A stretch of 57,600 nt of DNA, taken from contig VGHJ01000012.1 of assembly GCA_016868295.1 (NCBI GenBank), positions 1 through 57,600 on the forward strand, in the 5' to 3' direction. Position 1 is the first letter of the stretch; every line of letters starts with the position of its first letter. Position numbers and translations under genes: made by a program. This document shows, piece after piece, positions 1 through 57,600 of this stretch. The stretch is from Betaproteobacteria bacterium (GTDB taxonomy: Bacteria > Pseudomonadota > Gammaproteobacteria > Burkholderiales > Rhodocyclaceae). The notes beneath the pieces were generated by a model. The model had not been told where the DNA came from. It saw nothing but the letters and a program-made list of their open reading frames with translations, and searched no databases.

Positions 1-121
1 CGGGCGCCATGGCCGCGACGATGCTGGAGGTGGCGAAGAGGATGTCGAGCACGACCACCGTCTTGCCCGGCAGGCGCTGGGCGTCGAGCTCCTCCTTCTT
101 CAGCAGGACGTGGATCTTCAT
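1..121 (-). CDS. 2-phosphosulfolactate phosphatase-like protein (ComB family), N-terminal fragment
   Basis: Only the first 40 codons lie in the window; the gene runs off the left edge. The translation starts [20 protein letters not shown] and continues with [17 protein letters not shown], which resembles the N-terminal VVVDVLRATSTIV signature of the ComB family (Mg-dependent removal of phosphate from 2-phosphosulfolactate). The ATG (119-121) overlaps the stop of the upstream MaoC gene as ATGA, so the gene is translationally coupled to a fatty-acid-type operon. ComB homologues are common in bacteria that make no coenzyme M, so the substrate here is unknown. The family call rests on one motif. 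Confidence 0.5.
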
Positions 122-582
122 TTGACGTGGCTGCGCCGCCGGAACATGCCGTAGCCTTCCATCTGCATGACTTCCTCGTTGTGCTGGTTGATCACCTCCC
201 AGCGGTTGCGCACCAGTCCGATGTGCGGCTTGCTCTCCATCGGCCGCGCCTCCAGCACGACGCAGCGCACGTGCAGGGTGTCGCCCGGGCGCACCGGTTT
301 CAGCCAGCGGACGTTCTCCACGCCGGGCGAGCCGAGGCTCGCCGATTCGAGCAGGTAGGCGTCGCACATCATGCGCATGGCGAGGCCGCAGGTGTGCCAG
401 CCGCTGGCGATGATGCCGCCGAACATCGAGTGCTTCGCCGCCTCCTCGTCGATGTGGAAGGGCTGCGGATCGAAGTCGCGCGCGAAGCGCATGATCTCCT
501 CCTGCGTCAGCGTGATGCCGCCGAACTCGGTGACCTTGCCGACGGGAAAATCCTCCCAGTAGTACTTGTAGTGCTTGCTCAT
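118..582 (-). CDS. MaoC-like (R)-specific enoyl-CoA hydratase
   Basis: The product has 154 residues, the size of a single hot-dog MaoC domain. The hydratase-2 signature sits at residues 35-62 with Asp38 ([10 protein letters not shown]), His43 and the following [11 protein letters not shown] segment, the usual catalytic Asp/His pair of (R)-hydratases. It should hydrate a trans-2-enoyl-CoA to an (R)-3-hydroxyacyl-CoA, or serve as a dehydratase for a branched or cyclic acyl-CoA. The start overlaps the stop of the thioesterase gene (ATGA at 579-582), and its own stop overlaps the ComB-like start. Its place in an operon with three acyl-CoA dehydrogenases supports a catabolic role. The exact substrate cannot be read from sequence. 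Confidence 0.85.
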
Positions 583-1013
583 CCTTCGGATTCCTCTTTC
601 GGCTTGATTTCCGGCACGACGGCGAACACCGCGCTGGCGCGCAGGATGCGGCGCTCGCCGACCTGGAGATAGCAGTTGGCGTAGGCGAGGCGGCTGCCGA
701 TGCGCAGGACGTCGACGTGCGCCTCGACCCAGTCTCCCGGCACGGCGCTCTCGATGAAATCGGTGGTCAGGCTCACGGTCACCATCGGCTGCGGCGGCTT
801 GCGTGCGCTGTAGAGCACGGTGCCCAGCGCGCTGTCGGCGATGGTGACCAGCATGCCGCCGTGCACGATGCCGCGCATATTGGTGTGGCGTTCCTCGATG
901 CGAATGCCGAGGACCAGCTTGCCGTCCACTTTCTTGTAATAGAGCGGGCCGTTATGGCCGAGATAGGGGCCGGTGTGCTCGACGGCCTTGAAGCCCTCTG
1001 GTATGTCGCTCAT
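579..1013 (-). CDS. PaaI/YdiI-type hot-dog acyl-CoA thioesterase
   Basis: The protein has 144 residues from the ATG at 1013, which opens [10 protein letters not shown]; an open frame extends further upstream but lies inside the crotonase gene. Residues 48-60 carry the PaaI thioesterase motif [14 protein letters not shown] with HGG at 51-53 and Asp60, followed by the second hot-dog strand ([15 protein letters not shown]). The family hydrolyses acyl-CoA or aryl-CoA thioesters and often rescues CoA trapped in dead-end intermediates, a plausible job in an aromatic-acid or dicarboxylate pathway. It lies 7 nt after the crotonase stop and overlaps the MaoC start. Confidence 0.85.
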
Positions 1014-1020
1014 CCCGGCC

Positions 1021-1791
1021 TCAGCTGAATTTTGAATAATCCGGCTTGCGCTTTTCGAGGAAGGCGCTGAAGGCCTCCTTCGCTTCGGGCGAGGCGAGCT
1101 GGCGCTTGAATATGGCGCCCTCGGCCTGCATCGTCTGCGGCACGAGGGCGGCGACGGACTGCTTGAGCAGGCGCTTGGTCTCGCGCAGCGAGGCGGCCGG
1201 GAGAGTGGCGAGCTTGCGCGCGCGCTCCAACGCGGCGTCGAGCAGGGCGGCGTCCGGATGGATGGCGTTGGCCAGACCCATTTCATAGGCTTTCGCGGTG
1301 CCGAAGGGCTCGCCGAAGAAGAGCAGTTCGGCGGCGCGTGGGTGGCCGACCAGGCGCGGCAGCAGCAGGCTGGAGGCGGCCTCGGGGCACAGGGCGAGAT
1401 TGACGAAGGGCAGTTGGAAGCGGGCGTTCTCGCCGGCGTAGACCAGGTCGCAATGCAGCAGCATCGTCGTGCCGACGCCGACGGCGTTGCCGCTGACGGC
1501 GGCGACGAGGGGTTTCTCCGCGGCGGCGATGTTGCGCAGGAAGCGGAACACCGGGCGATCCGGGTCGTCGGTCGGGCCGTTGAGGAAGTCGCCGAGGTCG
1601 TTGCCGGCGGTGAACACCTCGGGCTGGCCGTGGATCAGCACGACGCGCACGGCGTCCTCGCGCGCGGCGCGCTCGAGCGCGTCGGCCATGGCGGCGTACA
1701 TCGGTCCGGTGAGGGCGTTCTTCTTCTCCGGCCGGCGCATCTCGATGCGCAGAACGCCAGAGGTGAGTTCGTTGACGACATGCTCACTCAT
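1021..1791 (-). CDS. Crotonase-family enoyl-CoA hydratase/isomerase
   Basis: A 256-residue crotonase-fold protein. The oxyanion-hole segment TAGNDLGDFL is near residues 61-70 and a second, GNAVGVGTTM, near 101-110. The second catalytic Glu equivalent is present (CPEAAS, Glu137). The position that holds the first catalytic Glu in two-base hydratases reads GVGTT, so this enzyme has at most one active-site Glu, as in delta3-delta2-enoyl-CoA isomerases. An isomerase role is therefore as likely as hydration. A GAGGAGA ribosome site precedes the ATG, 10 nt after the acyl-CoA dehydrogenase stop. The gene lies in the same operon as the dehydrogenases, hydratase and thioesterase. Confidence 0.82.
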   Translation of the reverse strand: MSEHVVNELTSGVLRIEMRRPEKKNALTGPMYAAMADALERAAREDAVRVVLIHGQPEVFTAGNDLGDFLNGPTDDPDRPVFRFLRNIAAAEKPLVAAVSGNAVGVGTTMLLHCDLVYAGENARFQLPFVNLALCPEAASSLLLPRLVGHPRAAELLFFGEPFGTAKAYEMGLANAIHPDAALLDAALERARKLATLPAASLRETKRLLKQSVAALVPQTMQAEGAIFKRQLASPEAKEAFSAFLEKRKPDYSKFS

Positions 1792-1801
1792 CGTGATCTC
1801 C

Positions 1802-3597
<1,796 letters not shown>

Positions 3598-3598
<1 letters not shown>

Positions 3599-4722
3599 TA
3601 CGCGGCGAGCAGGGTGTCGCTGAACAGGCCGAGGTGATGGTCGGTGTTGCCGAAGGTGAGCTCGATCATGGTCAGGCGCTTGAAGTAGTGCGAGACATTG
3701 AGCTCGTCCACCACGCCCATGCCGCCGTGCAGCTGCACTGCCTGCTGGCCGACGAAGCGCGCCTGCTGGCCGATGTAGGCCTTGGCGGCGGAGAGCGCGC
3801 GGCGGCGCTCGGCGGCATCCGTCGCGTCGGCCTTCACCGCGGCCATCATGGCCATCGAGCGCGCCTGCTCGGTGGCGATGACCATGTCCACCATGCGGTG
3901 CTGCAGCGCCTGGAAGCGGCCGATCGGCTGGCCGAACTGCTTGCGCGTCTTCAGGTATTCCAGCGTCGCTTCGTCGAGCGCGGCCATGATGCCGACGGTC
4001 TCGGCGCACAGCGCGGCGATGCCGTAGTCGAGCGCCCGCTCGACGAGCGGCAGGGCGCCACCCTCGGGGCCGACCGGCGCGTCCTTGCCGACGGAAACGT
4101 TGTCGAGGTGGACCTCGGCGGCGCGGCCGCCGTCCTGTGTGACGTAGCTGCGCACGGTCAGGCCCTGCGCCTTGGCGTCGACCAGGAACAGGGAGATCCC
4201 TTTCCCGGTATTCGCCGAGACGAGGAGGGTGTCGGCGGCGCCGCCGCCGAGCACCACGCCCTTGGCGCCGCTGATCTTCCAGCCGCCGCCGTCGGCCTTG
4301 GCCGCCGTGTCGACGCGGCTGACTTCGTAGCGGCCACCGCGCTCATAGTGGGCGAGGGCCAGCAGGCGCTCGCCGCCGGCGACGGCGGGGAGGATCGCTT
4401 CCTTCTGCGCCGTGCTGCCGGCGTCGCGGATCAGCCCGCCGGCGACGATCACTGAAGAGAGATAGGGCTCGAGCACGAGGCCGCGGCCGAAGGATTCCAT
4501 CACCAGCAGGGTGTCGACGGCGTTGCCGTTCAGTCCGCCGAACTCTTCGGGGAAGGGCAGGGCGAGCAGGCCCAGCTCGGCGAACTGCTCCCAGTGCTCG
4601 CGGCTGAAGCCGTCGTCGGATTTGGCCAGGGCGCGACGCTGCTCGAAGCCGTAGTCCTTGGCGATGTAGCGGGCGAGGGTATCGCGCAGGGCGTTCTGTT
4701 CGTCGGTGTAGTTGAAGTCCAT
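3598..4722 (-). CDS. Acyl-CoA dehydrogenase, PimD-like (pimeloyl-CoA dehydrogenase small subunit type)
   Basis: A 374-residue acyl-CoA dehydrogenase-fold protein directly after a PimC-like gene, the arrangement of the two-subunit pimeloyl-CoA dehydrogenase (pimCD) known from Rhodopseudomonas palustris. The C-terminal helix carries RKQFGQPIGRFQALQHRMVD and LHGGMGVVDEL, but where active subunits have a Y-E/G-G motif this protein reads TFGNTDHH, with no obvious catalytic Glu. It may be a structural or cofactor-sharing subunit of a heteromeric enzyme. Start ATG at 4722 (MDFNYTDEQN). The gene is 8 nt downstream of the PimC-like stop. The substrate (a dicarboxylyl-CoA) is inferred from the pairing. 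Confidence 0.85.
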
Positions 4723-4730
4723 TGCTTGCC

Positions 4731-5927
<1,197 letters not shown>

Positions 5928-5939
5928 GCGGTTTCCTTG

Positions 5940-6131
5940 TTATTTCTTGGCGGCGGCCCAGCCGTCGAAGGCGCGGCGGGCGGCGGACACGGCGGCCTGC
6001 ACGTCGGTGTAGTCGCCTTCGGGGATGCGGCCCATGATCTCCTCGGTGGAGGTGTTGTGAACGTCGATGGTTTTCCTCCGGGATGCGGCCGTCCAGCGGC
6101 CGTCGATATAGAGTTTGTCTCTGATTTGCAT
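5940..6131 (-). pseudogene. Aldehyde dehydrogenase N-terminal remnant (63 codons)
   Basis: The reading frame starts MQIRDKLYIDGRW and runs through EEIMGRIPEGDYTDVQAAV to AFDGWAAAKK, then stops. This matches only the N-terminal strands and first helix of an aldehyde dehydrogenase (normally about 475-500 residues); the Rossmann core, catalytic Cys and Glu are all missing. It occupies the promoter-proximal slot of the operon, 12 nt before the PimC-like start. The simplest reading is an internal deletion that removed the rest of the gene and left the promoter and leader driving the dehydrogenases. A functional short peptide is unlikely but not excluded. Confidence 0.7.
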
Positions 6132-6183
6132 GGTGTCTCTGTGAGGGGTTGTTTACAAACTTCGGATCGAACGATACCATGCT

Positions 6184-6197
6184 TTGAGATAAATCGA
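6184..6197. promoter_or_regulatory. Possible FNR/CRP-type box in the divergent pim-like control region
   Basis: The gap 6132-6253 separates the divergent operons and is much more AT-rich than its surroundings. It contains TTGAG-ATAA-ATCGA, matching 8 of the 10 conserved bases of the FNR consensus TTGAT-N4-ATCAA. An imperfect inverted pair (ATGCT ... AGCAT) spans 6179-6205 around it. FNR-type activators such as AcpR control anaerobic benzoate genes in Azoarcus. The call is a motif match only; a two-mismatch hit is not rare. Confidence 0.3.
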
Positions 6198-6253
6198 AAT
6201 AGCATTCCGCAGAGCGAAACTTTTAGTAAATACCATAGCCAGGACAGTCACTT

Positions 6254-8338
<2,085 letters not shown>

Positions 8339-8357
8339 AGGATTCCAGGAGCAGACA

Positions 8358-9536
<1,179 letters not shown>

Positions 9537-9550
9537 TAAGAAAACCTATT

Positions 9551-9634
9551 TCACCACAGAAGCACAGAGACATAGAGAACTGCAAAGCAAAATGCTTCTT
9601 GTTTTTCTCTGTGCCTCTGTGTCTCTGTGGTTAA
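9551..9634. repeat. Large imperfect inverted repeat (CCACAGAG/CACAGAG element)
   Basis: Left arm 9551-9578 and right arm 9607-9634 are reverse complements over about 24 positions with 4 mismatches. The loop holds a second short hairpin (AAGCA...TGCTT). The core is the repeated word CACAGAG, and base composition is lower in GC than the flanks. It fills the 117-bp gap between the thiolase and the SDR. The transcript would form a long hairpin that could attenuate or stabilise the downstream message. Confidence 0.75.
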
Positions 9635-9653
9635 TCGTTTTGAAAGGATATCC

Positions 9654-10430
9654 ATGAGCGTCAAAAAACTGTTCGACCTCACCGGCAAGGTCGCCCTCAT
9701 CACCGGCGGCTCGCGCGGGCTTGGCCTGCAGATGGCCGAGGCTCTGGGCGAGATGGGCGCGAAAGTGGCGATCACCGCGCGCAAGGCCGATGAGCTGAAG
9801 GAGGCCGAGGTCCACCTGAAGAAGAAGGACATCGAGGTGCTCACCGTCACCAACGATCTCTCGAAGTTCGATCAGATCCCGGGGATGGTGGACGCCGTGG
9901 TGGCGAAGTTCGGCACGATCGACATCCTGGTGAACAACGCCGGCGCCACCTGGGGGGCGCCCGCCGAGGACTACCCGGACGAGGCCTGGAACAAGGTGAT
10001 GAACCTCAACATCAATGCCATGTTCTTCCTCAGCCGCGAGGTCGGCAGGCGCTGCTTCATCCCGAAAAAGGCCGGCAAGATCATCAACATCGCTTCGGTG
10101 GCCGGACTCTCCGGAAGCCCGCAGGGCATGTACACCGTCGCCTACAACACCAGCAAGGGCGCGGCGGTGAATTTCACCCGCACCCTGGCGGCGGAGTGGG
10201 GCCGCTACAACATCAACGTGAACGCCGTCTGCCCCGGCTTCTTCCCCTCGAAGATGTCGCAGGGCCTGCTGAGCCAGATCGGCGACCGCATCGTCGCCGT
10301 GACGCCGCTCGGGCGGCTGGGCGGCGACGAGGATCTGATGGGCACGGTGGTGTTCCTCGCCTCGGAGGCCTCGCGCCACATCACCGGCCAGTACATCGCG
10401 GTGGACGGCGGCGCGTGCATCTCGAAGTGA
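9654..10430 (+). CDS. Short-chain dehydrogenase/reductase
   Basis: A 258-residue classical SDR. The cofactor motif TGGSRGLG is at residues 17-24, NNAG near 94-97, and the catalytic Ser148-Tyr164-Lys168 triad fits the spacing (YNTSK). The ATG at 9654 is chosen over an in-frame ATG at 9627 because GAAAGG precedes it and the family N-terminus begins close to MSVKKLFDLTGK; the earlier ATG falls in the inverted repeat. It probably interconverts a 3-hydroxyacyl and 3-oxoacyl thioester or a cyclic alcohol and ketone with NAD(P). The substrate is unknown. Confidence 0.88.
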   Translation: MSVKKLFDLTGKVALITGGSRGLGLQMAEALGEMGAKVAITARKADELKEAEVHLKKKDIEVLTVTNDLSKFDQIPGMVDAVVAKFGTIDILVNNAGATWGAPAEDYPDEAWNKVMNLNINAMFFLSREVGRRCFIPKKAGKIINIASVAGLSGSPQGMYTVAYNTSKGAAVNFTRTLAAEWGRYNINVNAVCPGFFPSKMSQGLLSQIGDRIVAVTPLGRLGGDEDLMGTVVFLASEASRHITGQYIAVDGGACISK

Positions 10431-10436
10431 GAACAA

Positions 10437-10612
10437 CAACTCCCCTCTCCCGCTGGCGGGAGAGGGCTGGGGAGAGGGTGGTCCGGCGGCTTGCCTCTCT
10501 CCCTGGCCCCGCTCCGCGCCCCACGGCCGGCTTTGCACAGCCGGCCGGCTCGGTCGGCGCGAAGTATGCTTCGCGAAACCCCGCCCTCGCCCCCGCAAGC
10601 GGGGAGAGGGGA
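10437..10612. repeat. Paired REP-like palindromic element
   Basis: The 199-bp gap between the SDR and CurA-like genes holds two inverted copies of a CCTCTCCC...GGGAGAGG palindrome (10441-10479 and about 10578-10612). They flank a spacer with further small palindromes (GCCGGCCGGC, CGCGAAGTATGCTTCGCG). The arrangement is like a bacterial interspersed mosaic element. Related palindromes recur at 20391 and 25262. Confidence 0.7.
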
Positions 10613-10629
10613 TGACAGAGGAAACAGTG

Positions 10630-11628
10630 ATGAGCGAAACGAACAAGCAGATTCTCTTGGCCAGCCGGCCGGCCGGCTGGGTCGAGCCGTCGAACTTCAA
10701 GCTGGTCGAGACCCCCGTGCCGCAGATCGCCGACGGCCAGGTGCTGGTGCGCAACCATTTCCTCTCGCTCGACCCCTACATGCGCGGCCGCATGAACGAC
10801 ACCAAGTCCTACGCCGCCCCGGTCAAGCTCGGCGACGTCATGATCGGCGGCACGGCGGGCGAGGTGGTGGCATCGAAGCACCCGAAGTTCGCCGTCGGCG
10901 ACAAGGTGGTGGGCATGCTGGGCTGGCAGCTCTACGGCGTCAGCGACGGCACCATGTTGATGAAGGTGGATGACCGCCACATCCCGCTCTCGGCCTACCT
11001 CGGCACGGTCGGCATGCCCGGGGTGACCGCCTGGTACGGCCTGATGGACATTTGCGCGCCGAAGGCCGGCGAGACGGTGGTGGTGACGGCCGCCTCGGGC
11101 GCCGTCGGCAGCGTGGTGGGCCAGCTGGCGAAGATGAAGGGCTGCCGCGCGGTCGGCATCGCCGGCGGGGCGGAGAAGTGCCGCTACGTCGTCGACGAGC
11201 TCGGCTTCGACGCCTGCGTCGACTACAAGGCCGGCAACCTGTGGAAGGACATCAAGGAAGCGACGCCCAACGGCATCGACTGCCTGTTCGAGAACGTCGG
11301 CGGCGAGATCTTTGACACCCTGCTCGGGCGCATGAACGCCTTCTCGCGCATCGCCGTGTGCGGCCTCATCTCGCAGTACAACAGCGAACCGTACCCGATG
11401 AAGAACATCGGTTCGGTGCTGATCAACCGAATAAAAATGCAGGGCTTCATCGTCTCCGAGCACATGGAGCGCTGGCCGACCGCGTTGCAGGAACTGGGGC
11501 AGGGCGTCGCCACCGGCAGGATCAAGTACCGCGAAACCGTCGCCCAGGGGCTGGAGAACGCGCCGCAGGCCTTCATCGGCCTGCTCAAGGGCGCCAACCT
11601 CGGCAAGCAGCTCGTCAAGTTGATATGA
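10630..11628 (+). CDS. NADP-dependent MDR-family oxidoreductase (CurA / prostaglandin-reductase-like)
   Basis: A 332-residue zinc-free medium-chain reductase. It shows the family start ([20 protein letters not shown]), the PYMRGRM motif near residue 53, and the NADP-binding [15 protein letters not shown] motif near residue 157. Members reduce alpha,beta-unsaturated ketones or aldehydes, or act on 15-keto-like substrates. The ATG at 10630 is preferred to a frame-matched ATG at 10612 that lies in the REP-like repeat. The stop overlaps the next start (ATGA), tying it to the kinase and acyl-CoA dehydrogenase that follow. Confidence 0.88.
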
Positions 11629-12695
11629 GCGAGAAGTTCATCGGCACCCGCGCCGTCTCGCCGCAACACGCCTTCGACACCGGCCGCCTCGCCGACTGGC
11701 TGCGCGCCCACGTCGAGGGTTTCGCCGGCGATCTCACTGTGGAACAGTTCAAGGGCGGCCAGTCGAATCCGACCTTCCTGCTTTCCGCCGGAAACAGGAA
11801 GTACGTCATGCGGCGCAAGCCGCCCGGCAAGCTGCTGCCCTCGGCCCATGCCGTCGACCGCGAGTACCGCGTCATCGCCGCGCTGGCGCAGACCGACGTG
11901 CCGGTGGCGCGGAGCTATGCGCTGTGCCAGGACGATGCGGTTATCGGCACCGCCTTCTACGTCATGGACTACGTCGCGGGCCGCATCCTGTGGGACCCGG
12001 CCCTGCCGGGCCTGGCGCCTTCCGAGCGCACGGCGATCTTCGGCGAGATGAACCGCGTCATCGCCGCCCTGCACAGCGTGGATTACGCCGCGGTGGGGCT
12101 GGCCGACTACGGCAAGCCGGGCAGCTACTTTGCACGCCAGATCGACCGCTGGAGCAAGCAGTACCGCGCTTCCGAGACGGAAAAGATCGAGGCGATGGAC
12201 AACCTGATGGCCTGGCTGCCGGCCAACATCCCGGCCGGCGACGAGACGTCGATCGTGCACGGCGACTACCGCCTCGACAACGTCATCTTCCACCCGGGCG
12301 AGCCGCGCATCCTCGCCGTGCTCGACTGGGAGTTGTCCACCCTCGGCCATCCGCTCGCCGATTTCGCCTACCACTGCATGAGCTGGCGCCTGTCGCCGGG
12401 CCAGTTCCGCGGCCTCGTCGGCTACGACCTTGCCGCGCTCGGCATCCCGAGCGAGCGCGAATACGTCGCGCTGTACTGCGGGCGCACCGGGCGCGCGTCG
12501 ATACCGGCTGCCGAGTTCGAGTACTACGTCGCCTTCAACATGTTCCGCCTCACCGCCATCCTGCAGGGGATCATGGCGCGGGCGCTGCAGGGCAACGCCT
12601 CCAGCCAGGAGGCCGTCGAGACCGGCAAGCGCGCCCGCCCGCTCGCCGAGGAGGCCTGGCGCCAGGTGGAAAAGATCATCGCCGGAAAAATCTAG
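11625..12695 (+). CDS. Phosphotransferase (APH/ACAD10-type kinase domain)
   Basis: A 356-residue aminoglycoside-phosphotransferase-fold protein. The substrate and ATP region [22 protein letters not shown] is near residues 46-67, the catalytic loop HGDYRLDN near residue 210 and the metal-binding [16 protein letters not shown] near 230. Homologues are the kinase domain of ACAD10/ACAD11, where it is fused to an acyl-CoA dehydrogenase and phosphorylates 4-hydroxyacyl-CoA. Here the partner dehydrogenase is the very next gene, 8 nt away, so the pair looks like a split ACAD11. Its role as a small-molecule kinase on a hydroxyacyl-CoA is inferred. Confidence 0.87.
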
Positions 12696-12703
12696 GAGCA
12701 AGC

Positions 12704-13927
<1,224 letters not shown>

Positions 13928-13957
13928 AAGCGGCGAGCGCCGCGGACCGGAGCGCGC

Positions 13958-14482
13958 CTACCGCAGCCTGAACACCACCGGCAGGATCAGCTCGCGCGCA
14001 CCCGCGTCGGGCAGGCTGCCCATGGCGAGGGCGGCCTTGATGGCGGCATCGTCGAGGATCTTGTGGCCGCTGCTCGCGGCTACTTGCGCATCGCGAATCG
14101 CGCCGCCGCCGTCCAGGGCCAACAGCAGGCGCACCTCGCCCTCGAGGCCGCGCGCCACCGCTTCGGGCGGATAGAACAGCACTTCCGACAACTTGCGCTG
14201 TGCCGCCTCCTCGGGCGTGCGCGGGGCGGGGCGGCGGCTTTTCGTATCGGCCGGTCTCGGCGGCGCCTGCAGCGACTTCGCGGATTCCCCCTCGGCCAGC
14301 GTGTCCTTCAGCAGGGGCTCGGGCCGCACCGTGGCGGGCGGCAGCAGGCGTGCGCTGATCGAGGCCGGCGTGTCGTGCGGACCGGCTTTTTTCCGCGGCA
14401 GGCCGAGGCCGAACAGCGCCAGGTGCAGGACGAGCGACGCCGCCAAGGCAAGCAGGAAGCGGCGTGAAGCGGGGTTGTTCAA
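13958..14482 (-). CDS. TonB-like energy transducer with C-terminal TonB domain
   Basis: The 174-residue product has one N-terminal membrane anchor (residues about 8-28), a proline-rich periplasmic linker (LQAPPRPADTKSRRPAPRTP) and a TonB-type C-terminal domain. The C-terminal part shows FYPPEAVARGLEGEVRLLLA and a final strand LPVVFRLR. It would couple the proton-motive force to an outer-membrane receptor, but no exbB, exbD or receptor is nearby. It is convergent with the preceding dehydrogenase and divergent from the ankyrin gene. TonB-like proteins without partners are common, so its target is unknown. Confidence 0.75.
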   Translation of the reverse strand: MNNPASRRFLLALAASLVLHLALFGLGLPRKKAGPHDTPASISARLLPPATVRPEPLLKDTLAEGESAKSLQAPPRPADTKSRRPAPRTPEEAAQRKLSEVLFYPPEAVARGLEGEVRLLLALDGGGAIRDAQVAASSGHKILDDAAIKAALAMGSLPDAGARELILPVVFRLR

Positions 14483-14527
14483 GTCGGGATCAAGGCTTGG
14501 AAAGCCATATTTTGCTATAAATGCGCC

Positions 14528-15679
14528 ATGCGAATCCTGTTATCGGCCCTGATCTGCCTGGCCTGCCTGCTGCGTCCCGCCTGGGCGGCGGCGCCCATTC
14601 CACCCACTGCGCTCGAATACGGCGTCGCCGTCGAGGCGGGCAACACACTTGCCGTGAAGAAGTGGCTCGGCCAGGGTCTGCCGGTCGACTTCATGGCAGA
14701 CCGCATCGGCAGCGGCCTGATGATCGCCTCATGGACCGGCAACATCGAGTTGATGGACCTGTACCTTGCGCGCGGCGCCAACGTGCATCTCGTCAACCGG
14801 TTCGACGAGCAGGCCCTGCAACTCGCCGCCTGGCGCGGGCATCTCGACGCGGTGAAGCTCCTGCTCGAAAACGGCGCGCGGGTGAACCGCGAGGGCAAAC
14901 AGTGGAGCGCGCTGCACTACGCCGTCTTCGCCGGTCACGACGGCATCGCCCGCCTCCTCATTGAGAAGGGCGCCGACGTGAACGCGCGCACGCCGAACGA
15001 TTCCACCTCGCTCATGCTGGCGGCGCGCGAGGGCCATTCCGGCATGGCGCGTGCGCTGCTCGAGGCGGGCGCCGACGCGACGCCGGTGAACGAGTGGGGC
15101 GACAATGCGCTCGCCTTCGCCATGCGCAACAAGAACTACGGCATCGGCAAGATGGTGTCCTCCGCCGAGAAATTTGCCAGGGCGGCGAAGGCGCCGGAAG
15201 CCTTCGGCGAAGCGAAAAAGTCGGTGCAGGCGCCGCCGGACATCGACGAACTGCTGGAGAAGATCCGCCAGGCGGAAGCCGCCGGCAAGCCGACCGACAA
15301 GCTGCGCAAGGCGCTGTTCGCCGCGATCGCCCTGCACAAGCACGACAGCGAGGTGCAGACCCTGAAGACGAAGAAGGGCAAGGGCGGCAAGCCCGAGGTG
15401 CTGGTCATCACCGCCAAGCGCAACGAGGTCGGGCGCGAGCGCGCCGAGCTGCTCTACGAGGCGATCAAGGCCGGCGCCGAAGTGACCACGCCGGCCGAGG
15501 TCACCGGCCGCGCCGAAGGCGCCGCCTCCGAGATATCGGGCATCCTCGAGCGCATGCAGCAGGAAAAGGGGAAGAAGGGCAAGCAGCGTTCGGCCGCCGA
15601 ACTGCGCAAGGAGCTGCTCGATGCTGTCGCCAAGTTCAAGCAGGAAGCGCAGTCCGAGGCGGCAGGGGCGCCCAAGTAG
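14528..15679 (+). CDS. Secreted ankyrin-repeat protein
   Basis: A 383-residue protein. Residues 1-22 form a signal peptide (MRILLSALICLACLLRPAWA). Residues about 30-205 form at least four ankyrin repeats, with the units LQLAAWRGHLDAVKLLLENG, LHYAVFAGHDGIARLLIEKG and LMLAAREGHSGMARALLEAG visible. The C-terminal 170 residues are Lys/Glu-rich and probably helical. It should bind a protein partner in the periplasm; catalase-associated ankyrin proteins are one known setting but none is nearby. It lies in a mixed region between catabolic operons. Confidence 0.85.
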   Translation: MRILLSALICLACLLRPAWAAAPIPPTALEYGVAVEAGNTLAVKKWLGQGLPVDFMADRIGSGLMIASWTGNIELMDLYLARGANVHLVNRFDEQALQLAAWRGHLDAVKLLLENGARVNREGKQWSALHYAVFAGHDGIARLLIEKGADVNARTPNDSTSLMLAAREGHSGMARALLEAGADATPVNEWGDNALAFAMRNKNYGIGKMVSSAEKFARAAKAPEAFGEAKKSVQAPPDIDELLEKIRQAEAAGKPTDKLRKALFAAIALHKHDSEVQTLKTKKGKGGKPEVLVITAKRNEVGRERAELLYEAIKAGAEVTTPAEVTGRAEGAASEISGILERMQQEKGKKGKQRSAAELRKELLDAVAKFKQEAQSEAAGAPK

Positions 15680-15718
15680 GCAATTTCACCTCCTCGCCGG
15701 GATGTACCGGCGCCAGGG

Positions 15719-16027
15719 TCAGGCTGCCTTCTTCAACGGTTCTTTGACGCGCATTTCCACGCGCATCCCGGCGCGCGCCGCCATATTGACCAGCGCGTCC
15801 AGGCTGAAAAGCTCGATTTTGCGTTTCAGCATCAGGTTCAGTCGGGGCTGCGTGACGCCGAGTTTCTTTGCCGCCTGCTGCTGGGTGAGGCCCTTCTTCT
15901 CGACGAATTGCGCCAGGCGGATCATCAACTCGGCGCGCAGGTAAAGGTTTTGTGCTTCTTCCTGCGGGAAGCCGATGTCGGCGAACACGTTGCCGCTGCT
16001 CTTTTCAATTTTTTTTGCTTTGCTCAT
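15719..16027 (-). CDS. XRE-family HTH protein, HigA-like antitoxin
   Basis: A 102-residue protein starting MSKAKKIEKSSGNVFADIGF after GGAGAGCC. A helix-turn-helix covers residues about 45-70 (KGLTQQQAAKKLGVTQPRLN). The SGNVFADIGFP start is typical of antitoxins that pair with Gp49/RelE-like toxins. The toxin gene would be expected just upstream, but 16028-16165 has no convincing gene and the next gene is a small membrane protein. It may be an orphan antitoxin or plain regulator. Confidence 0.8.
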   Translation of the reverse strand: MSKAKKIEKSSGNVFADIGFPQEEAQNLYLRAELMIRLAQFVEKKGLTQQQAAKKLGVTQPRLNLMLKRKIELFSLDALVNMAARAGMRVEMRVKEPLKKAA

Positions 16028-16165
16028 TTGGCTCTCCTTGTCGCCCGCCCAGATCAACGGCCTCATGTTATTCCAGTTCTGATATAGAGCGCAAGTGCGG
16101 TAGGGTCCTTTCGCCGTAAGCGGCTTCCCGTTGTGGCGCCGCCGCGGTTCTGGATTGGCGTGACG

Positions 16166-16417
16166 TCAAGGCGCCGGTTTGTCGCGGTCGGGCAGGGTGC
16201 GGGCTTCCCGCTCGACCTCGATGTATTCGCCCTCGAGGATGATGGAGCCGTCGCGCGCCGGCTCGGCCGGCTTGCCGCCGAGCAGGCGGCGCAGTCCGGC
16301 CAGGACCAGGGCGGCCAGCGCGATGAGCAGGGCGATCCACCAGGCGACGAAGACGGCCACCAGCACGGCGGCGAGGAGGGCGGTGAGGATCAGCCAGCGG
16401 AAGACTTGTCCAATCAT
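16166..16417 (-). CDS. Small membrane protein of unknown function
   Basis: An 83-residue protein starting MIGQVFRWLI. One long or two close hydrophobic segments span residues 5-42, followed by a positively charged patch (RRLLGGKP) and a soluble acidic tail ending TLPDRDKPAP. No family is recognised. The alternative TTG start at 16438 would add 7 residues but falls at the edge of a terminator hairpin. It lies between the gcdH operon terminator and the antitoxin-like gene. Confidence 0.55.
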   Translation of the reverse strand: MIGQVFRWLILTALLAAVLVAVFVAWWIALLIALAALVLAGLRRLLGGKPAEPARDGSIILEGEYIEVEREARTLPDRDKPAP

Positions 16418-16437
16418 GTGGCGCAAGGATAGCAACA

Positions 16438-16463
16438 AAAAAGCCGGCGGGCGCCGGCTTTTT
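16438..16463 (-). terminator. Rho-independent terminator of the gcdH operon
   Basis: A near-perfect hairpin with arms AAAAAGCCGGCG and CGCCGGCTTTTT lies 35 bp beyond the gcdH stop. Read on the minus strand it ends in a run of T. The A/T tracts on both sides would also let it act in the opposite direction. Confidence 0.75.
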
Positions 16464-16465
16464 GT

Positions 16466-16490
16466 GGATTCCCGCCTGCACGGGAATGAC
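16466..16490. repeat. Short palindromic repeat (ATTCCCGC...GGGAAT type)
   Basis: A 25-bp imperfect palindrome built around ATTCCCG CCTGCA CGGGAAT, of the very common type that translates as VIPVQAGIH. It sits between the terminator and the gcdH stop. A related element lies at 28183. Confidence 0.6.
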
Positions 16491-16498
16491 GCCCCTGC

Positions 16499-17686
16499 TC
16501 AGTTGCCGAAAGCCGGGATGCCGGTCTGGGCGCGGCCGAGGATGAGGGCGTGGATGTCGTGGGTGCCCTCGTAGGTGTTCACCACCTCCAAGTTCACCAT
16601 GTGGCGGATGACGCCGAACTCGTCGGAGATGCCGTTGCCGCCGAGCATGTCGCGCGCCATGCGTGCCACGTCGAGCGCCTTGCCGCAGGAGTTGCGCTTC
16701 ATGATCGAGGTGATCTCGACCGAGGCGACGCCCTCGTCCTTCATGCGGCCGAGGCGCAGGCAGCCCTGCAGGCCGAGCGTGATCTCGGTCTGCATGTCGG
16801 CGAGCTTCTTCTGGATGAGTTGGTTGGCGGCGAGCGGGCGGCCGAACTGCTTGCGGTCGAGCACGTACTGGCGGGCGCGGAACCAGCAGTCCTCCGCAGC
16901 GCCGAGCGCGCCCCAGGCGATGCCGTAGCGCGCCGAGTTGAGGCAGGTGAACGGGCCCTTGAGGCCCTGCACGCCGGGCATCAGGTTCTCTTCCGGCACG
17001 AACACCTCGTCCATGACGATCTCGCCGGTGATCGAGGCGCGCAGGCCGACCTTGCCGTGGATGGCGGGAGCGGAGAGGCCCTCCCAGCCCTTCTCGAGGA
17101 TGAAGCCGCGGATGATGCCGTCCTCGGTCTTCGCCCAGACGACGAAAACATCGGCGATGGGCGAATTGGAGATCCACATCTTGCTGCCCGAGAGCGCGTA
17201 GCCGCCCTTCACCTGTTTGGCGCGGGTGACCATGCTGCCGGGGTCGGAGCCGTGGTTCGGCTCGGTCAGGCCGAAGCAGCCGATCCACTCGCCGGTGACG
17301 AGCTTCGGCAGGTATTTCTTCTTCTGCGCCTCGGTGCCGAACTCGTTGATCGGCACCATCACCAGCGAGGACTGCACGCTCATCATCGAGCGGTAGCCGG
17401 AGTCGACGCGCTCGACCTCACGCGCGATTAGGCCGTAGCAGACGTAGTTGAGGCCGGCGCCGCCGTACTCGGCGGGGATGGTGGGCCCGAGCAGGCCCAG
17501 CTCGCCCATCTCGCGGAAGATGGCCGGGTCGGTCTTCTCGTTGCGGAAGGCTTCCTGGATGCGCGGGGCGAGCTTGTCCTGGCAATACTGCTGCGCGGTG
17601 TCGCGCACCATGCGCTCTTCCTCGGAGAGCTGCAGGTCGAGGAGGAGGGGGTCGTCCCACTTGAAGGAGGCTTTGGCTTTGGTCAT
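16499..17686 (-). CDS. gcdH: Glutaryl-CoA dehydrogenase
   Basis: A 395-residue enzyme with the strong GCDH signature. It starts with [20 protein letters not shown], and carries [16 protein letters not shown] near residue 137 and [20 protein letters not shown] near 165. Near the C-terminus [20 protein letters not shown] contains the catalytic Glu at about 373. It oxidises and decarboxylates glutaryl-CoA to crotonyl-CoA, passing electrons to ETF. In anaerobic benzoate degradation this step follows pimeloyl-CoA beta-oxidation, so it connects to the pim-like cluster in the same window. It is the last gene of a five-gene minus-strand operon reading from 19503. Confidence 0.95.
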
Positions 17687-17707
17687 GAAGATTTCCGTGG
17701 ATGAAAA

Positions 17708-18454
17708 TTAGTGAATGGTCAGCCCGCCGTCGACGGCGAGGATCTGTCCGGTGATGTAGCTCGCCCACTCCGAGGCGAGGAAGACGAAGGCCGGCGCCAC
17801 TTCGTGCGGCTCGGCCCAGCGCCCGAGCGGGATGCGCTCGAGGTACTTGTCCTTGAATCGCTCGTCGGTGCGGATCACCTCGGTCATCGGCGTCGCCGCG
17901 CCCGGGGCGATGGCGTTTACCGTGATGCCGTGGCGGCCGAGCTCCTTCGCCGCCGACTTGGTCATGCCGGCGATGGCGGCCTTGGCGGCGCTGTAGTTGA
18001 TCTGGCCGATGGTGCCGAGCAGGCCGGCCGTCGAGGTGACGTTGATGATGCGGCCGGACTTGCGCTCGATCATACCGTTCACCACCGCCTGCAGGCAATA
18101 GAAGCTGCCGTTCATGTGCACGTCGATGACCTGCTGCCACTGTTCCGGCGTCATCTTGTGGAGCATGGCGGTGCGCGTGATGCCTGCGTTGTTCACCAAA
18201 ATGTCGACGCGGCCCCATTCGGCCGTGACGCCGGCGGCCATCCGGTTCACCGATTCGCGCTCGGCGACGTTGCAGGCGAAGCCCCTGGCCGTTCCGCCGG
18301 CTTCGCGGATGCCGGCGGCGACGGCCTCCGCCGCCTCGGCGTTCATGTCCGCCACCGCGACCTTCGCGCCCTCATGCGCGTAGGCCTGCGCGATGGCGGC
18401 GCCGATGCCCTGGCCGGCGCCGGTGACGATGGCAACCTTGTCCTTCAGCAGCAT
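17708..18454 (-). CDS. SDR family 3-oxoacyl-ACP reductase-like dehydrogenase
   Basis: A 248-residue classical SDR with TGAGQGIG at residues 11-18, NNAG at 88-91 and the catalytic Ser141, Tyr154, Lys158 (YSAAK). It resembles FabG and cyclohexanol or 3-hydroxyacyl-CoA dehydrogenases of alicyclic-acid degradation. Located 21 nt before gcdH, so a role on a 3-hydroxyacyl-CoA in the same pathway is plausible. Family membership is certain; substrate is not. Confidence 0.9.
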   Translation of the reverse strand: MLLKDKVAIVTGAGQGIGAAIAQAYAHEGAKVAVADMNAEAAEAVAAGIREAGGTARGFACNVAERESVNRMAAGVTAEWGRVDILVNNAGITRTAMLHKMTPEQWQQVIDVHMNGSFYCLQAVVNGMIERKSGRIINVTSTAGLLGTIGQINYSAAKAAIAGMTKSAAKELGRHGITVNAIAPGAATPMTEVIRTDERFKDKYLERIPLGRWAEPHEVAPAFVFLASEWASYITGQILAVDGGLTIH

Positions 18455-18467
18455 TGCGTGTTTCCTC

Positions 18468-18653
18468 TCAAGACTTCTCTCCGCTTTGTCTTTTCGCCTG
18501 GAAATCCTTCAGCGCCTGTTCGTACTCCGCCAGCATCTGCGGCGTCACCGCTTCGCCGCACTCGTAGCAGGCGTTGGTCATGCGGTCGTACCAGCGGCAG
18601 CCGCAATGGTCGCAGCCGAGCTCCGGGGCGCCGGCCGGGTTGTGGAAGATCAC
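18468..18653 (-). CDS. Small zinc-ribbon-like protein
   Basis: A 61-residue protein starting with GTG (MIFHNPAGAP) that overlaps the upstream stop (GTGA). Two Cys pairs, CDHCGC near residues 14-19 and CYECG near 29-33, form a likely zinc ribbon or rubredoxin-like metal site, followed by a charged helix (QMLAEYEQALKDFQAKRQSG). No named family is recognised. Translational coupling to the two unknown upstream genes suggests a joint function. Confidence 0.65.
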   Translation of the reverse strand: MIFHNPAGAPELGCDHCGCRWYDRMTNACYECGEAVTPQMLAEYEQALKDFQAKRQSGEKS

Positions 18654-19117
18654 CGGCAGGCTCCGAGGAAGGCGAGGCCGAGCGAGTCGAGGAATTCCTC
18701 GTAGCCCGCGTCCTGCAGCTCGTACTTGGTGCGCATGACGAAGAACATGATGCCGCCGGCGCGGATCTGCCGCTTCATCAGCGCCAGCGTCGCGTCGCCG
18801 ATGTCGGCGCGCAGCCTGTCCATCACCTCGGCTTCGGCGACGAAGAGCAGGTCGACCTTCGCCTCCTGGAAGCCGCGGTAGGGCACGATCCCGGCGCGCA
18901 TGCCGTCCGCCGTCACTTCCCAGCGCAGCATGTCGCCCGCGCCTTCGGCGGCCTTCAGCCCGGCGATGTGCTTGCCGGGCTGGATGCCGGAGCCCTCGCG
19001 CGGGACAATGGCGACGCTCGAGCCGGGCGCCATGTCGGCGAACAGTTCGCCGTGCCGGTCAAGCATGGCCTGCCATTCCGCCACTTCTCCGAAGACGCTT
19101 TCGGTCGCGGTTTCCAT
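18650..19117 (-). CDS. Uncharacterised protein in the gcdH operon
   Basis: A 155-residue soluble protein starting METATESVFGEVAEWQAM, with an ATG that shares one base with the upstream TGA (TGATG). It is mixed alpha/beta, with no signal peptide, no membrane segment and one Cys near the C-terminus (FLGACR). No domain is recognised. Because three such genes precede SDR and gcdH in overlapping order, it may be an accessory or assembly factor for the pathway. Confidence 0.65.
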   Translation of the reverse strand: METATESVFGEVAEWQAMLDRHGELFADMAPGSSVAIVPREGSGIQPGKHIAGLKAAEGAGDMLRWEVTADGMRAGIVPYRGFQEAKVDLLFVAEAEVMDRLRADIGDATLALMKRQIRAGGIMFFVMRTKYELQDAGYEEFLDSLGLAFLGACR

Positions 19118-19503
19118 CAGTGCCTCGGCACCGCCAGTTCGAGGTCCTCGACGAACTCCGCCAGTCCCGCCGCCTCGAGTTGGTCCATGGTCTTCAGGAT
19201 ATACGGCGACACGCGGCCGCGCCGGATCATGCCCGGCAGGACGGCGCAGCCGCCCTCGCGCAAGTCCGACAGCGCCGCCGCGTCCGCCACCAGCAGCACG
19301 GCAACGTCGTCCCCGCACTGTCCGCTATACTCGCGCAGGTCGGCGCGGCAACCCTCGGCATCGGTGCGCCAGAGGAGCAGGGTGCCGCGCTGCGCCGCGA
19401 ACTCGTCGCGGCGCAGCAGGCCGATTGCGGCACTCGACGCCGGCATGCCGGCGCGAACGAGCATGGCCCTCCAGCCTGCGCAGTCGAGAAATCCGTCGTT
19501 CAT
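19117..19503 (-). CDS. Uncharacterised protein, first gene of the gcdH operon
   Basis: A 128-residue protein starting MNDGFLDCAGWRAMLVRA. It has Cys residues near positions 8, 52, 63 and 85, no signal peptide and no recognisable domain; the C-terminus reads EFVEDLELAVPRH. It directly follows a promoter-like sequence in the TGCA-box control region and so is probably the first translated gene of the gcdH transcript. Function unknown. Confidence 0.6.
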   Translation of the reverse strand: MNDGFLDCAGWRAMLVRAGMPASSAAIGLLRRDEFAAQRGTLLLWRTDAEGCRADLREYSGQCGDDVAVLLVADAAALSDLREGGCAVLPGMIRRGRVSPYILKTMDQLEAAGLAEFVEDLELAVPRH

Positions 19504-19537
19504 GAAAGCCTATGCCACCGAGTCAGGAACGGTTGGA

Positions 19538-19567
19538 TATATAGCATGATAAGATCGAAAGCTGCAA
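19538..19567 (-). promoter_or_regulatory. Candidate sigma-70 promoter for the gcdH operon
   Basis: Read on the minus strand, TTGCAG (19567-19562) and TATATA (19543-19538) are separated by 18 bp, a good -35/-10 pair, and the first codon is 35 bp further. The -35 box overlaps one of the TGCA repeats, so a protein bound there would block polymerase. Confidence 0.5.
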
Positions 19568-19606
19568 CGTACTGCATCAATAAACACAAAAATGCATGAT
19601 AGTGCA
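19563..19606. promoter_or_regulatory. Four phased TGCA boxes, BzdR/BoxR-type operator candidate
   Basis: TGCA occurs at 19563, 19573, 19593 and 19603, giving two TGCA-N6-TGCA pairs whose boxes are spaced 10, 20 and 10 bp, that is, on the same helix face. BzdR and BoxR of Azoarcus, the repressors of anaerobic and aerobic benzoyl-CoA genes, recognise repeated TGCA. The site lies between the divergent gcdH and cofactor-maturation operons and overlaps the candidate gcdH-operon promoter. Confidence 0.5.
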
Positions 19607-19623
19607 GAATTGCTGGGGCTGTC

Positions 19624-21507
19624 GTGAGCCAGGCCATTGATATCCAGGCGGTTCTGGCCCGTTCGCGGCCGGCCCTGGCGCGCGCCATCACATTGATCGA
19701 GAACGACCGCCCGGGGGCGGCCGAACTGATGGCCGAGTTCGCCAAACACACCGGTCGCGCCCACATCGTCGGCATCACCGGCGCGCCGGGGGCGGGCAAG
19801 TCGACGCTCATCAACGCCCTCATCGGCGAATGGACGCGGCGCGGCAAGCGCGTCGCCGTCATCGCCGTCGATCCCTCAAGTCCGATCAGCGGCGGCTCCA
19901 TCCTCGGCGACCGCGTGCGCATGGACGAGCACGGCTCGCGCGAGGAAGTCTTCATCCGCTCGGTGTCCTCGCGCGGCCACCTCGGTGGGCTGTCGCTGCA
20001 CACCGGCCGCATCATCGACGCCTTCGACGCGGCGGGCTTCGACATCGTCATCGTCGAGACCGTCGGCGCCGGCCAGTCGGAAGTGGAGATCCGCCATTTC
20101 GCCGACAGCAACATCGTCGTCTGCCCGCCCGGCCTCGGCGACGACGTGCAGGCCATCAAGGCCGGCATTCTCGAGATCGCCGACCTGCTGGTGGTGAACA
20201 AGGCCGACCTGCCGCTGGCCGGGCGCACCGTGTCAGACCTCGCGACGGCCATGCAGTTGCGCCACCGTCCCGGGCGGCCGCCGGTGCAGGTCCTGAAAAC
20301 CGTGGCCACCGGCGGCGAGGGCGTGGCCGCGCTGGTCGACGCCATTGCGGAGCATGGCGCGGCGACGGGGATCGGCAAGCGGCTGAAACACTCTCTCGTC
20401 GCTCCGCTTGCGGGGAGAGGGGTAGGGGGAGAGGGGCTACGTTTGGGCCACCCTCTCCCCAACCCTCTCCCGCCAGCGGGAGAGGGAGGAAAAAGCGCAG
20501 CGCCTCAGGTCACCGACGACGAACTCTTCTCCCAACTCGCGCACTGGCGCGCGGAGGGCAAGGGCGTGGCGCTCGCCACGGTGGTGAAGACCTGGGGCTC
20601 CTCGCCGCGGCCGGAGGGCAGCCACCTCGCGGCCGAGGCGGGCGGCGCCTTCGTCGGTTCGGTTTCCGGTGGCTGCATCGAGGGCGCCGTCATCGTCGAG
20701 GCGCAGGCCGCCATCGCCGACGGCAAGCCGCGCCTGCTCGAGTTCGGCGTGTCGGATGCGCGCGCCTGGGAAGTCGGCCTAGCCTGCGGCGGCAAGGTGC
20801 AGGTGTTCGTCGAGCGCGTGAAGCCCGGCATCCTCGAACCGCTCATGGCCGCGCGCGCCGCACGGTGCGCCGTCGCCGTGGTGACGCGGCTGGCCGACGG
20901 CGCGCAGGCGCTCGTTGCCGAGGGCGCCGTGCCGGGCGGACTGACTTTGTCCGACGAGCAGCGCGCCGAAGCGGCACTGCTCTTGCGCAATGACAAGAGC
21001 GGCGTGCTGGCCTCGTCTGAGGGTGCACTCTTCACCCGCAGCTACGCCCAGGCCCCGCGTCTGGTCATCGTCGGCGCGGTGCATGTCACCCAGGCGCTGG
21101 CGCCGATGGCGTCCATGGCCGGCTTCGAGGTGACCGTGGTCGATCCGCGCCGCGCCTTCGCCACCGCGGAGCGCCTGCCCGGCGTGGCGGTGTCGACCGA
21201 GTGGCCCGACGAGGCGCTGGCGCGCCTCGCGCCCGACGCGCAGACGGCCGTGGTGACGCTGTCGCACGATCCCAAGCTGGACGACCCGGCGCTCGTCGCC
21301 GCCCTGAAAAGCCGGGCCTTCTACATCGGCGCCCTCGGCAGCAAGCGCACCCACGCCGCGCGCGTCGAGCGCCTGACGGCGGAGGGGCTGGGCGCGGAGC
21401 TGCAGCGCATCCATGCGCCGGTCGGGCTGGATCTGGGCGGGCGGTCGCCGGCGGAGATCGCCGTGTCGATCCTGGCGCAGGTCATCCAGGCCAGGTATTC
21501 CAAGTGA
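19624..21507 (+). CDS. MeaB-like GTPase fused to an XdhC-type maturation factor
   Basis: A 627-residue GTG-started protein. Residues 1-255 form a G3E GTPase of the MeaB/ArgK type, with Walker A GAPGAGKS at 53-60, AVDPSSPISGGSILGDRVRM near 82-101, ETVGAGQSEVE near 148 and NKAD at 192-195. It lacks the usual C-terminal dimerisation arm. Residues about 300-627 are XdhC/CoxI: TWGSSPRPEGSH, SVSGGCIEGAV and a Rossmann end with GALGSKRTHAARVERL. XdhC delivers sulfurated molybdopterin to molybdenum hydroxylases; MeaB chaperones B12 mutases. Residues about 257-290 are encoded by a REP-like palindrome, so the fusion may be accidental. No start codon is suitably placed for a separate XdhC. Confidence 0.85.
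   Translation: MSQAIDIQAVLARSRPALARAITLIENDRPGAAELMAEFAKHTGRAHIVGITGAPGAGKSTLINALIGEWTRRGKRVAVIAVDPSSPISGGSILGDRVRMDEHGSREEVFIRSVSSRGHLGGLSLHTGRIIDAFDAAGFDIVIVETVGAGQSEVEIRHFADSNIVVCPPGLGDDVQAIKAGILEIADLLVVNKADLPLAGRTVSDLATAMQLRHRPGRPPVQVLKTVATGGEGVAALVDAIAEHGAATGIGKRLKHSLVAPLAGRGVGGEGLRLGHPLPNPLPPAGEGGKSAAPQVTDDELFSQLAHWRAEGKGVALATVVKTWGSSPRPEGSHLAAEAGGAFVGSVSGGCIEGAVIVEAQAAIADGKPRLLEFGVSDARAWEVGLACGGKVQVFVERVKPGILEPLMAARAARCAVAVVTRLADGAQALVAEGAVPGGLTLSDEQRAEAALLLRNDKSGVLASSEGALFTRSYAQAPRLVIVGAVHVTQALAPMASMAGFEVTVVDPRRAFATAERLPGVAVSTEWPDEALARLAPDAQTAVVTLSHDPKLDDPALVAALKSRAFYIGALGSKRTHAARVERLTAEGLGAELQRIHAPVGLDLGGRSPAEIAVSILAQVIQARYSK
20391..20494. repeat. REP-like palindrome inside a coding sequence
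   Basis: The stretch contains the same CTCTCCCGC...GCGGGAGAGG palindromes as the intergenic elements at 10437 and 25262. It lies in frame between the GTPase and XdhC parts of the preceding entry and contains no stop in that frame. It encodes a Gly/Pro/Leu-rich linker. Confidence 0.8.
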
Positions 21508-23120
21508 TCTTCGGCGAATTCCGCTGCGGGGAGGCCGAGGGCGTTACGCTCGCCCACACGCTCAACCTCGGCGCGAAGACGCTGAAGAAGGGCCGCGTGC
21601 TCGGCGCCGCCGACATCGACTTGTTGAAACAGGCCGGCATCGAGACCGTCACCGGCGCGCGCATGGAGGCGGGCGACCTCGACGAGAACGCCGCCGCCGC
21701 CGCCATCGCCGCGCTGTTCGCCGGCCCAAACACCGAGACGCGCCGTCCCTACACCGGCCGCTGCAACCTGCACGCCTCGGTGCGCGGCCTGGTGCGCGTG
21801 GATGCCGCGCGCCTCGACGCGCTGAATCTCCTCGACGAGGCCGTCGCCGTCGGCACGCTGCCCGACCACGCGCTGGCGCGGTACGGCCAGGTGGTCGCGA
21901 CGGTGAAGATCATCCCCTTCGCCGTGGGCGAGGACCTCGTCGCCCGTTGCCGCACCATTGCCGCGGCGGGGCCGCTCCTCGATGTGCTGCCGCTGCGGCC
22001 GGTGCGCGCCGCGCTGATCATGAGCGAACTGCCCGGCATGCGCGAGAACGTCTTCCGCGGCACCGTCACCGCCACGCGCAACCGCCTCGACGCCCTCGGC
22101 GGGCGGCTCGCGCTGGTGCTGCGTTGCGCGCACGAACGCGAAGCCATCGCCGCGCAGATCCGCCAGGCGCTCGCCGCCGGCTGCGACCTGCTGCTCGTCG
22201 CCGGCGCCACGGTGACGAAGGACCGCCGCGACGTGGCGCCCGCCGCCATCGTCGCCGCCGGCGGCACGATCGAACACTTTGGCATGCCGGTCGAGCCGGG
22301 CAACATGCTGCTGCTGGCCCGCATGGACAAGACGCCGGTGGTTGTTCTGCCCGGCTGCGCGCGCTCGCGCCGCACCAACGGCCTCGACTGGGCTTTGCAG
22401 CGCCTGATGGCCGGCCTGCCCTTCGGCCGCGAAGAGATCATGCGCATGGGCGTCGGCGGCCTCATCCGCAGCCCGCTCGAACCCGAGGACGAGGAGGAGG
22501 GCGAGGAGGACGCCGTGCCGCAGCCGCCCGCCGCGTCGCCGAACGTCGCCGCGCTGGTGCTCGCCGCCGGGCAATCGTCGCGCATGGGCGGCGCCAACAA
22601 GCTTTTCGCCGAGGTGGACGGCGTGCCGCTGCTGCTGCGCGCGGTGAATGCCGCATTGGCCTCTTCGGCGTCCGCGGTGACCGTGGTGCTGGGCCATGAC
22701 GCAGAGCGCGCCGAGACGCTGCTCGCCGGGCGCCGCGTGAGCATCGTGCGCAACCCCGATCACGCGCAGGGCATGTCCACTTCGCTCGCCGCCGGGCTCG
22801 CGGCGCTGCCGGCGGAGGCCGAGGCAGCCGTCGTGCTGCTCGCCGACATGCCGCGCGTGAATGCCGCGCATGTCGACGGCCTGATCGCCGCCTTCGATGC
22901 GTGCAAGCCGTCCATCGTCGTGCCGCTGCACGCCGGCCGGCGCGGCAACCCCATCCTCTGGCCGCGCGAATTCTTCGCGGAGATGCGGGCCGTCACGGGC
23001 GACCGCGGCGCGCGCGGGCTGCTCGAGGCGCACGCCGCGCGCATCGCCACGGTCGAGGCGGACGCGGCCATCCACGCCGACATCGACACGCCAGACGACC
23101 TGCGGAGGACGCAGCCATGA
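21504..23120 (+). CDS. Molybdopterin-binding (MoeA-like) / MobA-MocA nucleotidyltransferase fusion
   Basis: A 538-residue protein whose GTG start overlaps the previous TGA (GTGA). Residues 1-340 resemble the MoeA/MogA molybdopterin-binding fold, as in GAKTLKKGRVLGAADIDLLK and the GATVTKDRRDV segment near residue 234. After an acidic linker (PEDEEEGEEDAVP), residues 350-538 form a MocA-type cytidylyl- or guanylyltransferase with LVLAAGQSSRMGGANKLF and LLADMPRVNAAHVDGLI. It should finish or nucleotide-load molybdenum cofactor for an XdhC-dependent enzyme. This domain order is known from alphaproteobacterial molybdopterin-binding/glycosyltransferase proteins. Confidence 0.88.
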   Translation: MIFGEFRCGEAEGVTLAHTLNLGAKTLKKGRVLGAADIDLLKQAGIETVTGARMEAGDLDENAAAAAIAALFAGPNTETRRPYTGRCNLHASVRGLVRVDAARLDALNLLDEAVAVGTLPDHALARYGQVVATVKIIPFAVGEDLVARCRTIAAAGPLLDVLPLRPVRAALIMSELPGMRENVFRGTVTATRNRLDALGGRLALVLRCAHEREAIAAQIRQALAAGCDLLLVAGATVTKDRRDVAPAAIVAAGGTIEHFGMPVEPGNMLLLARMDKTPVVVLPGCARSRRTNGLDWALQRLMAGLPFGREEIMRMGVGGLIRSPLEPEDEEEGEEDAVPQPPAASPNVAALVLAAGQSSRMGGANKLFAEVDGVPLLLRAVNAALASSASAVTVVLGHDAERAETLLAGRRVSIVRNPDHAQGMSTSLAAGLAALPAEAEAAVVLLADMPRVNAAHVDGLIAAFDACKPSIVVPLHAGRRGNPILWPREFFAEMRAVTGDRGARGLLEAHAARIATVEADAAIHADIDTPDDLRRTQP

Positions 23121-24331
23121 AGTTCAGCGCGCACGAATGGCGCGGCCATTTCCCGCTGCTGGCGAACCATCCGCGGCTGCACTACCTCGACAACGCCGCC
23201 ACCGGCCAGCTCTGCGCGGCGGCCTTCGACGCCGTCACCCACCACGAACTGACGCAGCGCGCCAATGTGCTGCGCGGCACCTACAAGCTGGCGGAGGCCG
23301 CCGACGCCGCCTACGAGCAGGCGCGCCGGCAGGCCGCCGCCTACCTGAATGCCGCGAGCGCCGACGAGGTGGTGTTCACCTCCGGCACGACGGCCGCGAT
23401 CAACCTCGTCGCCCACGCCTTCGGCGACACGCTGCAGGCCGGCGACGAGGTCGTCCTCAGCCTCGCCGAGCACCACAGCAACCTCGTGCCCTGGCAGATG
23501 CTGCGCGGACGGCGCGGCGTCGCGCTGCGCTTCATCCGGCTGGCGGACGACGGCCGCCTCGACCTCGCGCGCCTCGACGAGATCGTCACGCCGCGCTGCC
23601 GGCTGGTCGCCGTCACCCACGCCTCCAACGTCACCGGCGCCGTCAGCGACCTGGTACCCATCGTCGCCGCGGCGCGCGCCGCCGGCGCCCGCGTGCTGGT
23701 GGACGGCGCGCAAATGGTGCAGCACGGGCCGGTGGACGTCGCCGCGCTGGATGCCGACTTCTACGCCTTCTCCGGCCACAAGGCCTTCGCGCCGAACGGC
23801 GTCGGCGTGCTGTGGGGGCGGGCCGAAGCGCTCGCCGCGCTGCCGCCCTTCCTCGGCGGCGGCGGCATGATCGGCCGCGTGACGGCGGAGGAGACGACGT
23901 ATGCCGCGCCGCCGCGCCGCTTCGAGGCCGGCACGCCGCCCATCGCCCAGGCCGTGGCGCTCGGCGCCGCGCTCGACTGGCTGCGCGCGCAGCCCTGGGA
24001 GGCGATGCGCGCCCACACAACGCACCTGGCGCAGCGCCTCCTCGACGGCCTCGCCGTGCTGCCGGGACTGACTTTTCTCGGGCCGCGCGAGATGACGGAG
24101 CGCCTGCCCATCGTCGCCTTCAACCTTGCCGGCATCCACCCGCACGACGCCTGCCAGGTGCTCGACGCGCACCACGTCGCCGTGCGCGGCGGCCACCACT
24201 GCGCCCAGCCGCTGATGGACCGTTTCGGCGTCGAGGGCGCCGTGCGCGCCAGCCTCGCGCCCTACAACACCGAGGCCGACGTCGACGCGCTGCTCGAAGG
24301 CCTGAAGGACGCGCAGCGCAAGCTGAAATGA
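23117..24331 (+). CDS. Class II cysteine desulfurase (SufS/CsdA-like)
   Basis: A 404-residue PLP enzyme with an ATG overlapping the previous TGA. YLDNAATGQLC near residue 25, the aspartate VDGAQMVQH near 200, the PLP lysine in SGHKAFAPNG near 219, and the catalytic loop RGGHHCAQPL with Cys362 give a complete active site. It takes sulfur from cysteine and can feed Fe-S assembly or the sulfuration of molybdenum cofactor; with XdhC and a MocA-like protein beside it, cofactor sulfuration is as likely as Fe-S work. It is clearly distinct from the two class I enzymes of the isc operon. Confidence 0.92.
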   Translation: MKFSAHEWRGHFPLLANHPRLHYLDNAATGQLCAAAFDAVTHHELTQRANVLRGTYKLAEAADAAYEQARRQAAAYLNAASADEVVFTSGTTAAINLVAHAFGDTLQAGDEVVLSLAEHHSNLVPWQMLRGRRGVALRFIRLADDGRLDLARLDEIVTPRCRLVAVTHASNVTGAVSDLVPIVAAARAAGARVLVDGAQMVQHGPVDVAALDADFYAFSGHKAFAPNGVGVLWGRAEALAALPPFLGGGGMIGRVTAEETTYAAPPRRFEAGTPPIAQAVALGAALDWLRAQPWEAMRAHTTHLAQRLLDGLAVLPGLTFLGPREMTERLPIVAFNLAGIHPHDACQVLDAHHVAVRGGHHCAQPLMDRFGVEGAVRASLAPYNTEADVDALLEGLKDAQRKLK

Positions 24332-24750
24332 ACGAGGACCTCTACCAGCAGGCCATCCTCGATCTGGCGAAATCCGCCGACGGCGCCGGCCGGCTGGCGG
24401 CGCCCGACGGCACGGCGCAGGGCGACAGCCCGCTCTGCGGCGACCGCGTGCGCATGGACGTGAAGCTCGACGGCGGCCGCATCGCCGCGCTGGCGCACGA
24501 AGTGAAGGGCTGCCTGCTCTGCCGCGCCGCCGCCGCCGCCATCGGCCGCCACGCCGCCGGCCTCGACGCGGCGCAGGCCGCCGAACTGCGCGCCGAAGTG
24601 GCGGCGCTGCTCTCCGGCGCGGATGCCGCGCCGGCATGGCCCGAGCTGAAGTGCTTCGAACCGGTGCGTCCACACCGCAACCGCCACGGCTGCGTGCTGC
24701 TACCCTTCGACACGCTGCGTGACGCAATCGAGAAAGCGGCGGGACGGTGA
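24328..24750 (+). CDS. SufU/IscU-like scaffold or sulfur-acceptor protein
   Basis: A 140-residue protein coupled to the desulfurase by ATGA. SPLCGDRV gives Cys37 and Asp39, KGCLLCRA gives Cys62 and Cys65, and HGCVLLPFD gives Cys122, the three-Cys-plus-Asp layout of SufU/IscU zinc and scaffold sites, with one extra Cys. In other bacteria SufU accepts sulfur from SufS. Position after a SufS-like enzyme supports the same pairing. Whether it builds clusters or only carries sulfur cannot be decided from sequence. Confidence 0.82.
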   Translation: MNEDLYQQAILDLAKSADGAGRLAAPDGTAQGDSPLCGDRVRMDVKLDGGRIAALAHEVKGCLLCRAAAAAIGRHAAGLDAAQAAELRAEVAALLSGADAAPAWPELKCFEPVRPHRNRHGCVLLPFDTLRDAIEKAAGR

Positions 24751-24752
24751 AT

Positions 24753-25253
24753 TCAGATTCGGTGCGCCCGCCAGCGCGCATTCGCCAGCACCACCGAGGT
24801 CTCGTTCTGCCGCTCGGAGATCGTCCAGTATTTCTTCAATAGCGCCGTCTTCTCCGCCTCGCCGACCATGCGGAAGCCGTGGCGCGCGTAGAAGTCGACG
24901 GCCCAGGCGGCGGCGCGCCAGGTGCCGACCAGCACCGGACGGTCGGTCAGCGTGAGCAGGTGCGCGAGCAGCCTGCCGCCGATGCCGCCGCGGCGCGCCC
25001 GCGTGGCGACGTAGGCGTGTCGGATCAGCGTCACGTCCTGCACGTCCTGGATGCCCATCACGCCGAGCAGTTCGCCGCCCTCGAACCAGCCGAAGAAGCG
25101 CACCCCGGCGGCGATCTCGCCGCGCAGTTCTTCCTCCGGCATGTAGGGCGCGTGCAGGCAGTCGTCCGGCACATGGCCGCGGTAGGCCCGCGCCGCGTCG
25201 TCGATGACGGCGAACATGGCGGGGATGTGGGTGTCGGTGCAGGGCGCGATCAT
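24753..25253 (-). CDS. GNAT family N-acetyltransferase
   Basis: A 166-residue GNAT protein. The acetyl-CoA binding segment is RHAYVATRARRGGIGGRLLAHLL, with the RxxGxG/A pattern near residues 84-93. It is convergent with the SufU-like gene, ending 2 bp beyond it. Substrate unknown. Confidence 0.82.
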   Translation of the reverse strand: MIAPCTDTHIPAMFAVIDDAARAYRGHVPDDCLHAPYMPEEELRGEIAAGVRFFGWFEGGELLGVMGIQDVQDVTLIRHAYVATRARRGGIGGRLLAHLLTLTDRPVLVGTWRAAAWAVDFYARHGFRMVGEAEKTALLKKYWTISERQNETSVVLANARWRAHRI

Positions 25254-25261
25254 CTTCGTCT

Positions 25262-25312
25262 TTCCCCCTCTCCCGCTGGCGGGAGAGGGCCGGGGAGAGG
25301 GCGGGGGTAAGG
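25262..25312. repeat. REP-like palindrome
   Basis: Third copy of the CCTCTCCCGCTGGCGGGAGA type element, between the GNAT start and the TfoX-like stop. It includes a direct GGGGAGAGGG half beyond the palindrome. Confidence 0.7.
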
Positions 25313-25317
25313 GTGGT

Positions 25318-25647
25318 TCATTTGTCGGGCAGCGTTCCGACGAACCTCAAACTCTCCTCCACCCACCGCTTCAAATCCAGGTCCTCCTCGTACCCCGGCG
25401 GATCGACGAAGACATAGCCCTTCATCGGCTTCCCGGTGAAGTCCATCGGCCGCGCATGCGGCCGGCGCAGCGCCTTCCCGTACCCCGCCGGCCCGACGCG
25501 CGCCATCAGCGCCTCGCCGACGATGCCGACGAACATGTGGCCGCGCGCGAGCAGGCACAGCCCGCCGAACATCTTCTTTTCAGTGATGCCGGGGCGGTCC
25601 TGCAGGAGTTCGCGCAGCCGTTCGGCCAATCCCTCGTCGTAGGCCAT
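25318..25647 (-). CDS. TfoX N-terminal domain protein
   Basis: A 109-residue protein starting MAYDEGLAERLRELLQ. The TfoX_N pattern is clear: KKMFGGLCLLARGHMFVGIV and later ARPMDFTGKPMKGYVFVDP. Single-domain versions lack the C-terminal TfoX half and their role is unknown; competence regulation is not implied. The ATG lies 5 bp beyond the stop of the VOC gene, so the two are probably co-transcribed. Confidence 0.83.
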   Translation of the reverse strand: MAYDEGLAERLRELLQDRPGITEKKMFGGLCLLARGHMFVGIVGEALMARVGPAGYGKALRRPHARPMDFTGKPMKGYVFVDPPGYEEDLDLKRWVEESLRFVGTLPDK

Positions 25648-25652
25648 GGCGG

Positions 25653-26021
25653 CTACTGCATCGAGTGCAGGCCGATCATGTTGCCCTCGGTGTCGCTCGC
25701 CAGCACGATGAAGCCGTACTGGCCGATGGACATCTTTTCCTTCACGACGCGGCCGCCGGCCTTGACGGCCTTCGCTGCCTCGGCGGCCCAGTCGTCGCAA
25801 CTGAAGTAGACCAGCACGCTGTTGCCGCCGGAGGGGAAGCCCGCCATCTTCACCAGCGCACCGGAGGCGCCGTAGGTCTGGTCGCCCATGGGGAAGGCCC
25901 ACATCTCCATGTCCGGGCCGCCGAGGTCGGTGAGTTGCACGTCGAACACCGACTCGTAGAACGCCCTGGCGCGGGGCATGTCCTGAACGTAGATTTCGAA
26001 CCAGCCGACGGGGTTGGGCAT
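25653..26021 (-). CDS. VOC superfamily (glyoxalase/bleomycin-resistance-like) protein
   Basis: A 122-residue single-domain VOC protein beginning MPNPVGWFEIYVQDMPRARA after AGGAGCC. It shows the paired beta-alpha-beta-beta-beta pattern (YESVFDVQLTDLGG, VLASDTEGNMIGLHSM). The Glu/His metal positions are partly present. Catalytic activity is unknown. I preferred the ATG at 26021 to one at 26048 because of the ribosome site. Confidence 0.82.
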   Translation of the reverse strand: MPNPVGWFEIYVQDMPRARAFYESVFDVQLTDLGGPDMEMWAFPMGDQTYGASGALVKMAGFPSGGNSVLVYFSCDDWAAEAAKAVKAGGRVVKEKMSIGQYGFIVLASDTEGNMIGLHSMQ

Positions 26022-26159
26022 GGGAGGCTCCTGTTGGTCAGGGAACAACCATTATGCGACGCGTTGATTGCGGAGAAAAGTCGGTCTGCGTGGGGCGGCG
26101 AAGGGGTTTGGCAGGGGAGGTTGATGCTGACAGACGGGTTGGATAGTTATGCCACAATC

Positions 26160-26459
26160 CTAGAGCGGTAGCCCATAATAGGATTCGGTTTCCTTTTCAG
26201 CCAGCCATACACACTGAACTCGCGGAACTGCGACGATTGCTTTCATTCCGCTGTACCAAGCGGACCATACTTCTGGGTGGATATGGCCGAGTTGGACATA
26301 CAAATATTCTTCACCGCAGAGGTTGAAGTAGTCAATGAGCGTTTCTCGTTCATACGCAGAGACGTTTGATTCTTTCGATTCAATAATGTGGGCCAACTTC
26401 TCGTTCATACCATCGTATCGTGCGTTGAATTCTTTGAAGAGTTCACGGAAAAGCCTCAA
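26160..26459 (-). CDS. Uncharacterised small protein in a lower-GC island
   Basis: Up to 99 residues from a TTG (26459) overlapping the end of the XRE gene. The core ETLIDYFNLCGEEYLYVQLG followed by HPEVWSAWYSGMKAI resembles short proteins of the DUF4760 kind found near accessory or mobile genes. Base composition is clearly more AT-rich than the rest of the window. The TTG has only a weakly placed GAGGA, so an internal ATG (MNEKLAHIIE) could be the true start. Confidence 0.55.
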   Translation of the reverse strand: MRLFRELFKEFNARYDGMNEKLAHIIESKESNVSAYERETLIDYFNLCGEEYLYVQLGHIHPEVWSAWYSGMKAIVAVPRVQCVWLAEKETESYYGLPL

Positions 26460-26760
26460 TTCCTCGATCTTCTGCTTTTGTACAAAGTAGAACAGCGATA
26501 GAAGTACGCCGATTCAGCGGTACCTCCCAGCCGGGGAATACGAGCACGGCCGGATGGCAGTTGAGGGCGCGGGCAAGCACTTTCGCGCGCTCGACACCCA
26601 GGTTCACTCGACCGTTCTCGATAGCGGAGATGGTGGCTTGCGGGATGCCCGTCAGTTCGGACAGCTGGCTTTGGCTCAGCTCCTGGAGTTCGCGCAGGAT
26701 ACGGACGGACTCTCCCACCGAGACCTCGACACGCTTTTTCGCGGGACGAAACCCTTTCAT
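26443..26760 (-). CDS. XRE-family HTH transcriptional regulator
   Basis: A 105-residue protein from the ATG at 26760 (MKGFRPAKKRVEVS) after GGAGGCC. The helix-turn-helix is at residues about 27-55 (LSQSQLSELTGIPQATISAI). The following segment (LNCHPAVLVFPGWEVP) is common in antitoxin-like regulators. It overlaps the next small gene by 17 bp, so the two may form a regulator/effector pair acquired together. Confidence 0.78.
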   Translation of the reverse strand: MKGFRPAKKRVEVSVGESVRILRELQELSQSQLSELTGIPQATISAIENGRVNLGVERAKVLARALNCHPAVLVFPGWEVPLNRRTSIAVLLCTKAEDRGIEAFP

Positions 26761-26905
26761 TTCATGGCCTCCAGTAATCGTGGGCGGTGACATGCATACA
26801 CTAACAATGATATGCCAAGGGCGGTATGCCGCGGCGACGCATGTGCGGCGACCGCCGGGGATGGCCAGGGGGAAGTCAGTCCCCGTGGGACGGCGGAAGG
26901 AGGTG

Positions 26906-27961
26906 TTACGGCGCGGTGTGGCGCGCGACTTCGATCCGCGCCGGCGGCAGGGGGCGATAGCCTTCGGCGCGGCCGGTGATTTCCTGCCAGAGCTCGCCGA
27001 GGGGGATGCGGCGTTCGCGGTCGCGGGCGACCCATTCGGTGGGGACGGGCTGTTCCGGTTTGAAGCGCACGCCCCAGATCGGCTCGAAGGCGACGGTGTC
27101 GAGCGAGTAGCGGGCGTCGGCGACCACGCTGGAATCGCGCGGGGCGCGCGTGACCCAGCCGGCGGAGAAATAGCGGAAGCGGCGGAAGTCGCGGCGCACG
27201 CGCGGGTCGGCGCGCTCGGCGGGGCTGAGGTCGGCCTCGCCGAACTGCGCCATGCGCGCGCCTTGCTTCCATTGCGCGTCGCCGGCGAAGGGCACGCGCA
27301 CGCGGTCGGCGTGCAGCGTGCCGCCGGTCTGGTAAAGCGTGCGCCAGACGAGCGGGTTGCCGATGGTGGGGAAGACTTCGGCGCGGTCGATGGGGTGGCC
27401 GCGCCCCTGCGCGATGCGCTCGAGCGCCGCCTCCGCCTTTTCGCGCTGCCAGGCGGCGGTGCCGACGTAGGCGAGGCACAGCGCCAGGGCGGCGACGGCC
27501 GGCGCGCGCGTGTGCCTGAGGGCGGCGAAGACGAGACCCAGCAGCAGGAACAGGGTGAACAGCGGCCCGATGGTGGTCATCAGGTTCCACGACTCGCGCG
27601 CGGGGGAGAAGGGCCACAGGAGGTGCGTGCCGTAGGTGGTGCAGGCGTCGAGCACGCCGTGGGTGGCGTAGCCGACGATGCCGGCCGCCAGCACGCTGCG
27701 CCACTCGGCGCGGTATTTACGCAAAGTCAGCCACGGCAGGGCGGCGAGCGCGCCGCCGAAGGGAATGGCGACGAGGGAATGCGTGAACTGGCGGTGGTAT
27801 TCGATGTTGAGCAGCGGGTCGGTCTCGCTGCGGATGAAGTAATCCACGTCGGGCAGCATGCCGGCCGCGGCGCCGATCATCCAGCCGGCATGGCCGAGCC
27901 GCCGCCCGAGCACGGCTTTGGCGGCGACGGCGCCGAGCAGGCCTTGGGTGAAGGGGTCCAT
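26906..27961 (-). CDS. Membrane-bound metal-dependent hydrolase-like protein (DUF457/YdjM type)
   Basis: A 351-residue integral membrane protein starting MDPFTQGLLGAVAAKAVLG. Conserved family features are GMLPDVDYF near residue 35, HRQFTHSLVAIPFG near 56 and GYATHGVLDACTTYGTHLLWPF near 98, with several hydrophobic helices. The His/Asp pattern suggests a metal site, but the biochemical activity is unproven for the family. It stands alone; upstream is a 270-bp region with a short palindromic repeat and no gene. Confidence 0.82.
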   Translation of the reverse strand: MDPFTQGLLGAVAAKAVLGRRLGHAGWMIGAAAGMLPDVDYFIRSETDPLLNIEYHRQFTHSLVAIPFGGALAALPWLTLRKYRAEWRSVLAAGIVGYATHGVLDACTTYGTHLLWPFSPARESWNLMTTIGPLFTLFLLLGLVFAALRHTRAPAVAALALCLAYVGTAAWQREKAEAALERIAQGRGHPIDRAEVFPTIGNPLVWRTLYQTGGTLHADRVRVPFAGDAQWKQGARMAQFGEADLSPAERADPRVRRDFRRFRYFSAGWVTRAPRDSSVVADARYSLDTVAFEPIWGVRFKPEQPVPTEWVARDRERRIPLGELWQEITGRAEGYRPLPPARIEVARHTAP

Positions 27962-28182
27962 TACCTACTTACTTGGCGAAGCGTTGAGCCATCTCTGCGT
28001 GTGAAATGGCGTTCTTGCGGTCGAACCTCTGTAGCCGCCTGATCGCAAGTGCCTCGATGCTTTTGTCGCCGAAATGGGCGGAACGAGCCCCTTTTTTCGA
28101 CGAAGGTAGCGCTTTCCGATGTTTTGGCAGGGCAGGCATGGCGTTTCATCGAGGCTGTGTTGGCCGGACTATAGCAAACCCT

Positions 28183-28207
28183 GGACTCCCGCTTTCGCGG
28201 GAGTGAC
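28183..28207. repeat. Short palindromic repeat (ACTCCCGC...GCGGGAGT type)
   Basis: A palindrome ACTCCCGC TTTC GCGGGAGT in the gap 27962-28231. It belongs to the widespread type whose translations (SLPRKRESR) mimic short genes. Nothing else in this 270-bp gap is recognised. Confidence 0.65.
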
Positions 28208-28231
28208 AAAGTATTGGGCGGAAGGTACGGA

Positions 28232-29029
28232 TCAGGCCTTCAGCTTCGCGTTGAGGTGCGGCGCGATGATCTGCAGCAGCTGGGCGAAGACTTTCGGGTT
28301 GCCGCCGACGATGTTGCCGGTGTCGAGGTAGTTCGGTTCGCCGGTGAGGTCGCCGACGAGGCCGCCGGCCTCGGTGATGATCAGCGCGCCGGCCGCCATG
28401 TCCCAGGGCGAGAGGCCGAGCTCCCAGAAGCCGTCGATGCGGCCGGCCGCCACCCAGGCGAGGTCGAGCGCGGCGGCGCCGGGGCGGCGCACCCCGGCGG
28501 TCTTGTGCATCATGTCGCGGAAGATGCCGAGGTAGGCGTCGACGTGCTCGAAGTAGCGGAAGGGGAAGCCGGTGCCGAGCAGCACTTCGTCGAGCTTGGC
28601 GCGCTTGGAGACGCGGATGCGCCGCTCGTTCAGGAACGCGCCGGCGCCCCTGCTGGCGGTGAACAGCTCGTTCTTGGTCGGGTCGTAGACCACCGCGTGC
28701 TGCAGCACGCCCTTGTGCTGCTGGGCGATGGAGATGGCGTACTGCGGGAAGCCGTGGATGAAATTGGTGGTGCCGTCGAGCGGATCGATGATCCAGACGG
28801 TTTCCGAGTCGCCGGAGGCGCCGGACTCCTCTGCTAGAATCGCGTGGTCCGGATACGCCTCCTGCAGCACCCCGATGATGGCCGCCTCGGCGGCCTTGTC
28901 GACCTCGGTGACGAAGTCCTTGTCGCGCTTGGCGCTCACCTTGAGGAGCTCGACGTCGCGCGCGGCGCGGTTGATGATGCCGCCGGCGCGTCGCGCGGCC
29001 TTGACGGCGATGTTGAGGGTCGGGTGCAT
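28232..29029 (-). CDS. suhB: Inositol monophosphatase family protein
   Basis: A 265-residue enzyme with the metal-binding motifs of the family: ILAEESG near residue 65, [13 protein letters not shown] near 81 and [17 protein letters not shown] near 208. SuhB dephosphorylates myo-inositol-1-phosphate and also acts in ribosomal RNA antitermination complexes in E. coli. Start [17 protein letters not shown] matches the family. It is divergent from trmJ across 30 bp, an arrangement frequent in betaproteobacteria. Confidence 0.92.
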
Positions 29030-29059
29030 GGCTTTCCGGTTTTCGAATGAGCATGCCGC

Positions 29060-29824
29060 ATGGCTGCGGCGAAGAAGACGGCATTGTATATGAACAACCC
29101 TCTCGACCGCATCCGCATCGTCCTCTCGCACACCAGCCACCCGGGCAACATCGGCGCGACGGCGCGCGCCATGAAGACCATGGGCCTGACGCAACTGTGG
29201 CTGGTGAATCCCTGCGCCGACCCCGACGGCGTGGCGCGGGCGCGCGCCTCGAACGCGCTCGACGTGCTGCAGGGCGCGCGCGTCTGCGCGACGCTGGAGG
29301 AGGCGCTCGAGGGCACGGTGTTCGCCGCGGCGATGACGGCGCGGCAACGCGAGCTGGCGCCGCCACCGCTGTGGGCGCGCGCGGCCGCGCCGCAGATCGT
29401 CGCCGCCGTCGCGCACGGGGAGGTGGCCATCGTCTTCGGCAACGAGACGTCGGGACTTTCCAACGAGGAGACGGCGCTGTGCCGCCTGCCGGTGATGATC
29501 CCGGCCAACCCGGACTATTCCTCGCTCAACCTCGCCGCCGCGGTGCAGGTGATGGCCTACGAGCTGCGCCTGGCCGCGCTCGACCCCGGCGCGCCGCCGG
29601 CGCCGGAGAATCCGCCCGCCACGGCCGAGCAGATCCGGCATTTCTACGAGCACCTCGAAGCCGCCGTCACCGAGAGCGGTTTCCTCGACCCGGCGCATCC
29701 CAAGCGGCTGATGCCGCGCCTGCGCCGCCTGTTCGACCGCATCCGGCTGGAGCGCGATGAGGTGAGTCTCTTGCGCGGCATGCTCAAGACCTTCATGAAA
29801 AAACCCGGCGATAAAGTTGACTGA
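29060..29824 (+). CDS. trmJ: tRNA (cytidine/uridine-2'-O-)-methyltransferase TrmJ
   Basis: A SPOUT methyltransferase of 254 residues (244 if the ATG at 29090 is used). Motifs are [18 protein letters not shown] near residue 25, [13 protein letters not shown] near 130 (S-adenosylmethionine knot) and [16 protein letters not shown] near 155. TrmJ methylates the 2'-hydroxyl of nucleotide 32 in several tRNAs. It is followed by cysE and the isc operon, the same order as in other betaproteobacteria. The last codons overlap a possible IscR box. Confidence 0.92.
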
Positions 29825-29837
29825 AATAGAGGGTTTT
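29813..29837. promoter_or_regulatory. Weak candidate type-1 IscR box upstream of cysE
   Basis: The left half AAAGTTGACT and the centre GAAAT agree with the type-1 IscR site seen twice upstream of iscR, but the right half is poor. It overlaps the trmJ stop and lies 42 bp before the cysE start, where a repressor could act. Confidence 0.3.
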
Positions 29838-29878
29838 TTGTAACATTTCAGCGTTTGCTGATGTTTTAGGAATCCAAG

Positions 29879-30631
29879 ATGTTTGCCCGTTTGCGCGAAG
29901 ACATCACCTGCGTATTCGACCGCGATCCCGCCGCCCGCACGACCTGGGAGGTGCTGACCTGCTATCCGGGCCTGCACGCGCTGCTCTTACATCGCTTCAA
30001 CCACTGGCTGTGGGGCATCGGCCTGAAATGGCTGGCGCGGCTCGGCTCGAACATCGGCCGCTGGATGACGGGCATCGAGATCCACCCCGGCGCGACGATC
30101 GGCCGCCGCTTCTTCATCGACCACGGCATGGGCGTGGTGATCGGCGAGACGGCGGTGATCGGCGACGACTGCACGCTGTATCACGGCGTCACGCTCGGCG
30201 GCACCTCGTGGAGCAAGGGCAGGCGCCATCCGACGCTCGAGAACGGCGTGGTCATCGGCGCCGGCGCCAAGGTGCTCGGCCCGATCACGCTCGGCGAGCG
30301 CGCCAAGGTCGGCTCGAACGCCGTGGTGGTGCGCGACGTGCCGCTGGGCGCGACGGCGGTGGGCATTCCGGCGCGCATCGTCGAGGACCGCAGCGAGATC
30401 GCACGCGAGATCAAGGCGGGGCAGATGGGCTTCTCGGCCTATGCCGTCACGCGCAACGAGGACGACCCGCTCTCGCAGGCCATCCACGGGCTGCTCGACC
30501 ATGCCGTCGAGACCGACCGCAGGATCGATACCCTGTTGAAATGCCTCGAGAAAACGGGGGTGTGCAAGGCCGACGAGCTGGCCACCGCCGACAAATTCGA
30601 TCCGCAATATTTGGGCAAAATAGTTGACTGA
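29879..30631 (+). CDS. cysE: Serine O-acetyltransferase
   Basis: A 250-residue protein with the left-handed beta-helix of hexapeptide repeats: [40 protein letters not shown] and the catalytic His segment. It makes O-acetylserine, the precursor of cysteine, which feeds the two desulfurases of the following isc operon. The gene order cysE-iscR-iscS-iscU is known from Azotobacter and many betaproteobacteria. The C-terminal region ends with the IscR box overlapping its stop. Confidence 0.92.
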
Positions 30632-30672
30632 ACTTATCGGGATTCGTATAGTCGACTGAAATGTTCAAGTAT
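30620..30672. promoter_or_regulatory. Two tandem type-1 IscR binding sites before iscR
   Basis: Site 1 (30620-30644) has left half ATAGTTGACT and site 2 (30648-30672) left half ATAGTCGACT with right half GTTCAAGTAT. Against the E. coli type-1 consensus (left half ATASYYGACT, centre RWWWY, right half AGTCRRSTAT), site 2 differs at 2 positions and site 1 at 4, all in the right half. They imply that the holo-IscR protein represses its own operon. Confidence 0.72.
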
Positions 30673-30709
30673 TAGGCGCGCAAGCGTCTTTTTTGGAGAG
30701 GATCCAAAC

Positions 30710-31192
30710 ATGAGACTGACGACGAAAGGCCGCTTTGCGGTTACGGCAATGATCGACCTGGCCCAGCGCCAGGCCAACGGACCGGTGACCCTGGCGGGCA
30801 TCAGCGAGCGCCAGAAGATTTCCCTGTCCTATCTCGAGCAGTTGTTCGGCAAGCTGCGCCGCCACAAGATCGTGGCGAGCGTGCGCGGGCCCGGCGGCGG
30901 CTACCGCCTGGCGCGCGGCATGAACGAGGTCACCGTGGCCGACATCATCGCGGCGGTGGACGAGCCGCTCGACGCCACCAACTGCGGCGGCCGCGAGAAC
31001 TGTCAGGACGAGCACCGCTGCATGACCCACGACTTGTGGACCAACCTCAACAAGCGCATGCACGAGTACCTCGCCTCGGTCTCGCTGCTCGACCTGGTGA
31101 ACCAGCCCAAGGCGAAGGCGATCGCCGCGACGATCGCCATGGACGACCGCCTGCGTCCGGCGCGGCGCGTGAACGTGGCGGTGTCCGCCTGA
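30710..31192 (+). CDS. iscR: Fe-S cluster regulator IscR
   Basis: A 160-residue Rrf2-family regulator. The winged helix is at residues 1-70 (MRLTTKGRFAVTAMIDLAQR). The [2Fe-2S] ligands are Cys92, Cys98, Cys104 and His107, numbered as in E. coli IscR. It senses cluster supply: the cluster form represses the isc operon at type-1 sites, two of which lie directly upstream. A GGAGAGGA ribosome site precedes the start. First gene of the isc operon. Confidence 0.96.
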   Translation: MRLTTKGRFAVTAMIDLAQRQANGPVTLAGISERQKISLSYLEQLFGKLRRHKIVASVRGPGGGYRLARGMNEVTVADIIAAVDEPLDATNCGGRENCQDEHRCMTHDLWTNLNKRMHEYLASVSLLDLVNQPKAKAIAATIAMDDRLRPARRVNVAVSA

Positions 31193-31202
31193 CGGAGCCT
31201 TC

Positions 31203-32360
31203 GTGTTCGCCCCGGCCTACCTCGACCACAACGCCACGACGCCGCTCGACGCGGGCGTGCTGGAGGCGATGCTGCCGTTCCTCAGGGAGCGCTACGGCAA
31301 TCCGTCCAGCCGCCACGAATACGGCCGCGCGGCGCGCGCCGCCATCGACACGGCGCGCAGCCAGGTGGCGGCGGCAGTGGGGGCGCACCCGACCGAAGTG
31401 GTGTTTGCCAGCGGCGGTTCGGAGGCCAACAACCTGTTCATCAAGGGCGCGGCGGCCTGCCTCAAGCCCGGCACGATTGCGGTGTCGGCCATCGAGCATC
31501 CCTGCGTGCGCGAGCCGGCGAACGACCTCAAGCGCCTCGGCTGGAGCGTGCACGAGATCGCCGTGGATGCCGAGGGCCGTGTCGCGGAGACTGACTTTTC
31601 CGCGGCGCTGGCGCAGACGCCCGCGCTGGTGTCGGTGATGCTGGCCAACAACGAGACCGGCGTGCTGCAGGACGTTGCCGCGCTGGCGGCAAAGGCGCGT
31701 ACAGCGAAGGCCTGGTTCCACACCGACGCCGTGCAGGCGCTGGGCAAGGTGGCCATCGACTTCCGCGCACTGAACGCCGCCGGGGTGAACGCGCTGACGC
31801 TTTCCGCGCACAAGATCTACGGGCCGAAGGGCGCCGCAGCGCTGGTGCTGGACAAGCGCATCGAACTGAAGCCGCTGATTTCCGGCGGCGGCCAGGAGCG
31901 CAACCTGCGCTCGGGCACCGAGAACGTCGCGGCCATCGTCGGCTTCGGCGCCGCCTGCGAACTGGCGGTGGCGCGGCTGGAAGCGGATGCGGCGCGGCTG
32001 AACACGCTGCGCGAAAAGCTGGAAGAGGGCGTGGCGGCCATGGGCGCCAAGGTCTTCAGCCGCAATGCGCCGCGCCTGCCCAACACGTCGTTTTTCGCCC
32101 TCGGCGGGATCGACGGCGAGACCCTGGTGGCGCAGCTCGATCGCGCCGGTTTTGCGGTGGCGAGCGGCTCGGCCTGCTCGAGCGTCTCGCCCGAACCCTC
32201 GCACACGCTGCTGGCGATGGGCGTCGCGCCGGACATGGCGAAGGGCGCGCTGCGCGTCTCGCTCGGCCGCGCCAACACGGATGAGGACGTCGCGCGCTTC
32301 CTGCAGACGCTCGGCGAGACGGTTAACAAACTGAAAGGGCTGGCCGCGGTGGCCGCCTGA
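31203..32360 (+). CDS. Class I cysteine desulfurase (NifS-like), first of two in the operon
   Basis: A 385-residue PLP enzyme with a GTG start. [11 protein letters not shown] near residue 6, the PLP lysine in [11 protein letters not shown] near 201 and the catalytic loop [14 protein letters not shown] with Cys325 are all present. It is related to but distinct from the iscS that follows 11 bp later; its active loop has CSSVS where IscS has CTSAS. A second desulfurase is seen beside iscS in several betaproteobacteria and may supply another acceptor. All residues needed for activity are visible. Confidence 0.92.
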
Positions 32361-32371
32361 GAATATCGGAG

Positions 32372-33589
32372 ATGAGCATGCTGACATTCCCCATCTACCT
32401 CGACTACTCGGCGACGACCCCGGTCGACCCGCGCGTGGCCGAGCGGATGATTCCCTGGCTGGTCGAGAAGTTCGGCAACCCCGCCTCGCGCTCGCACGCC
32501 TACGGCTGGGAGGCGGAGAAGGCCGTCGAGGAGGCGCGCGAGAACGTCGCCGCGCTGGTCGGCGCCGACCCGAAGGAGATCGTGTGGACCTCCGGCGCGA
32601 CGGAATCGAACAACCTCGCCATCAAGGGCGCCGCCTTCTTCTACCAGGGCAAGGGCAAGCACCTGGTGACGGTGAAGACCGAGCACAAGGCGGTGCTCGA
32701 CACCATGCGCGAGCTGGAGCGCCACGGCTTCGAGGTGACCTACCTCGACCCGCAGGAGAACGGCCTGGTCGGCCTCGAGCAGTTCAAAGCGGCGCTGCGC
32801 CCCGACACCCTCCTCGCCTCGGTGATGTTCGTGAACAACGAGATCGGCGTCATCCAGCCGATCGAGCAGATGGGCGAGATCTGCCGCGCCAAGGGCGTCA
32901 TCTTTCACGTCGATGCCGCCCAGGCGACGGGCAAGGTGGGCATCGACCTGTCGAAGCTGAAGGTGGACCTGATGTCCTTCTCGGCGCACAAGACCTACGG
33001 CCCGAAGGGCATCGGCGCCCTCTATGTGCGCCGCAAGCCGCGCATCCGCCTCGAGGCGCAGATGCATGGCGGCGGCCACGAGCGGGGACTGCGCTCCGGC
33101 ACGCTGGCCACCCACCAGATCGTCGGCATGGGCGAGGCCTTCCGCTTCGCGCGCGAGGAGATGGCGGCCGAGAACGAGCGCATCCGCATGCTGCGCGACC
33201 GCCTGTGGAAGGGCCTCTCCGGCATCGAGCAGGTCTTCCTCAACGGCGATATCGATGCGCGCGTGCCGCACAACCTCAACGTCAGCTTCGCCTTCGTCGA
33301 GGGCGAGTCCCTGATGATGGCGATCAAGGACGTGGCGGTGTCTTCCGGCTCGGCCTGCACCTCGGCCAGCCTGGAGCCGTCCTACGTGCTGCGCGCGCTG
33401 GGCCGCCAGGACGAGCTGGCGCACAGCTCGATCCGCTTCACCATCGGCCGCTTCACAACGGTCGAGGAAATCGACTACACCATCCAGCTCCTGCACCGGC
33501 AGATCGGCAAGCTGCGCGAGATGTCGCCGCTGTGGGAGATGTACAAGGAAGGCATCGATCTGAACACCGTCCAGTGGGCGGCGCATTGA
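32372..33589 (+). CDS. iscS: Cysteine desulfurase IscS
   Basis: A 405-residue enzyme, one residue longer than E. coli Isc[17 protein letters not shown] at the N-terminus, [19 protein letters not shown] with the PLP lysine near residue 206, and [20 protein letters not shown] with Cys329 match IscS closely. The C-terminal [20 protein letters not shown] is the IscU-docking end. It donates sulfur to IscU and to tRNA and cofactor pathways. Confidence 0.97.
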
Positions 33590-33610
33590 GTTTTTGAAGG
33601 AGCGGCGAAT

Positions 33611-33994
33611 ATGTCTTACAGCGAAAAGGTTCTCGACCACTACGAACACCCGCGCAACGTCGGCGCCTTCGACAAGGAAGAGGAAGGCATCGGCACCGGC
33701 ATGGTTGGCGCGCCGGCCTGCGGCGACGTGATGAAGCTGCAGATCAAGGTGAACAAGGAGGGCGTCATCGAGGACGCCAGGTTCAAGACCTACGGCTGCG
33801 GCTCGGCGATCGCTTCCAGTTCGCTCGTCACCGAGTGGGTGAAGGGCAAGACGGTGGACCAGGCCCTGGAGATCAAGAACACGCAGATCGCCGAGGAACT
33901 GGCGCTGCCTCCGGTTAAAATCCACTGTTCCATCCTGGCCGAGGACGCCATCAAGGCGGCCGTGGCCGACTACAAGAAGAAGCAGGAAGGGTAA
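33611..33994 (+). CDS. iscU: Fe-S cluster scaffold IscU
   Basis: A 127-residue scaffold with Cys37, Asp39 (GAPACGDVM), Cys63 (YGCGSAIASSS), His105 and Cys106, at the same positions as E. coli. The HscA-binding LPPVK motif is at residues 99-103. It receives sulfur from IscS and iron, and holds the nascent cluster. GAAGGAG precedes the ATG. Confidence 0.97.
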   Translation: MSYSEKVLDHYEHPRNVGAFDKEEEGIGTGMVGAPACGDVMKLQIKVNKEGVIEDARFKTYGCGSAIASSSLVTEWVKGKTVDQALEIKNTQIAEELALPPVKIHCSILAEDAIKAAVADYKKKQEG

Positions 33995-34003
33995 GGTGAG
34001 GCC

Positions 34004-34327
34004 ATGGGAGTGACATTGAGCGAAAGGGCGGCGAAGCACGTCGCGAATTTCATCGCCAAGCGCGGCAAGGGCGTCGGCGTGCGCATCGGGGTGAAGACCT
34101 CGGGCTGTTCGGGCATGTCCTACAAGCTGGAGTTCGCCGACGAGGCGGCGCCGGAGGACATCGTCTTCGAGAGCCACGGCGTCAAGGTGCTGGTGGACCC
34201 GAAGAGCCTGCCCTACATCGAGGGCACGGAACTCGACTATGCGCGCGAGGGCCTCAACGAGGGATTCAAGTTCAACAACCCCAACGTCAAGGACCAGTGC
34301 GGCTGCGGGGAAAGCTTCAACGTCTGA
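34004..34327 (+). CDS. iscA: A-type Fe-S carrier IscA
   Basis: A 107-residue carrier with the three ligands Cys35 (TSGCSGMSY), Cys99 and Cys101 ([11 protein letters not shown]). It passes clusters or iron to targets. The stop TGA shares its last base with the ATG of hscB. Confidence 0.96.
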
Positions 34328-34860
34328 TGGTTCCTGACTTCAGCCAGGACTACTTCGCGCTGTTCGGCCTGCCGCGCGCCTTCCGCATCGACGCGGCACG
34401 GCTCGACCAGGCCTACCACGCCATGCAGGGCAGGGTGCATCCGGACCGCCACGCGCACCTGCCGGAGACCGAGCGGCGCCTGTCGATGCAGTGGGCGACG
34501 CAGGTGAACGAGGCCTACCGCACGCTGAAGCAGCCGCTGCTGCGCGCGCATTACCTGCTGCGCCTGGCCGGGATGGAGACCGGCCACGAGAGCAACACCG
34601 CCATGCCGCCGGCCTTCCTCATGGAGCAGATGGAATGGCGCGAGGCGGTGGCCGAGGCGCGCGCGGCGGGCGACCATCACGAGCTGGAGAAGCTGATGCA
34701 GCGCCTGGAGAAGCACGGCGCCGACCTGCGCGGCGAGATCGAGTCCGGCTTCGACGCGAAGAAGGATTACGCGGCGGCGGCCGACGCGGTGCGCCGCCTG
34801 ATGTTCATCGAGAAGCTCTTACACGAAATAGAAGACGCGCTGGAAGCGCTCGAAAGCTAG
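34327..34860 (+). CDS. hscB: Co-chaperone HscB (Hsc20)
   Basis: A 177-residue J-domain protein. The HPD motif is at residues 38-40 (GRVHPDRH), and the C-terminal three-helix IscU-binding bundle follows. The ATG overlapping the iscA stop is chosen over an upstream frame start inside iscA. HscB brings IscU to HscA and stimulates its ATPase. Confidence 0.95.
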
Positions 34861-34864
34861 ATTC

Positions 34865-36733
34865 ATGGCCCTCCTGCAGATCTCAGAGCCCGGCCTGTCC
34901 GCGGCGCCGCACCAGCATCGGCTGGCGGTCGGCATCGACCTCGGCACCACCAATTCCCTCGTCGCCACCGTGCGCAACGGCATCGCCGTCGTGCTGCAGG
35001 ACGAGGTCGGCAGGAGCCTGCTGCCCTCCATCGTGCGCTACAAGGCGGACGGCGGCGTCGACGTCGGCTACGCGGCGCAGGGCGCCCAGGCGCTCGACCC
35101 GCGCAACACCATCGTCTCGGTCAAGCGCTTCATGGGGCGCGGCCTGAAGGACGTCTCGCACATCGAATCGATGCCCTACGACTTTCTCGACGCCGAGGGC
35201 ATGGTGCGCCTGCGCACCATCGCCGGCGTGAAGAGCCCGGTGGAGGTCTCGGCGGAAATATTGAAAGTGCTGCGTGAGCGCGCCGAGGCCAGCCTCGGCG
35301 GCGAGCTCACTGGCGCCGTCATCACCGTGCCGGCCTATTTCGACGACGCCCAGCGCCAGGCGACGAAGGACGCCGCCAAGCTCTCGGGGCTGAACGTGCT
35401 GCGCCTGTTGAACGAGCCGACCGCGGCGGCCATCGCCTACGGCCTCGACAACGCCTCAGAGGGCGTCTATGCCGTGTTCGACCTCGGCGGCGGCACCTTC
35501 GACATTTCCATCCTCAAGCTCTCGCGCGGCGTCTTCGAGGTGCTGGCGACCAACGGCGACGCCTCGCTCGGCGGCGACGACTTCGACCAGCGCGTGTACT
35601 GCTGGATGCTCGACGAGGCGAAGATCCGCTTCCCCAGCGTCGAGGACACGCGCCGCCTGCTGATGAAGGCGCGCGAGGCCAAGGAGATGCTGACCGGTCA
35701 CGACGTGGCGCCGGTGCACGCCGAGCTGGCCTCCGGCGAGACCGTGGACCTGACGCTGAAGATTGACACCTTCGCCGACATCACGAAGAACCTCATCTCG
35801 AAGACCCTCGGCCCGACGCGCAAGGCGCTGCGCGACGCCGGCCTGACGGTGAACGACGTCAGGGGCGTGGTGATGGTCGGCGGCGCCACGCGCATGCCGC
35901 AGGTGCAGCGCGCCGTGGCCGAATACTTCAAGCAGGAGCCGCTCACCAACCTCGACCCGGAGAAGGTGGTGGCGCTCGGCGCCGCCATGCAGGCCAACGT
36001 GCTGGCGGGCAACCGCGCCGGCGCCGACGACTGGCTGCTGCTCGACGTCATCCCGCTCTCGCTCGGCATGGAGACCATGGGCGGCCTGGTCGAGAAGGTC
36101 ATCCCGAGGAACTCCACCATCCCTGTCGCCAAGGCTCAGGACTTCACCACCTTCAAGGACGGCCAGACGGCGATGAGCTTCCACATCGTGCAGGGCGAGC
36201 GCGAACTGGTCGCCGACTGCCGCTCGCTGGCGAAGTTCGAGCTGCGCGGCATCCCGCCGATGGTGGCCGGGGCGGCGCGCATCCGCGTCACCTTCCAGGT
36301 CGACGCCGACGGCCTGCTTTCGGTCTCGGCGCGCGAGATGACCTCCGGCGTCGAGGCCTCGATCACGGTGAAGCCCTCCTACGGCCTCACCGACGACGAG
36401 ATCGCCGGCATGCTGAAGGATTCGATGGAGCACGTCGGCGACGACGTGCAGGCGCGCAACCTGCGCGAGCAGCAGGTCGAGGCCGGGCGCCTGATCGAGG
36501 CGGTCGAGGCGGCCATCGCCGAGGACGGCCGCCTGCTGCGCAGCGGGGAGCGCGCCGACATCGAGGAGGAGATCGCGGCGCTGAGGAAGCGCATCGCCGG
36601 CACCGACCACCGCGCCATCAAGGCCGGCATCGACTCGCTCAACGCCGCCACGCAGGATTTCGCCGCCCGCCGCATGGACCAGAGCGTCAAGCGGGCGCTC
36701 ACCGGACACAAGGTAATCGAACTCAAGCTATGA
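34865..36733 (+). CDS. hscA: Hsp70-type chaperone HscA
   Basis: A 622-residue Hsp70 with the ATPase motif [17 protein letters not shown] near residue 24, the second phosphate motif [13 protein letters not shown] near 205, [13 protein letters not shown] near 339, and the substrate-binding domain beginning [16 protein letters not shown] near 397. It acts with HscB to release clusters from IscU. The stop overlaps the fdx start (ATGA). Confidence 0.96.
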
Positions 36734-37074
36734 CCCAGATCATCGTCCTGCCCCATGTCGAGCTCTGCCCGGACGGCGCGGTGATCGACGTGCCCGCCGG
36801 CACTTCCCTCTGCGACGGGCTGTTGCAGAACGGCATCGAGATCGAGCACGCCTGCGAGAAGTCCTGCGCCTGCACCACCTGCCACGTCATCGTGCGCGAG
36901 GGCTTCGATTCCCTCGGGTCGGCGGAGGAGAAGGAGGAGGACCTGCTCGACAAGGCCTGGGGCCTGGAACCGCAATCGCGCCTGTCCTGCCAGGCGAAGG
37001 TCGCCTCGACCCCGCTGGTGATCGAGATTCCGAAGTACACCATCAACATGGTGAGCGAAGGACACAAGAAATGA
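36730..37074 (+). CDS. fdx: Isc-type [2Fe-2S] ferredoxin
   Basis: A 114-residue adrenodoxin-type ferredoxin. Cluster ligands are Cys42, Cys48, Cys51 and Cys87, exactly as in E. coli Fdx. It supplies electrons for cluster assembly on IscU. The start and stop overlap hscA and iscX by four bases each. Confidence 0.95.
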
Positions 37075-37265
37075 AGTGGACCGACATCAACGACATCGCC
37101 ATCGAACTGGCCGACGCCCACCCGGACGTCGACCCGATGAGGATCAACTTCGTCGACCTGATGAACTGGGTGAAGGCGCTGCCCGGATTCAACGACGATC
37201 CGAATCACTGCGGCGAGAAGATCCTGGAAGCCATCCAGGCCGCCTGGATCGACGAGAAGGAATAG
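37071..37265 (+). CDS. iscX: IscX (YfhJ) Fe-S assembly regulator
   Basis: A 64-residue acidic protein, [20 protein letters not shown], with the conserved DPMRINFVDLMNWV and the C-terminal IQAAWIDE. IscX binds IscS and modulates cluster formation according to iron supply. ATGA overlap with fdx. Confidence 0.95.
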   Translation: MKWTDINDIAIELADAHPDVDPMRINFVDLMNWVKALPGFNDDPNHCGEKILEAIQAAWIDEKE

Positions 37266-37269
37266 TCAG

Positions 37270-37656
37270 GTGCATCGCGACGGCGGAGACATGCAGCCCA
37301 ACGTGCTCGGCGGCCCGCTCGGCGTCTGCAGCGAGAAGCCGGTGACCGGCTTTTTCCGCACCGGCTGCTGCGACACCGGCCCGCAGGACGTCGGCCGCCA
37401 CACCGTCTGCATCGTCGCCACGGCGGATTTCCTCGCCTTTTCGAAGTCGCGCGGAAACGACCTGTCGACGCCGATGCCCGAGTACGACTTCCCCGGCCTG
37501 AAGCCCGGCGACCGCTGGTGCCTCTGTGCCGCGCGCTGGAAGGAGGCCTTCGACGCCGGCATGGCGCCGAAGGTGGTGCTCAACGCCACCAACGAGGCGA
37601 CGCTGGACATCGTCGCGCTCGAGGACCTCAAGCGCTTCGCCGCCGACCTCCATTGA
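37270..37656 (+). CDS. DUF2237 family protein
   Basis: A 121- to 128-residue protein; a GTG at 37270 or the ATG at 37291 (MQPNVLGGPL) could start it, and the latter fits the family better. CCDTGPQDVGRHTVCIVAT and LKPGDRWCLCAARWKEA are the conserved DUF2237 segments, with several Cys that could bind metal. The function is unknown. It lies 4 bp after iscX and before the terminator, so it is probably part of the isc transcript. Confidence 0.85.
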   Translation: MHRDGGDMQPNVLGGPLGVCSEKPVTGFFRTGCCDTGPQDVGRHTVCIVATADFLAFSKSRGNDLSTPMPEYDFPGLKPGDRWCLCAARWKEAFDAGMAPKVVLNATNEATLDIVALEDLKRFAADLH

Positions 37657-37670
37657 AACGGATTTCCATG

Positions 37671-37699
37671 AAAAAGGCCGCCCGCGGGCGGCCTTTTTT
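37671..37699. terminator. Strong bidirectional rho-independent terminator
   Basis: A perfect 13-bp stem with arms AAAAAGGCCGCCC and GGGCGGCCTTTTT and a two-base centre, followed by T on both strands. It lies between the convergent isc operon and the DUF1015 gene and can end both. Confidence 0.9.
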
Positions 37700-37714
37700 G
37701 TCGACCGGATCGGA

Positions 37715-38956
37715 TCAGTCGATGGCGTGCGACACCAGCCCGTCGGCCAGCTTGGGCTCGAACCAGGTGGACTTCGGCGGCATCACCTCGCCGGCGTCGG
37801 CGACCGACATCAGGTCTTCCATGTCGGTGGCGTGCAGGGCGAAGGCGGCGGCCATCTCGCCGCTGTCCACGCGGCGCTCGAGCTCCTCCAGGCCGCGGAT
37901 GCCGCCGACGAAGTCGATGCGCTTGTCGCGGCGCAGGTCCTTGATGCCGAGCACCGGGCCGAGCAGGTTGTCGGAGAGCAGGCTCACGTCGAGCCGCGCC
38001 ACCGGATCGTCGTGGGGAATGAGGTGCGGGTGGATGGCGAGGCGGTACCACTGGCCGGGCAGGTAGAGGCTGAACTCGCCGCGCTGCGACGGCCGGTAGC
38101 GCGGCGCGCAGATCGAGACGACGAAACGCTCGGTCAGCCGCGCCAGGAAGCCCATGGTGGACAGGCCGTTCAAGTCCCTCACCACGCGGTTGTAGTCCAT
38201 GATGCGCATCTGCCTGTGCGGGAAGATCACCGAGAGGAAGTAGTTGTAGTCCTCCGCGCCGGTGTGGTGCGGGTTCTTGGCGTGGCGCGCCGCGGCGACG
38301 CGCGAGGCGGCCGCCGAGCGGTGGTGGCCGTCGGCGATGTAGAGCGCCGGCATGGCGTCGAAGAGAAAAGTCAGCCGCTGCAGCACGGCGGCATCGCGGA
38401 TCACCCAGATCATGTGGCGGATGCCGTCGCTGGCGGTGACGTCGGCGTCGGGTTCGCCGGATGTGGCCTGCGCAAGGATGGCGTCGACCTCCGGCGAATC
38501 GGGATGCGCCAGCAGCACCGGGCCGGTCTCGGCGTTGAGCGCCTCGATCTGGCGCACGCGGTCGTCTTCCTTGTCCGGGCGGGTGAACTCGTGCTTGCGG
38601 ATGCGGTTGGTGTCGTAGTCGGCCACCGAGGCGGCGGCGACCAGGCCGGTCTGCGCGTGCTCGCCCATGACCAGGCGGTAGGCGTAGTAGCAGGGCGCCT
38701 CGTCCAGCGCCAGCACGCCCTCGGCGAACATCCTCAGGTAGTTCTCGCGCGACTTGGCATACACCTGCGGCGAGTAGTGGTCGATATCCGTCGGCAGGTC
38801 GATCTCGGCCTTGGAGACGTGGAGGAAGCTCCACGGCTTGCGCGCGGCGCGCTCCCGGGCCTCGTCGGCGGAGAGGACATCGTAGGGCGGGGCGGCGACT
38901 TCGCCGGCGCGGCCGGGCGCCGGGCGGATGCCGCGGAAGGGCTTGATGAGCGACAT
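37715..38956 (-). CDS. DUF1015 family protein
   Basis: A 413-residue protein, starting SLIKPFRGIRPAP after Met. The conserved AAPPYDVLSADEARE near residue 20, ALYIADGHHRSAAASRVA near 207 and the final PPKSTWFEPKLADGLVSHAI identify DUF1015. The GHH motif suggests a catalytic or metal site; some members are linked to serine kinase-like activity (SerK is a ParB-like protein with a similar fold), which I do not claim here. It lies 12 nt after aroG, likely co-transcribed. Confidence 0.88.
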   Translation of the reverse strand: MSLIKPFRGIRPAPGRAGEVAAPPYDVLSADEARERAARKPWSFLHVSKAEIDLPTDIDHYSPQVYAKSRENYLRMFAEGVLALDEAPCYYAYRLVMGEHAQTGLVAAASVADYDTNRIRKHEFTRPDKEDDRVRQIEALNAETGPVLLAHPDSPEVDAILAQATSGEPDADVTASDGIRHMIWVIRDAAVLQRLTFLFDAMPALYIADGHHRSAAASRVAAARHAKNPHHTGAEDYNYFLSVIFPHRQMRIMDYNRVVRDLNGLSTMGFLARLTERFVVSICAPRYRPSQRGEFSLYLPGQWYRLAIHPHLIPHDDPVARLDVSLLSDNLLGPVLGIKDLRRDKRIDFVGGIRGLEELERRVDSGEMAAAFALHATDMEDLMSVADAGEVMPPKSTWFEPKLADGLVSHAID

Positions 38957-38968
38957 GGTTCTTCTTGG

Positions 38969-40042
38969 TTAAGCGTTGCGGTTCGGCAGGATGCCCTTGA
39001 GGACTTCGCGCGCCTTGCGGATCATGGTTTCGGTCGTGGGCCAGTCGACGCAGGCGTCGGTGACCGAGCAGCCGTACTTGAGCTGCGCGAGATCCTCGGG
39101 GATGGGCTGGTTGCCGCCCTCGATGTTGCTCTCGATCATGAGGCCGACGATGGACTGGTTGCCCTCGCGGATCTGGTGCACGCAGTCGGACATCACCAGC
39201 GGCTGCAGGGCGGGATCCTTGAGCGAGTTGGCGTGCGAGCAGTCGATGACGATATTGGGCGCGATCTTCGCCTTGGCCAGCGCCCGCTCGGCCATGCAGA
39301 CGCTGACGGTGTCGAAGTTCGAACGGCCGTCGCCGCCGCGCAGCACGATGTGGCCGTAGGGGTTGCCTTGGGTGCGCACGATGGCGGAGCGGCCCTGCAT
39401 GTTGATGCCGAGGAAGCTGTGCGGGCTGGAGGCCGACTTGATGGCGTTGATGGCCGGCGTGATGTCGCCGTCGGTGGCATTCTTGAAGCCGACCGGGGTG
39501 GACAGGCCGGAGGACATCTCGCGGTGGGTCTGCGATTCCGAGGTGCGCGCGCCGATGGCCGTCCAGGTGATGAGATCGCCGAGGTACTGCGGCGTGATCG
39601 GGTCGAGCGCCTCGGTCGCCGTGGGCAGGCCGAGCTCGCAGACCCTGAGCAGGAAATCGCGCGCCCGCTCCATGCCTTCCTCGATGTGGAAGGAATCGTC
39701 CATGTGCGGGTCGTTGATGAAGCCCTTCCAGCCGGTCGAGGTGCGCGGCTTCTCGAAATACACGCGCATGACGAGGTAGAGCGTGTCGCTCACCTCGTCC
39801 GCCAGCTTCTTCAGCCTTTGCGCGTAGTCGTAGCCGGCGACCGGATCGTGGATGGAGCAGGGGCCGACGACGATGAAGATGCGCGGATCCTTGCGGTCGA
39901 GGATGTTTTTGATCGCCTCGCGGCTGGCGAAGACGGTGTCCGAGGCCTTCTCCGAGAGCGGCACGCGGGCGTGGATCTCCTCGGGCGAGGGCATCAGGTC
40001 GAAGGCGCCGATGCGGACGTTTTCCAGGGCTTGCTGTGTCAT
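38969..40042 (-). CDS. aroG: 3-deoxy-7-phosphoheptulonate synthase (class I DAHP synthase)
   Basis: A 357-residue class I enzyme of the E. coli AroFGH type. IFIVVGPCSIHDPVAGYDYA near residue 55, YFEKPRTSTGWKGFINDPH near 95, and NIVIDCSHANSLKDP near 265 cover phosphoenolpyruvate and metal ligands. It condenses PEP and erythrose-4-phosphate as the first step of aromatic amino acid synthesis. Its start overlaps the mfd stop (ATGA), so it is translated with mfd. Which aromatic amino acid inhibits it cannot be told reliably. Confidence 0.94.
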   Translation of the reverse strand: MTQQALENVRIGAFDLMPSPEEIHARVPLSEKASDTVFASREAIKNILDRKDPRIFIVVGPCSIHDPVAGYDYAQRLKKLADEVSDTLYLVMRVYFEKPRTSTGWKGFINDPHMDDSFHIEEGMERARDFLLRVCELGLPTATEALDPITPQYLGDLITWTAIGARTSESQTHREMSSGLSTPVGFKNATDGDITPAINAIKSASSPHSFLGINMQGRSAIVRTQGNPYGHIVLRGGDGRSNFDTVSVCMAERALAKAKIAPNIVIDCSHANSLKDPALQPLVMSDCVHQIREGNQSIVGLMIESNIEGGNQPIPEDLAQLKYGCSVTDACVDWPTTETMIRKAREVLKGILPNRNA

Positions 40043-43000
40043 GACTGCTTTTTGGATGGTGAAACGGGCTGGTTCAACAGTGAAATGATCTCACGGATTG
40101 CCGCCGCCCGCTCGGGCAGGGTGGCGGTTTCCCGGGAAACGGCGAGCTTGTCCGGCCCGGCCAGCTTCCAGCGGCGGTCCTGCTGGACGAGCTGGATGAT
40201 GCGCGCCGGATCGATGGGCGGATTGGGGATGAACTGCAGTTTGACGACGGCCTCGGTGGCGTCGATCTTCGCCAGGCCGGCCGGCCGCGCCAAAATGCGC
40301 AGGCGATGGGTCTCGAGCAGGGTGCGCGCCTGGTCGGGCAGCTCGCCGAAGCGGTCGATCAACTCCTCCTGCAGGCGCAGCAGCTCTTCCTCCGTTTCGC
40401 AGTTGGCGAGACGCTTGTACAGCGTCAGGCGCTCGTGCACGTCGCTGCAGTAGTCGTCGGGCAGCAGGGCCGGGGCGTGCAGGTTGATCTCGGAGGTGAC
40501 GCCGAGCGGCTGGGCGAGATCGGGTTCCTTGCCCTCCTTCAGCGCGCGCACGGCGGCGTTGAGCATCGTGGTGTACAGGTTGAAGCCCACCTCCTGGATC
40601 TCGCCGCTCTGCGCCTCGCCCAGCACCTCGCCAGCGCCGCGGATCTCCAGGTCGTGCATGGCGAGGAAGAAACCGGAGCCGAGCTCCTCCATGGACTGGA
40701 TCGCCTCGAGGCGCCGCTGCGCCTGGGCGCTCGGCTTGACGCCGCGCTCGGTGAGGAGGTAGGCGTAGGCCTGGTGGTGCGAGCGGCCGACGCGGCCGCG
40801 CAACTGGTGCAGTTGCGCGAGGCCGAACTTGTCGGCGCGATTGATGAGGATGGTGTTGGCGTGCGGGTTGTCGATGCCGGTCTCGATGATGGTCGTGCAC
40901 AGCAGCAGGTTGTGGCGCTGCTGGGTGAATTCGCGCATGACGCGCTCGAGCTCGCGCTCGGGCAGCTGGCCGTGGCCGACGACGATGCGCGCCTCGGGCA
41001 GCAGCTTCGCCAGGCGCTCGCGCACCGTCCCGATGGTGTCGACCTCGTTGTGCAGGAAGTACACCTGGCCGCCGCGCTTGAATTCGCGCAGTACGGCTTC
41101 CCTCACGATGCCGTCGGAGTGGGGCAGGACGAAGGTCTTGATGGCGAGGCGCTTCTGCGGCGCGGTGGCGATGACGGAGAACTCGCGCAGGCCCTCGAGC
41201 GAGAGGCCGAGGGTGCGCGGGATCGGCGTGGCGGTGAGCGTCAGCACGTCGACCTCGGCGCGCAGGGCCTTCAGCGCCTCCTTCTGCCGCACGCCGAAGC
41301 GGTGCTCCTCGTCGATGACGACGAGGCCGAGGCGGGCGAACCTGACGTCCTTCTGCAGGAGGCGGTGGGTGCCGATGGCGATGTCCACCTTGCCCTCGGC
41401 GAGCTGCTGCAGGGCGGCCGTCTGCTCCTTGGCGCTCCTGAAGCGCGACAGCTCGACGATCTTCACCGGCCACTCATTTGCCACATGCGCGAAGCGGTCG
41501 CCGAAGGTGTTGAAGTGCTGCTCGGCCAGCAGCGTGGTGGGTGCGAGCACCGCCACCTGCTTGCCGTCCATGACGGCGGCGAAGGCGGCGCGCAGCGCCA
41601 CCTCGGTCTTGCCGAAGCCGACGTCGCCGCAGACGAGGCGGTCCATCGGCTTGCCCGATTTCATGTCGGCGACCACCGCGGCGATGGCGGCGGCCTGGTC
41701 GGGCGTCTCCTCGAAGCCGAAGCCGTCGGCGAAGGCCTCCAGGTCGTGTTCCTTGAAGCTGAAGGCGTGGCCCTGGCGCGCCGCGCGCTGGGCGTAGAGG
41801 GCGAGGAGCTCGGCGGCGGTGTCGCGCACCTGCTGCGCCGCCCTCCTTTTCGCGCGGTCCCAGCGGTCGGTGCCGAGCTTGTGCAGCTCGACCAGCTCCG
41901 GGTCGACGCCGCTGTAGCGCGAGATGAGATGGAGCTGCGCCACCGGCACGTAGAGCTTGTCGCCGCCGGCGTATTCGAGGTGGAGGAATTCCGTCTCGCC
42001 CTCGCCGAGGTCGAGGTGCACCAGGCCCATGTAGCGGCCGATGCCGTGGCTCTCGTGCACCACCGGGTCGCCGATCTTGAGTTCCGTCAGGTCGCGCAGC
42101 CAGCCCTCGATGCTGGCGCGGCGGGCGTCGCTCCTGCGTCCGCGCGGGCGGGCGGTGGCGGCGTAGAGCTCGTTCTCGGTGACGACGGCGAGGCGCGCTT
42201 CGCGCAGCAGGAAGCCGTTGGAGAGCGGCGCGACGGCCAGCGCGAGCTTATCCGCTGCCGTCGCGCAGGCAGCGAAGTCGGCGCAGGGCGCGGGCGTCAG
42301 GCCATGCTCGGCGAGGTACTGCAGCAGGGTCTCGCGGCGGCCCGGCGATTCGGCCAGCAGCAGGATGCGGCCGTCGAAGCCGGCGGCGAATGCGCGCAAC
42401 TTGTGCAGCGGATCGTCGGCACGGCGCTCGACGGCGAGGTCCGGCAGCGGCGCCGCGGGCGCATCGGCCGTCGCGACCTCGGCGGAAAAAGTCAGTCTCC
42501 CCGGCACGGCGGCGGCGACGAAGAACTGCTCTTCGGTAAGGAACAGTTCGGTGGGCGGCAGCAGCGGCCGGCTGCGGTCGCCGCCGAGCAGCCTGTAGCG
42601 CGACGCCGTGTCGGCCCAGAACTCGCGGATTGCCCCGGGCACGTCGCGGTGCAGGCAGAGCACCGTGTCCTTGGGCAGATAGTCGAAGATCACGGCCGTT
42701 TTCTCGAAGAACAGCGGCAGGTAGTACTCGATGCCGGCCGGCGCGATGCCGTTGGAGACGTCCTTGTAGATCGGGGAGCGCGAGGGGTCGCCCTCGAAGG
42801 TCTCGCGGTAGCGGCCGCGGAAGCGCGTGCGGCCGGCTTCATCCAGCGGGAACTCGCGCGCCGGCAGCAGGCGCACCTGCGGCACCGGGTAGACCGTGCG
42901 CTGCGAGTCGACGTCGAAGCTGCGCAGGGTCTCGATCTCGTCGTCGAAGAGCTCGATGCGGAAGGGCAGGGCCGAGCCCATCGGAAACAGGTCGATGAGG

Positions 43001-43515
43001 CCGCCGCGCACGCTGTATTCGCCGGGCGAGACGACCTGGGTGACGTGCTGGTAGCCGGCCAGCGTCAGTTGCGCGCGCAGGGCGTCGACATCGAGGCGCG
43101 CGCCCTGATCGAGGAAGAAGGTGTGCGCCGCCAGGTATTCGGCCGGCGCCAGGCGGGTGAGCGCCGTCGTGGCCGGGATCAGGGCAATGTCGCAGGCGCC
43201 GCGACTGATCTCGTAGAGCGTGGCCAGTCGCTCCGAGACGAGGTCGTGGTGCGGCGAGAGCGTGTCGTAGGGCAGGGTCTCCCAGTCCGGCAGCAGGTGC
43301 ACGCGCAGCGCAGGCTGAAACCAGGCGATCTCCTCCTGCAGGCGCTGCGCGTCGAGCGGGTTGGCGGTGACCACCGCCAGCATGCGGCCCACGCCGGCGA
43401 GCTGCGCCAGTACGAGCGCGTCGCCCGAGCCCGCCAGCGCCGGCAGGTCGAGGCGCGCGCTGGCCTTGGGCAAAGCGGGCAGCTGCGGCAGCAGCGCAGG
43501 CGGGGCGGGCGTCAT
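40039..43515 (-). CDS. mfd: Transcription-repair coupling factor
   Basis: A 1158-residue protein, the usual length. The N-terminal UvrB-like domains end near residue 370; the RNA-polymerase-interacting domain is near 490-580 (KIGDPVVHESHGIGRYMGLV). The helicase has Walker A GDVGFGKTEVALRA near 630 and the DEEH box VIDEEHRFGVRQKE near 735. The C-terminal TRCF domain follows after about residue 1000. It displaces stalled RNA polymerase at lesions and recruits UvrA. First gene of the mfd-aroG-DUF1015 set. Confidence 0.97.
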   Translation of the reverse strand: MTPAPPALLPQLPALPKASARLDLPALAGSGDALVLAQLAGVGRMLAVVTANPLDAQRLQEEIAWFQPALRVHLLPDWETLPYDTLSPHHDLVSERLATLYEISRGACDIALIPATTALTRLAPAEYLAAHTFFLDQGARLDVDALRAQLTLAGYQHVTQVVSPGEYSVRGGLIDLFPMGSALPFRIELFDDEIETLRSFDVDSQRTVYPVPQVRLLPAREFPLDEAGRTRFRGRYRETFEGDPSRSPIYKDVSNGIAPAGIEYYLPLFFEKTAVIFDYLPKDTVLCLHRDVPGAIREFWADTASRYRLLGGDRSRPLLPPTELFLTEEQFFVAAAVPGRLTFSAEVATADAPAAPLPDLAVERRADDPLHKLRAFAAGFDGRILLLAESPGRRETLLQYLAEHGLTPAPCADFAACATAADKLALAVAPLSNGFLLREARLAVVTENELYAATARPRGRRSDARRASIEGWLRDLTELKIGDPVVHESHGIGRYMGLVHLDLGEGETEFLHLEYAGGDKLYVPVAQLHLISRYSGVDPELVELHKLGTDRWDRAKRRAAQQVRDTAAELLALYAQRAARQGHAFSFKEHDLEAFADGFGFEETPDQAAAIAAVVADMKSGKPMDRLVCGDVGFGKTEVALRAAFAAVMDGKQVAVLAPTTLLAEQHFNTFGDRFAHVANEWPVKIVELSRFRSAKEQTAALQQLAEGKVDIAIGTHRLLQKDVRFARLGLVVIDEEHRFGVRQKEALKALRAEVDVLTLTATPIPRTLGLSLEGLREFSVIATAPQKRLAIKTFVLPHSDGIVREAVLREFKRGGQVYFLHNEVDTIGTVRERLAKLLPEARIVVGHGQLPERELERVMREFTQQRHNLLLCTTIIETGIDNPHANTILINRADKFGLAQLHQLRGRVGRSHHQAYAYLLTERGVKPSAQAQRRLEAIQSMEELGSGFFLAMHDLEIRGAGEVLGEAQSGEIQEVGFNLYTTMLNAAVRALKEGKEPDLAQPLGVTSEINLHAPALLPDDYCSDVHERLTLYKRLANCETEEELLRLQEELIDRFGELPDQARTLLETHRLRILARPAGLAKIDATEAVVKLQFIPNPPIDPARIIQLVQQDRRWKLAGPDKLAVSRETATLPERAAAIREIISLLNQPVSPSKKQS

Positions 43516-43567
43516 TGCGGGGAAGGCTTGCGGAGAGGACGGCTTTTCAAAGCGCGAATTATACTTG

Positions 43568-43608
43568 GTTGCCAGTTGCCAGTTGCCAGTTGCCAGTTGC
43601 CAGTTGCC
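43568..43608. repeat. Heptanucleotide tandem repeat (GTTGCCA)n
   Basis: Five full copies of GTTGCCA plus six bases of a sixth lie upstream of a broken phosphoribosyltransferase gene. An inverted 11-base copy (CTGGCAACTGG) follows at 43628-43638, so the transcript can form a hairpin. Not a CRISPR array: units are 7 bp with no spacers. Confidence 0.85.
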
Positions 43609-43649
43609 TGGAGATAGGGCTAAGGTTCTGGCAACTGGGAACCGCCTTC

Positions 43650-44292
43650 ATGATTTTCAGCAACCGCGAACAGGCCGCCAGCCGCCAGGCTGCTCGCCGA
43701 AAAACTGACCGCCTACAAGGGCATTAACCCGCTGGTCCTCGCCATCCCGCGCGGCGCCGTGCCGATGGCCAGGCTCATCGCCGAGGTGCTGGAAGGCGAG
43801 TTCGACGTGGTACTGGTGAGGAAGCTCGGCGCGCCGGGCAATCCGGAATTCGCCATCGGCGCCATCGACGAAACGGGCTGGGCCACCCTCGGCCCCTATG
43901 CTGCCATGGCCGGGGCCGATTCCGGCTACATCGGGCGCGCCAAGGCGCGAGAGCTGGAAACCATCCGCAAGCGACGCGCCCAGTATTCGCCGCTGCATCC
44001 GCCCATCGATCCCGCGGGGCGCATCGTCATCGTCGTCGACGACGGCCTCGCCACCGGATCGACCATGCTCGCCGCCCTGCATGCGCTGCGCCAGCGCGCG
44101 CCGCGGAAGCTGATCTGCGCCGTGCCGGTGGCGCCGCCCGACACGCTGGAGAAGGTCGGCCAGCACGCTGACGAAGTCGTCTGCCTGCACGCGCCGGAAT
44201 ACTTCCAGGCGGTCGGCCAGTTCTACGCCGACTTCGGCCAGGTCGAGGACGAGGAAGTGATTGCACTGCTGTCGGAGAGGAAGAAACCATGA
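43650..44292 (+). pseudogene. Phosphoribosyltransferase, frameshifted by a 7-bp duplication
   Basis: Codons from the ATG at 43650 read MIFSNREQAA, then shift frame. After position 43689 another frame reads LLAEKLTAYKGINPLVLAIP, RGAVPMARL and continues to the stop at 44292. CCGCCAG occurs twice in tandem (43675-43681, 43682-43688); removing one copy restores a continuous gene of about 211 residues. The body has VRKLGAPGNPEFAIGAID and the PRPP loop IVVDDGLATGSTM, as in type I phosphoribosyltransferases. A shortened product from the ATG at 43759 would lack the first strand and helix. Confidence 0.8.
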
Positions 44293-44489
44293 AGCTGCAC
44301 ATCCTGATCGTTGCCGCGCTGCTGTCCGGCTACGGCGTATCCGAGACCGCCACCGTCGCTGCCACCGCCGGCGCCGCCAAGGCCAAGGAAGCCGAGCAGG
44401 CGAAGAACGATGCGCCGGCCCAGGTGCAGGGCAAGCTCGACGAAGCGATGAAGCAGGCGGAGCAGAAGCGCGACGTCGACGCGCGTTGA
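44289..44489 (+). CDS. Small exported protein, likely a former lipoprotein
   Basis: A 66-residue protein coupled by ATGA to the phosphoribosyltransferase frame. The N-terminus (MKLHILIVAALLSGYGVSET) is a signal sequence; LLSGYG looks like a lipobox LLSGCG whose Cys is Tyr (a single TGC to TAC change). The mature part is Ala/Lys/Glu/Gln-rich and helical (AKAKEAEQAKNDAPAQVQGK). Related small proteins with a lipobox occur in betaproteobacteria to my knowledge; the function is unknown. Confidence 0.55.
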   Translation: MKLHILIVAALLSGYGVSETATVAATAGAAKAKEAEQAKNDAPAQVQGKLDEAMKQAEQKRDVDAR

Positions 44490-44517
44490 TGCCGGCGACC
44501 CTCGGCAAGCAGGATGT

Positions 44518-44531
44518 TTGCGCTGCATCAA
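44518..44531. promoter_or_regulatory. Possible FNR-type box upstream of the nfn-kor operon
   Basis: TTGCG-CTGC-ATCAA matches 8 of 10 conserved bases of the FNR consensus, with a perfect right half. A -10-like GATAAT lies at 44561-44566, so the box would centre near -48. The gap 44490-44643 holds no gene. Motif match only. Confidence 0.3.
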
Positions 44532-44643
44532 ACATTCGCGCCGAAATGCCCATAGACTGCGATAATAATGGCTTCCGATATTTGAATTGACCTTGGGTTC
44601 CGGCTTCGCAGCATTTTTGCCGGATTCCGTGCGGGGAGAGGCG

Positions 44644-45534
44644 ATGTCGAACTTCGAGATTGTGACACGGGAGGACTTCTCCGAGGTCACCTATCTGCTC
44701 GAGGTGCGGCATCCGCTGATGGCACGGGCGGCGCGGCCCGGCCAGTTCGTCATCGTCATGCTGCATGAAGCCGGCGAGCGCATCCCCCTGACCATCGCCG
44801 ATTTCGACCGCGAGGCCGGCACCATCACCCTGGTGGTGCAGGCGGTGGGCAAGACCACGCGCGAAATGCAGCAGGCCTGCCGCCGCGGCACCCATTTGCA
44901 TGCGCTGGTCGGCCCGATGGGCGTTCCCAGTACCACGACCCACGCGAAGAAAGTCGTCTGCGTCGGCGGCGGACTGGGCGTGGCGCCCATCTACCCCCAG
45001 GCGCGGGCGCTGAAGGAAAGCGACGCCTACGTCATCGGCGTAATCGGCTTCCGCAACAAGGATCTCGTCTTCTGGGAAGAGAAGTTCAAGGCAATCTGCG
45101 ACGAGCTCATCATCTGCACCGACGATGGCTCGGCCGGCATCAAGGGCCTGGTCACCGAGGGCATCAAGCAGGCGGTCGCCCGCCATTCGGACATCGACGA
45201 AGTCATTGCCATCGGCCCGCCGATCATGATGAAGGGCTGTGCGGACACGACCCGTCCCTTCGGCATCCGGACCATGGTCAGCCTGAATCCCCTCATGGTC
45301 GATGGCACCGGCATGTGCGGCGGCTGCCGCGTGAAAATCGGCGAGGAAGTGAAGTTCGCCTGCGTCGACGGTCCCGATTTCGACGGCCACAAGGTCGATT
45401 TCGACGATCTGATGCGACGGCTGAAACGCTTCACCAAGGAGGAGCGCATGGCGCTGGAGCACTGGGAGAAGGGCTGCCGGCTGCAACAGCAGATCGATGC
45501 GACGGCAGCCTCGCCGGGCGGCGGCAGCGAGTAG
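44644..45534 (+). CDS. NfnA/SudB-like FAD and [2Fe-2S] subunit (ferredoxin-NAD(P) reductase family)
   Basis: A 296-residue protein after GGGGAGAGG. The FAD-binding RIPLTIADFDREAGT is near residue 46, the nucleotide-binding CVGGGLGVAPIYPQARAL near 102, and the cluster site DGTGMCGGCRV followed by FACVDGPDFDGH near 222-245 gives three Cys plus Asp, the ligands of the [2Fe-2S] in NfnA. Length fits. With the next gene it forms a SudBA/NfnAB pair, which in Thermotoga and clostridia couples NADH, NADPH and ferredoxin by electron bifurcation. Such pairs are unusual in betaproteobacteria. Confidence 0.87.
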   Translation: MSNFEIVTREDFSEVTYLLEVRHPLMARAARPGQFVIVMLHEAGERIPLTIADFDREAGTITLVVQAVGKTTREMQQACRRGTHLHALVGPMGVPSTTTHAKKVVCVGGGLGVAPIYPQARALKESDAYVIGVIGFRNKDLVFWEEKFKAICDELIICTDDGSAGIKGLVTEGIKQAVARHSDIDEVIAIGPPIMMKGCADTTRPFGIRTMVSLNPLMVDGTGMCGGCRVKIGEEVKFACVDGPDFDGHKVDFDDLMRRLKRFTKEERMALEHWEKGCRLQQQIDATAASPGGGSE

Positions 45535-45538
45535 CATC

Positions 45539-47047
45539 ATGGCCAAGAAGAAAACCATCCGCACCATCCCGCAGGAACGCACGCCGATGCTCGAGCAGGC
45601 GGCCGCGGCGCGCGCGAAGAATTTCCAGGAAGTCGCCTGCGGCTACCGGCTGGAGGACGCGCTGCGCGAGGCGGAGCGCTGCCTGCTCTGCCCGGACCGG
45701 CCCTGCGTGGCCGGCTGTCCGGTCGGCATCGACATTCCGGGCTTCATCGAGAAAATCGGCCGCAAGGATCTGCGCGCTGCCTACGACACCCTGACCGATA
45801 CGAATCTGCTGCCGGCGGTATGCGGCCGCGTCTGCCCGCAGGAAAACCAGTGCGAGGGCGTGTGCACGGTCGGCGAATCCCTCGAGTCCGTCGCCATCGG
45901 CCGCCTCGAGCGCTTCGTCGGCGACACGGCGATCAAGGAAGGCTGGGCCAACATTCCCTACATCGAGCCGAACCGCTACCGCGTCGGCATCGTCGGCTCG
46001 GGCCCCGCCGGCATGGCCTGCGCGGCGGACATGGCCAAGGCCGGCTGCGACGTCACGGTCTATGAGGCCTTCCATGTGCCCGGCGGCGTGCTGCGCTACG
46101 GCATTCCCGACTTCCGCCTGCCGAACGAGGTGATCGATGCCGAAATCGAGAACCTGAAGAAACTCGGCGTGAAGTTCGAATGCAACACCCTGGTCGGCCG
46201 GCTGTTCACCATCGAGCAGATGATCGGGGAGATGGGCTGCGACGCGGTGTTCGTCGGCGTCGGCGCCGGCTACCCGACCGGCCTGGGCATCCCGGGCGAT
46301 TCCCTCAACGGCGTGCTCTCGGCCAACGAATTGCTCACCCGATGCAACCTGATGCGGGCGAAGGAATTCCCCAACTTCGATACGCCGGTTCCGCTGGGGC
46401 GCCGCGTCGCCGTGGTCGGCGCCGGCAACACCGCCATGGATGCCATGCGGGTGTGCCTGCGGCTGGGCGCCGAGAAGGTGTATTGCATCTACCGCCGCTC
46501 GCGCAAGGAGGCGCCGGCGCGGCTCGAGGAAGTGCATCACGCTGAGGAGGAGGGCATCGAGTTCAACTGGCTGACCAATCCGGTGGCGGTGCTCGACGAC
46601 GGCAGCGGCGGCGTGCGCGGGCTGCGCTGCGTGCGCATGGTGCTGGGCGAGCCGGACGATTCCGGCCGGCGGCGGCCGGTGCCCATCGGCGGCAGTGAAT
46701 TCGATTTCGAATGCGACGTCGTCGTCTACGCAATCGGCACCAACGCCAATCCGATCATGGGCCAGACTTCCAGGCTCAGACTGAACAAGTGGGGCTATAT
46801 CGACACCGACGACGACCTTGCCACTTCGGTGGCCGGCGTGTTCGCCGGCGGCGACATCGTCACCGGAGCGGCGACGGTGATCGAGGCCATGGGCGCCGGC
46901 CGCAAGGCGGCGCGCAGCATGAAGGTCTACCTGGGACTGCGCGATCCGTGCCTGCCCTATCGGGTCGACGCCGATGCCGGAGATCGGCCCTTCGGCATCG
47001 ATCGCCGCGAACGCAATTTCGTGCGCGTGAGGATGGCCGAAACCTGA
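45539..47047 (+). CDS. NfnB/SudA-like flavoprotein with two [4Fe-4S] clusters (GltD-like)
   Basis: A 502-residue protein, 4 nt after the previous stop. Two N-terminal Cys clusters, CLLCPDRPCVAGCPVGIDIP near residue 43 and CGRVCPQENQCEGVC near 93, hold the two [4Fe-4S] centres. The FAD motif VGIVGSGPAGMACAADMAKA is near 150 and the NADP motif RVAVVGAGNTAMDAMRV near 290. GltD-like proteins are often labelled glutamate synthase small subunit, but no gltB is near and the partner is NfnA-like. Bifurcating NADP/NAD/ferredoxin chemistry is inferred from the pair. Confidence 0.87.
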   Translation: MAKKKTIRTIPQERTPMLEQAAAARAKNFQEVACGYRLEDALREAERCLLCPDRPCVAGCPVGIDIPGFIEKIGRKDLRAAYDTLTDTNLLPAVCGRVCPQENQCEGVCTVGESLESVAIGRLERFVGDTAIKEGWANIPYIEPNRYRVGIVGSGPAGMACAADMAKAGCDVTVYEAFHVPGGVLRYGIPDFRLPNEVIDAEIENLKKLGVKFECNTLVGRLFTIEQMIGEMGCDAVFVGVGAGYPTGLGIPGDSLNGVLSANELLTRCNLMRAKEFPNFDTPVPLGRRVAVVGAGNTAMDAMRVCLRLGAEKVYCIYRRSRKEAPARLEEVHHAEEEGIEFNWLTNPVAVLDDGSGGVRGLRCVRMVLGEPDDSGRRRPVPIGGSEFDFECDVVVYAIGTNANPIMGQTSRLRLNKWGYIDTDDDLATSVAGVFAGGDIVTGAATVIEAMGAGRKAARSMKVYLGLRDPCLPYRVDADAGDRPFGIDRRERNFVRVRMAET

Positions 47048-47069
47048 AACGGACCCGACAACCGCCAGC

Positions 47070-48989
47070 ATGGATGCCATGACCCCCGCAGCCCAGCCGA
47101 CGTCCGCCAGACCGGCCGAATCCCGCGCCGACGCAGCGCTCGGCGGCAAGGCCGCCACGACGCTGAAGGAACACATCGTCGAGATCATCAGCGATTCCGG
47201 CGAGGGCGCGCAGCGCTGCGGCCAGTCGCTCGGCTCGATCGCCGCGCGCATGGGCAACGGCATCTGGACCACCGAGATCATCCCCGCCGAGATCCGCCCG
47301 CCGGCGCGCAGCGTTGCCGGCGCCAGCGGCAATCGCATCCGCATCGGCGCCGGGCCGGTGACCAACGGCGGCGACGAGACCGACCTGGTGATCGCCTTCA
47401 ACGAGCAGGTGCTGCTCGGCAGGGTGCGCGGCAACCAGCTCAAGCCCGGCTGCACGATCCTGCTCGAGAGCATGTGGCGTTCCAGCCCGGATGCCAAGGT
47501 CGCCGCCTCCTACATCGACACCCACGACCGGCTGGTCAAGGCCGGCTACCGGGTGTACGAAGTTCCGCTCGAAGCGGAATGCCGCAGGCACGTCTCGGAT
47601 CCGCGCCAGGGCAAGAACATGTTCGCGCTCGGCATGCTGTGCAGCATCTACAGCCTCGACCTGCAGGTGGCGCGCGAGCAGGTCGCGCTCACCTTCGGCA
47701 AGAAGGACCGCGGCGTCATCGAGCAGAACGTCAGGCTGCTGGAGGAGGGCTTCAAGTGGGCCGAAGCCGGCCTCGACTTCAAGTACCGCATTCCGGCGCT
47801 ACGCAACACGCAGCCGCAGATCGTGGTCAACGGCAACACGGCGCTGGCGCTCGGCGCCCTCGCCTCGGGCATGGAAGTCTGCGCCATGTATCCGATCACC
47901 CCGGCCACCTCGGCCTCGCACTACCTGAGCGACGTCTTCGAGAAGGTCGGCGGCGTCGTGCACCAGGCCGAGGACGAGATCGCCGCCTGCGCCTTCGCCA
48001 TCGGCGCCTCGTATGCCGGCAAATGCACCGTCACCATCACTTCCGGGCCGGGCTATTCACTCAAGCAGGAGGCGATCGGGCTGGCCGTCATGGGCGAGAT
48101 TCCCCTCGTCGTGGTGAACGTGCAGCGCGGCGGGCCGAGCACGGGACAGCCGACGAAGGTCGAGCAGGGGGATCTGCTTACCACGCTGTTCGGCAGCCAC
48201 GGCGACGCGCCGAAGGTGGTCATGGCGCCGGCCACCATCGAGGACTGCTTCTACTCGGTGATCACGGCGCGCAAGATCGCCGAGACCTTCAACATGGTCG
48301 TGGTGATCCTCTCCGACGCCGGGCTGGCGACTTCGCAGACGCCTTTCCCTCGTCCGCATTTCCAGGAGTCGTGGCTGGCGCCGCCGATCGACCAGAGCGA
48401 AGTGCCGGAGGGCGCGCTGCCCTACGCGTGGAATCCGTCCACCGGTCTGGCGCGCCGCTTCATACCCGGCCAGCCGGGCGGCATGCACACCGTCACCGGC
48501 CTGGCGCACGACAGCGCCAGCCACGTCGCCTACGATCCGGAAATCAACGAGGCCGGCATCCGCGCGCGCAGCCTGAAGCTCGCCGCGCTGCAGAAGACCC
48601 TGCGGCCGCCCCCGCTGTTCGGCGATGCGGAAGGGGATCTGCTGATCGTCGGCTGGGGCAGCACCAAGGGCACCATCGAGGAGGCGGTCGGCGCGCTGCG
48701 CGAGGAGGGCCACAAGGTCTCCTCGATGCACCTGCAGTTCCTGCAGCCCATGCCGCCGGGCATCAAGGAGGCCATGCAGCGTTTCCGCAAGGTCATGACC
48801 GTCGAGGGCAACTGGTGCGACCGCCCCGAGGACGAGATCATCGACGAAACCAACCGCCGCTATTCGGCGCTCGCCATGCTGCTGCGGGCGCGATACCTGA
48901 TCGACGTCGATTGCTGGAGCGAAGTGAAGGGCCAGCCGATCAAGCCGAGCGTCGTGATCCGCGCCATCCGCGCGCGGCTGCAGCACTGA
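47070..48989 (+). CDS. korA: 2-oxoacid:ferredoxin oxidoreductase, fused gamma-alpha subunit (KorA-like)
   Basis: A 639-residue protein with the gamma domain at residues 35-215 (SGEGAQRCGQSLGSIAARMG) and the alpha domain from 245. The alpha part has the substrate motif MYPITPATSASHYLS near 271 and TSGPGYSLKQEAIGLAVMGE near 323. KorAB oxidises 2-oxoglutarate to succinyl-CoA with reduction of ferredoxin. In Thauera and Azoarcus this enzyme provides ferredoxin for benzoyl-CoA reductase. Substrate choice (2-oxoglutarate over pyruvate or branched 2-oxoacids) is inferred from the gamma-alpha fusion and context. Confidence 0.92.
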   Translation: MDAMTPAAQPTSARPAESRADAALGGKAATTLKEHIVEIISDSGEGAQRCGQSLGSIAARMGNGIWTTEIIPAEIRPPARSVAGASGNRIRIGAGPVTNGGDETDLVIAFNEQVLLGRVRGNQLKPGCTILLESMWRSSPDAKVAASYIDTHDRLVKAGYRVYEVPLEAECRRHVSDPRQGKNMFALGMLCSIYSLDLQVAREQVALTFGKKDRGVIEQNVRLLEEGFKWAEAGLDFKYRIPALRNTQPQIVVNGNTALALGALASGMEVCAMYPITPATSASHYLSDVFEKVGGVVHQAEDEIAACAFAIGASYAGKCTVTITSGPGYSLKQEAIGLAVMGEIPLVVVNVQRGGPSTGQPTKVEQGDLLTTLFGSHGDAPKVVMAPATIEDCFYSVITARKIAETFNMVVVILSDAGLATSQTPFPRPHFQESWLAPPIDQSEVPEGALPYAWNPSTGLARRFIPGQPGGMHTVTGLAHDSASHVAYDPEINEAGIRARSLKLAALQKTLRPPPLFGDAEGDLLIVGWGSTKGTIEEAVGALREEGHKVSSMHLQFLQPMPPGIKEAMQRFRKVMTVEGNWCDRPEDEIIDETNRRYSALAMLLRARYLIDVDCWSEVKGQPIKPSVVIRAIRARLQH

Positions 48990-49007
48990 GAAGAGGAGCC
49001 AGCCAAC

Positions 49008-49994
49008 ATGAACATGGCCGCCACCGAATGCCTCCTGCAGTTGTATGAGGAGCGTCTCCAACTCGAGGACTACCAGAGCGGGGTGCCGCGCTGGTGCTCG
49101 GGCTGCGGCGACAATGCCATCCTGGCCGCCGTCCAGCGGCTGTGCCGCGACGAGGGCCTGCGCCCGGAACAGACGGTGTTCGTCTCCGGCATCGGCTGCT
49201 CGAGCCGCTTCCCGCATTACATGAAGACTTACGGCTTCCACGGCATCCACGGCCGCGCCCTGCCCATCGCCGAGGGCGTCAAGATGGCGCGTCCGGATCT
49301 GACCGTGTTCGTCAACACCGGCGACGGCGATTGCTGCAGCATCGGTGCGGCGCACTGGATCCACGCGCTGCGCTACAACATGAACATCACGCTGTTCCTG
49401 CACGACAACCAGATCTACGGCCTGACCAAGAAGCAGGTCTCGCCGACCTCGCCGATCGGCACCCGGAGCAACACCACGCCGCGCGGCGCCTATCTGGAGG
49501 CGCTGAATCCGCTCACCGTCACCCTCGGGGTGCAGAACGTCTCCTTCGTTGCCCAGGCCGTGGACTGGATTCCCGAGCTGCTCTACGACATCGTCAAGGC
49601 CGCCTACCACCACAAGGGACTGTCGTTCGTGCGCATCGTCCAGCGCTGCCCCGAGTGGCTGCCCAAGCTGATGGATCCGTGGATGCACGATCCGCAGAAG
49701 GTGCAGCTGGTGCACCACGAGCGGGCGCTCAGGATCAGTCCGGCCATCGCCAAGGTCTACAAGAACCACGTCGAACACGATCCGCTCAACATGGACCGGG
49801 CGCGCGAGATCGCTTCGAGTACGGATGTCGTTCCGGTCGGCATCCTGTACCAGAACCCGTGCGTTCCCTGCTACGAGGACATCCGCCGTTCAGGCGGACT
49901 GCGCAGCGCGGACTATGTGCGCCGTGGGCTGGAGGGCGAGTTCGACAAGTTCACGGTTTGGCCCGAAGGCGCGGGCGAGCAGCAGGCGGCTTGA
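49008..49994 (+). CDS. korB: 2-oxoacid:ferredoxin oxidoreductase beta subunit (KorB-like)
   Basis: A 328-residue thiamine-diphosphate subunit. RWCSGCGDNAIL near residue 28 and GIGCSSRFP near 63 give cluster Cys; GDGDCCSIGAAHWIHALRYN with the downstream NQIYGLTKKQVSPTSP is the ThDP-binding region near 105-150; a further CVPCYED near 286 supplies Cys. It carries the catalytic cofactor and one [4Fe-4S]. GAAGAGGAG precedes the ATG. Confidence 0.93.
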   Translation: MNMAATECLLQLYEERLQLEDYQSGVPRWCSGCGDNAILAAVQRLCRDEGLRPEQTVFVSGIGCSSRFPHYMKTYGFHGIHGRALPIAEGVKMARPDLTVFVNTGDGDCCSIGAAHWIHALRYNMNITLFLHDNQIYGLTKKQVSPTSPIGTRSNTTPRGAYLEALNPLTVTLGVQNVSFVAQAVDWIPELLYDIVKAAYHHKGLSFVRIVQRCPEWLPKLMDPWMHDPQKVQLVHHERALRISPAIAKVYKNHVEHDPLNMDRAREIASSTDVVPVGILYQNPCVPCYEDIRRSGGLRSADYVRRGLEGEFDKFTVWPEGAGEQQAA

Positions 49995-50012
49995 TCACGA
50001 CCTGACGTTGCC

Positions 50013-52175
50013 ATGGAATCCGATCTGCAAACGCATGTCACCTTCTATCTCACCGGCAAGCGGCACGGTGGGCAGCTCGGTCCCATTGACGGCATGGCGC
50101 TGCGGCCCGCGTTGCTCGCCGGCTACCGCGACCTGACCCGGCTGCGCTACGACTATCCGGTCGTCCTGTGTGCCCAAGACGGGGATGGCGCGTCCGTGCG
50201 GCCCCTGTCGGGTCTCGTCGACGCCGCGCTTGGACAGGCAGGCGGGGGGCAGGACGGCGAGCGGGTCCGCAGGCATGTCCTGCACCTTGAGGAAGACATC
50301 CGCAAGTTGCTCGCCGAGGGCGCCGAAGGAACGCTTTCCGCGTTGTGGGACAAGGCGGCCGGTGCGCAGGCCGGGCAGGGCCTGGGCCGCGTGCGCGCCG
50401 CGATCAAGGCCGACGGCGAGCTCGCCGATTGCGACCGGCGCCTGCCGGCGCGCCTGGTCGGCCACGCCTGGAACGCGGTGCAGCAGCGCAAGTCGCGGCG
50501 CTTCGCCGAGGACATCACCCGCCTCATCCACAAGCTCAACGACATCCTCGTTGCGGACTTCGTCCGTTCCGACGCCGGCAAGAGCGTGGATGTGCTCAAG
50601 TCCGGCATCGGCACGTCGCATCAGGACAGTTTCGATTTCGATGCCATGTCGCGCATCCTGAGGGATTCGGTGCACGAGGTCGCGCTGCCCGCTTCCCGTC
50701 GCCGACGCGTCACGCAGCTGCTCTCCGTGCTCGAATCCCAGCGCTTTTGCGCGCGCACGGACCTCCCGGCTGGCGACGAGGCAGACGAACCGTATGCCTT
50801 TGCCTTCGGCAGCTGCGATGCGGCGCTGAGGGCGTACCGGGAGCGCCTGCCCAAGGCGATCGAGCTGCTCAAGGCCATCTCCATGGCCGAGCTCGAGATC
50901 CGCAGCGAATATCACGAAGCCAAGCACGATCCGATATTCGAGGGCTTCGGCGAGATCGGCTTCGACCCGCGCGACCTGTCCCGCTTCCCCGATTATCTCG
51001 TCTGCGCGAACGCCAGCCGCATGCGCGGGGTGGAGAACGATCGCCTGGCCGAAATTTTTTCAGGCGGCCTGCCGATGAAGGTACTCGTCCAGACGGACGA
51101 CCTGCTCGAGGAATCCCCGCTCGGCAAGGGGCACCTGGCCATCGGCCTGCGTGCCAAGCAGCTCGCCAGCATGGCGATCGGGCTGAGCCGGGTCTTCGTC
51201 CTGCAGTGCCCGAGTTCGCATCTCGTGCAGTGGAGCGGGCATCTCACGCAGGGGCTGCTGTACAGCGGCCCGGCGCTGTTCAGCGTATTCTCGGGCGCGC
51301 CGGAGAAGGCCGGCACGCTGCCCGCCTACCTGAACGCGGCGGCGGCCCTGGAGGCGCGCGTGTTCCCGGCCTACGTGTACGATCCCTCGGCCGGATCCGA
51401 CTGGGCAGCGCGTTTCCATCTCGGCGAGAATCCGCAGGCGGAGCGTGACTGGCCGATGCGGGAATTCGCCTACGAGGACAGCAACCACCAGCGCATGGCG
51501 GAGAGCCTCGAATTCACCCTGGTCGACTTCATCGTCTGCGATCCGCGCTTTGCCGACCATTTCGCGCGCGTGCCGCCGGCGCACTGGAACGGCAGCCTGG
51601 TGCCGGTGGCCGAGGCGCTGGCGCACGAACCCGTCGGTCTGCCGACCCAGGTGCCCTGCCTGACGATGGTGGATGAGAGCAATGCGCTGCAGAAAGTCAT
51701 CGTGGACGAGAACCTCATCCGCGAGGCGCGCACCTGCCGCGACATGTGGTACAGCCTGCGCGAACTCGGCGGCATCCGCAACTCCCATGCCGAGCGGCTG
51801 CTGGCGCGCGAGAAGCAGGCTTGGGAGCGGGTCCGGAAACAGGAAAGCGCCGCGCCTGCCGTAGTGGCGGCGCCGGTCGCGGAAGCGCGGCCTGAGCCGC
51901 CGGTCGAAAGCGAGCCGGAACGTTCGCCCGACGAGGCCTACATCGAGACGGCGCGCTGTTCCACCTGCAACGAATGCACGACGCTCAATCCGAAGATGTT
52001 CAAGTACGACGCCAACATGCAGGCCTATATCGCCGACATCGATGCGGGCACCTACGCCCAACTGGTCGAGGCCGCGGAGAACTGCCAGGTGTCGGTCATC
52101 CATCCTGGCAAGCCGCGCAATCCCAAGGAGCCCGGCCTGGAGGAACTGCAGAAGCGGGCCGAGGCGTTTCTCTGA
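50013..52175 (+). CDS. Large uncharacterised protein with a C-terminal one-cluster ferredoxin domain
   Basis: A 720-residue protein starting MESDLQTHVTFYLTGKRHGG, 18 nt after korB. Residues 1-300 are mostly helical with no recognised motif. Residues about 345-510 (KVLVQTDDLLEESPLGKGHL; VFPAYVYDPSAGSDW) faintly recall the later domains of pyruvate:ferredoxin oxidoreductase. A flexible Ala/Pro/Glu linker is near 610-640. The end is a ferredoxin-like domain with Cys649, Cys652, Cys655 and Cys691 (CSTCNEC ... ENCQVSVIHP). It probably docks on KorAB as electron acceptor, or brings another partner. The function of the main body is unknown. No signal peptide or membrane segment. Confidence 0.85.
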   Translation: MESDLQTHVTFYLTGKRHGGQLGPIDGMALRPALLAGYRDLTRLRYDYPVVLCAQDGDGASVRPLSGLVDAALGQAGGGQDGERVRRHVLHLEEDIRKLLAEGAEGTLSALWDKAAGAQAGQGLGRVRAAIKADGELADCDRRLPARLVGHAWNAVQQRKSRRFAEDITRLIHKLNDILVADFVRSDAGKSVDVLKSGIGTSHQDSFDFDAMSRILRDSVHEVALPASRRRRVTQLLSVLESQRFCARTDLPAGDEADEPYAFAFGSCDAALRAYRERLPKAIELLKAISMAELEIRSEYHEAKHDPIFEGFGEIGFDPRDLSRFPDYLVCANASRMRGVENDRLAEIFSGGLPMKVLVQTDDLLEESPLGKGHLAIGLRAKQLASMAIGLSRVFVLQCPSSHLVQWSGHLTQGLLYSGPALFSVFSGAPEKAGTLPAYLNAAAALEARVFPAYVYDPSAGSDWAARFHLGENPQAERDWPMREFAYEDSNHQRMAESLEFTLVDFIVCDPRFADHFARVPPAHWNGSLVPVAEALAHEPVGLPTQVPCLTMVDESNALQKVIVDENLIREARTCRDMWYSLRELGGIRNSHAERLLAREKQAWERVRKQESAAPAVVAAPVAEARPEPPVESEPERSPDEAYIETARCSTCNECTTLNPKMFKYDANMQAYIADIDAGTYAQLVEAAENCQVSVIHPGKPRNPKEPGLEELQKRAEAFL

Positions 52176-52219
52176 GCGCGCATGCCACTGCCAGCAGGCA
52201 GCGCCTGCCTATCCGATTC

Positions 52220-52843
52220 ATGAAGAACCCGGCACTCGTCTGCATCGCCCGCCATGGCGAGACCGACTGGAACATCGCCGGCATCCTGCAGGGCTGGAGC
52301 GACGTGCCCATCAACGATGTCGGCCGCCGGCAGGCGCGCGAATTCGCCGCGGCATGCGCCGAGGCGGGCTTCGCCGCCATCTGGTCCAGCCCGCTGATTC
52401 GCGCCTTGGAAACGGCCGAGATCATCGCTGCGGAATTGGGGGCGCCGCCGCCCTTCCGCCACGACGGCCTGAAGGAAAGGGATTTCGGGGCGATCCAGGG
52501 GGTTCCGAAGGCCGAGTTGGCCGAGCTCAACCCGGTGTTGCTGCAGCAGATCCTCAAGCGCAATCCGGCGGCTTTCTTCGAGGAGGGCGAGACGATGGAC
52601 GATTTCGCTCGCCGCGTGCTGGAGGCCGTGGCAGACATCGGCGAATCCCATGCCGGCGAAAGCGTGCTCGTCATCACGCACGGCTGGGTCATGGACGTCC
52701 TCACGCGCCACGTCCGCGGCCTGCAGCGAAACGCCATCCTCAACCTGAAGCGGCGCAACGGCGAATGCATCTGGCTTGAAGTGGAGGACCGGTCGATACT
52801 GGCACGCGACACGGAAACCGAAGGCCGCCACCTGCGACCATGA
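52220..52843 (+). CDS. Histidine phosphatase family protein (phosphoglycerate mutase-like)
   Basis: A 207-residue protein with the catalytic RHGETDWN motif near residue 11 and the second His in VLVITHGWVMDV near 152, plus the phosphoglycerate-mutase-type LKERDFGAIQG. Fits cofactor-dependent mutase-like phosphatases; the substrate is not defined. It lies 44 nt beyond the ferredoxin-fusion gene and may be read through from it, or start its own unit. Confidence 0.88.
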   Translation: MKNPALVCIARHGETDWNIAGILQGWSDVPINDVGRRQAREFAAACAEAGFAAIWSSPLIRALETAEIIAAELGAPPPFRHDGLKERDFGAIQGVPKAELAELNPVLLQQILKRNPAAFFEEGETMDDFARRVLEAVADIGESHAGESVLVITHGWVMDVLTRHVRGLQRNAILNLKRRNGECIWLEVEDRSILARDTETEGRHLRP

Positions 52844-52867
52844 ATCCCGGCTAGAAAGAGCGATCCG

Positions 52868-53254
52868 GTGAAGACACGCCTCCTCGATATCGATCCCTAC
52901 CGCACCCAGGACGGCTCCGAGATCCGCGAGCTGATGCACCCGGCACATCACGCCTGCCGCAACCAGAGCCTGGCCGAGGCAGTCGTACCGGCCGGGGCGC
53001 GCACGCGGCTGCACCTGCACCGCGAGACCGAGGAGCTTTATCACATCACCGCGGGGGAGGGCGTGCTCACGCTCGGTGGCGAGCAGATGAAAGTCAGTCC
53101 AGGCGACACGGCGCTGATCCCGCCCGGCACGCCCCATTGCATCGAGGCGACCGGCAGCGGCGATCTGCACATTCTCTGCTGCTGCAGCCCGGCCTACCGC
53201 CACGAGGACACCGAACTGCTCGAAGGTGAAATCGACGAAGCGGCAGCGCGATGA
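52868..53254 (+). CDS. Cupin domain protein
   Basis: A 128-residue GTG-started cupin. The metal-binding motif HLHRETEELYHITAGEG (two His and a Glu) near residue 48 and the second motif PGDTALIPPGTPHCIEATGS near 79 give a single conserved barrel. Similar proteins are mannose-6-phosphate isomerase-like cupins; the substrate is unknown. Stop overlaps the next start. Confidence 0.87.
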   Translation: MKTRLLDIDPYRTQDGSEIRELMHPAHHACRNQSLAEAVVPAGARTRLHLHRETEELYHITAGEGVLTLGGEQMKVSPGDTALIPPGTPHCIEATGSGDLHILCCCSPAYRHEDTELLEGEIDEAAAR

Positions 53255-53982
53255 ACGGACATCGCCGGACCGACCCGGAACCGGACGCGCCGCCGCAGGC
53301 GACCGGAGCCAACCTGCTGCTTGCGAGCGCCGAGGGCAGGATTCTGGCAGCCGGCCTCGCCCTGGCCGGGCTGCTGCTGCTCGGCTTCGGCATCGGCTGG
53401 ACGCTGTTCCCGGACCGCATCCTGCAGTACGCCGCGATGACCGGACTCAACCTGCTGATCGGCCCCGGCGCCGGCATGAGCTTCGGCTACGCCAGCGGCA
53501 TGACCCACCTCCAGGTGGTGCCGCTCAACATGCTGGTTGAGACGTTGCACGTGCTCGTCTTCTACCCGCTGTTCGTGCTCGGCTGGCGCCACCTGCTCGA
53601 CCTGCCCGCGCTGAAGTCCTTCGTCGCGCGCATGCACGAGGCGGCCGAACTGCGCGGCGGCCTGGTGCGCAAGTTCGGCATCGCCGGCCTGATCGTCTTC
53701 GTCTTCGTGCCGTTCTGGATGACCGGCCCGGTGGTCGGGGCGATCATCGGTTTCCTCATCGGCCTGCGCCCGTGGGTGACCCTCGCCATCGTGCTGCCGA
53801 CGACCTACGTCGCCATCGGCCTCTGGGCCCTGCTGCTGAACGAACTGAGCGCCTGGGCGGCGACCTTCGACCGCCTGGCGCCGTGGGCGCTGCTGCTGGC
53901 GATCGTCCTCATCGCCGCAGCCGGCCATCTGCTGCATCGCCGCCGCAACAATCGCGCGGCAGGCGCGACGAGGCACAACTGA
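53251..53982 (+). CDS. Small multidrug export-type membrane protein
   Basis: A 243-residue integral membrane protein with about five hydrophobic segments (near residues 32-50, 60-72, 98-115, 142-195 in two helices, and 214-230). The RKFGIAGLIVFVFVPFWMTGP segment followed by GAIIGFLIGLRP is the Sm_multidrug_ex-like signature. Transport activity of the family is poorly shown. Overlaps the cupin by ATGA. Confidence 0.78.
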   Translation: MNGHRRTDPEPDAPPQATGANLLLASAEGRILAAGLALAGLLLLGFGIGWTLFPDRILQYAAMTGLNLLIGPGAGMSFGYASGMTHLQVVPLNMLVETLHVLVFYPLFVLGWRHLLDLPALKSFVARMHEAAELRGGLVRKFGIAGLIVFVFVPFWMTGPVVGAIIGFLIGLRPWVTLAIVLPTTYVAIGLWALLLNELSAWAATFDRLAPWALLLAIVLIAAAGHLLHRRRNNRAAGATRHN

Positions 53983-54028
53983 ATGCATGTCAGATAGAAT
54001 GGCGCCGGACATCCCGCGCGGCACCGAC

Positions 54029-54457
54029 ATGATGAAACTGTTCCTGATTGCATCGATCCTGGCCCTGCCGCTGGTTCCGGGCCAAAGCCGCGCCGAACCC
54101 GACCTGGCCGCGCCCGAGGCCTATGCCGCGGCCAGCGAAGGCAAGCTGAGGCTGATCGACATCCGCACGCCGCAGGAATGGCGTCAGACCGGGACCGCGC
54201 CAGGCGCGGGCCGAGTCGATTTTTACCGCGGGCCGGAGGTGCTGCTGAACGCCGTGCTGCAGATGGTCGACGGCGACAGGAATGCGCCCATCGCGCTCAT
54301 CTGCCGCACCGGCAACCGCACCACCACGGCGCAGAAGTTCCTCCAGGCGCAGGGTTTCACCCGCGTCTACAACGTCAGGGAAGGCATGGCCGGCAGCGCC
54401 GCCGGCCCGGGCTGGCTCAAGCGCAACCTGCCGGTGGAGGCCTGCGCGCAGTGCTGA
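54029..54457 (+). CDS. Periplasmic rhodanese-domain protein
   Basis: A 142-residue protein from the ATG at 54029 (a second ATG follows at once). Residues 1-22 are a signal peptide (MKLFLIASILALPLVPGQSR in the shorter form). The rhodanese domain has the active loop CRTGNRTTT with the nucleophilic Cys near residue 95 and a closing VYNVREGMAGS. It would transfer or bind sulfane sulfur in the periplasm. An upstream ATG at 53987 is in frame but would bury the signal peptide. Confidence 0.85.
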   Translation: MMKLFLIASILALPLVPGQSRAEPDLAAPEAYAAASEGKLRLIDIRTPQEWRQTGTAPGAGRVDFYRGPEVLLNAVLQMVDGDRNAPIALICRTGNRTTTAQKFLQAQGFTRVYNVREGMAGSAAGPGWLKRNLPVEACAQC

Positions 54458-54471
54458 AAAGCGGCTTCATC

Positions 54472-54750
54472 ATGCCGTTGCACCGGATCATTCGCCGTGA
54501 GCTGTTCGCTCCGCAGATGGATGCCGAGGACATCCAGAGTTGGCGGGGGCACGTGCTCGCCACCATCCTGCTGGTCAGCGTCGCTCTCGGCGCCGCCGTC
54601 GCCGTGCCGAGCATTCTCCTCGCCATGCGGGAGCGGCTCTCGTTCGTCGTCGCCGCCGACGTCATTGCCCTGGCCTGGGTGACCTATCTCTGGCGCAGCC
54701 GGTCGATTTCGTTCCGGGCGCACACGAACGTCCATTTATTGCTCCTTGGT
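54472..54750 (+). pseudogene. Truncated membrane sensor protein, N-terminal part only
   Basis: The frame reads MPLHRIIRRELFAPQMDAED, then two hydrophobic segments (ATILLVSVALGAAVAVPSIL and FVVAADVIALAWVTYLW). These resemble the start of membrane-bound histidine kinases or PAS/GGDEF sensors, in which a longer membrane block and signalling domains follow. After about 54740 the similarity ends and the sequence becomes the end of the opposite-strand alkylsulfatase. The gene appears cut by the edge of a foreign or misassembled segment. Confidence 0.55.
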
Positions 54751-54776
54751 CCAGGGCCCATCAACACCGCACATGT

Positions 54777-56786
54777 TCAGCGCGCCGACGGCACGATGGC
54801 AAAAGTGCCCGGCACAGGCTCCATCAAGGTTAGGAAGCGACCCAGATCGATGGTGCTGCCGCCAATTTTTGTCTCACTAGATGTCAGAAGGTCTTTGGCA
54901 CCTGCGCTGCCGGTCATCATGCGCAGGAAGAAATCATTGGTCAGGGTCAGCGTGGCATTGGCATCGGCCGCCGGCTTGTCCGACTTGACATGGTGCATGA
55001 CCGAGCGCTCCAGACTCAGCACATAGTTCTCTTGGGTATCAGAGAACACCAAGTTGATTTTCAATTTCAATCCCTCAGCTTTGGGCCCATTGATTGATGC
55101 CGCCATGGCCTCCAGAAGGCGCTCAGTGGGGGTGTACTTCAACATATCTACCACTAGGGCGCGGGAGACGCCTTTTGCCGGTGGGCCTGCCACCAGCTCG
55201 TGTGCACCCGACAGGTAGAAGTTGCGCCAGATGGATGACTCGGCGGCAAAACCGAGCTGCCGATAGGTCTTTACCAGCAACGTACGTGCCGCTTCATGCT
55301 TGGGTTGGTCGCGCAAGATCAAGTCAAGCAATTGCGCGGCCCAGCGCAGGTCGCCTTTGTCGAAGGCGGCTTGCGCTGCCTGCGTTGCCTTGTCGGCACC
55401 GCCAGCCAGATCGACAACCCGCTTGGCCACCTCGCGGCGCGGCAGAGCGTCCAGATTCGCCGGGTTACCGTCAAACAGGGTCTGGTAGAACTGGTAAATG
55501 CCGCGCACGTTATGGCGAATAGAGCCGTAGTAACCGCGGGCGTGCATGATCTGATCCAACTCTTTGGGCAGTTGAATTTGGTCGGCAATCTCGTCGGCGT
55601 TCATGCCGCCGTTGAACATCCGCACGGTCTGGTCGTGCAGATACTTCATCACGTCGCGCTGGCCCACGATGAAGTTGTCGATGTTTTCGGCACCCCATAC
55701 CGGCCAGTTGTGCGAAGCAAAAAACACCTCCGCACCGCGTGCATGGTGACGCGCCTCATCGATGTAGCGTGCCCAATGCAGGGCATCGCGTGCCTTGGCC
55801 CCACGGGGGGTAATGACATTGTGCAAGGTCTGTACCATCAGTTCAGCACCGCAGTAGGCTTTGAGGTCAGGCAGCGAGAAAGTCATTTCCGACGGAGCCT
55901 CGGTGTTCGGTGTGTTCTGGAAAATGACGCGAACGCCATCGATGCGCATTTCCTGCACCGGCTTGTCAACCAGTACCGTCGGCGGCAGGATGCCGATCCG
56001 GCCAAAACCCACAGCCTTGCCCAGGCCGCCGTCGATCATTCCCTCCGCAGAGCGTGGCACGTCGCGTGCGAATTGGTACATGGCACGCCGTCCCATGGCG
56101 CCGCCAGCCAAGACGCTTTCACTGGTGGCCTCTTCCATGAAACCAGTGGGAGCAACAATTGGGACCTTGCCCGCGGCCACGTCTTGCGGATTCACGACTC
56201 CCAGTACGCCGCCAAAGTGATCGGCGTGGCTGTGCGTGTAAATGACGGCGGAAACTGCCTGGTTGCCCAGGTGCTTGCGCGCAAACTCGAGCGCATAGGC
56301 GGCAGTCTCTCTTGCGGTCAGCGGGTCCACCACAATCCAGCCGCTCTTGCCCTGAATCAGCGTCATGTTGGCCAGATCGAAGCCACGCAACTGCCAGACG
56401 CCTTCGGTCACCTTGAACAGGCCGATTTCGTTGTTCAGCAGAGCCTGGCGCCACAAGCCCGGATGAGCCGTGACAGGCGCATCGCCCTTCAGGAAATCGA
56501 AAGAGTCGAAATCCCATACCGTTTGGCCGATATCCCCTTTGATCTGGCCGCTGGGTTTGGCGATGAAGCCGCGCTTGGCGTCGGCAAACACGGCGGGATC
56601 CGACCAGTTGAAGGCCGCCTTCAACGCCTGATGGGCTTCGGCAGACATGCCGCCCCCCGTGCTGGGGGGTGCCTGCGGACTGCGTGAACAGCCTGCAAGA
56701 CCCAGCGCGATAGCAGCGGTGCCAAGGGCAATGATCTTCATGGTGCCAAGGGGCGTACGTTGGGCGTTCGGATGGATTGATTTCAC
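54777..56786 (-). CDS. Alkyl sulfatase, metallo-beta-lactamase type (SdsA-like), lipoprotein
   Basis: A 669-residue enzyme if started at the GTG 56786, which has GAGGAGA upstream; the ATG at 56741 is an alternative. The signal ends in a lipobox (ALGLAGCSRSP). The metallo-beta-lactamase motif THSHADHFGG and a second FASHNWPVWG give the binuclear zinc site; the helical dimerisation domain and the C-terminal SCP2-like domain (NLVFSDTQENYVLSLERS) follow. It cleaves sulfate from primary alkyl sulfates such as dodecyl sulfate. Composition is clearly lower in GC than the flanking genes, and both neighbours are broken, so it is probably acquired or misplaced. Confidence 0.92.
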   Translation of the reverse strand: MKSIHPNAQRTPLGTMKIIALGTAAIALGLAGCSRSPQAPPSTGGGMSAEAHQALKAAFNWSDPAVFADAKRGFIAKPSGQIKGDIGQTVWDFDSFDFLKGDAPVTAHPGLWRQALLNNEIGLFKVTEGVWQLRGFDLANMTLIQGKSGWIVVDPLTARETAAYALEFARKHLGNQAVSAVIYTHSHADHFGGVLGVVNPQDVAAGKVPIVAPTGFMEEATSESVLAGGAMGRRAMYQFARDVPRSAEGMIDGGLGKAVGFGRIGILPPTVLVDKPVQEMRIDGVRVIFQNTPNTEAPSEMTFSLPDLKAYCGAELMVQTLHNVITPRGAKARDALHWARYIDEARHHARGAEVFFASHNWPVWGAENIDNFIVGQRDVMKYLHDQTVRMFNGGMNADEIADQIQLPKELDQIMHARGYYGSIRHNVRGIYQFYQTLFDGNPANLDALPRREVAKRVVDLAGGADKATQAAQAAFDKGDLRWAAQLLDLILRDQPKHEAARTLLVKTYRQLGFAAESSIWRNFYLSGAHELVAGPPAKGVSRALVVDMLKYTPTERLLEAMAASINGPKAEGLKLKINLVFSDTQENYVLSLERSVMHHVKSDKPAADANATLTLTNDFFLRMMTGSAGAKDLLTSSETKIGGSTIDLGRFLTLMEPVPGTFAIVPSAR

Positions 56787-56834
56787 GATGTTTCTCCTCA
56801 CTTGTCCTTGTTGTGTTTCGGATGTGCTTCACGG

Positions 56835-57385
56835 TTAACTTTTGCGCAGGTTTTTGGCAAGTTGTTCGGCGTTGCGCAGGGTCGTTGCGTAAATCGTCAT
56901 TTGCGGATTGAGCCCAATGGATGCGGGGAAAATCGATGCGTCATGCACCGACAAACTCTTCAGCCCAAAGTGGCGCTCATGCTGCAACCCCCCATGACGT
57001 GTGCCGAGCCGCGCGAGAGCTTCATCGAGCCCAGGTCCGCCGAGGCAAGCCACTGCTTGGCCGTGGCCAGACTTGTCAGGCGCGGCATGTCGATGTGCCA
57101 GGGGCGCACTTCCAGAGCGCCCGCGGCAAACTGAATCTCCATCAGTTTCTCCTGCGCCACCCGCTGTCCATCAATGAGGAAAGGAGTGATCGGATAGTCC
57201 GCCACGGCGCGCCCATCTTTCGCCAGTTCGACGGTGCCGCCGGTTTCGAAGTCGTTGAATCCATCGCGGCACAGCGCATCAATGCAATGCATGTGCGGCA
57301 GTTGGCGCATGATTTCCGCATGTTCCGCGCCCAGGGTATTGTCGCCCAGGGCCGATGCTGTGATGGGCAACAGCGTCCTTGCAGG
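56835..57385 (-). pseudogene. GMC-type oxidoreductase, degraded C-terminal part
   Basis: Two frames encode adjoining parts of one GMC flavoprotein C-terminus. One holds DGFNDFETGGTVELAKDGRA, EIQFAAGALEVRPWHIDMPR and SAHVMGGCSM; the other holds HFGLKSLSVHDASIFPASIG and LNPQMTIYATTLRNAEQLA. The break is near 56974-56985, where the usual 15-20 residues between GGCSM and the GRHFG-like segment are missing, so both a deletion and a frameshift occurred. The FAD-binding N-terminal half is absent. Such oxidases act on sterols or alcohols; this copy cannot work. Its right end joins the hydrolase fragment in frame. Confidence 0.7.
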
Positions 57386-57600
57386 CCGGACATGCGCAAC
57401 AAACCACTTCGCCGCCTGCTCCAGCGTGCCCGGCTCCTCGAACAGGTGCGTTGCGCCGGGCACGATCTTCAGCATCTTCTCGCAGCGCAGCAGGTCATAA
57501 GCTAGGCGGTTGAGGTCGATCACGCCGTCGTCCCAGCCGCCGACGATGAGCAGGGTTGGCGCGAGAACCAGAGTCAGCGCCTGCGGACCGGCGAGGTCGG
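57380..57600 (-). CDS. Dienelactone hydrolase-like protein, C-terminal fragment (partial)
   Basis: Runs off the right edge. The translation on the minus strand includes APTLLIVGGWDDGVIDLNRL and KMLKIVPGATHLFEEPGTLE, the final strands of the alpha/beta-hydrolase fold with the acid (GGWDDGV) and the catalytic His (GATHLF). It resembles DLH-family proteins often linked to phosphoribosyltransferases. Composition is high-GC like the main genome. The C-terminus continues in frame into GMC oxidoreductase sequence at about 57385, so its own end is lost. Confidence 0.6.

Follow-up and report, generated by a model that had tools for sequence, protein, structure and literature searches.

An NfnAB-KorAB operon of betaproteobacteria that includes a degenerate half of a giant PFOR

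According to the available text of PMC9973337, low-potential ferredoxin for ring reduction is supplied by KorAB in Thauera and by an Nfn-type enzyme in R. palustris. The latter enzyme, AadN, is a fused (pattern B) Nfn that is needed for growth on benzoate, and among 10 R. palustris strains seven carry only aadN, two only korAB, and one neither. The window analyzed here, a stretch of 57,600 nucleotides from a contig of a Rhodocyclaceae bacterium, contains both kinds of ferredoxin enzyme, locked in one conserved operon with a PFOR-derived partner termed P5, in genomes that also bear OGDH. Therefore, the source of ferredoxin becomes a question that can be tested on a single gene block.

The described systems resemble this locus in part. 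AadN, as portrayed in the available text, is likewise a proteobacterial Nfn-type enzyme tied to benzoyl-CoA reductase, with cofactor residues as in P. furiosus NfnI. However, AadN is fused, whereas NfnA and NfnB are separate proteins (pattern A) in an operon with KorAB, and the stretches examined show no reductase genes next to the module. NfnI of P. furiosus and NfnAB of T. maritima share the cluster and L-FAD residues of the window pair over almost their full length, but the window pair is betaproteobacterial and shares its operon with KorAB and P5. The KorAB enzymes of Magnetococcus, Hydrogenobacter and Thauera have the same fused gamma-alpha subunit with YPITP, the same beta subunit with one [4Fe-4S] site, and Leu at the Asp468a position; unlike them, window KorAB is accompanied by P5. 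The literature searched, as far as its text was available, nowhere describes the five-gene set, although nfnAB and korAB do turn up together in publications.

The preliminary description of this DNA had proposed an operon of five genes, nfnA-nfnB-korA-korB followed by a ferredoxin fusion (P5 here), and the plus-strand coordinates, starts and stops, and Pfam/NCBIfam families all agree with it (Table 1). The intergenic gaps in the window sequence are 4, 22, 18 and 18 bases. A search of plasmids gave two distant matches and nothing closer, and the draft host genome yielded no 16S rRNA gene.

Table 1. Genes and P5 domains of the module, in window coordinates
Feature	Coordinates	Strand	Family or basis
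NfnA, NfnS-like small subunit, 296 aa	44644..45534	+	DHODB_Fe-S_bind/PRK06222
NfnB, NfnL-like large subunit, 502 aa	45539..47047	+	Fer4_20 + Pyr_redox_2
KorA, fused gamma + alpha 2-oxoacid:ferredoxin oxidoreductase subunit, 639 aa	47070..48989	+	POR + POR_N
KorB, catalytic subunit (thiamine diphosphate, one [4Fe-4S] site), 328 aa	49008..49994	+	TPP_enzyme_C + PFO_beta_C
P5, degenerate C-terminal PFOR half with one C-terminal [4Fe-4S] domain, 720 aa	50013..52175	+	Fer4_13
P5 residues ~316-432, PFOR domain VI-like, without TPP/Mg motif	50958..51308	+	alignment to PFOR giant
P5 residues 645-697, single [4Fe-4S] domain (Fer4_13)	51945..52103	+	Pfam

A search of the genomes' contigs retained the best 80 of 451 relatives. 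All five genes are in order in 54 of the 80 named loci, and the other 26 are cut by contig ends, their first matching gene starting at most 340 bases from the end of the stretch; no locus among the 80 contradicts the order. A sample of 399 genomes of the order, with three candidates scored per genome, has a close NfnB (at least 72%) and a close P5 in exactly the same 12 genomes. A chance arrangement of the five genes is rejected by this co-occurrence and by the recurrent order. Thus, gene order is conserved rather than random among relatives, and the arrangement, which had been thought unusual in a betaproteobacterium, in fact recurs in many species, Propionivibrio soli (L162) and Ramlibacter lithotrophicus (L170) among them. 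A larger gene cluster around the module was also considered and rejected: when ORFs of at least 90 aa were compared within 5 kb on each side (56 loci downstream, 51 upstream), the best flanking family was found in only 10 loci, and none is shared by more than 10 of the 80.

For genome-wide comparisons we used 54 module genomes, consisting of 41 whole genomes from complete named loci, taken without a completeness grade, and 13 G-numbered genomes. Another 13 complete named loci were left out, two of which (L137 and L174) look like G genomes already counted. In G378 and G761 the module is split over two contigs each, with its genes at contig ends. G332 carries Kor-P5 without Nfn; it was tested for reductase and stands outside the 54.

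Both subunits of NfnAB are homologous to NfnS/NfnL over almost their full length. The best PDB chain for NfnA is 5JCA_S (P. furiosus NfnI, E 1.9e-95), followed by 4YLF_A, and those for NfnB are 4YLF_B (E 5.6e-167) and 5JCA_L (E 1.5e-145). NfnA carries an FAD/NAD domain and a [2Fe-2S] site whose residues D220 (which we take to be the Asp ligand), C225, C228 and C240 are invariant in 54 of 54 kept sequences; this and the other conservation counts leave out sequences with a stop or with less than 85% gene coverage. An Asp or Glu in place of a Cys is described in the available text of PMC9503767. NfnB carries two [4Fe-4S] sites, a bifurcating-type L-FAD and an NADP(H) domain. E124, the Glu ligand at the proximal [4Fe-4S] cluster, and the L-FAD arginines R193 and R328 are our equivalents, assigned manually from the 5JCA_L alignment, of P. 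furiosus E126, R201 and R333; all three are invariant, together with eight Cys, in 55 of 55 kept sequences. In the available portions of PMC12921514 and PMC9503767, the Glu and two Arg of NfnL are tied to bifurcation.

Two further Nfn-like proteins examined in the host genome carry Lys instead of this Glu. The host's BzdV-like protein has both L-FAD Arg but not the Glu; because it keeps the second Arg, that residue does not discriminate NfnB from it. The pair had been called NfnAB/SudBA-like, with loss of the bifurcating-FAD contact residues named as grounds for doubt. The nearest PDB entries are NfnI and TmNfnAB, every signature residue tested is kept, and R193, R328 and E124 are retained in the alignment. 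NfnAB is therefore, as judged from its sequence, probably of the bifurcating type.

KorAB has the features of its family, a fused gamma-alpha subunit with YPITP and a beta subunit with GDG...N and four Cys, by which it is a 2-oxoacid:ferredoxin oxidoreductase. KorA is above the cut-off of TIGR03710, its best PDB chain is 6N2N_A (Magnetococcus 2-oxoglutarate:ferredoxin oxidoreductase, E 9e-77), and five motif residues are invariant in 62 of 62 kept sequences. KorB falls just under the cut-off of TIGR02177 (237.9 of 261.9 bits) and best matches 5B48_B, 5B46_B and 6N2N_B; its GDG, N134, four Cys and R67 are invariant in 67 of 67 kept sequences. The alignment places Leu at the Sulfolobus Asp468a position of KorA, which favors 2-oxoglutarate according to the available text of PMC5020499. 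KorB is marginally nearer the broad-range Sulfolobus enzymes (StOFOR) than Magnetococcus OGOR and has Arg at the Lys49b position, as does the Magnetococcus enzyme; in Sulfolobus, K49R favored pyruvate (PMC5020499, available text). By similarity the substrate is probably 2-oxoglutarate, which the KorA features, including its closeness to Magnetococcus OGOR, favor and the KorB features do not.

P5 had been described as a ferredoxin fusion. A ferredoxin model does fit residues 645-697, outside of which Pfam and NCBIfam give no match, but the remainder, which that description did not recognize, is a degenerate PFOR half. An AlphaFold2 model (mean pLDDT 84.8, pTM 0.75) has PFORs as its top Foldseek matches (E 2e-5, probability 1.00), with low TM of ~0.2 and rmsd of ~9-12. 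P5 residues 133-719 align at 24% identity to 1012-1644 of a PFOR giant encoded on host contig C13. Thus, P5 follows the C-terminal half of the giants (~1650 aa), including the Fer4_13 tail, but does not have their alpha and gamma domains, TPP motif or eight dicluster Cys. The GDG...DTQVYSNTGGQ of the giant is aligned opposite NAS...TDDLLEES of P5, and none of 79 kept P5 sequences has GDG within 3 columns of the TPP position. A GDG string in 13 of the 79 was considered as a TPP motif and rejected, as it is not at that position. The eight domain V dicluster Cys are absent from eight P5 sequences aligned with seven giants, which keep them. We conclude that P5 corresponds to the C-terminal half of a giant PFOR and is degenerate; it is an example of a thiamine-enzyme half kept after loss of its catalytic site. 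The 'PFOR-like' gene of the Riftia symbiont (available text of PMC11636981) is a candidate for comparison.

P5 diverges faster than the four enzymes, with a mean identity to the window sequence of 55% versus 75-81%, as a non-catalytic subunit would be expected to. P5 adjoins KorA-KorB on their 3' side in 10 of 10 further relatives from the class (L040-L049), which with the five-gene locus of G213 make up 11 of 12 non-giant P5 relatives, and the stretches examined around these ten yielded no Nfn. Because these loci have KorA-KorB-P5 without Nfn, P5 goes with Kor.

We consider it an even call that the five gene products work as a single redox unit exchanging electrons among 2-oxoglutarate, ferredoxin, NADH and NADPH, with ring reduction as one use. 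KorAB would convert 2-oxoglutarate to succinyl-CoA and release low-potential electrons. P5 would serve as its non-catalytic partner, whose [4Fe-4S] tail would hand electrons to soluble ferredoxin and probably NfnAB, and NfnAB would exchange reduced ferredoxin plus NADH for NADPH or the reverse. In genomes with a class-I benzoyl-CoA reductase, the unit could feed ferredoxin to ring reduction, with the surplus going to NADPH. One benzoyl-CoA gives three acetyl-CoA and thus three 2-oxoglutarate oxidations, and the ring needs one electron pair. More tentatively, it is possible that the five proteins form one complex, in which the dead PFOR half wires KorAB to NfnAB, and carbon oxidation fuelled by 2-oxoglutarate is coupled to ferredoxin, NADH and NADPH with no free ferredoxin involved. 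If true, this would be a common, unrecognized redox device of facultatively anaerobic betaproteobacteria.

Alternatively, Nfn might be solely confurcating, so that KorAB and NfnAB act as a 2-oxoglutarate-dependent source of NADPH, in function resembling KorABC of Azoarcus evansii. Consistent with this, in 23 of the 54 module genomes no class-I reductase and no nifH reaches the cut-off (with G636 counted as reductase), or in 22 if a truncated nifH in G803 is counted. However, a GltD-like-KorA-KorB set on host contig C33 could do the same without bifurcation, and we regard this reading as unlikely. The C33 GltD-like protein does not have the Glu ligand and second Arg that window NfnB keeps. KorABC of Azoarcus evansii, a 2-oxoglutarate:NADP+ oxidoreductase, couples 2-oxoglutarate oxidation to NADP+, and by its domains the C33 set may be the closer counterpart.

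P5 might instead be a subunit that helps to assemble KorAB or shields it from oxygen in facultative aerobes, with no part in electron relay. Protective C-terminal domains are known in PFORs, P5 stays with the module despite the loss of its thiamine-diphosphate and dicluster sites, and OGDH marks module genomes as aerobe-capable. However, the cluster Cys C649, C652, C655 and C691 of P5 show no variation in 79 of 79 kept sequences, and the Fer4_13 tail is present in three tandem copies in the P5 relative of G213, which together point to electron transfer and make a purely structural role doubtful.

The unit might also exist to reduce ferredoxin for benzoyl-CoA reductase, and supply of ring reduction had been suggested in the preliminary description. 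The host encodes a bzd-type reductase as well as a 6-hydroxycyclohexene-carbonyl-CoA dehydrogenase. In the order sample, six of 12 module genomes have a class-I reductase versus seven of 387 others (Fisher p 2.7e-7, kinship ignored), or seven of 12 versus seven of 387 (p 8.3e-9, kinship ignored) if the G636 match, a truncated bcrC under the cut-off, is counted; the bcrC model was run on only the 12 non-module order genomes with a bzdN-model hit at 1e-10, and four of the seven reductase-bearing module genomes come from one family. AadN, in the available text of PMC9973337, provides a precedent. However, seven of the sampled genomes carry the reductase but no module, and the host reductase cluster is on a different contig from the module, with its own BzdV-like neighbor. 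Moreover, a search at E 1e-10 of the examined flanks of the 80 named loci gave no BzdNOPQ relative, and a class-I reductase is over the cut-off in 25 of the 54 module genomes, truncated in G636, and not over the cut-off in 28, four of which (G783, G784, G789 and G798) have weaker relatives of the reductase family; the bcrC of G780 has one internal stop. The link to ring reduction is therefore strong but not exclusive, and a dedicated supply is improbable.

NfnAB-type and KorAB-type enzymes are reversible in principle and KorAB-P5 relatives occur without Nfn in other families of the class. However, OGDH E1 gives a match in 53 of the 54 module genomes (51 above the cut-off, host included; 22 of 26 controls), and it is very improbable that NfnAB makes ferredoxin from NADPH for assimilation by a KorAB that carboxylates succinyl-CoA as a 2-oxoglutarate synthase. 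The same OGDH count rejects KorAB as a substitute for a missing OGDH; therefore, under the redox-unit reading, KorAB adds to the aerobic enzyme. Nitrogenase was rejected as a common sink, since nifH is over the cut-off in six of 54 module genomes (a seventh if the truncated G803 gene is counted) versus two of 26 controls (Fisher p 1.0). The host also has two rnfC genes, and thus NfnAB may not be its sole outlet for ferredoxin.

The five genes of the module (nfnA, nfnB, korA, korB and that of a fifth protein, P5) lie on one strand, separated by 4, 22, 18 and 18 bases. The preliminary description had proposed this arrangement as an operon, and the case is stronger than was put there. A scan with one genome per species gave 80 named loci, the best 80 of 451 P5 relatives, and 54 of these carry all five genes in the same order. 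For the remaining 26, the earliest match to one of the genes starts at most 340 bases from the end of the sequence examined; thus, none of the 80 contradicts the order, which had been suggested as a check among relatives. Betaproteobacterial taxa are named in 63 of the 80 locus titles, including Propionivibrio, Rhodoferax, Ramlibacter, Sulfuritalea, Sterolibacterium and Accumulibacter; other groups or none are named in 17 (titles mostly metagenome).

So that selection would not hang on P5 alone, NfnB was also searched in 399 genomes of the host's order. Close NfnB (at least 72%) and close P5 occur in exactly the same 12 genomes. No flanking family is shared by more than 10 loci (56 examined downstream, 51 upstream), so the conserved unit is these five genes. 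Because the host is the only one of 13 sampled genomes of its family with the module, the module is accessory. An RnfB-like family lies downstream in 6 loci and a GltD-like family with a Fer4 dicluster in 9.

P5 (720 aa) matches one family model, Fer4_13, at its C-terminus. In a class-wide search its distant matches lie in the C-terminal portion of PFOR giants of ~1650 aa, one of which is in the host (contig C13). Residues 133-719 of P5 align with 1012-1644 of the giant, and 10-118 with 758-879. An AlphaFold2 model from 56 sequences (mean pLDDT 84.8) finds PFORs as its first Foldseek matches (E 2e-5, probability 1.00, TM only ~0.2, rmsd ~9-12). When P5 is aligned with active giants, the GDG...TQVYSNTGG motif is missing from it, as are all eight Cys belonging to the two ferredoxin clusters and one more Cys, presumably that of the proximal cluster. 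None of 79 P5 sequences has GDG within three columns of the thiamine site, and all 79 keep the tail's four Cys. By alignment and model, P5 is a PFOR half, predicted to be dead, with an iron-sulphur tail. Of the ferredoxin-bearing protein described earlier, the tail stands and the remainder is reread.

One relative of P5 has three tandem Fer4_13-like tails with Ala/Pro-rich linkers between them. All 10 further relatives examined in the class have P5 after KorA-KorB, with no Nfn found in the stretch examined around any of these loci, which argues that P5 belongs primarily with Kor. Its mean identity to the window protein is 55% versus 75-81% for the four enzymes, indicating faster divergence. 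A PFOR-like giant is encoded as well in three of the ten operons (L041, L042 and L045; reading frames 1537-1575 aa long); it keeps the dicluster Cys and is without GDG at the TPP site. The host's own giant (~1644 aa) has the TPP motif and a C-terminal Fer4_13, and adjoins one of two host rnfC genes; 11 POR domains were counted in the host.

Almost the whole length of both NfnA and NfnB aligns with P. furiosus NfnI and T. maritima NfnAB. According to passages of PMC9503767 and PMC12921514, E126 is the Glu ligand of the proximal cluster, R201 lies at L-FAD and R333 is highly conserved in bifurcating enzymes only. Mapped by hand on the NfnI alignment, the NfnB equivalents E124, R193 and R328 are invariant in all 55 NfnB kept; all 54 NfnA kept likewise have the [2Fe-2S] motif's Asp and three Cys. 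The residues on which the proposal of bifurcation hung thus appear to be present. Two other Nfn-like host proteins examined, one GltD-like (contig C33) and one BzdV-like (C5), carry Lys where NfnB has the Glu. At the second Arg position the former has Thr and the latter keeps Arg, so only the Glu sets both apart from NfnB.

KorA has a fused gamma-alpha layout, with a Magnetococcus 2-oxoglutarate enzyme as its top PDB match; KorB is the thiamine subunit. Every catalytic or cluster residue that was checked is invariant. At the position of Sulfolobus Asp468a the window enzyme aligns Leu, as does the 2-oxoglutarate-specific Hydrogenobacter enzyme (a passage of PMC5020499). Pointing the other way, at Lys49b it has Arg, which the same paper reports favoured pyruvate in the Sulfolobus enzyme, although the Magnetococcus enzyme shares this Arg. 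The likely substrate is 2-oxoglutarate. A separate GltD-like, KorA and KorB set on C33 is, by its domains, perhaps a KorABC-type 2-oxoglutarate:NADP+ enzyme.

The module had also been proposed to supply aromatic ring reduction. Host contig C5 encodes BzdN, BzdO and BzdQ (over cut-offs), a fourth reductase subunit, P by position, and 6-hydroxycyclohexene-carbonyl-CoA dehydrogenase; C8 encodes a phenylglyoxylate dehydrogenase subunit. Class-I benzoyl-CoA reductase, called by bzdN or bcrC over cut-off, is present in 6 of 12 module genomes of the order versus 7 of 387 others (p 2.7e-7), or in 7 of 12 counting a truncated bcrC (G636; p 8.3e-9), both uncorrected for phylogeny. Among all 54 module genomes it occurs in 25 (6 bzd, 19 further bcr; 26 with G636), and 28 have none over cut-off. 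The proposed link thus holds often, but not always.

Two genomes, G449 and G682, have the reductase and no module; they encode a fused Nfn homologue (reading frames of 843 aa, 56% identity, and 817 aa, 55%) like AadN of R. palustris in layout. Such homologues, with frames 803-861 aa long and 55-57% identity, were seen in G449, G682, G687, G694, G752 and G761 of the same order. In the R. palustris strains listed in PMC9973337, aadN and korAB never occur together, whereas here both functions are in one operon.

The best reading of the module from sequence is a general ferredoxin/NADPH/NADH exchanger that often, but not always, accompanies ring reduction. Its kinds of parts are already known; no description of the fixed five-gene combination or of P5 was found in the open-licence literature searched. 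A 2-oxoglutarate dehydrogenase E1 match was obtained for 53 of the 54 module genomes and for 22 of the 26 controls, and nifH exceeded its cut-off in 6 of 54 and 2 of 26. The window also holds acyl-CoA dehydrogenase and hydratase/3-hydroxyacyl-CoA dehydrogenase genes.

Coordinates of features discussed (L, locus; G, genome; C, contig)
Feature	Position	Source
P5 relative with three tails	L039:10308-13070	G213
PFOR giant; neighbouring rnfC	L050:9359-14293; C13:43947-45260	host
RnfB-like; GltD-like/Fer4-dicluster genes downstream of module	L111:8489-9154; L141:12363-14288	
bzd-type benzoyl-CoA reductase, BzdV-like, hydratase-like and dehydrogenase genes	L061:7807-16957	host C5
Fused AadN-like Nfn homologues	C45:62992-64380; C2:651631-653061	G449; G682
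GltD-like, KorA, KorB set	L055:7513-13165	host C33
Acyl-CoA dehydrogenase and hydratase/3-hydroxyacyl-CoA dehydrogenase genes	4731-8338; 16502-17686	window
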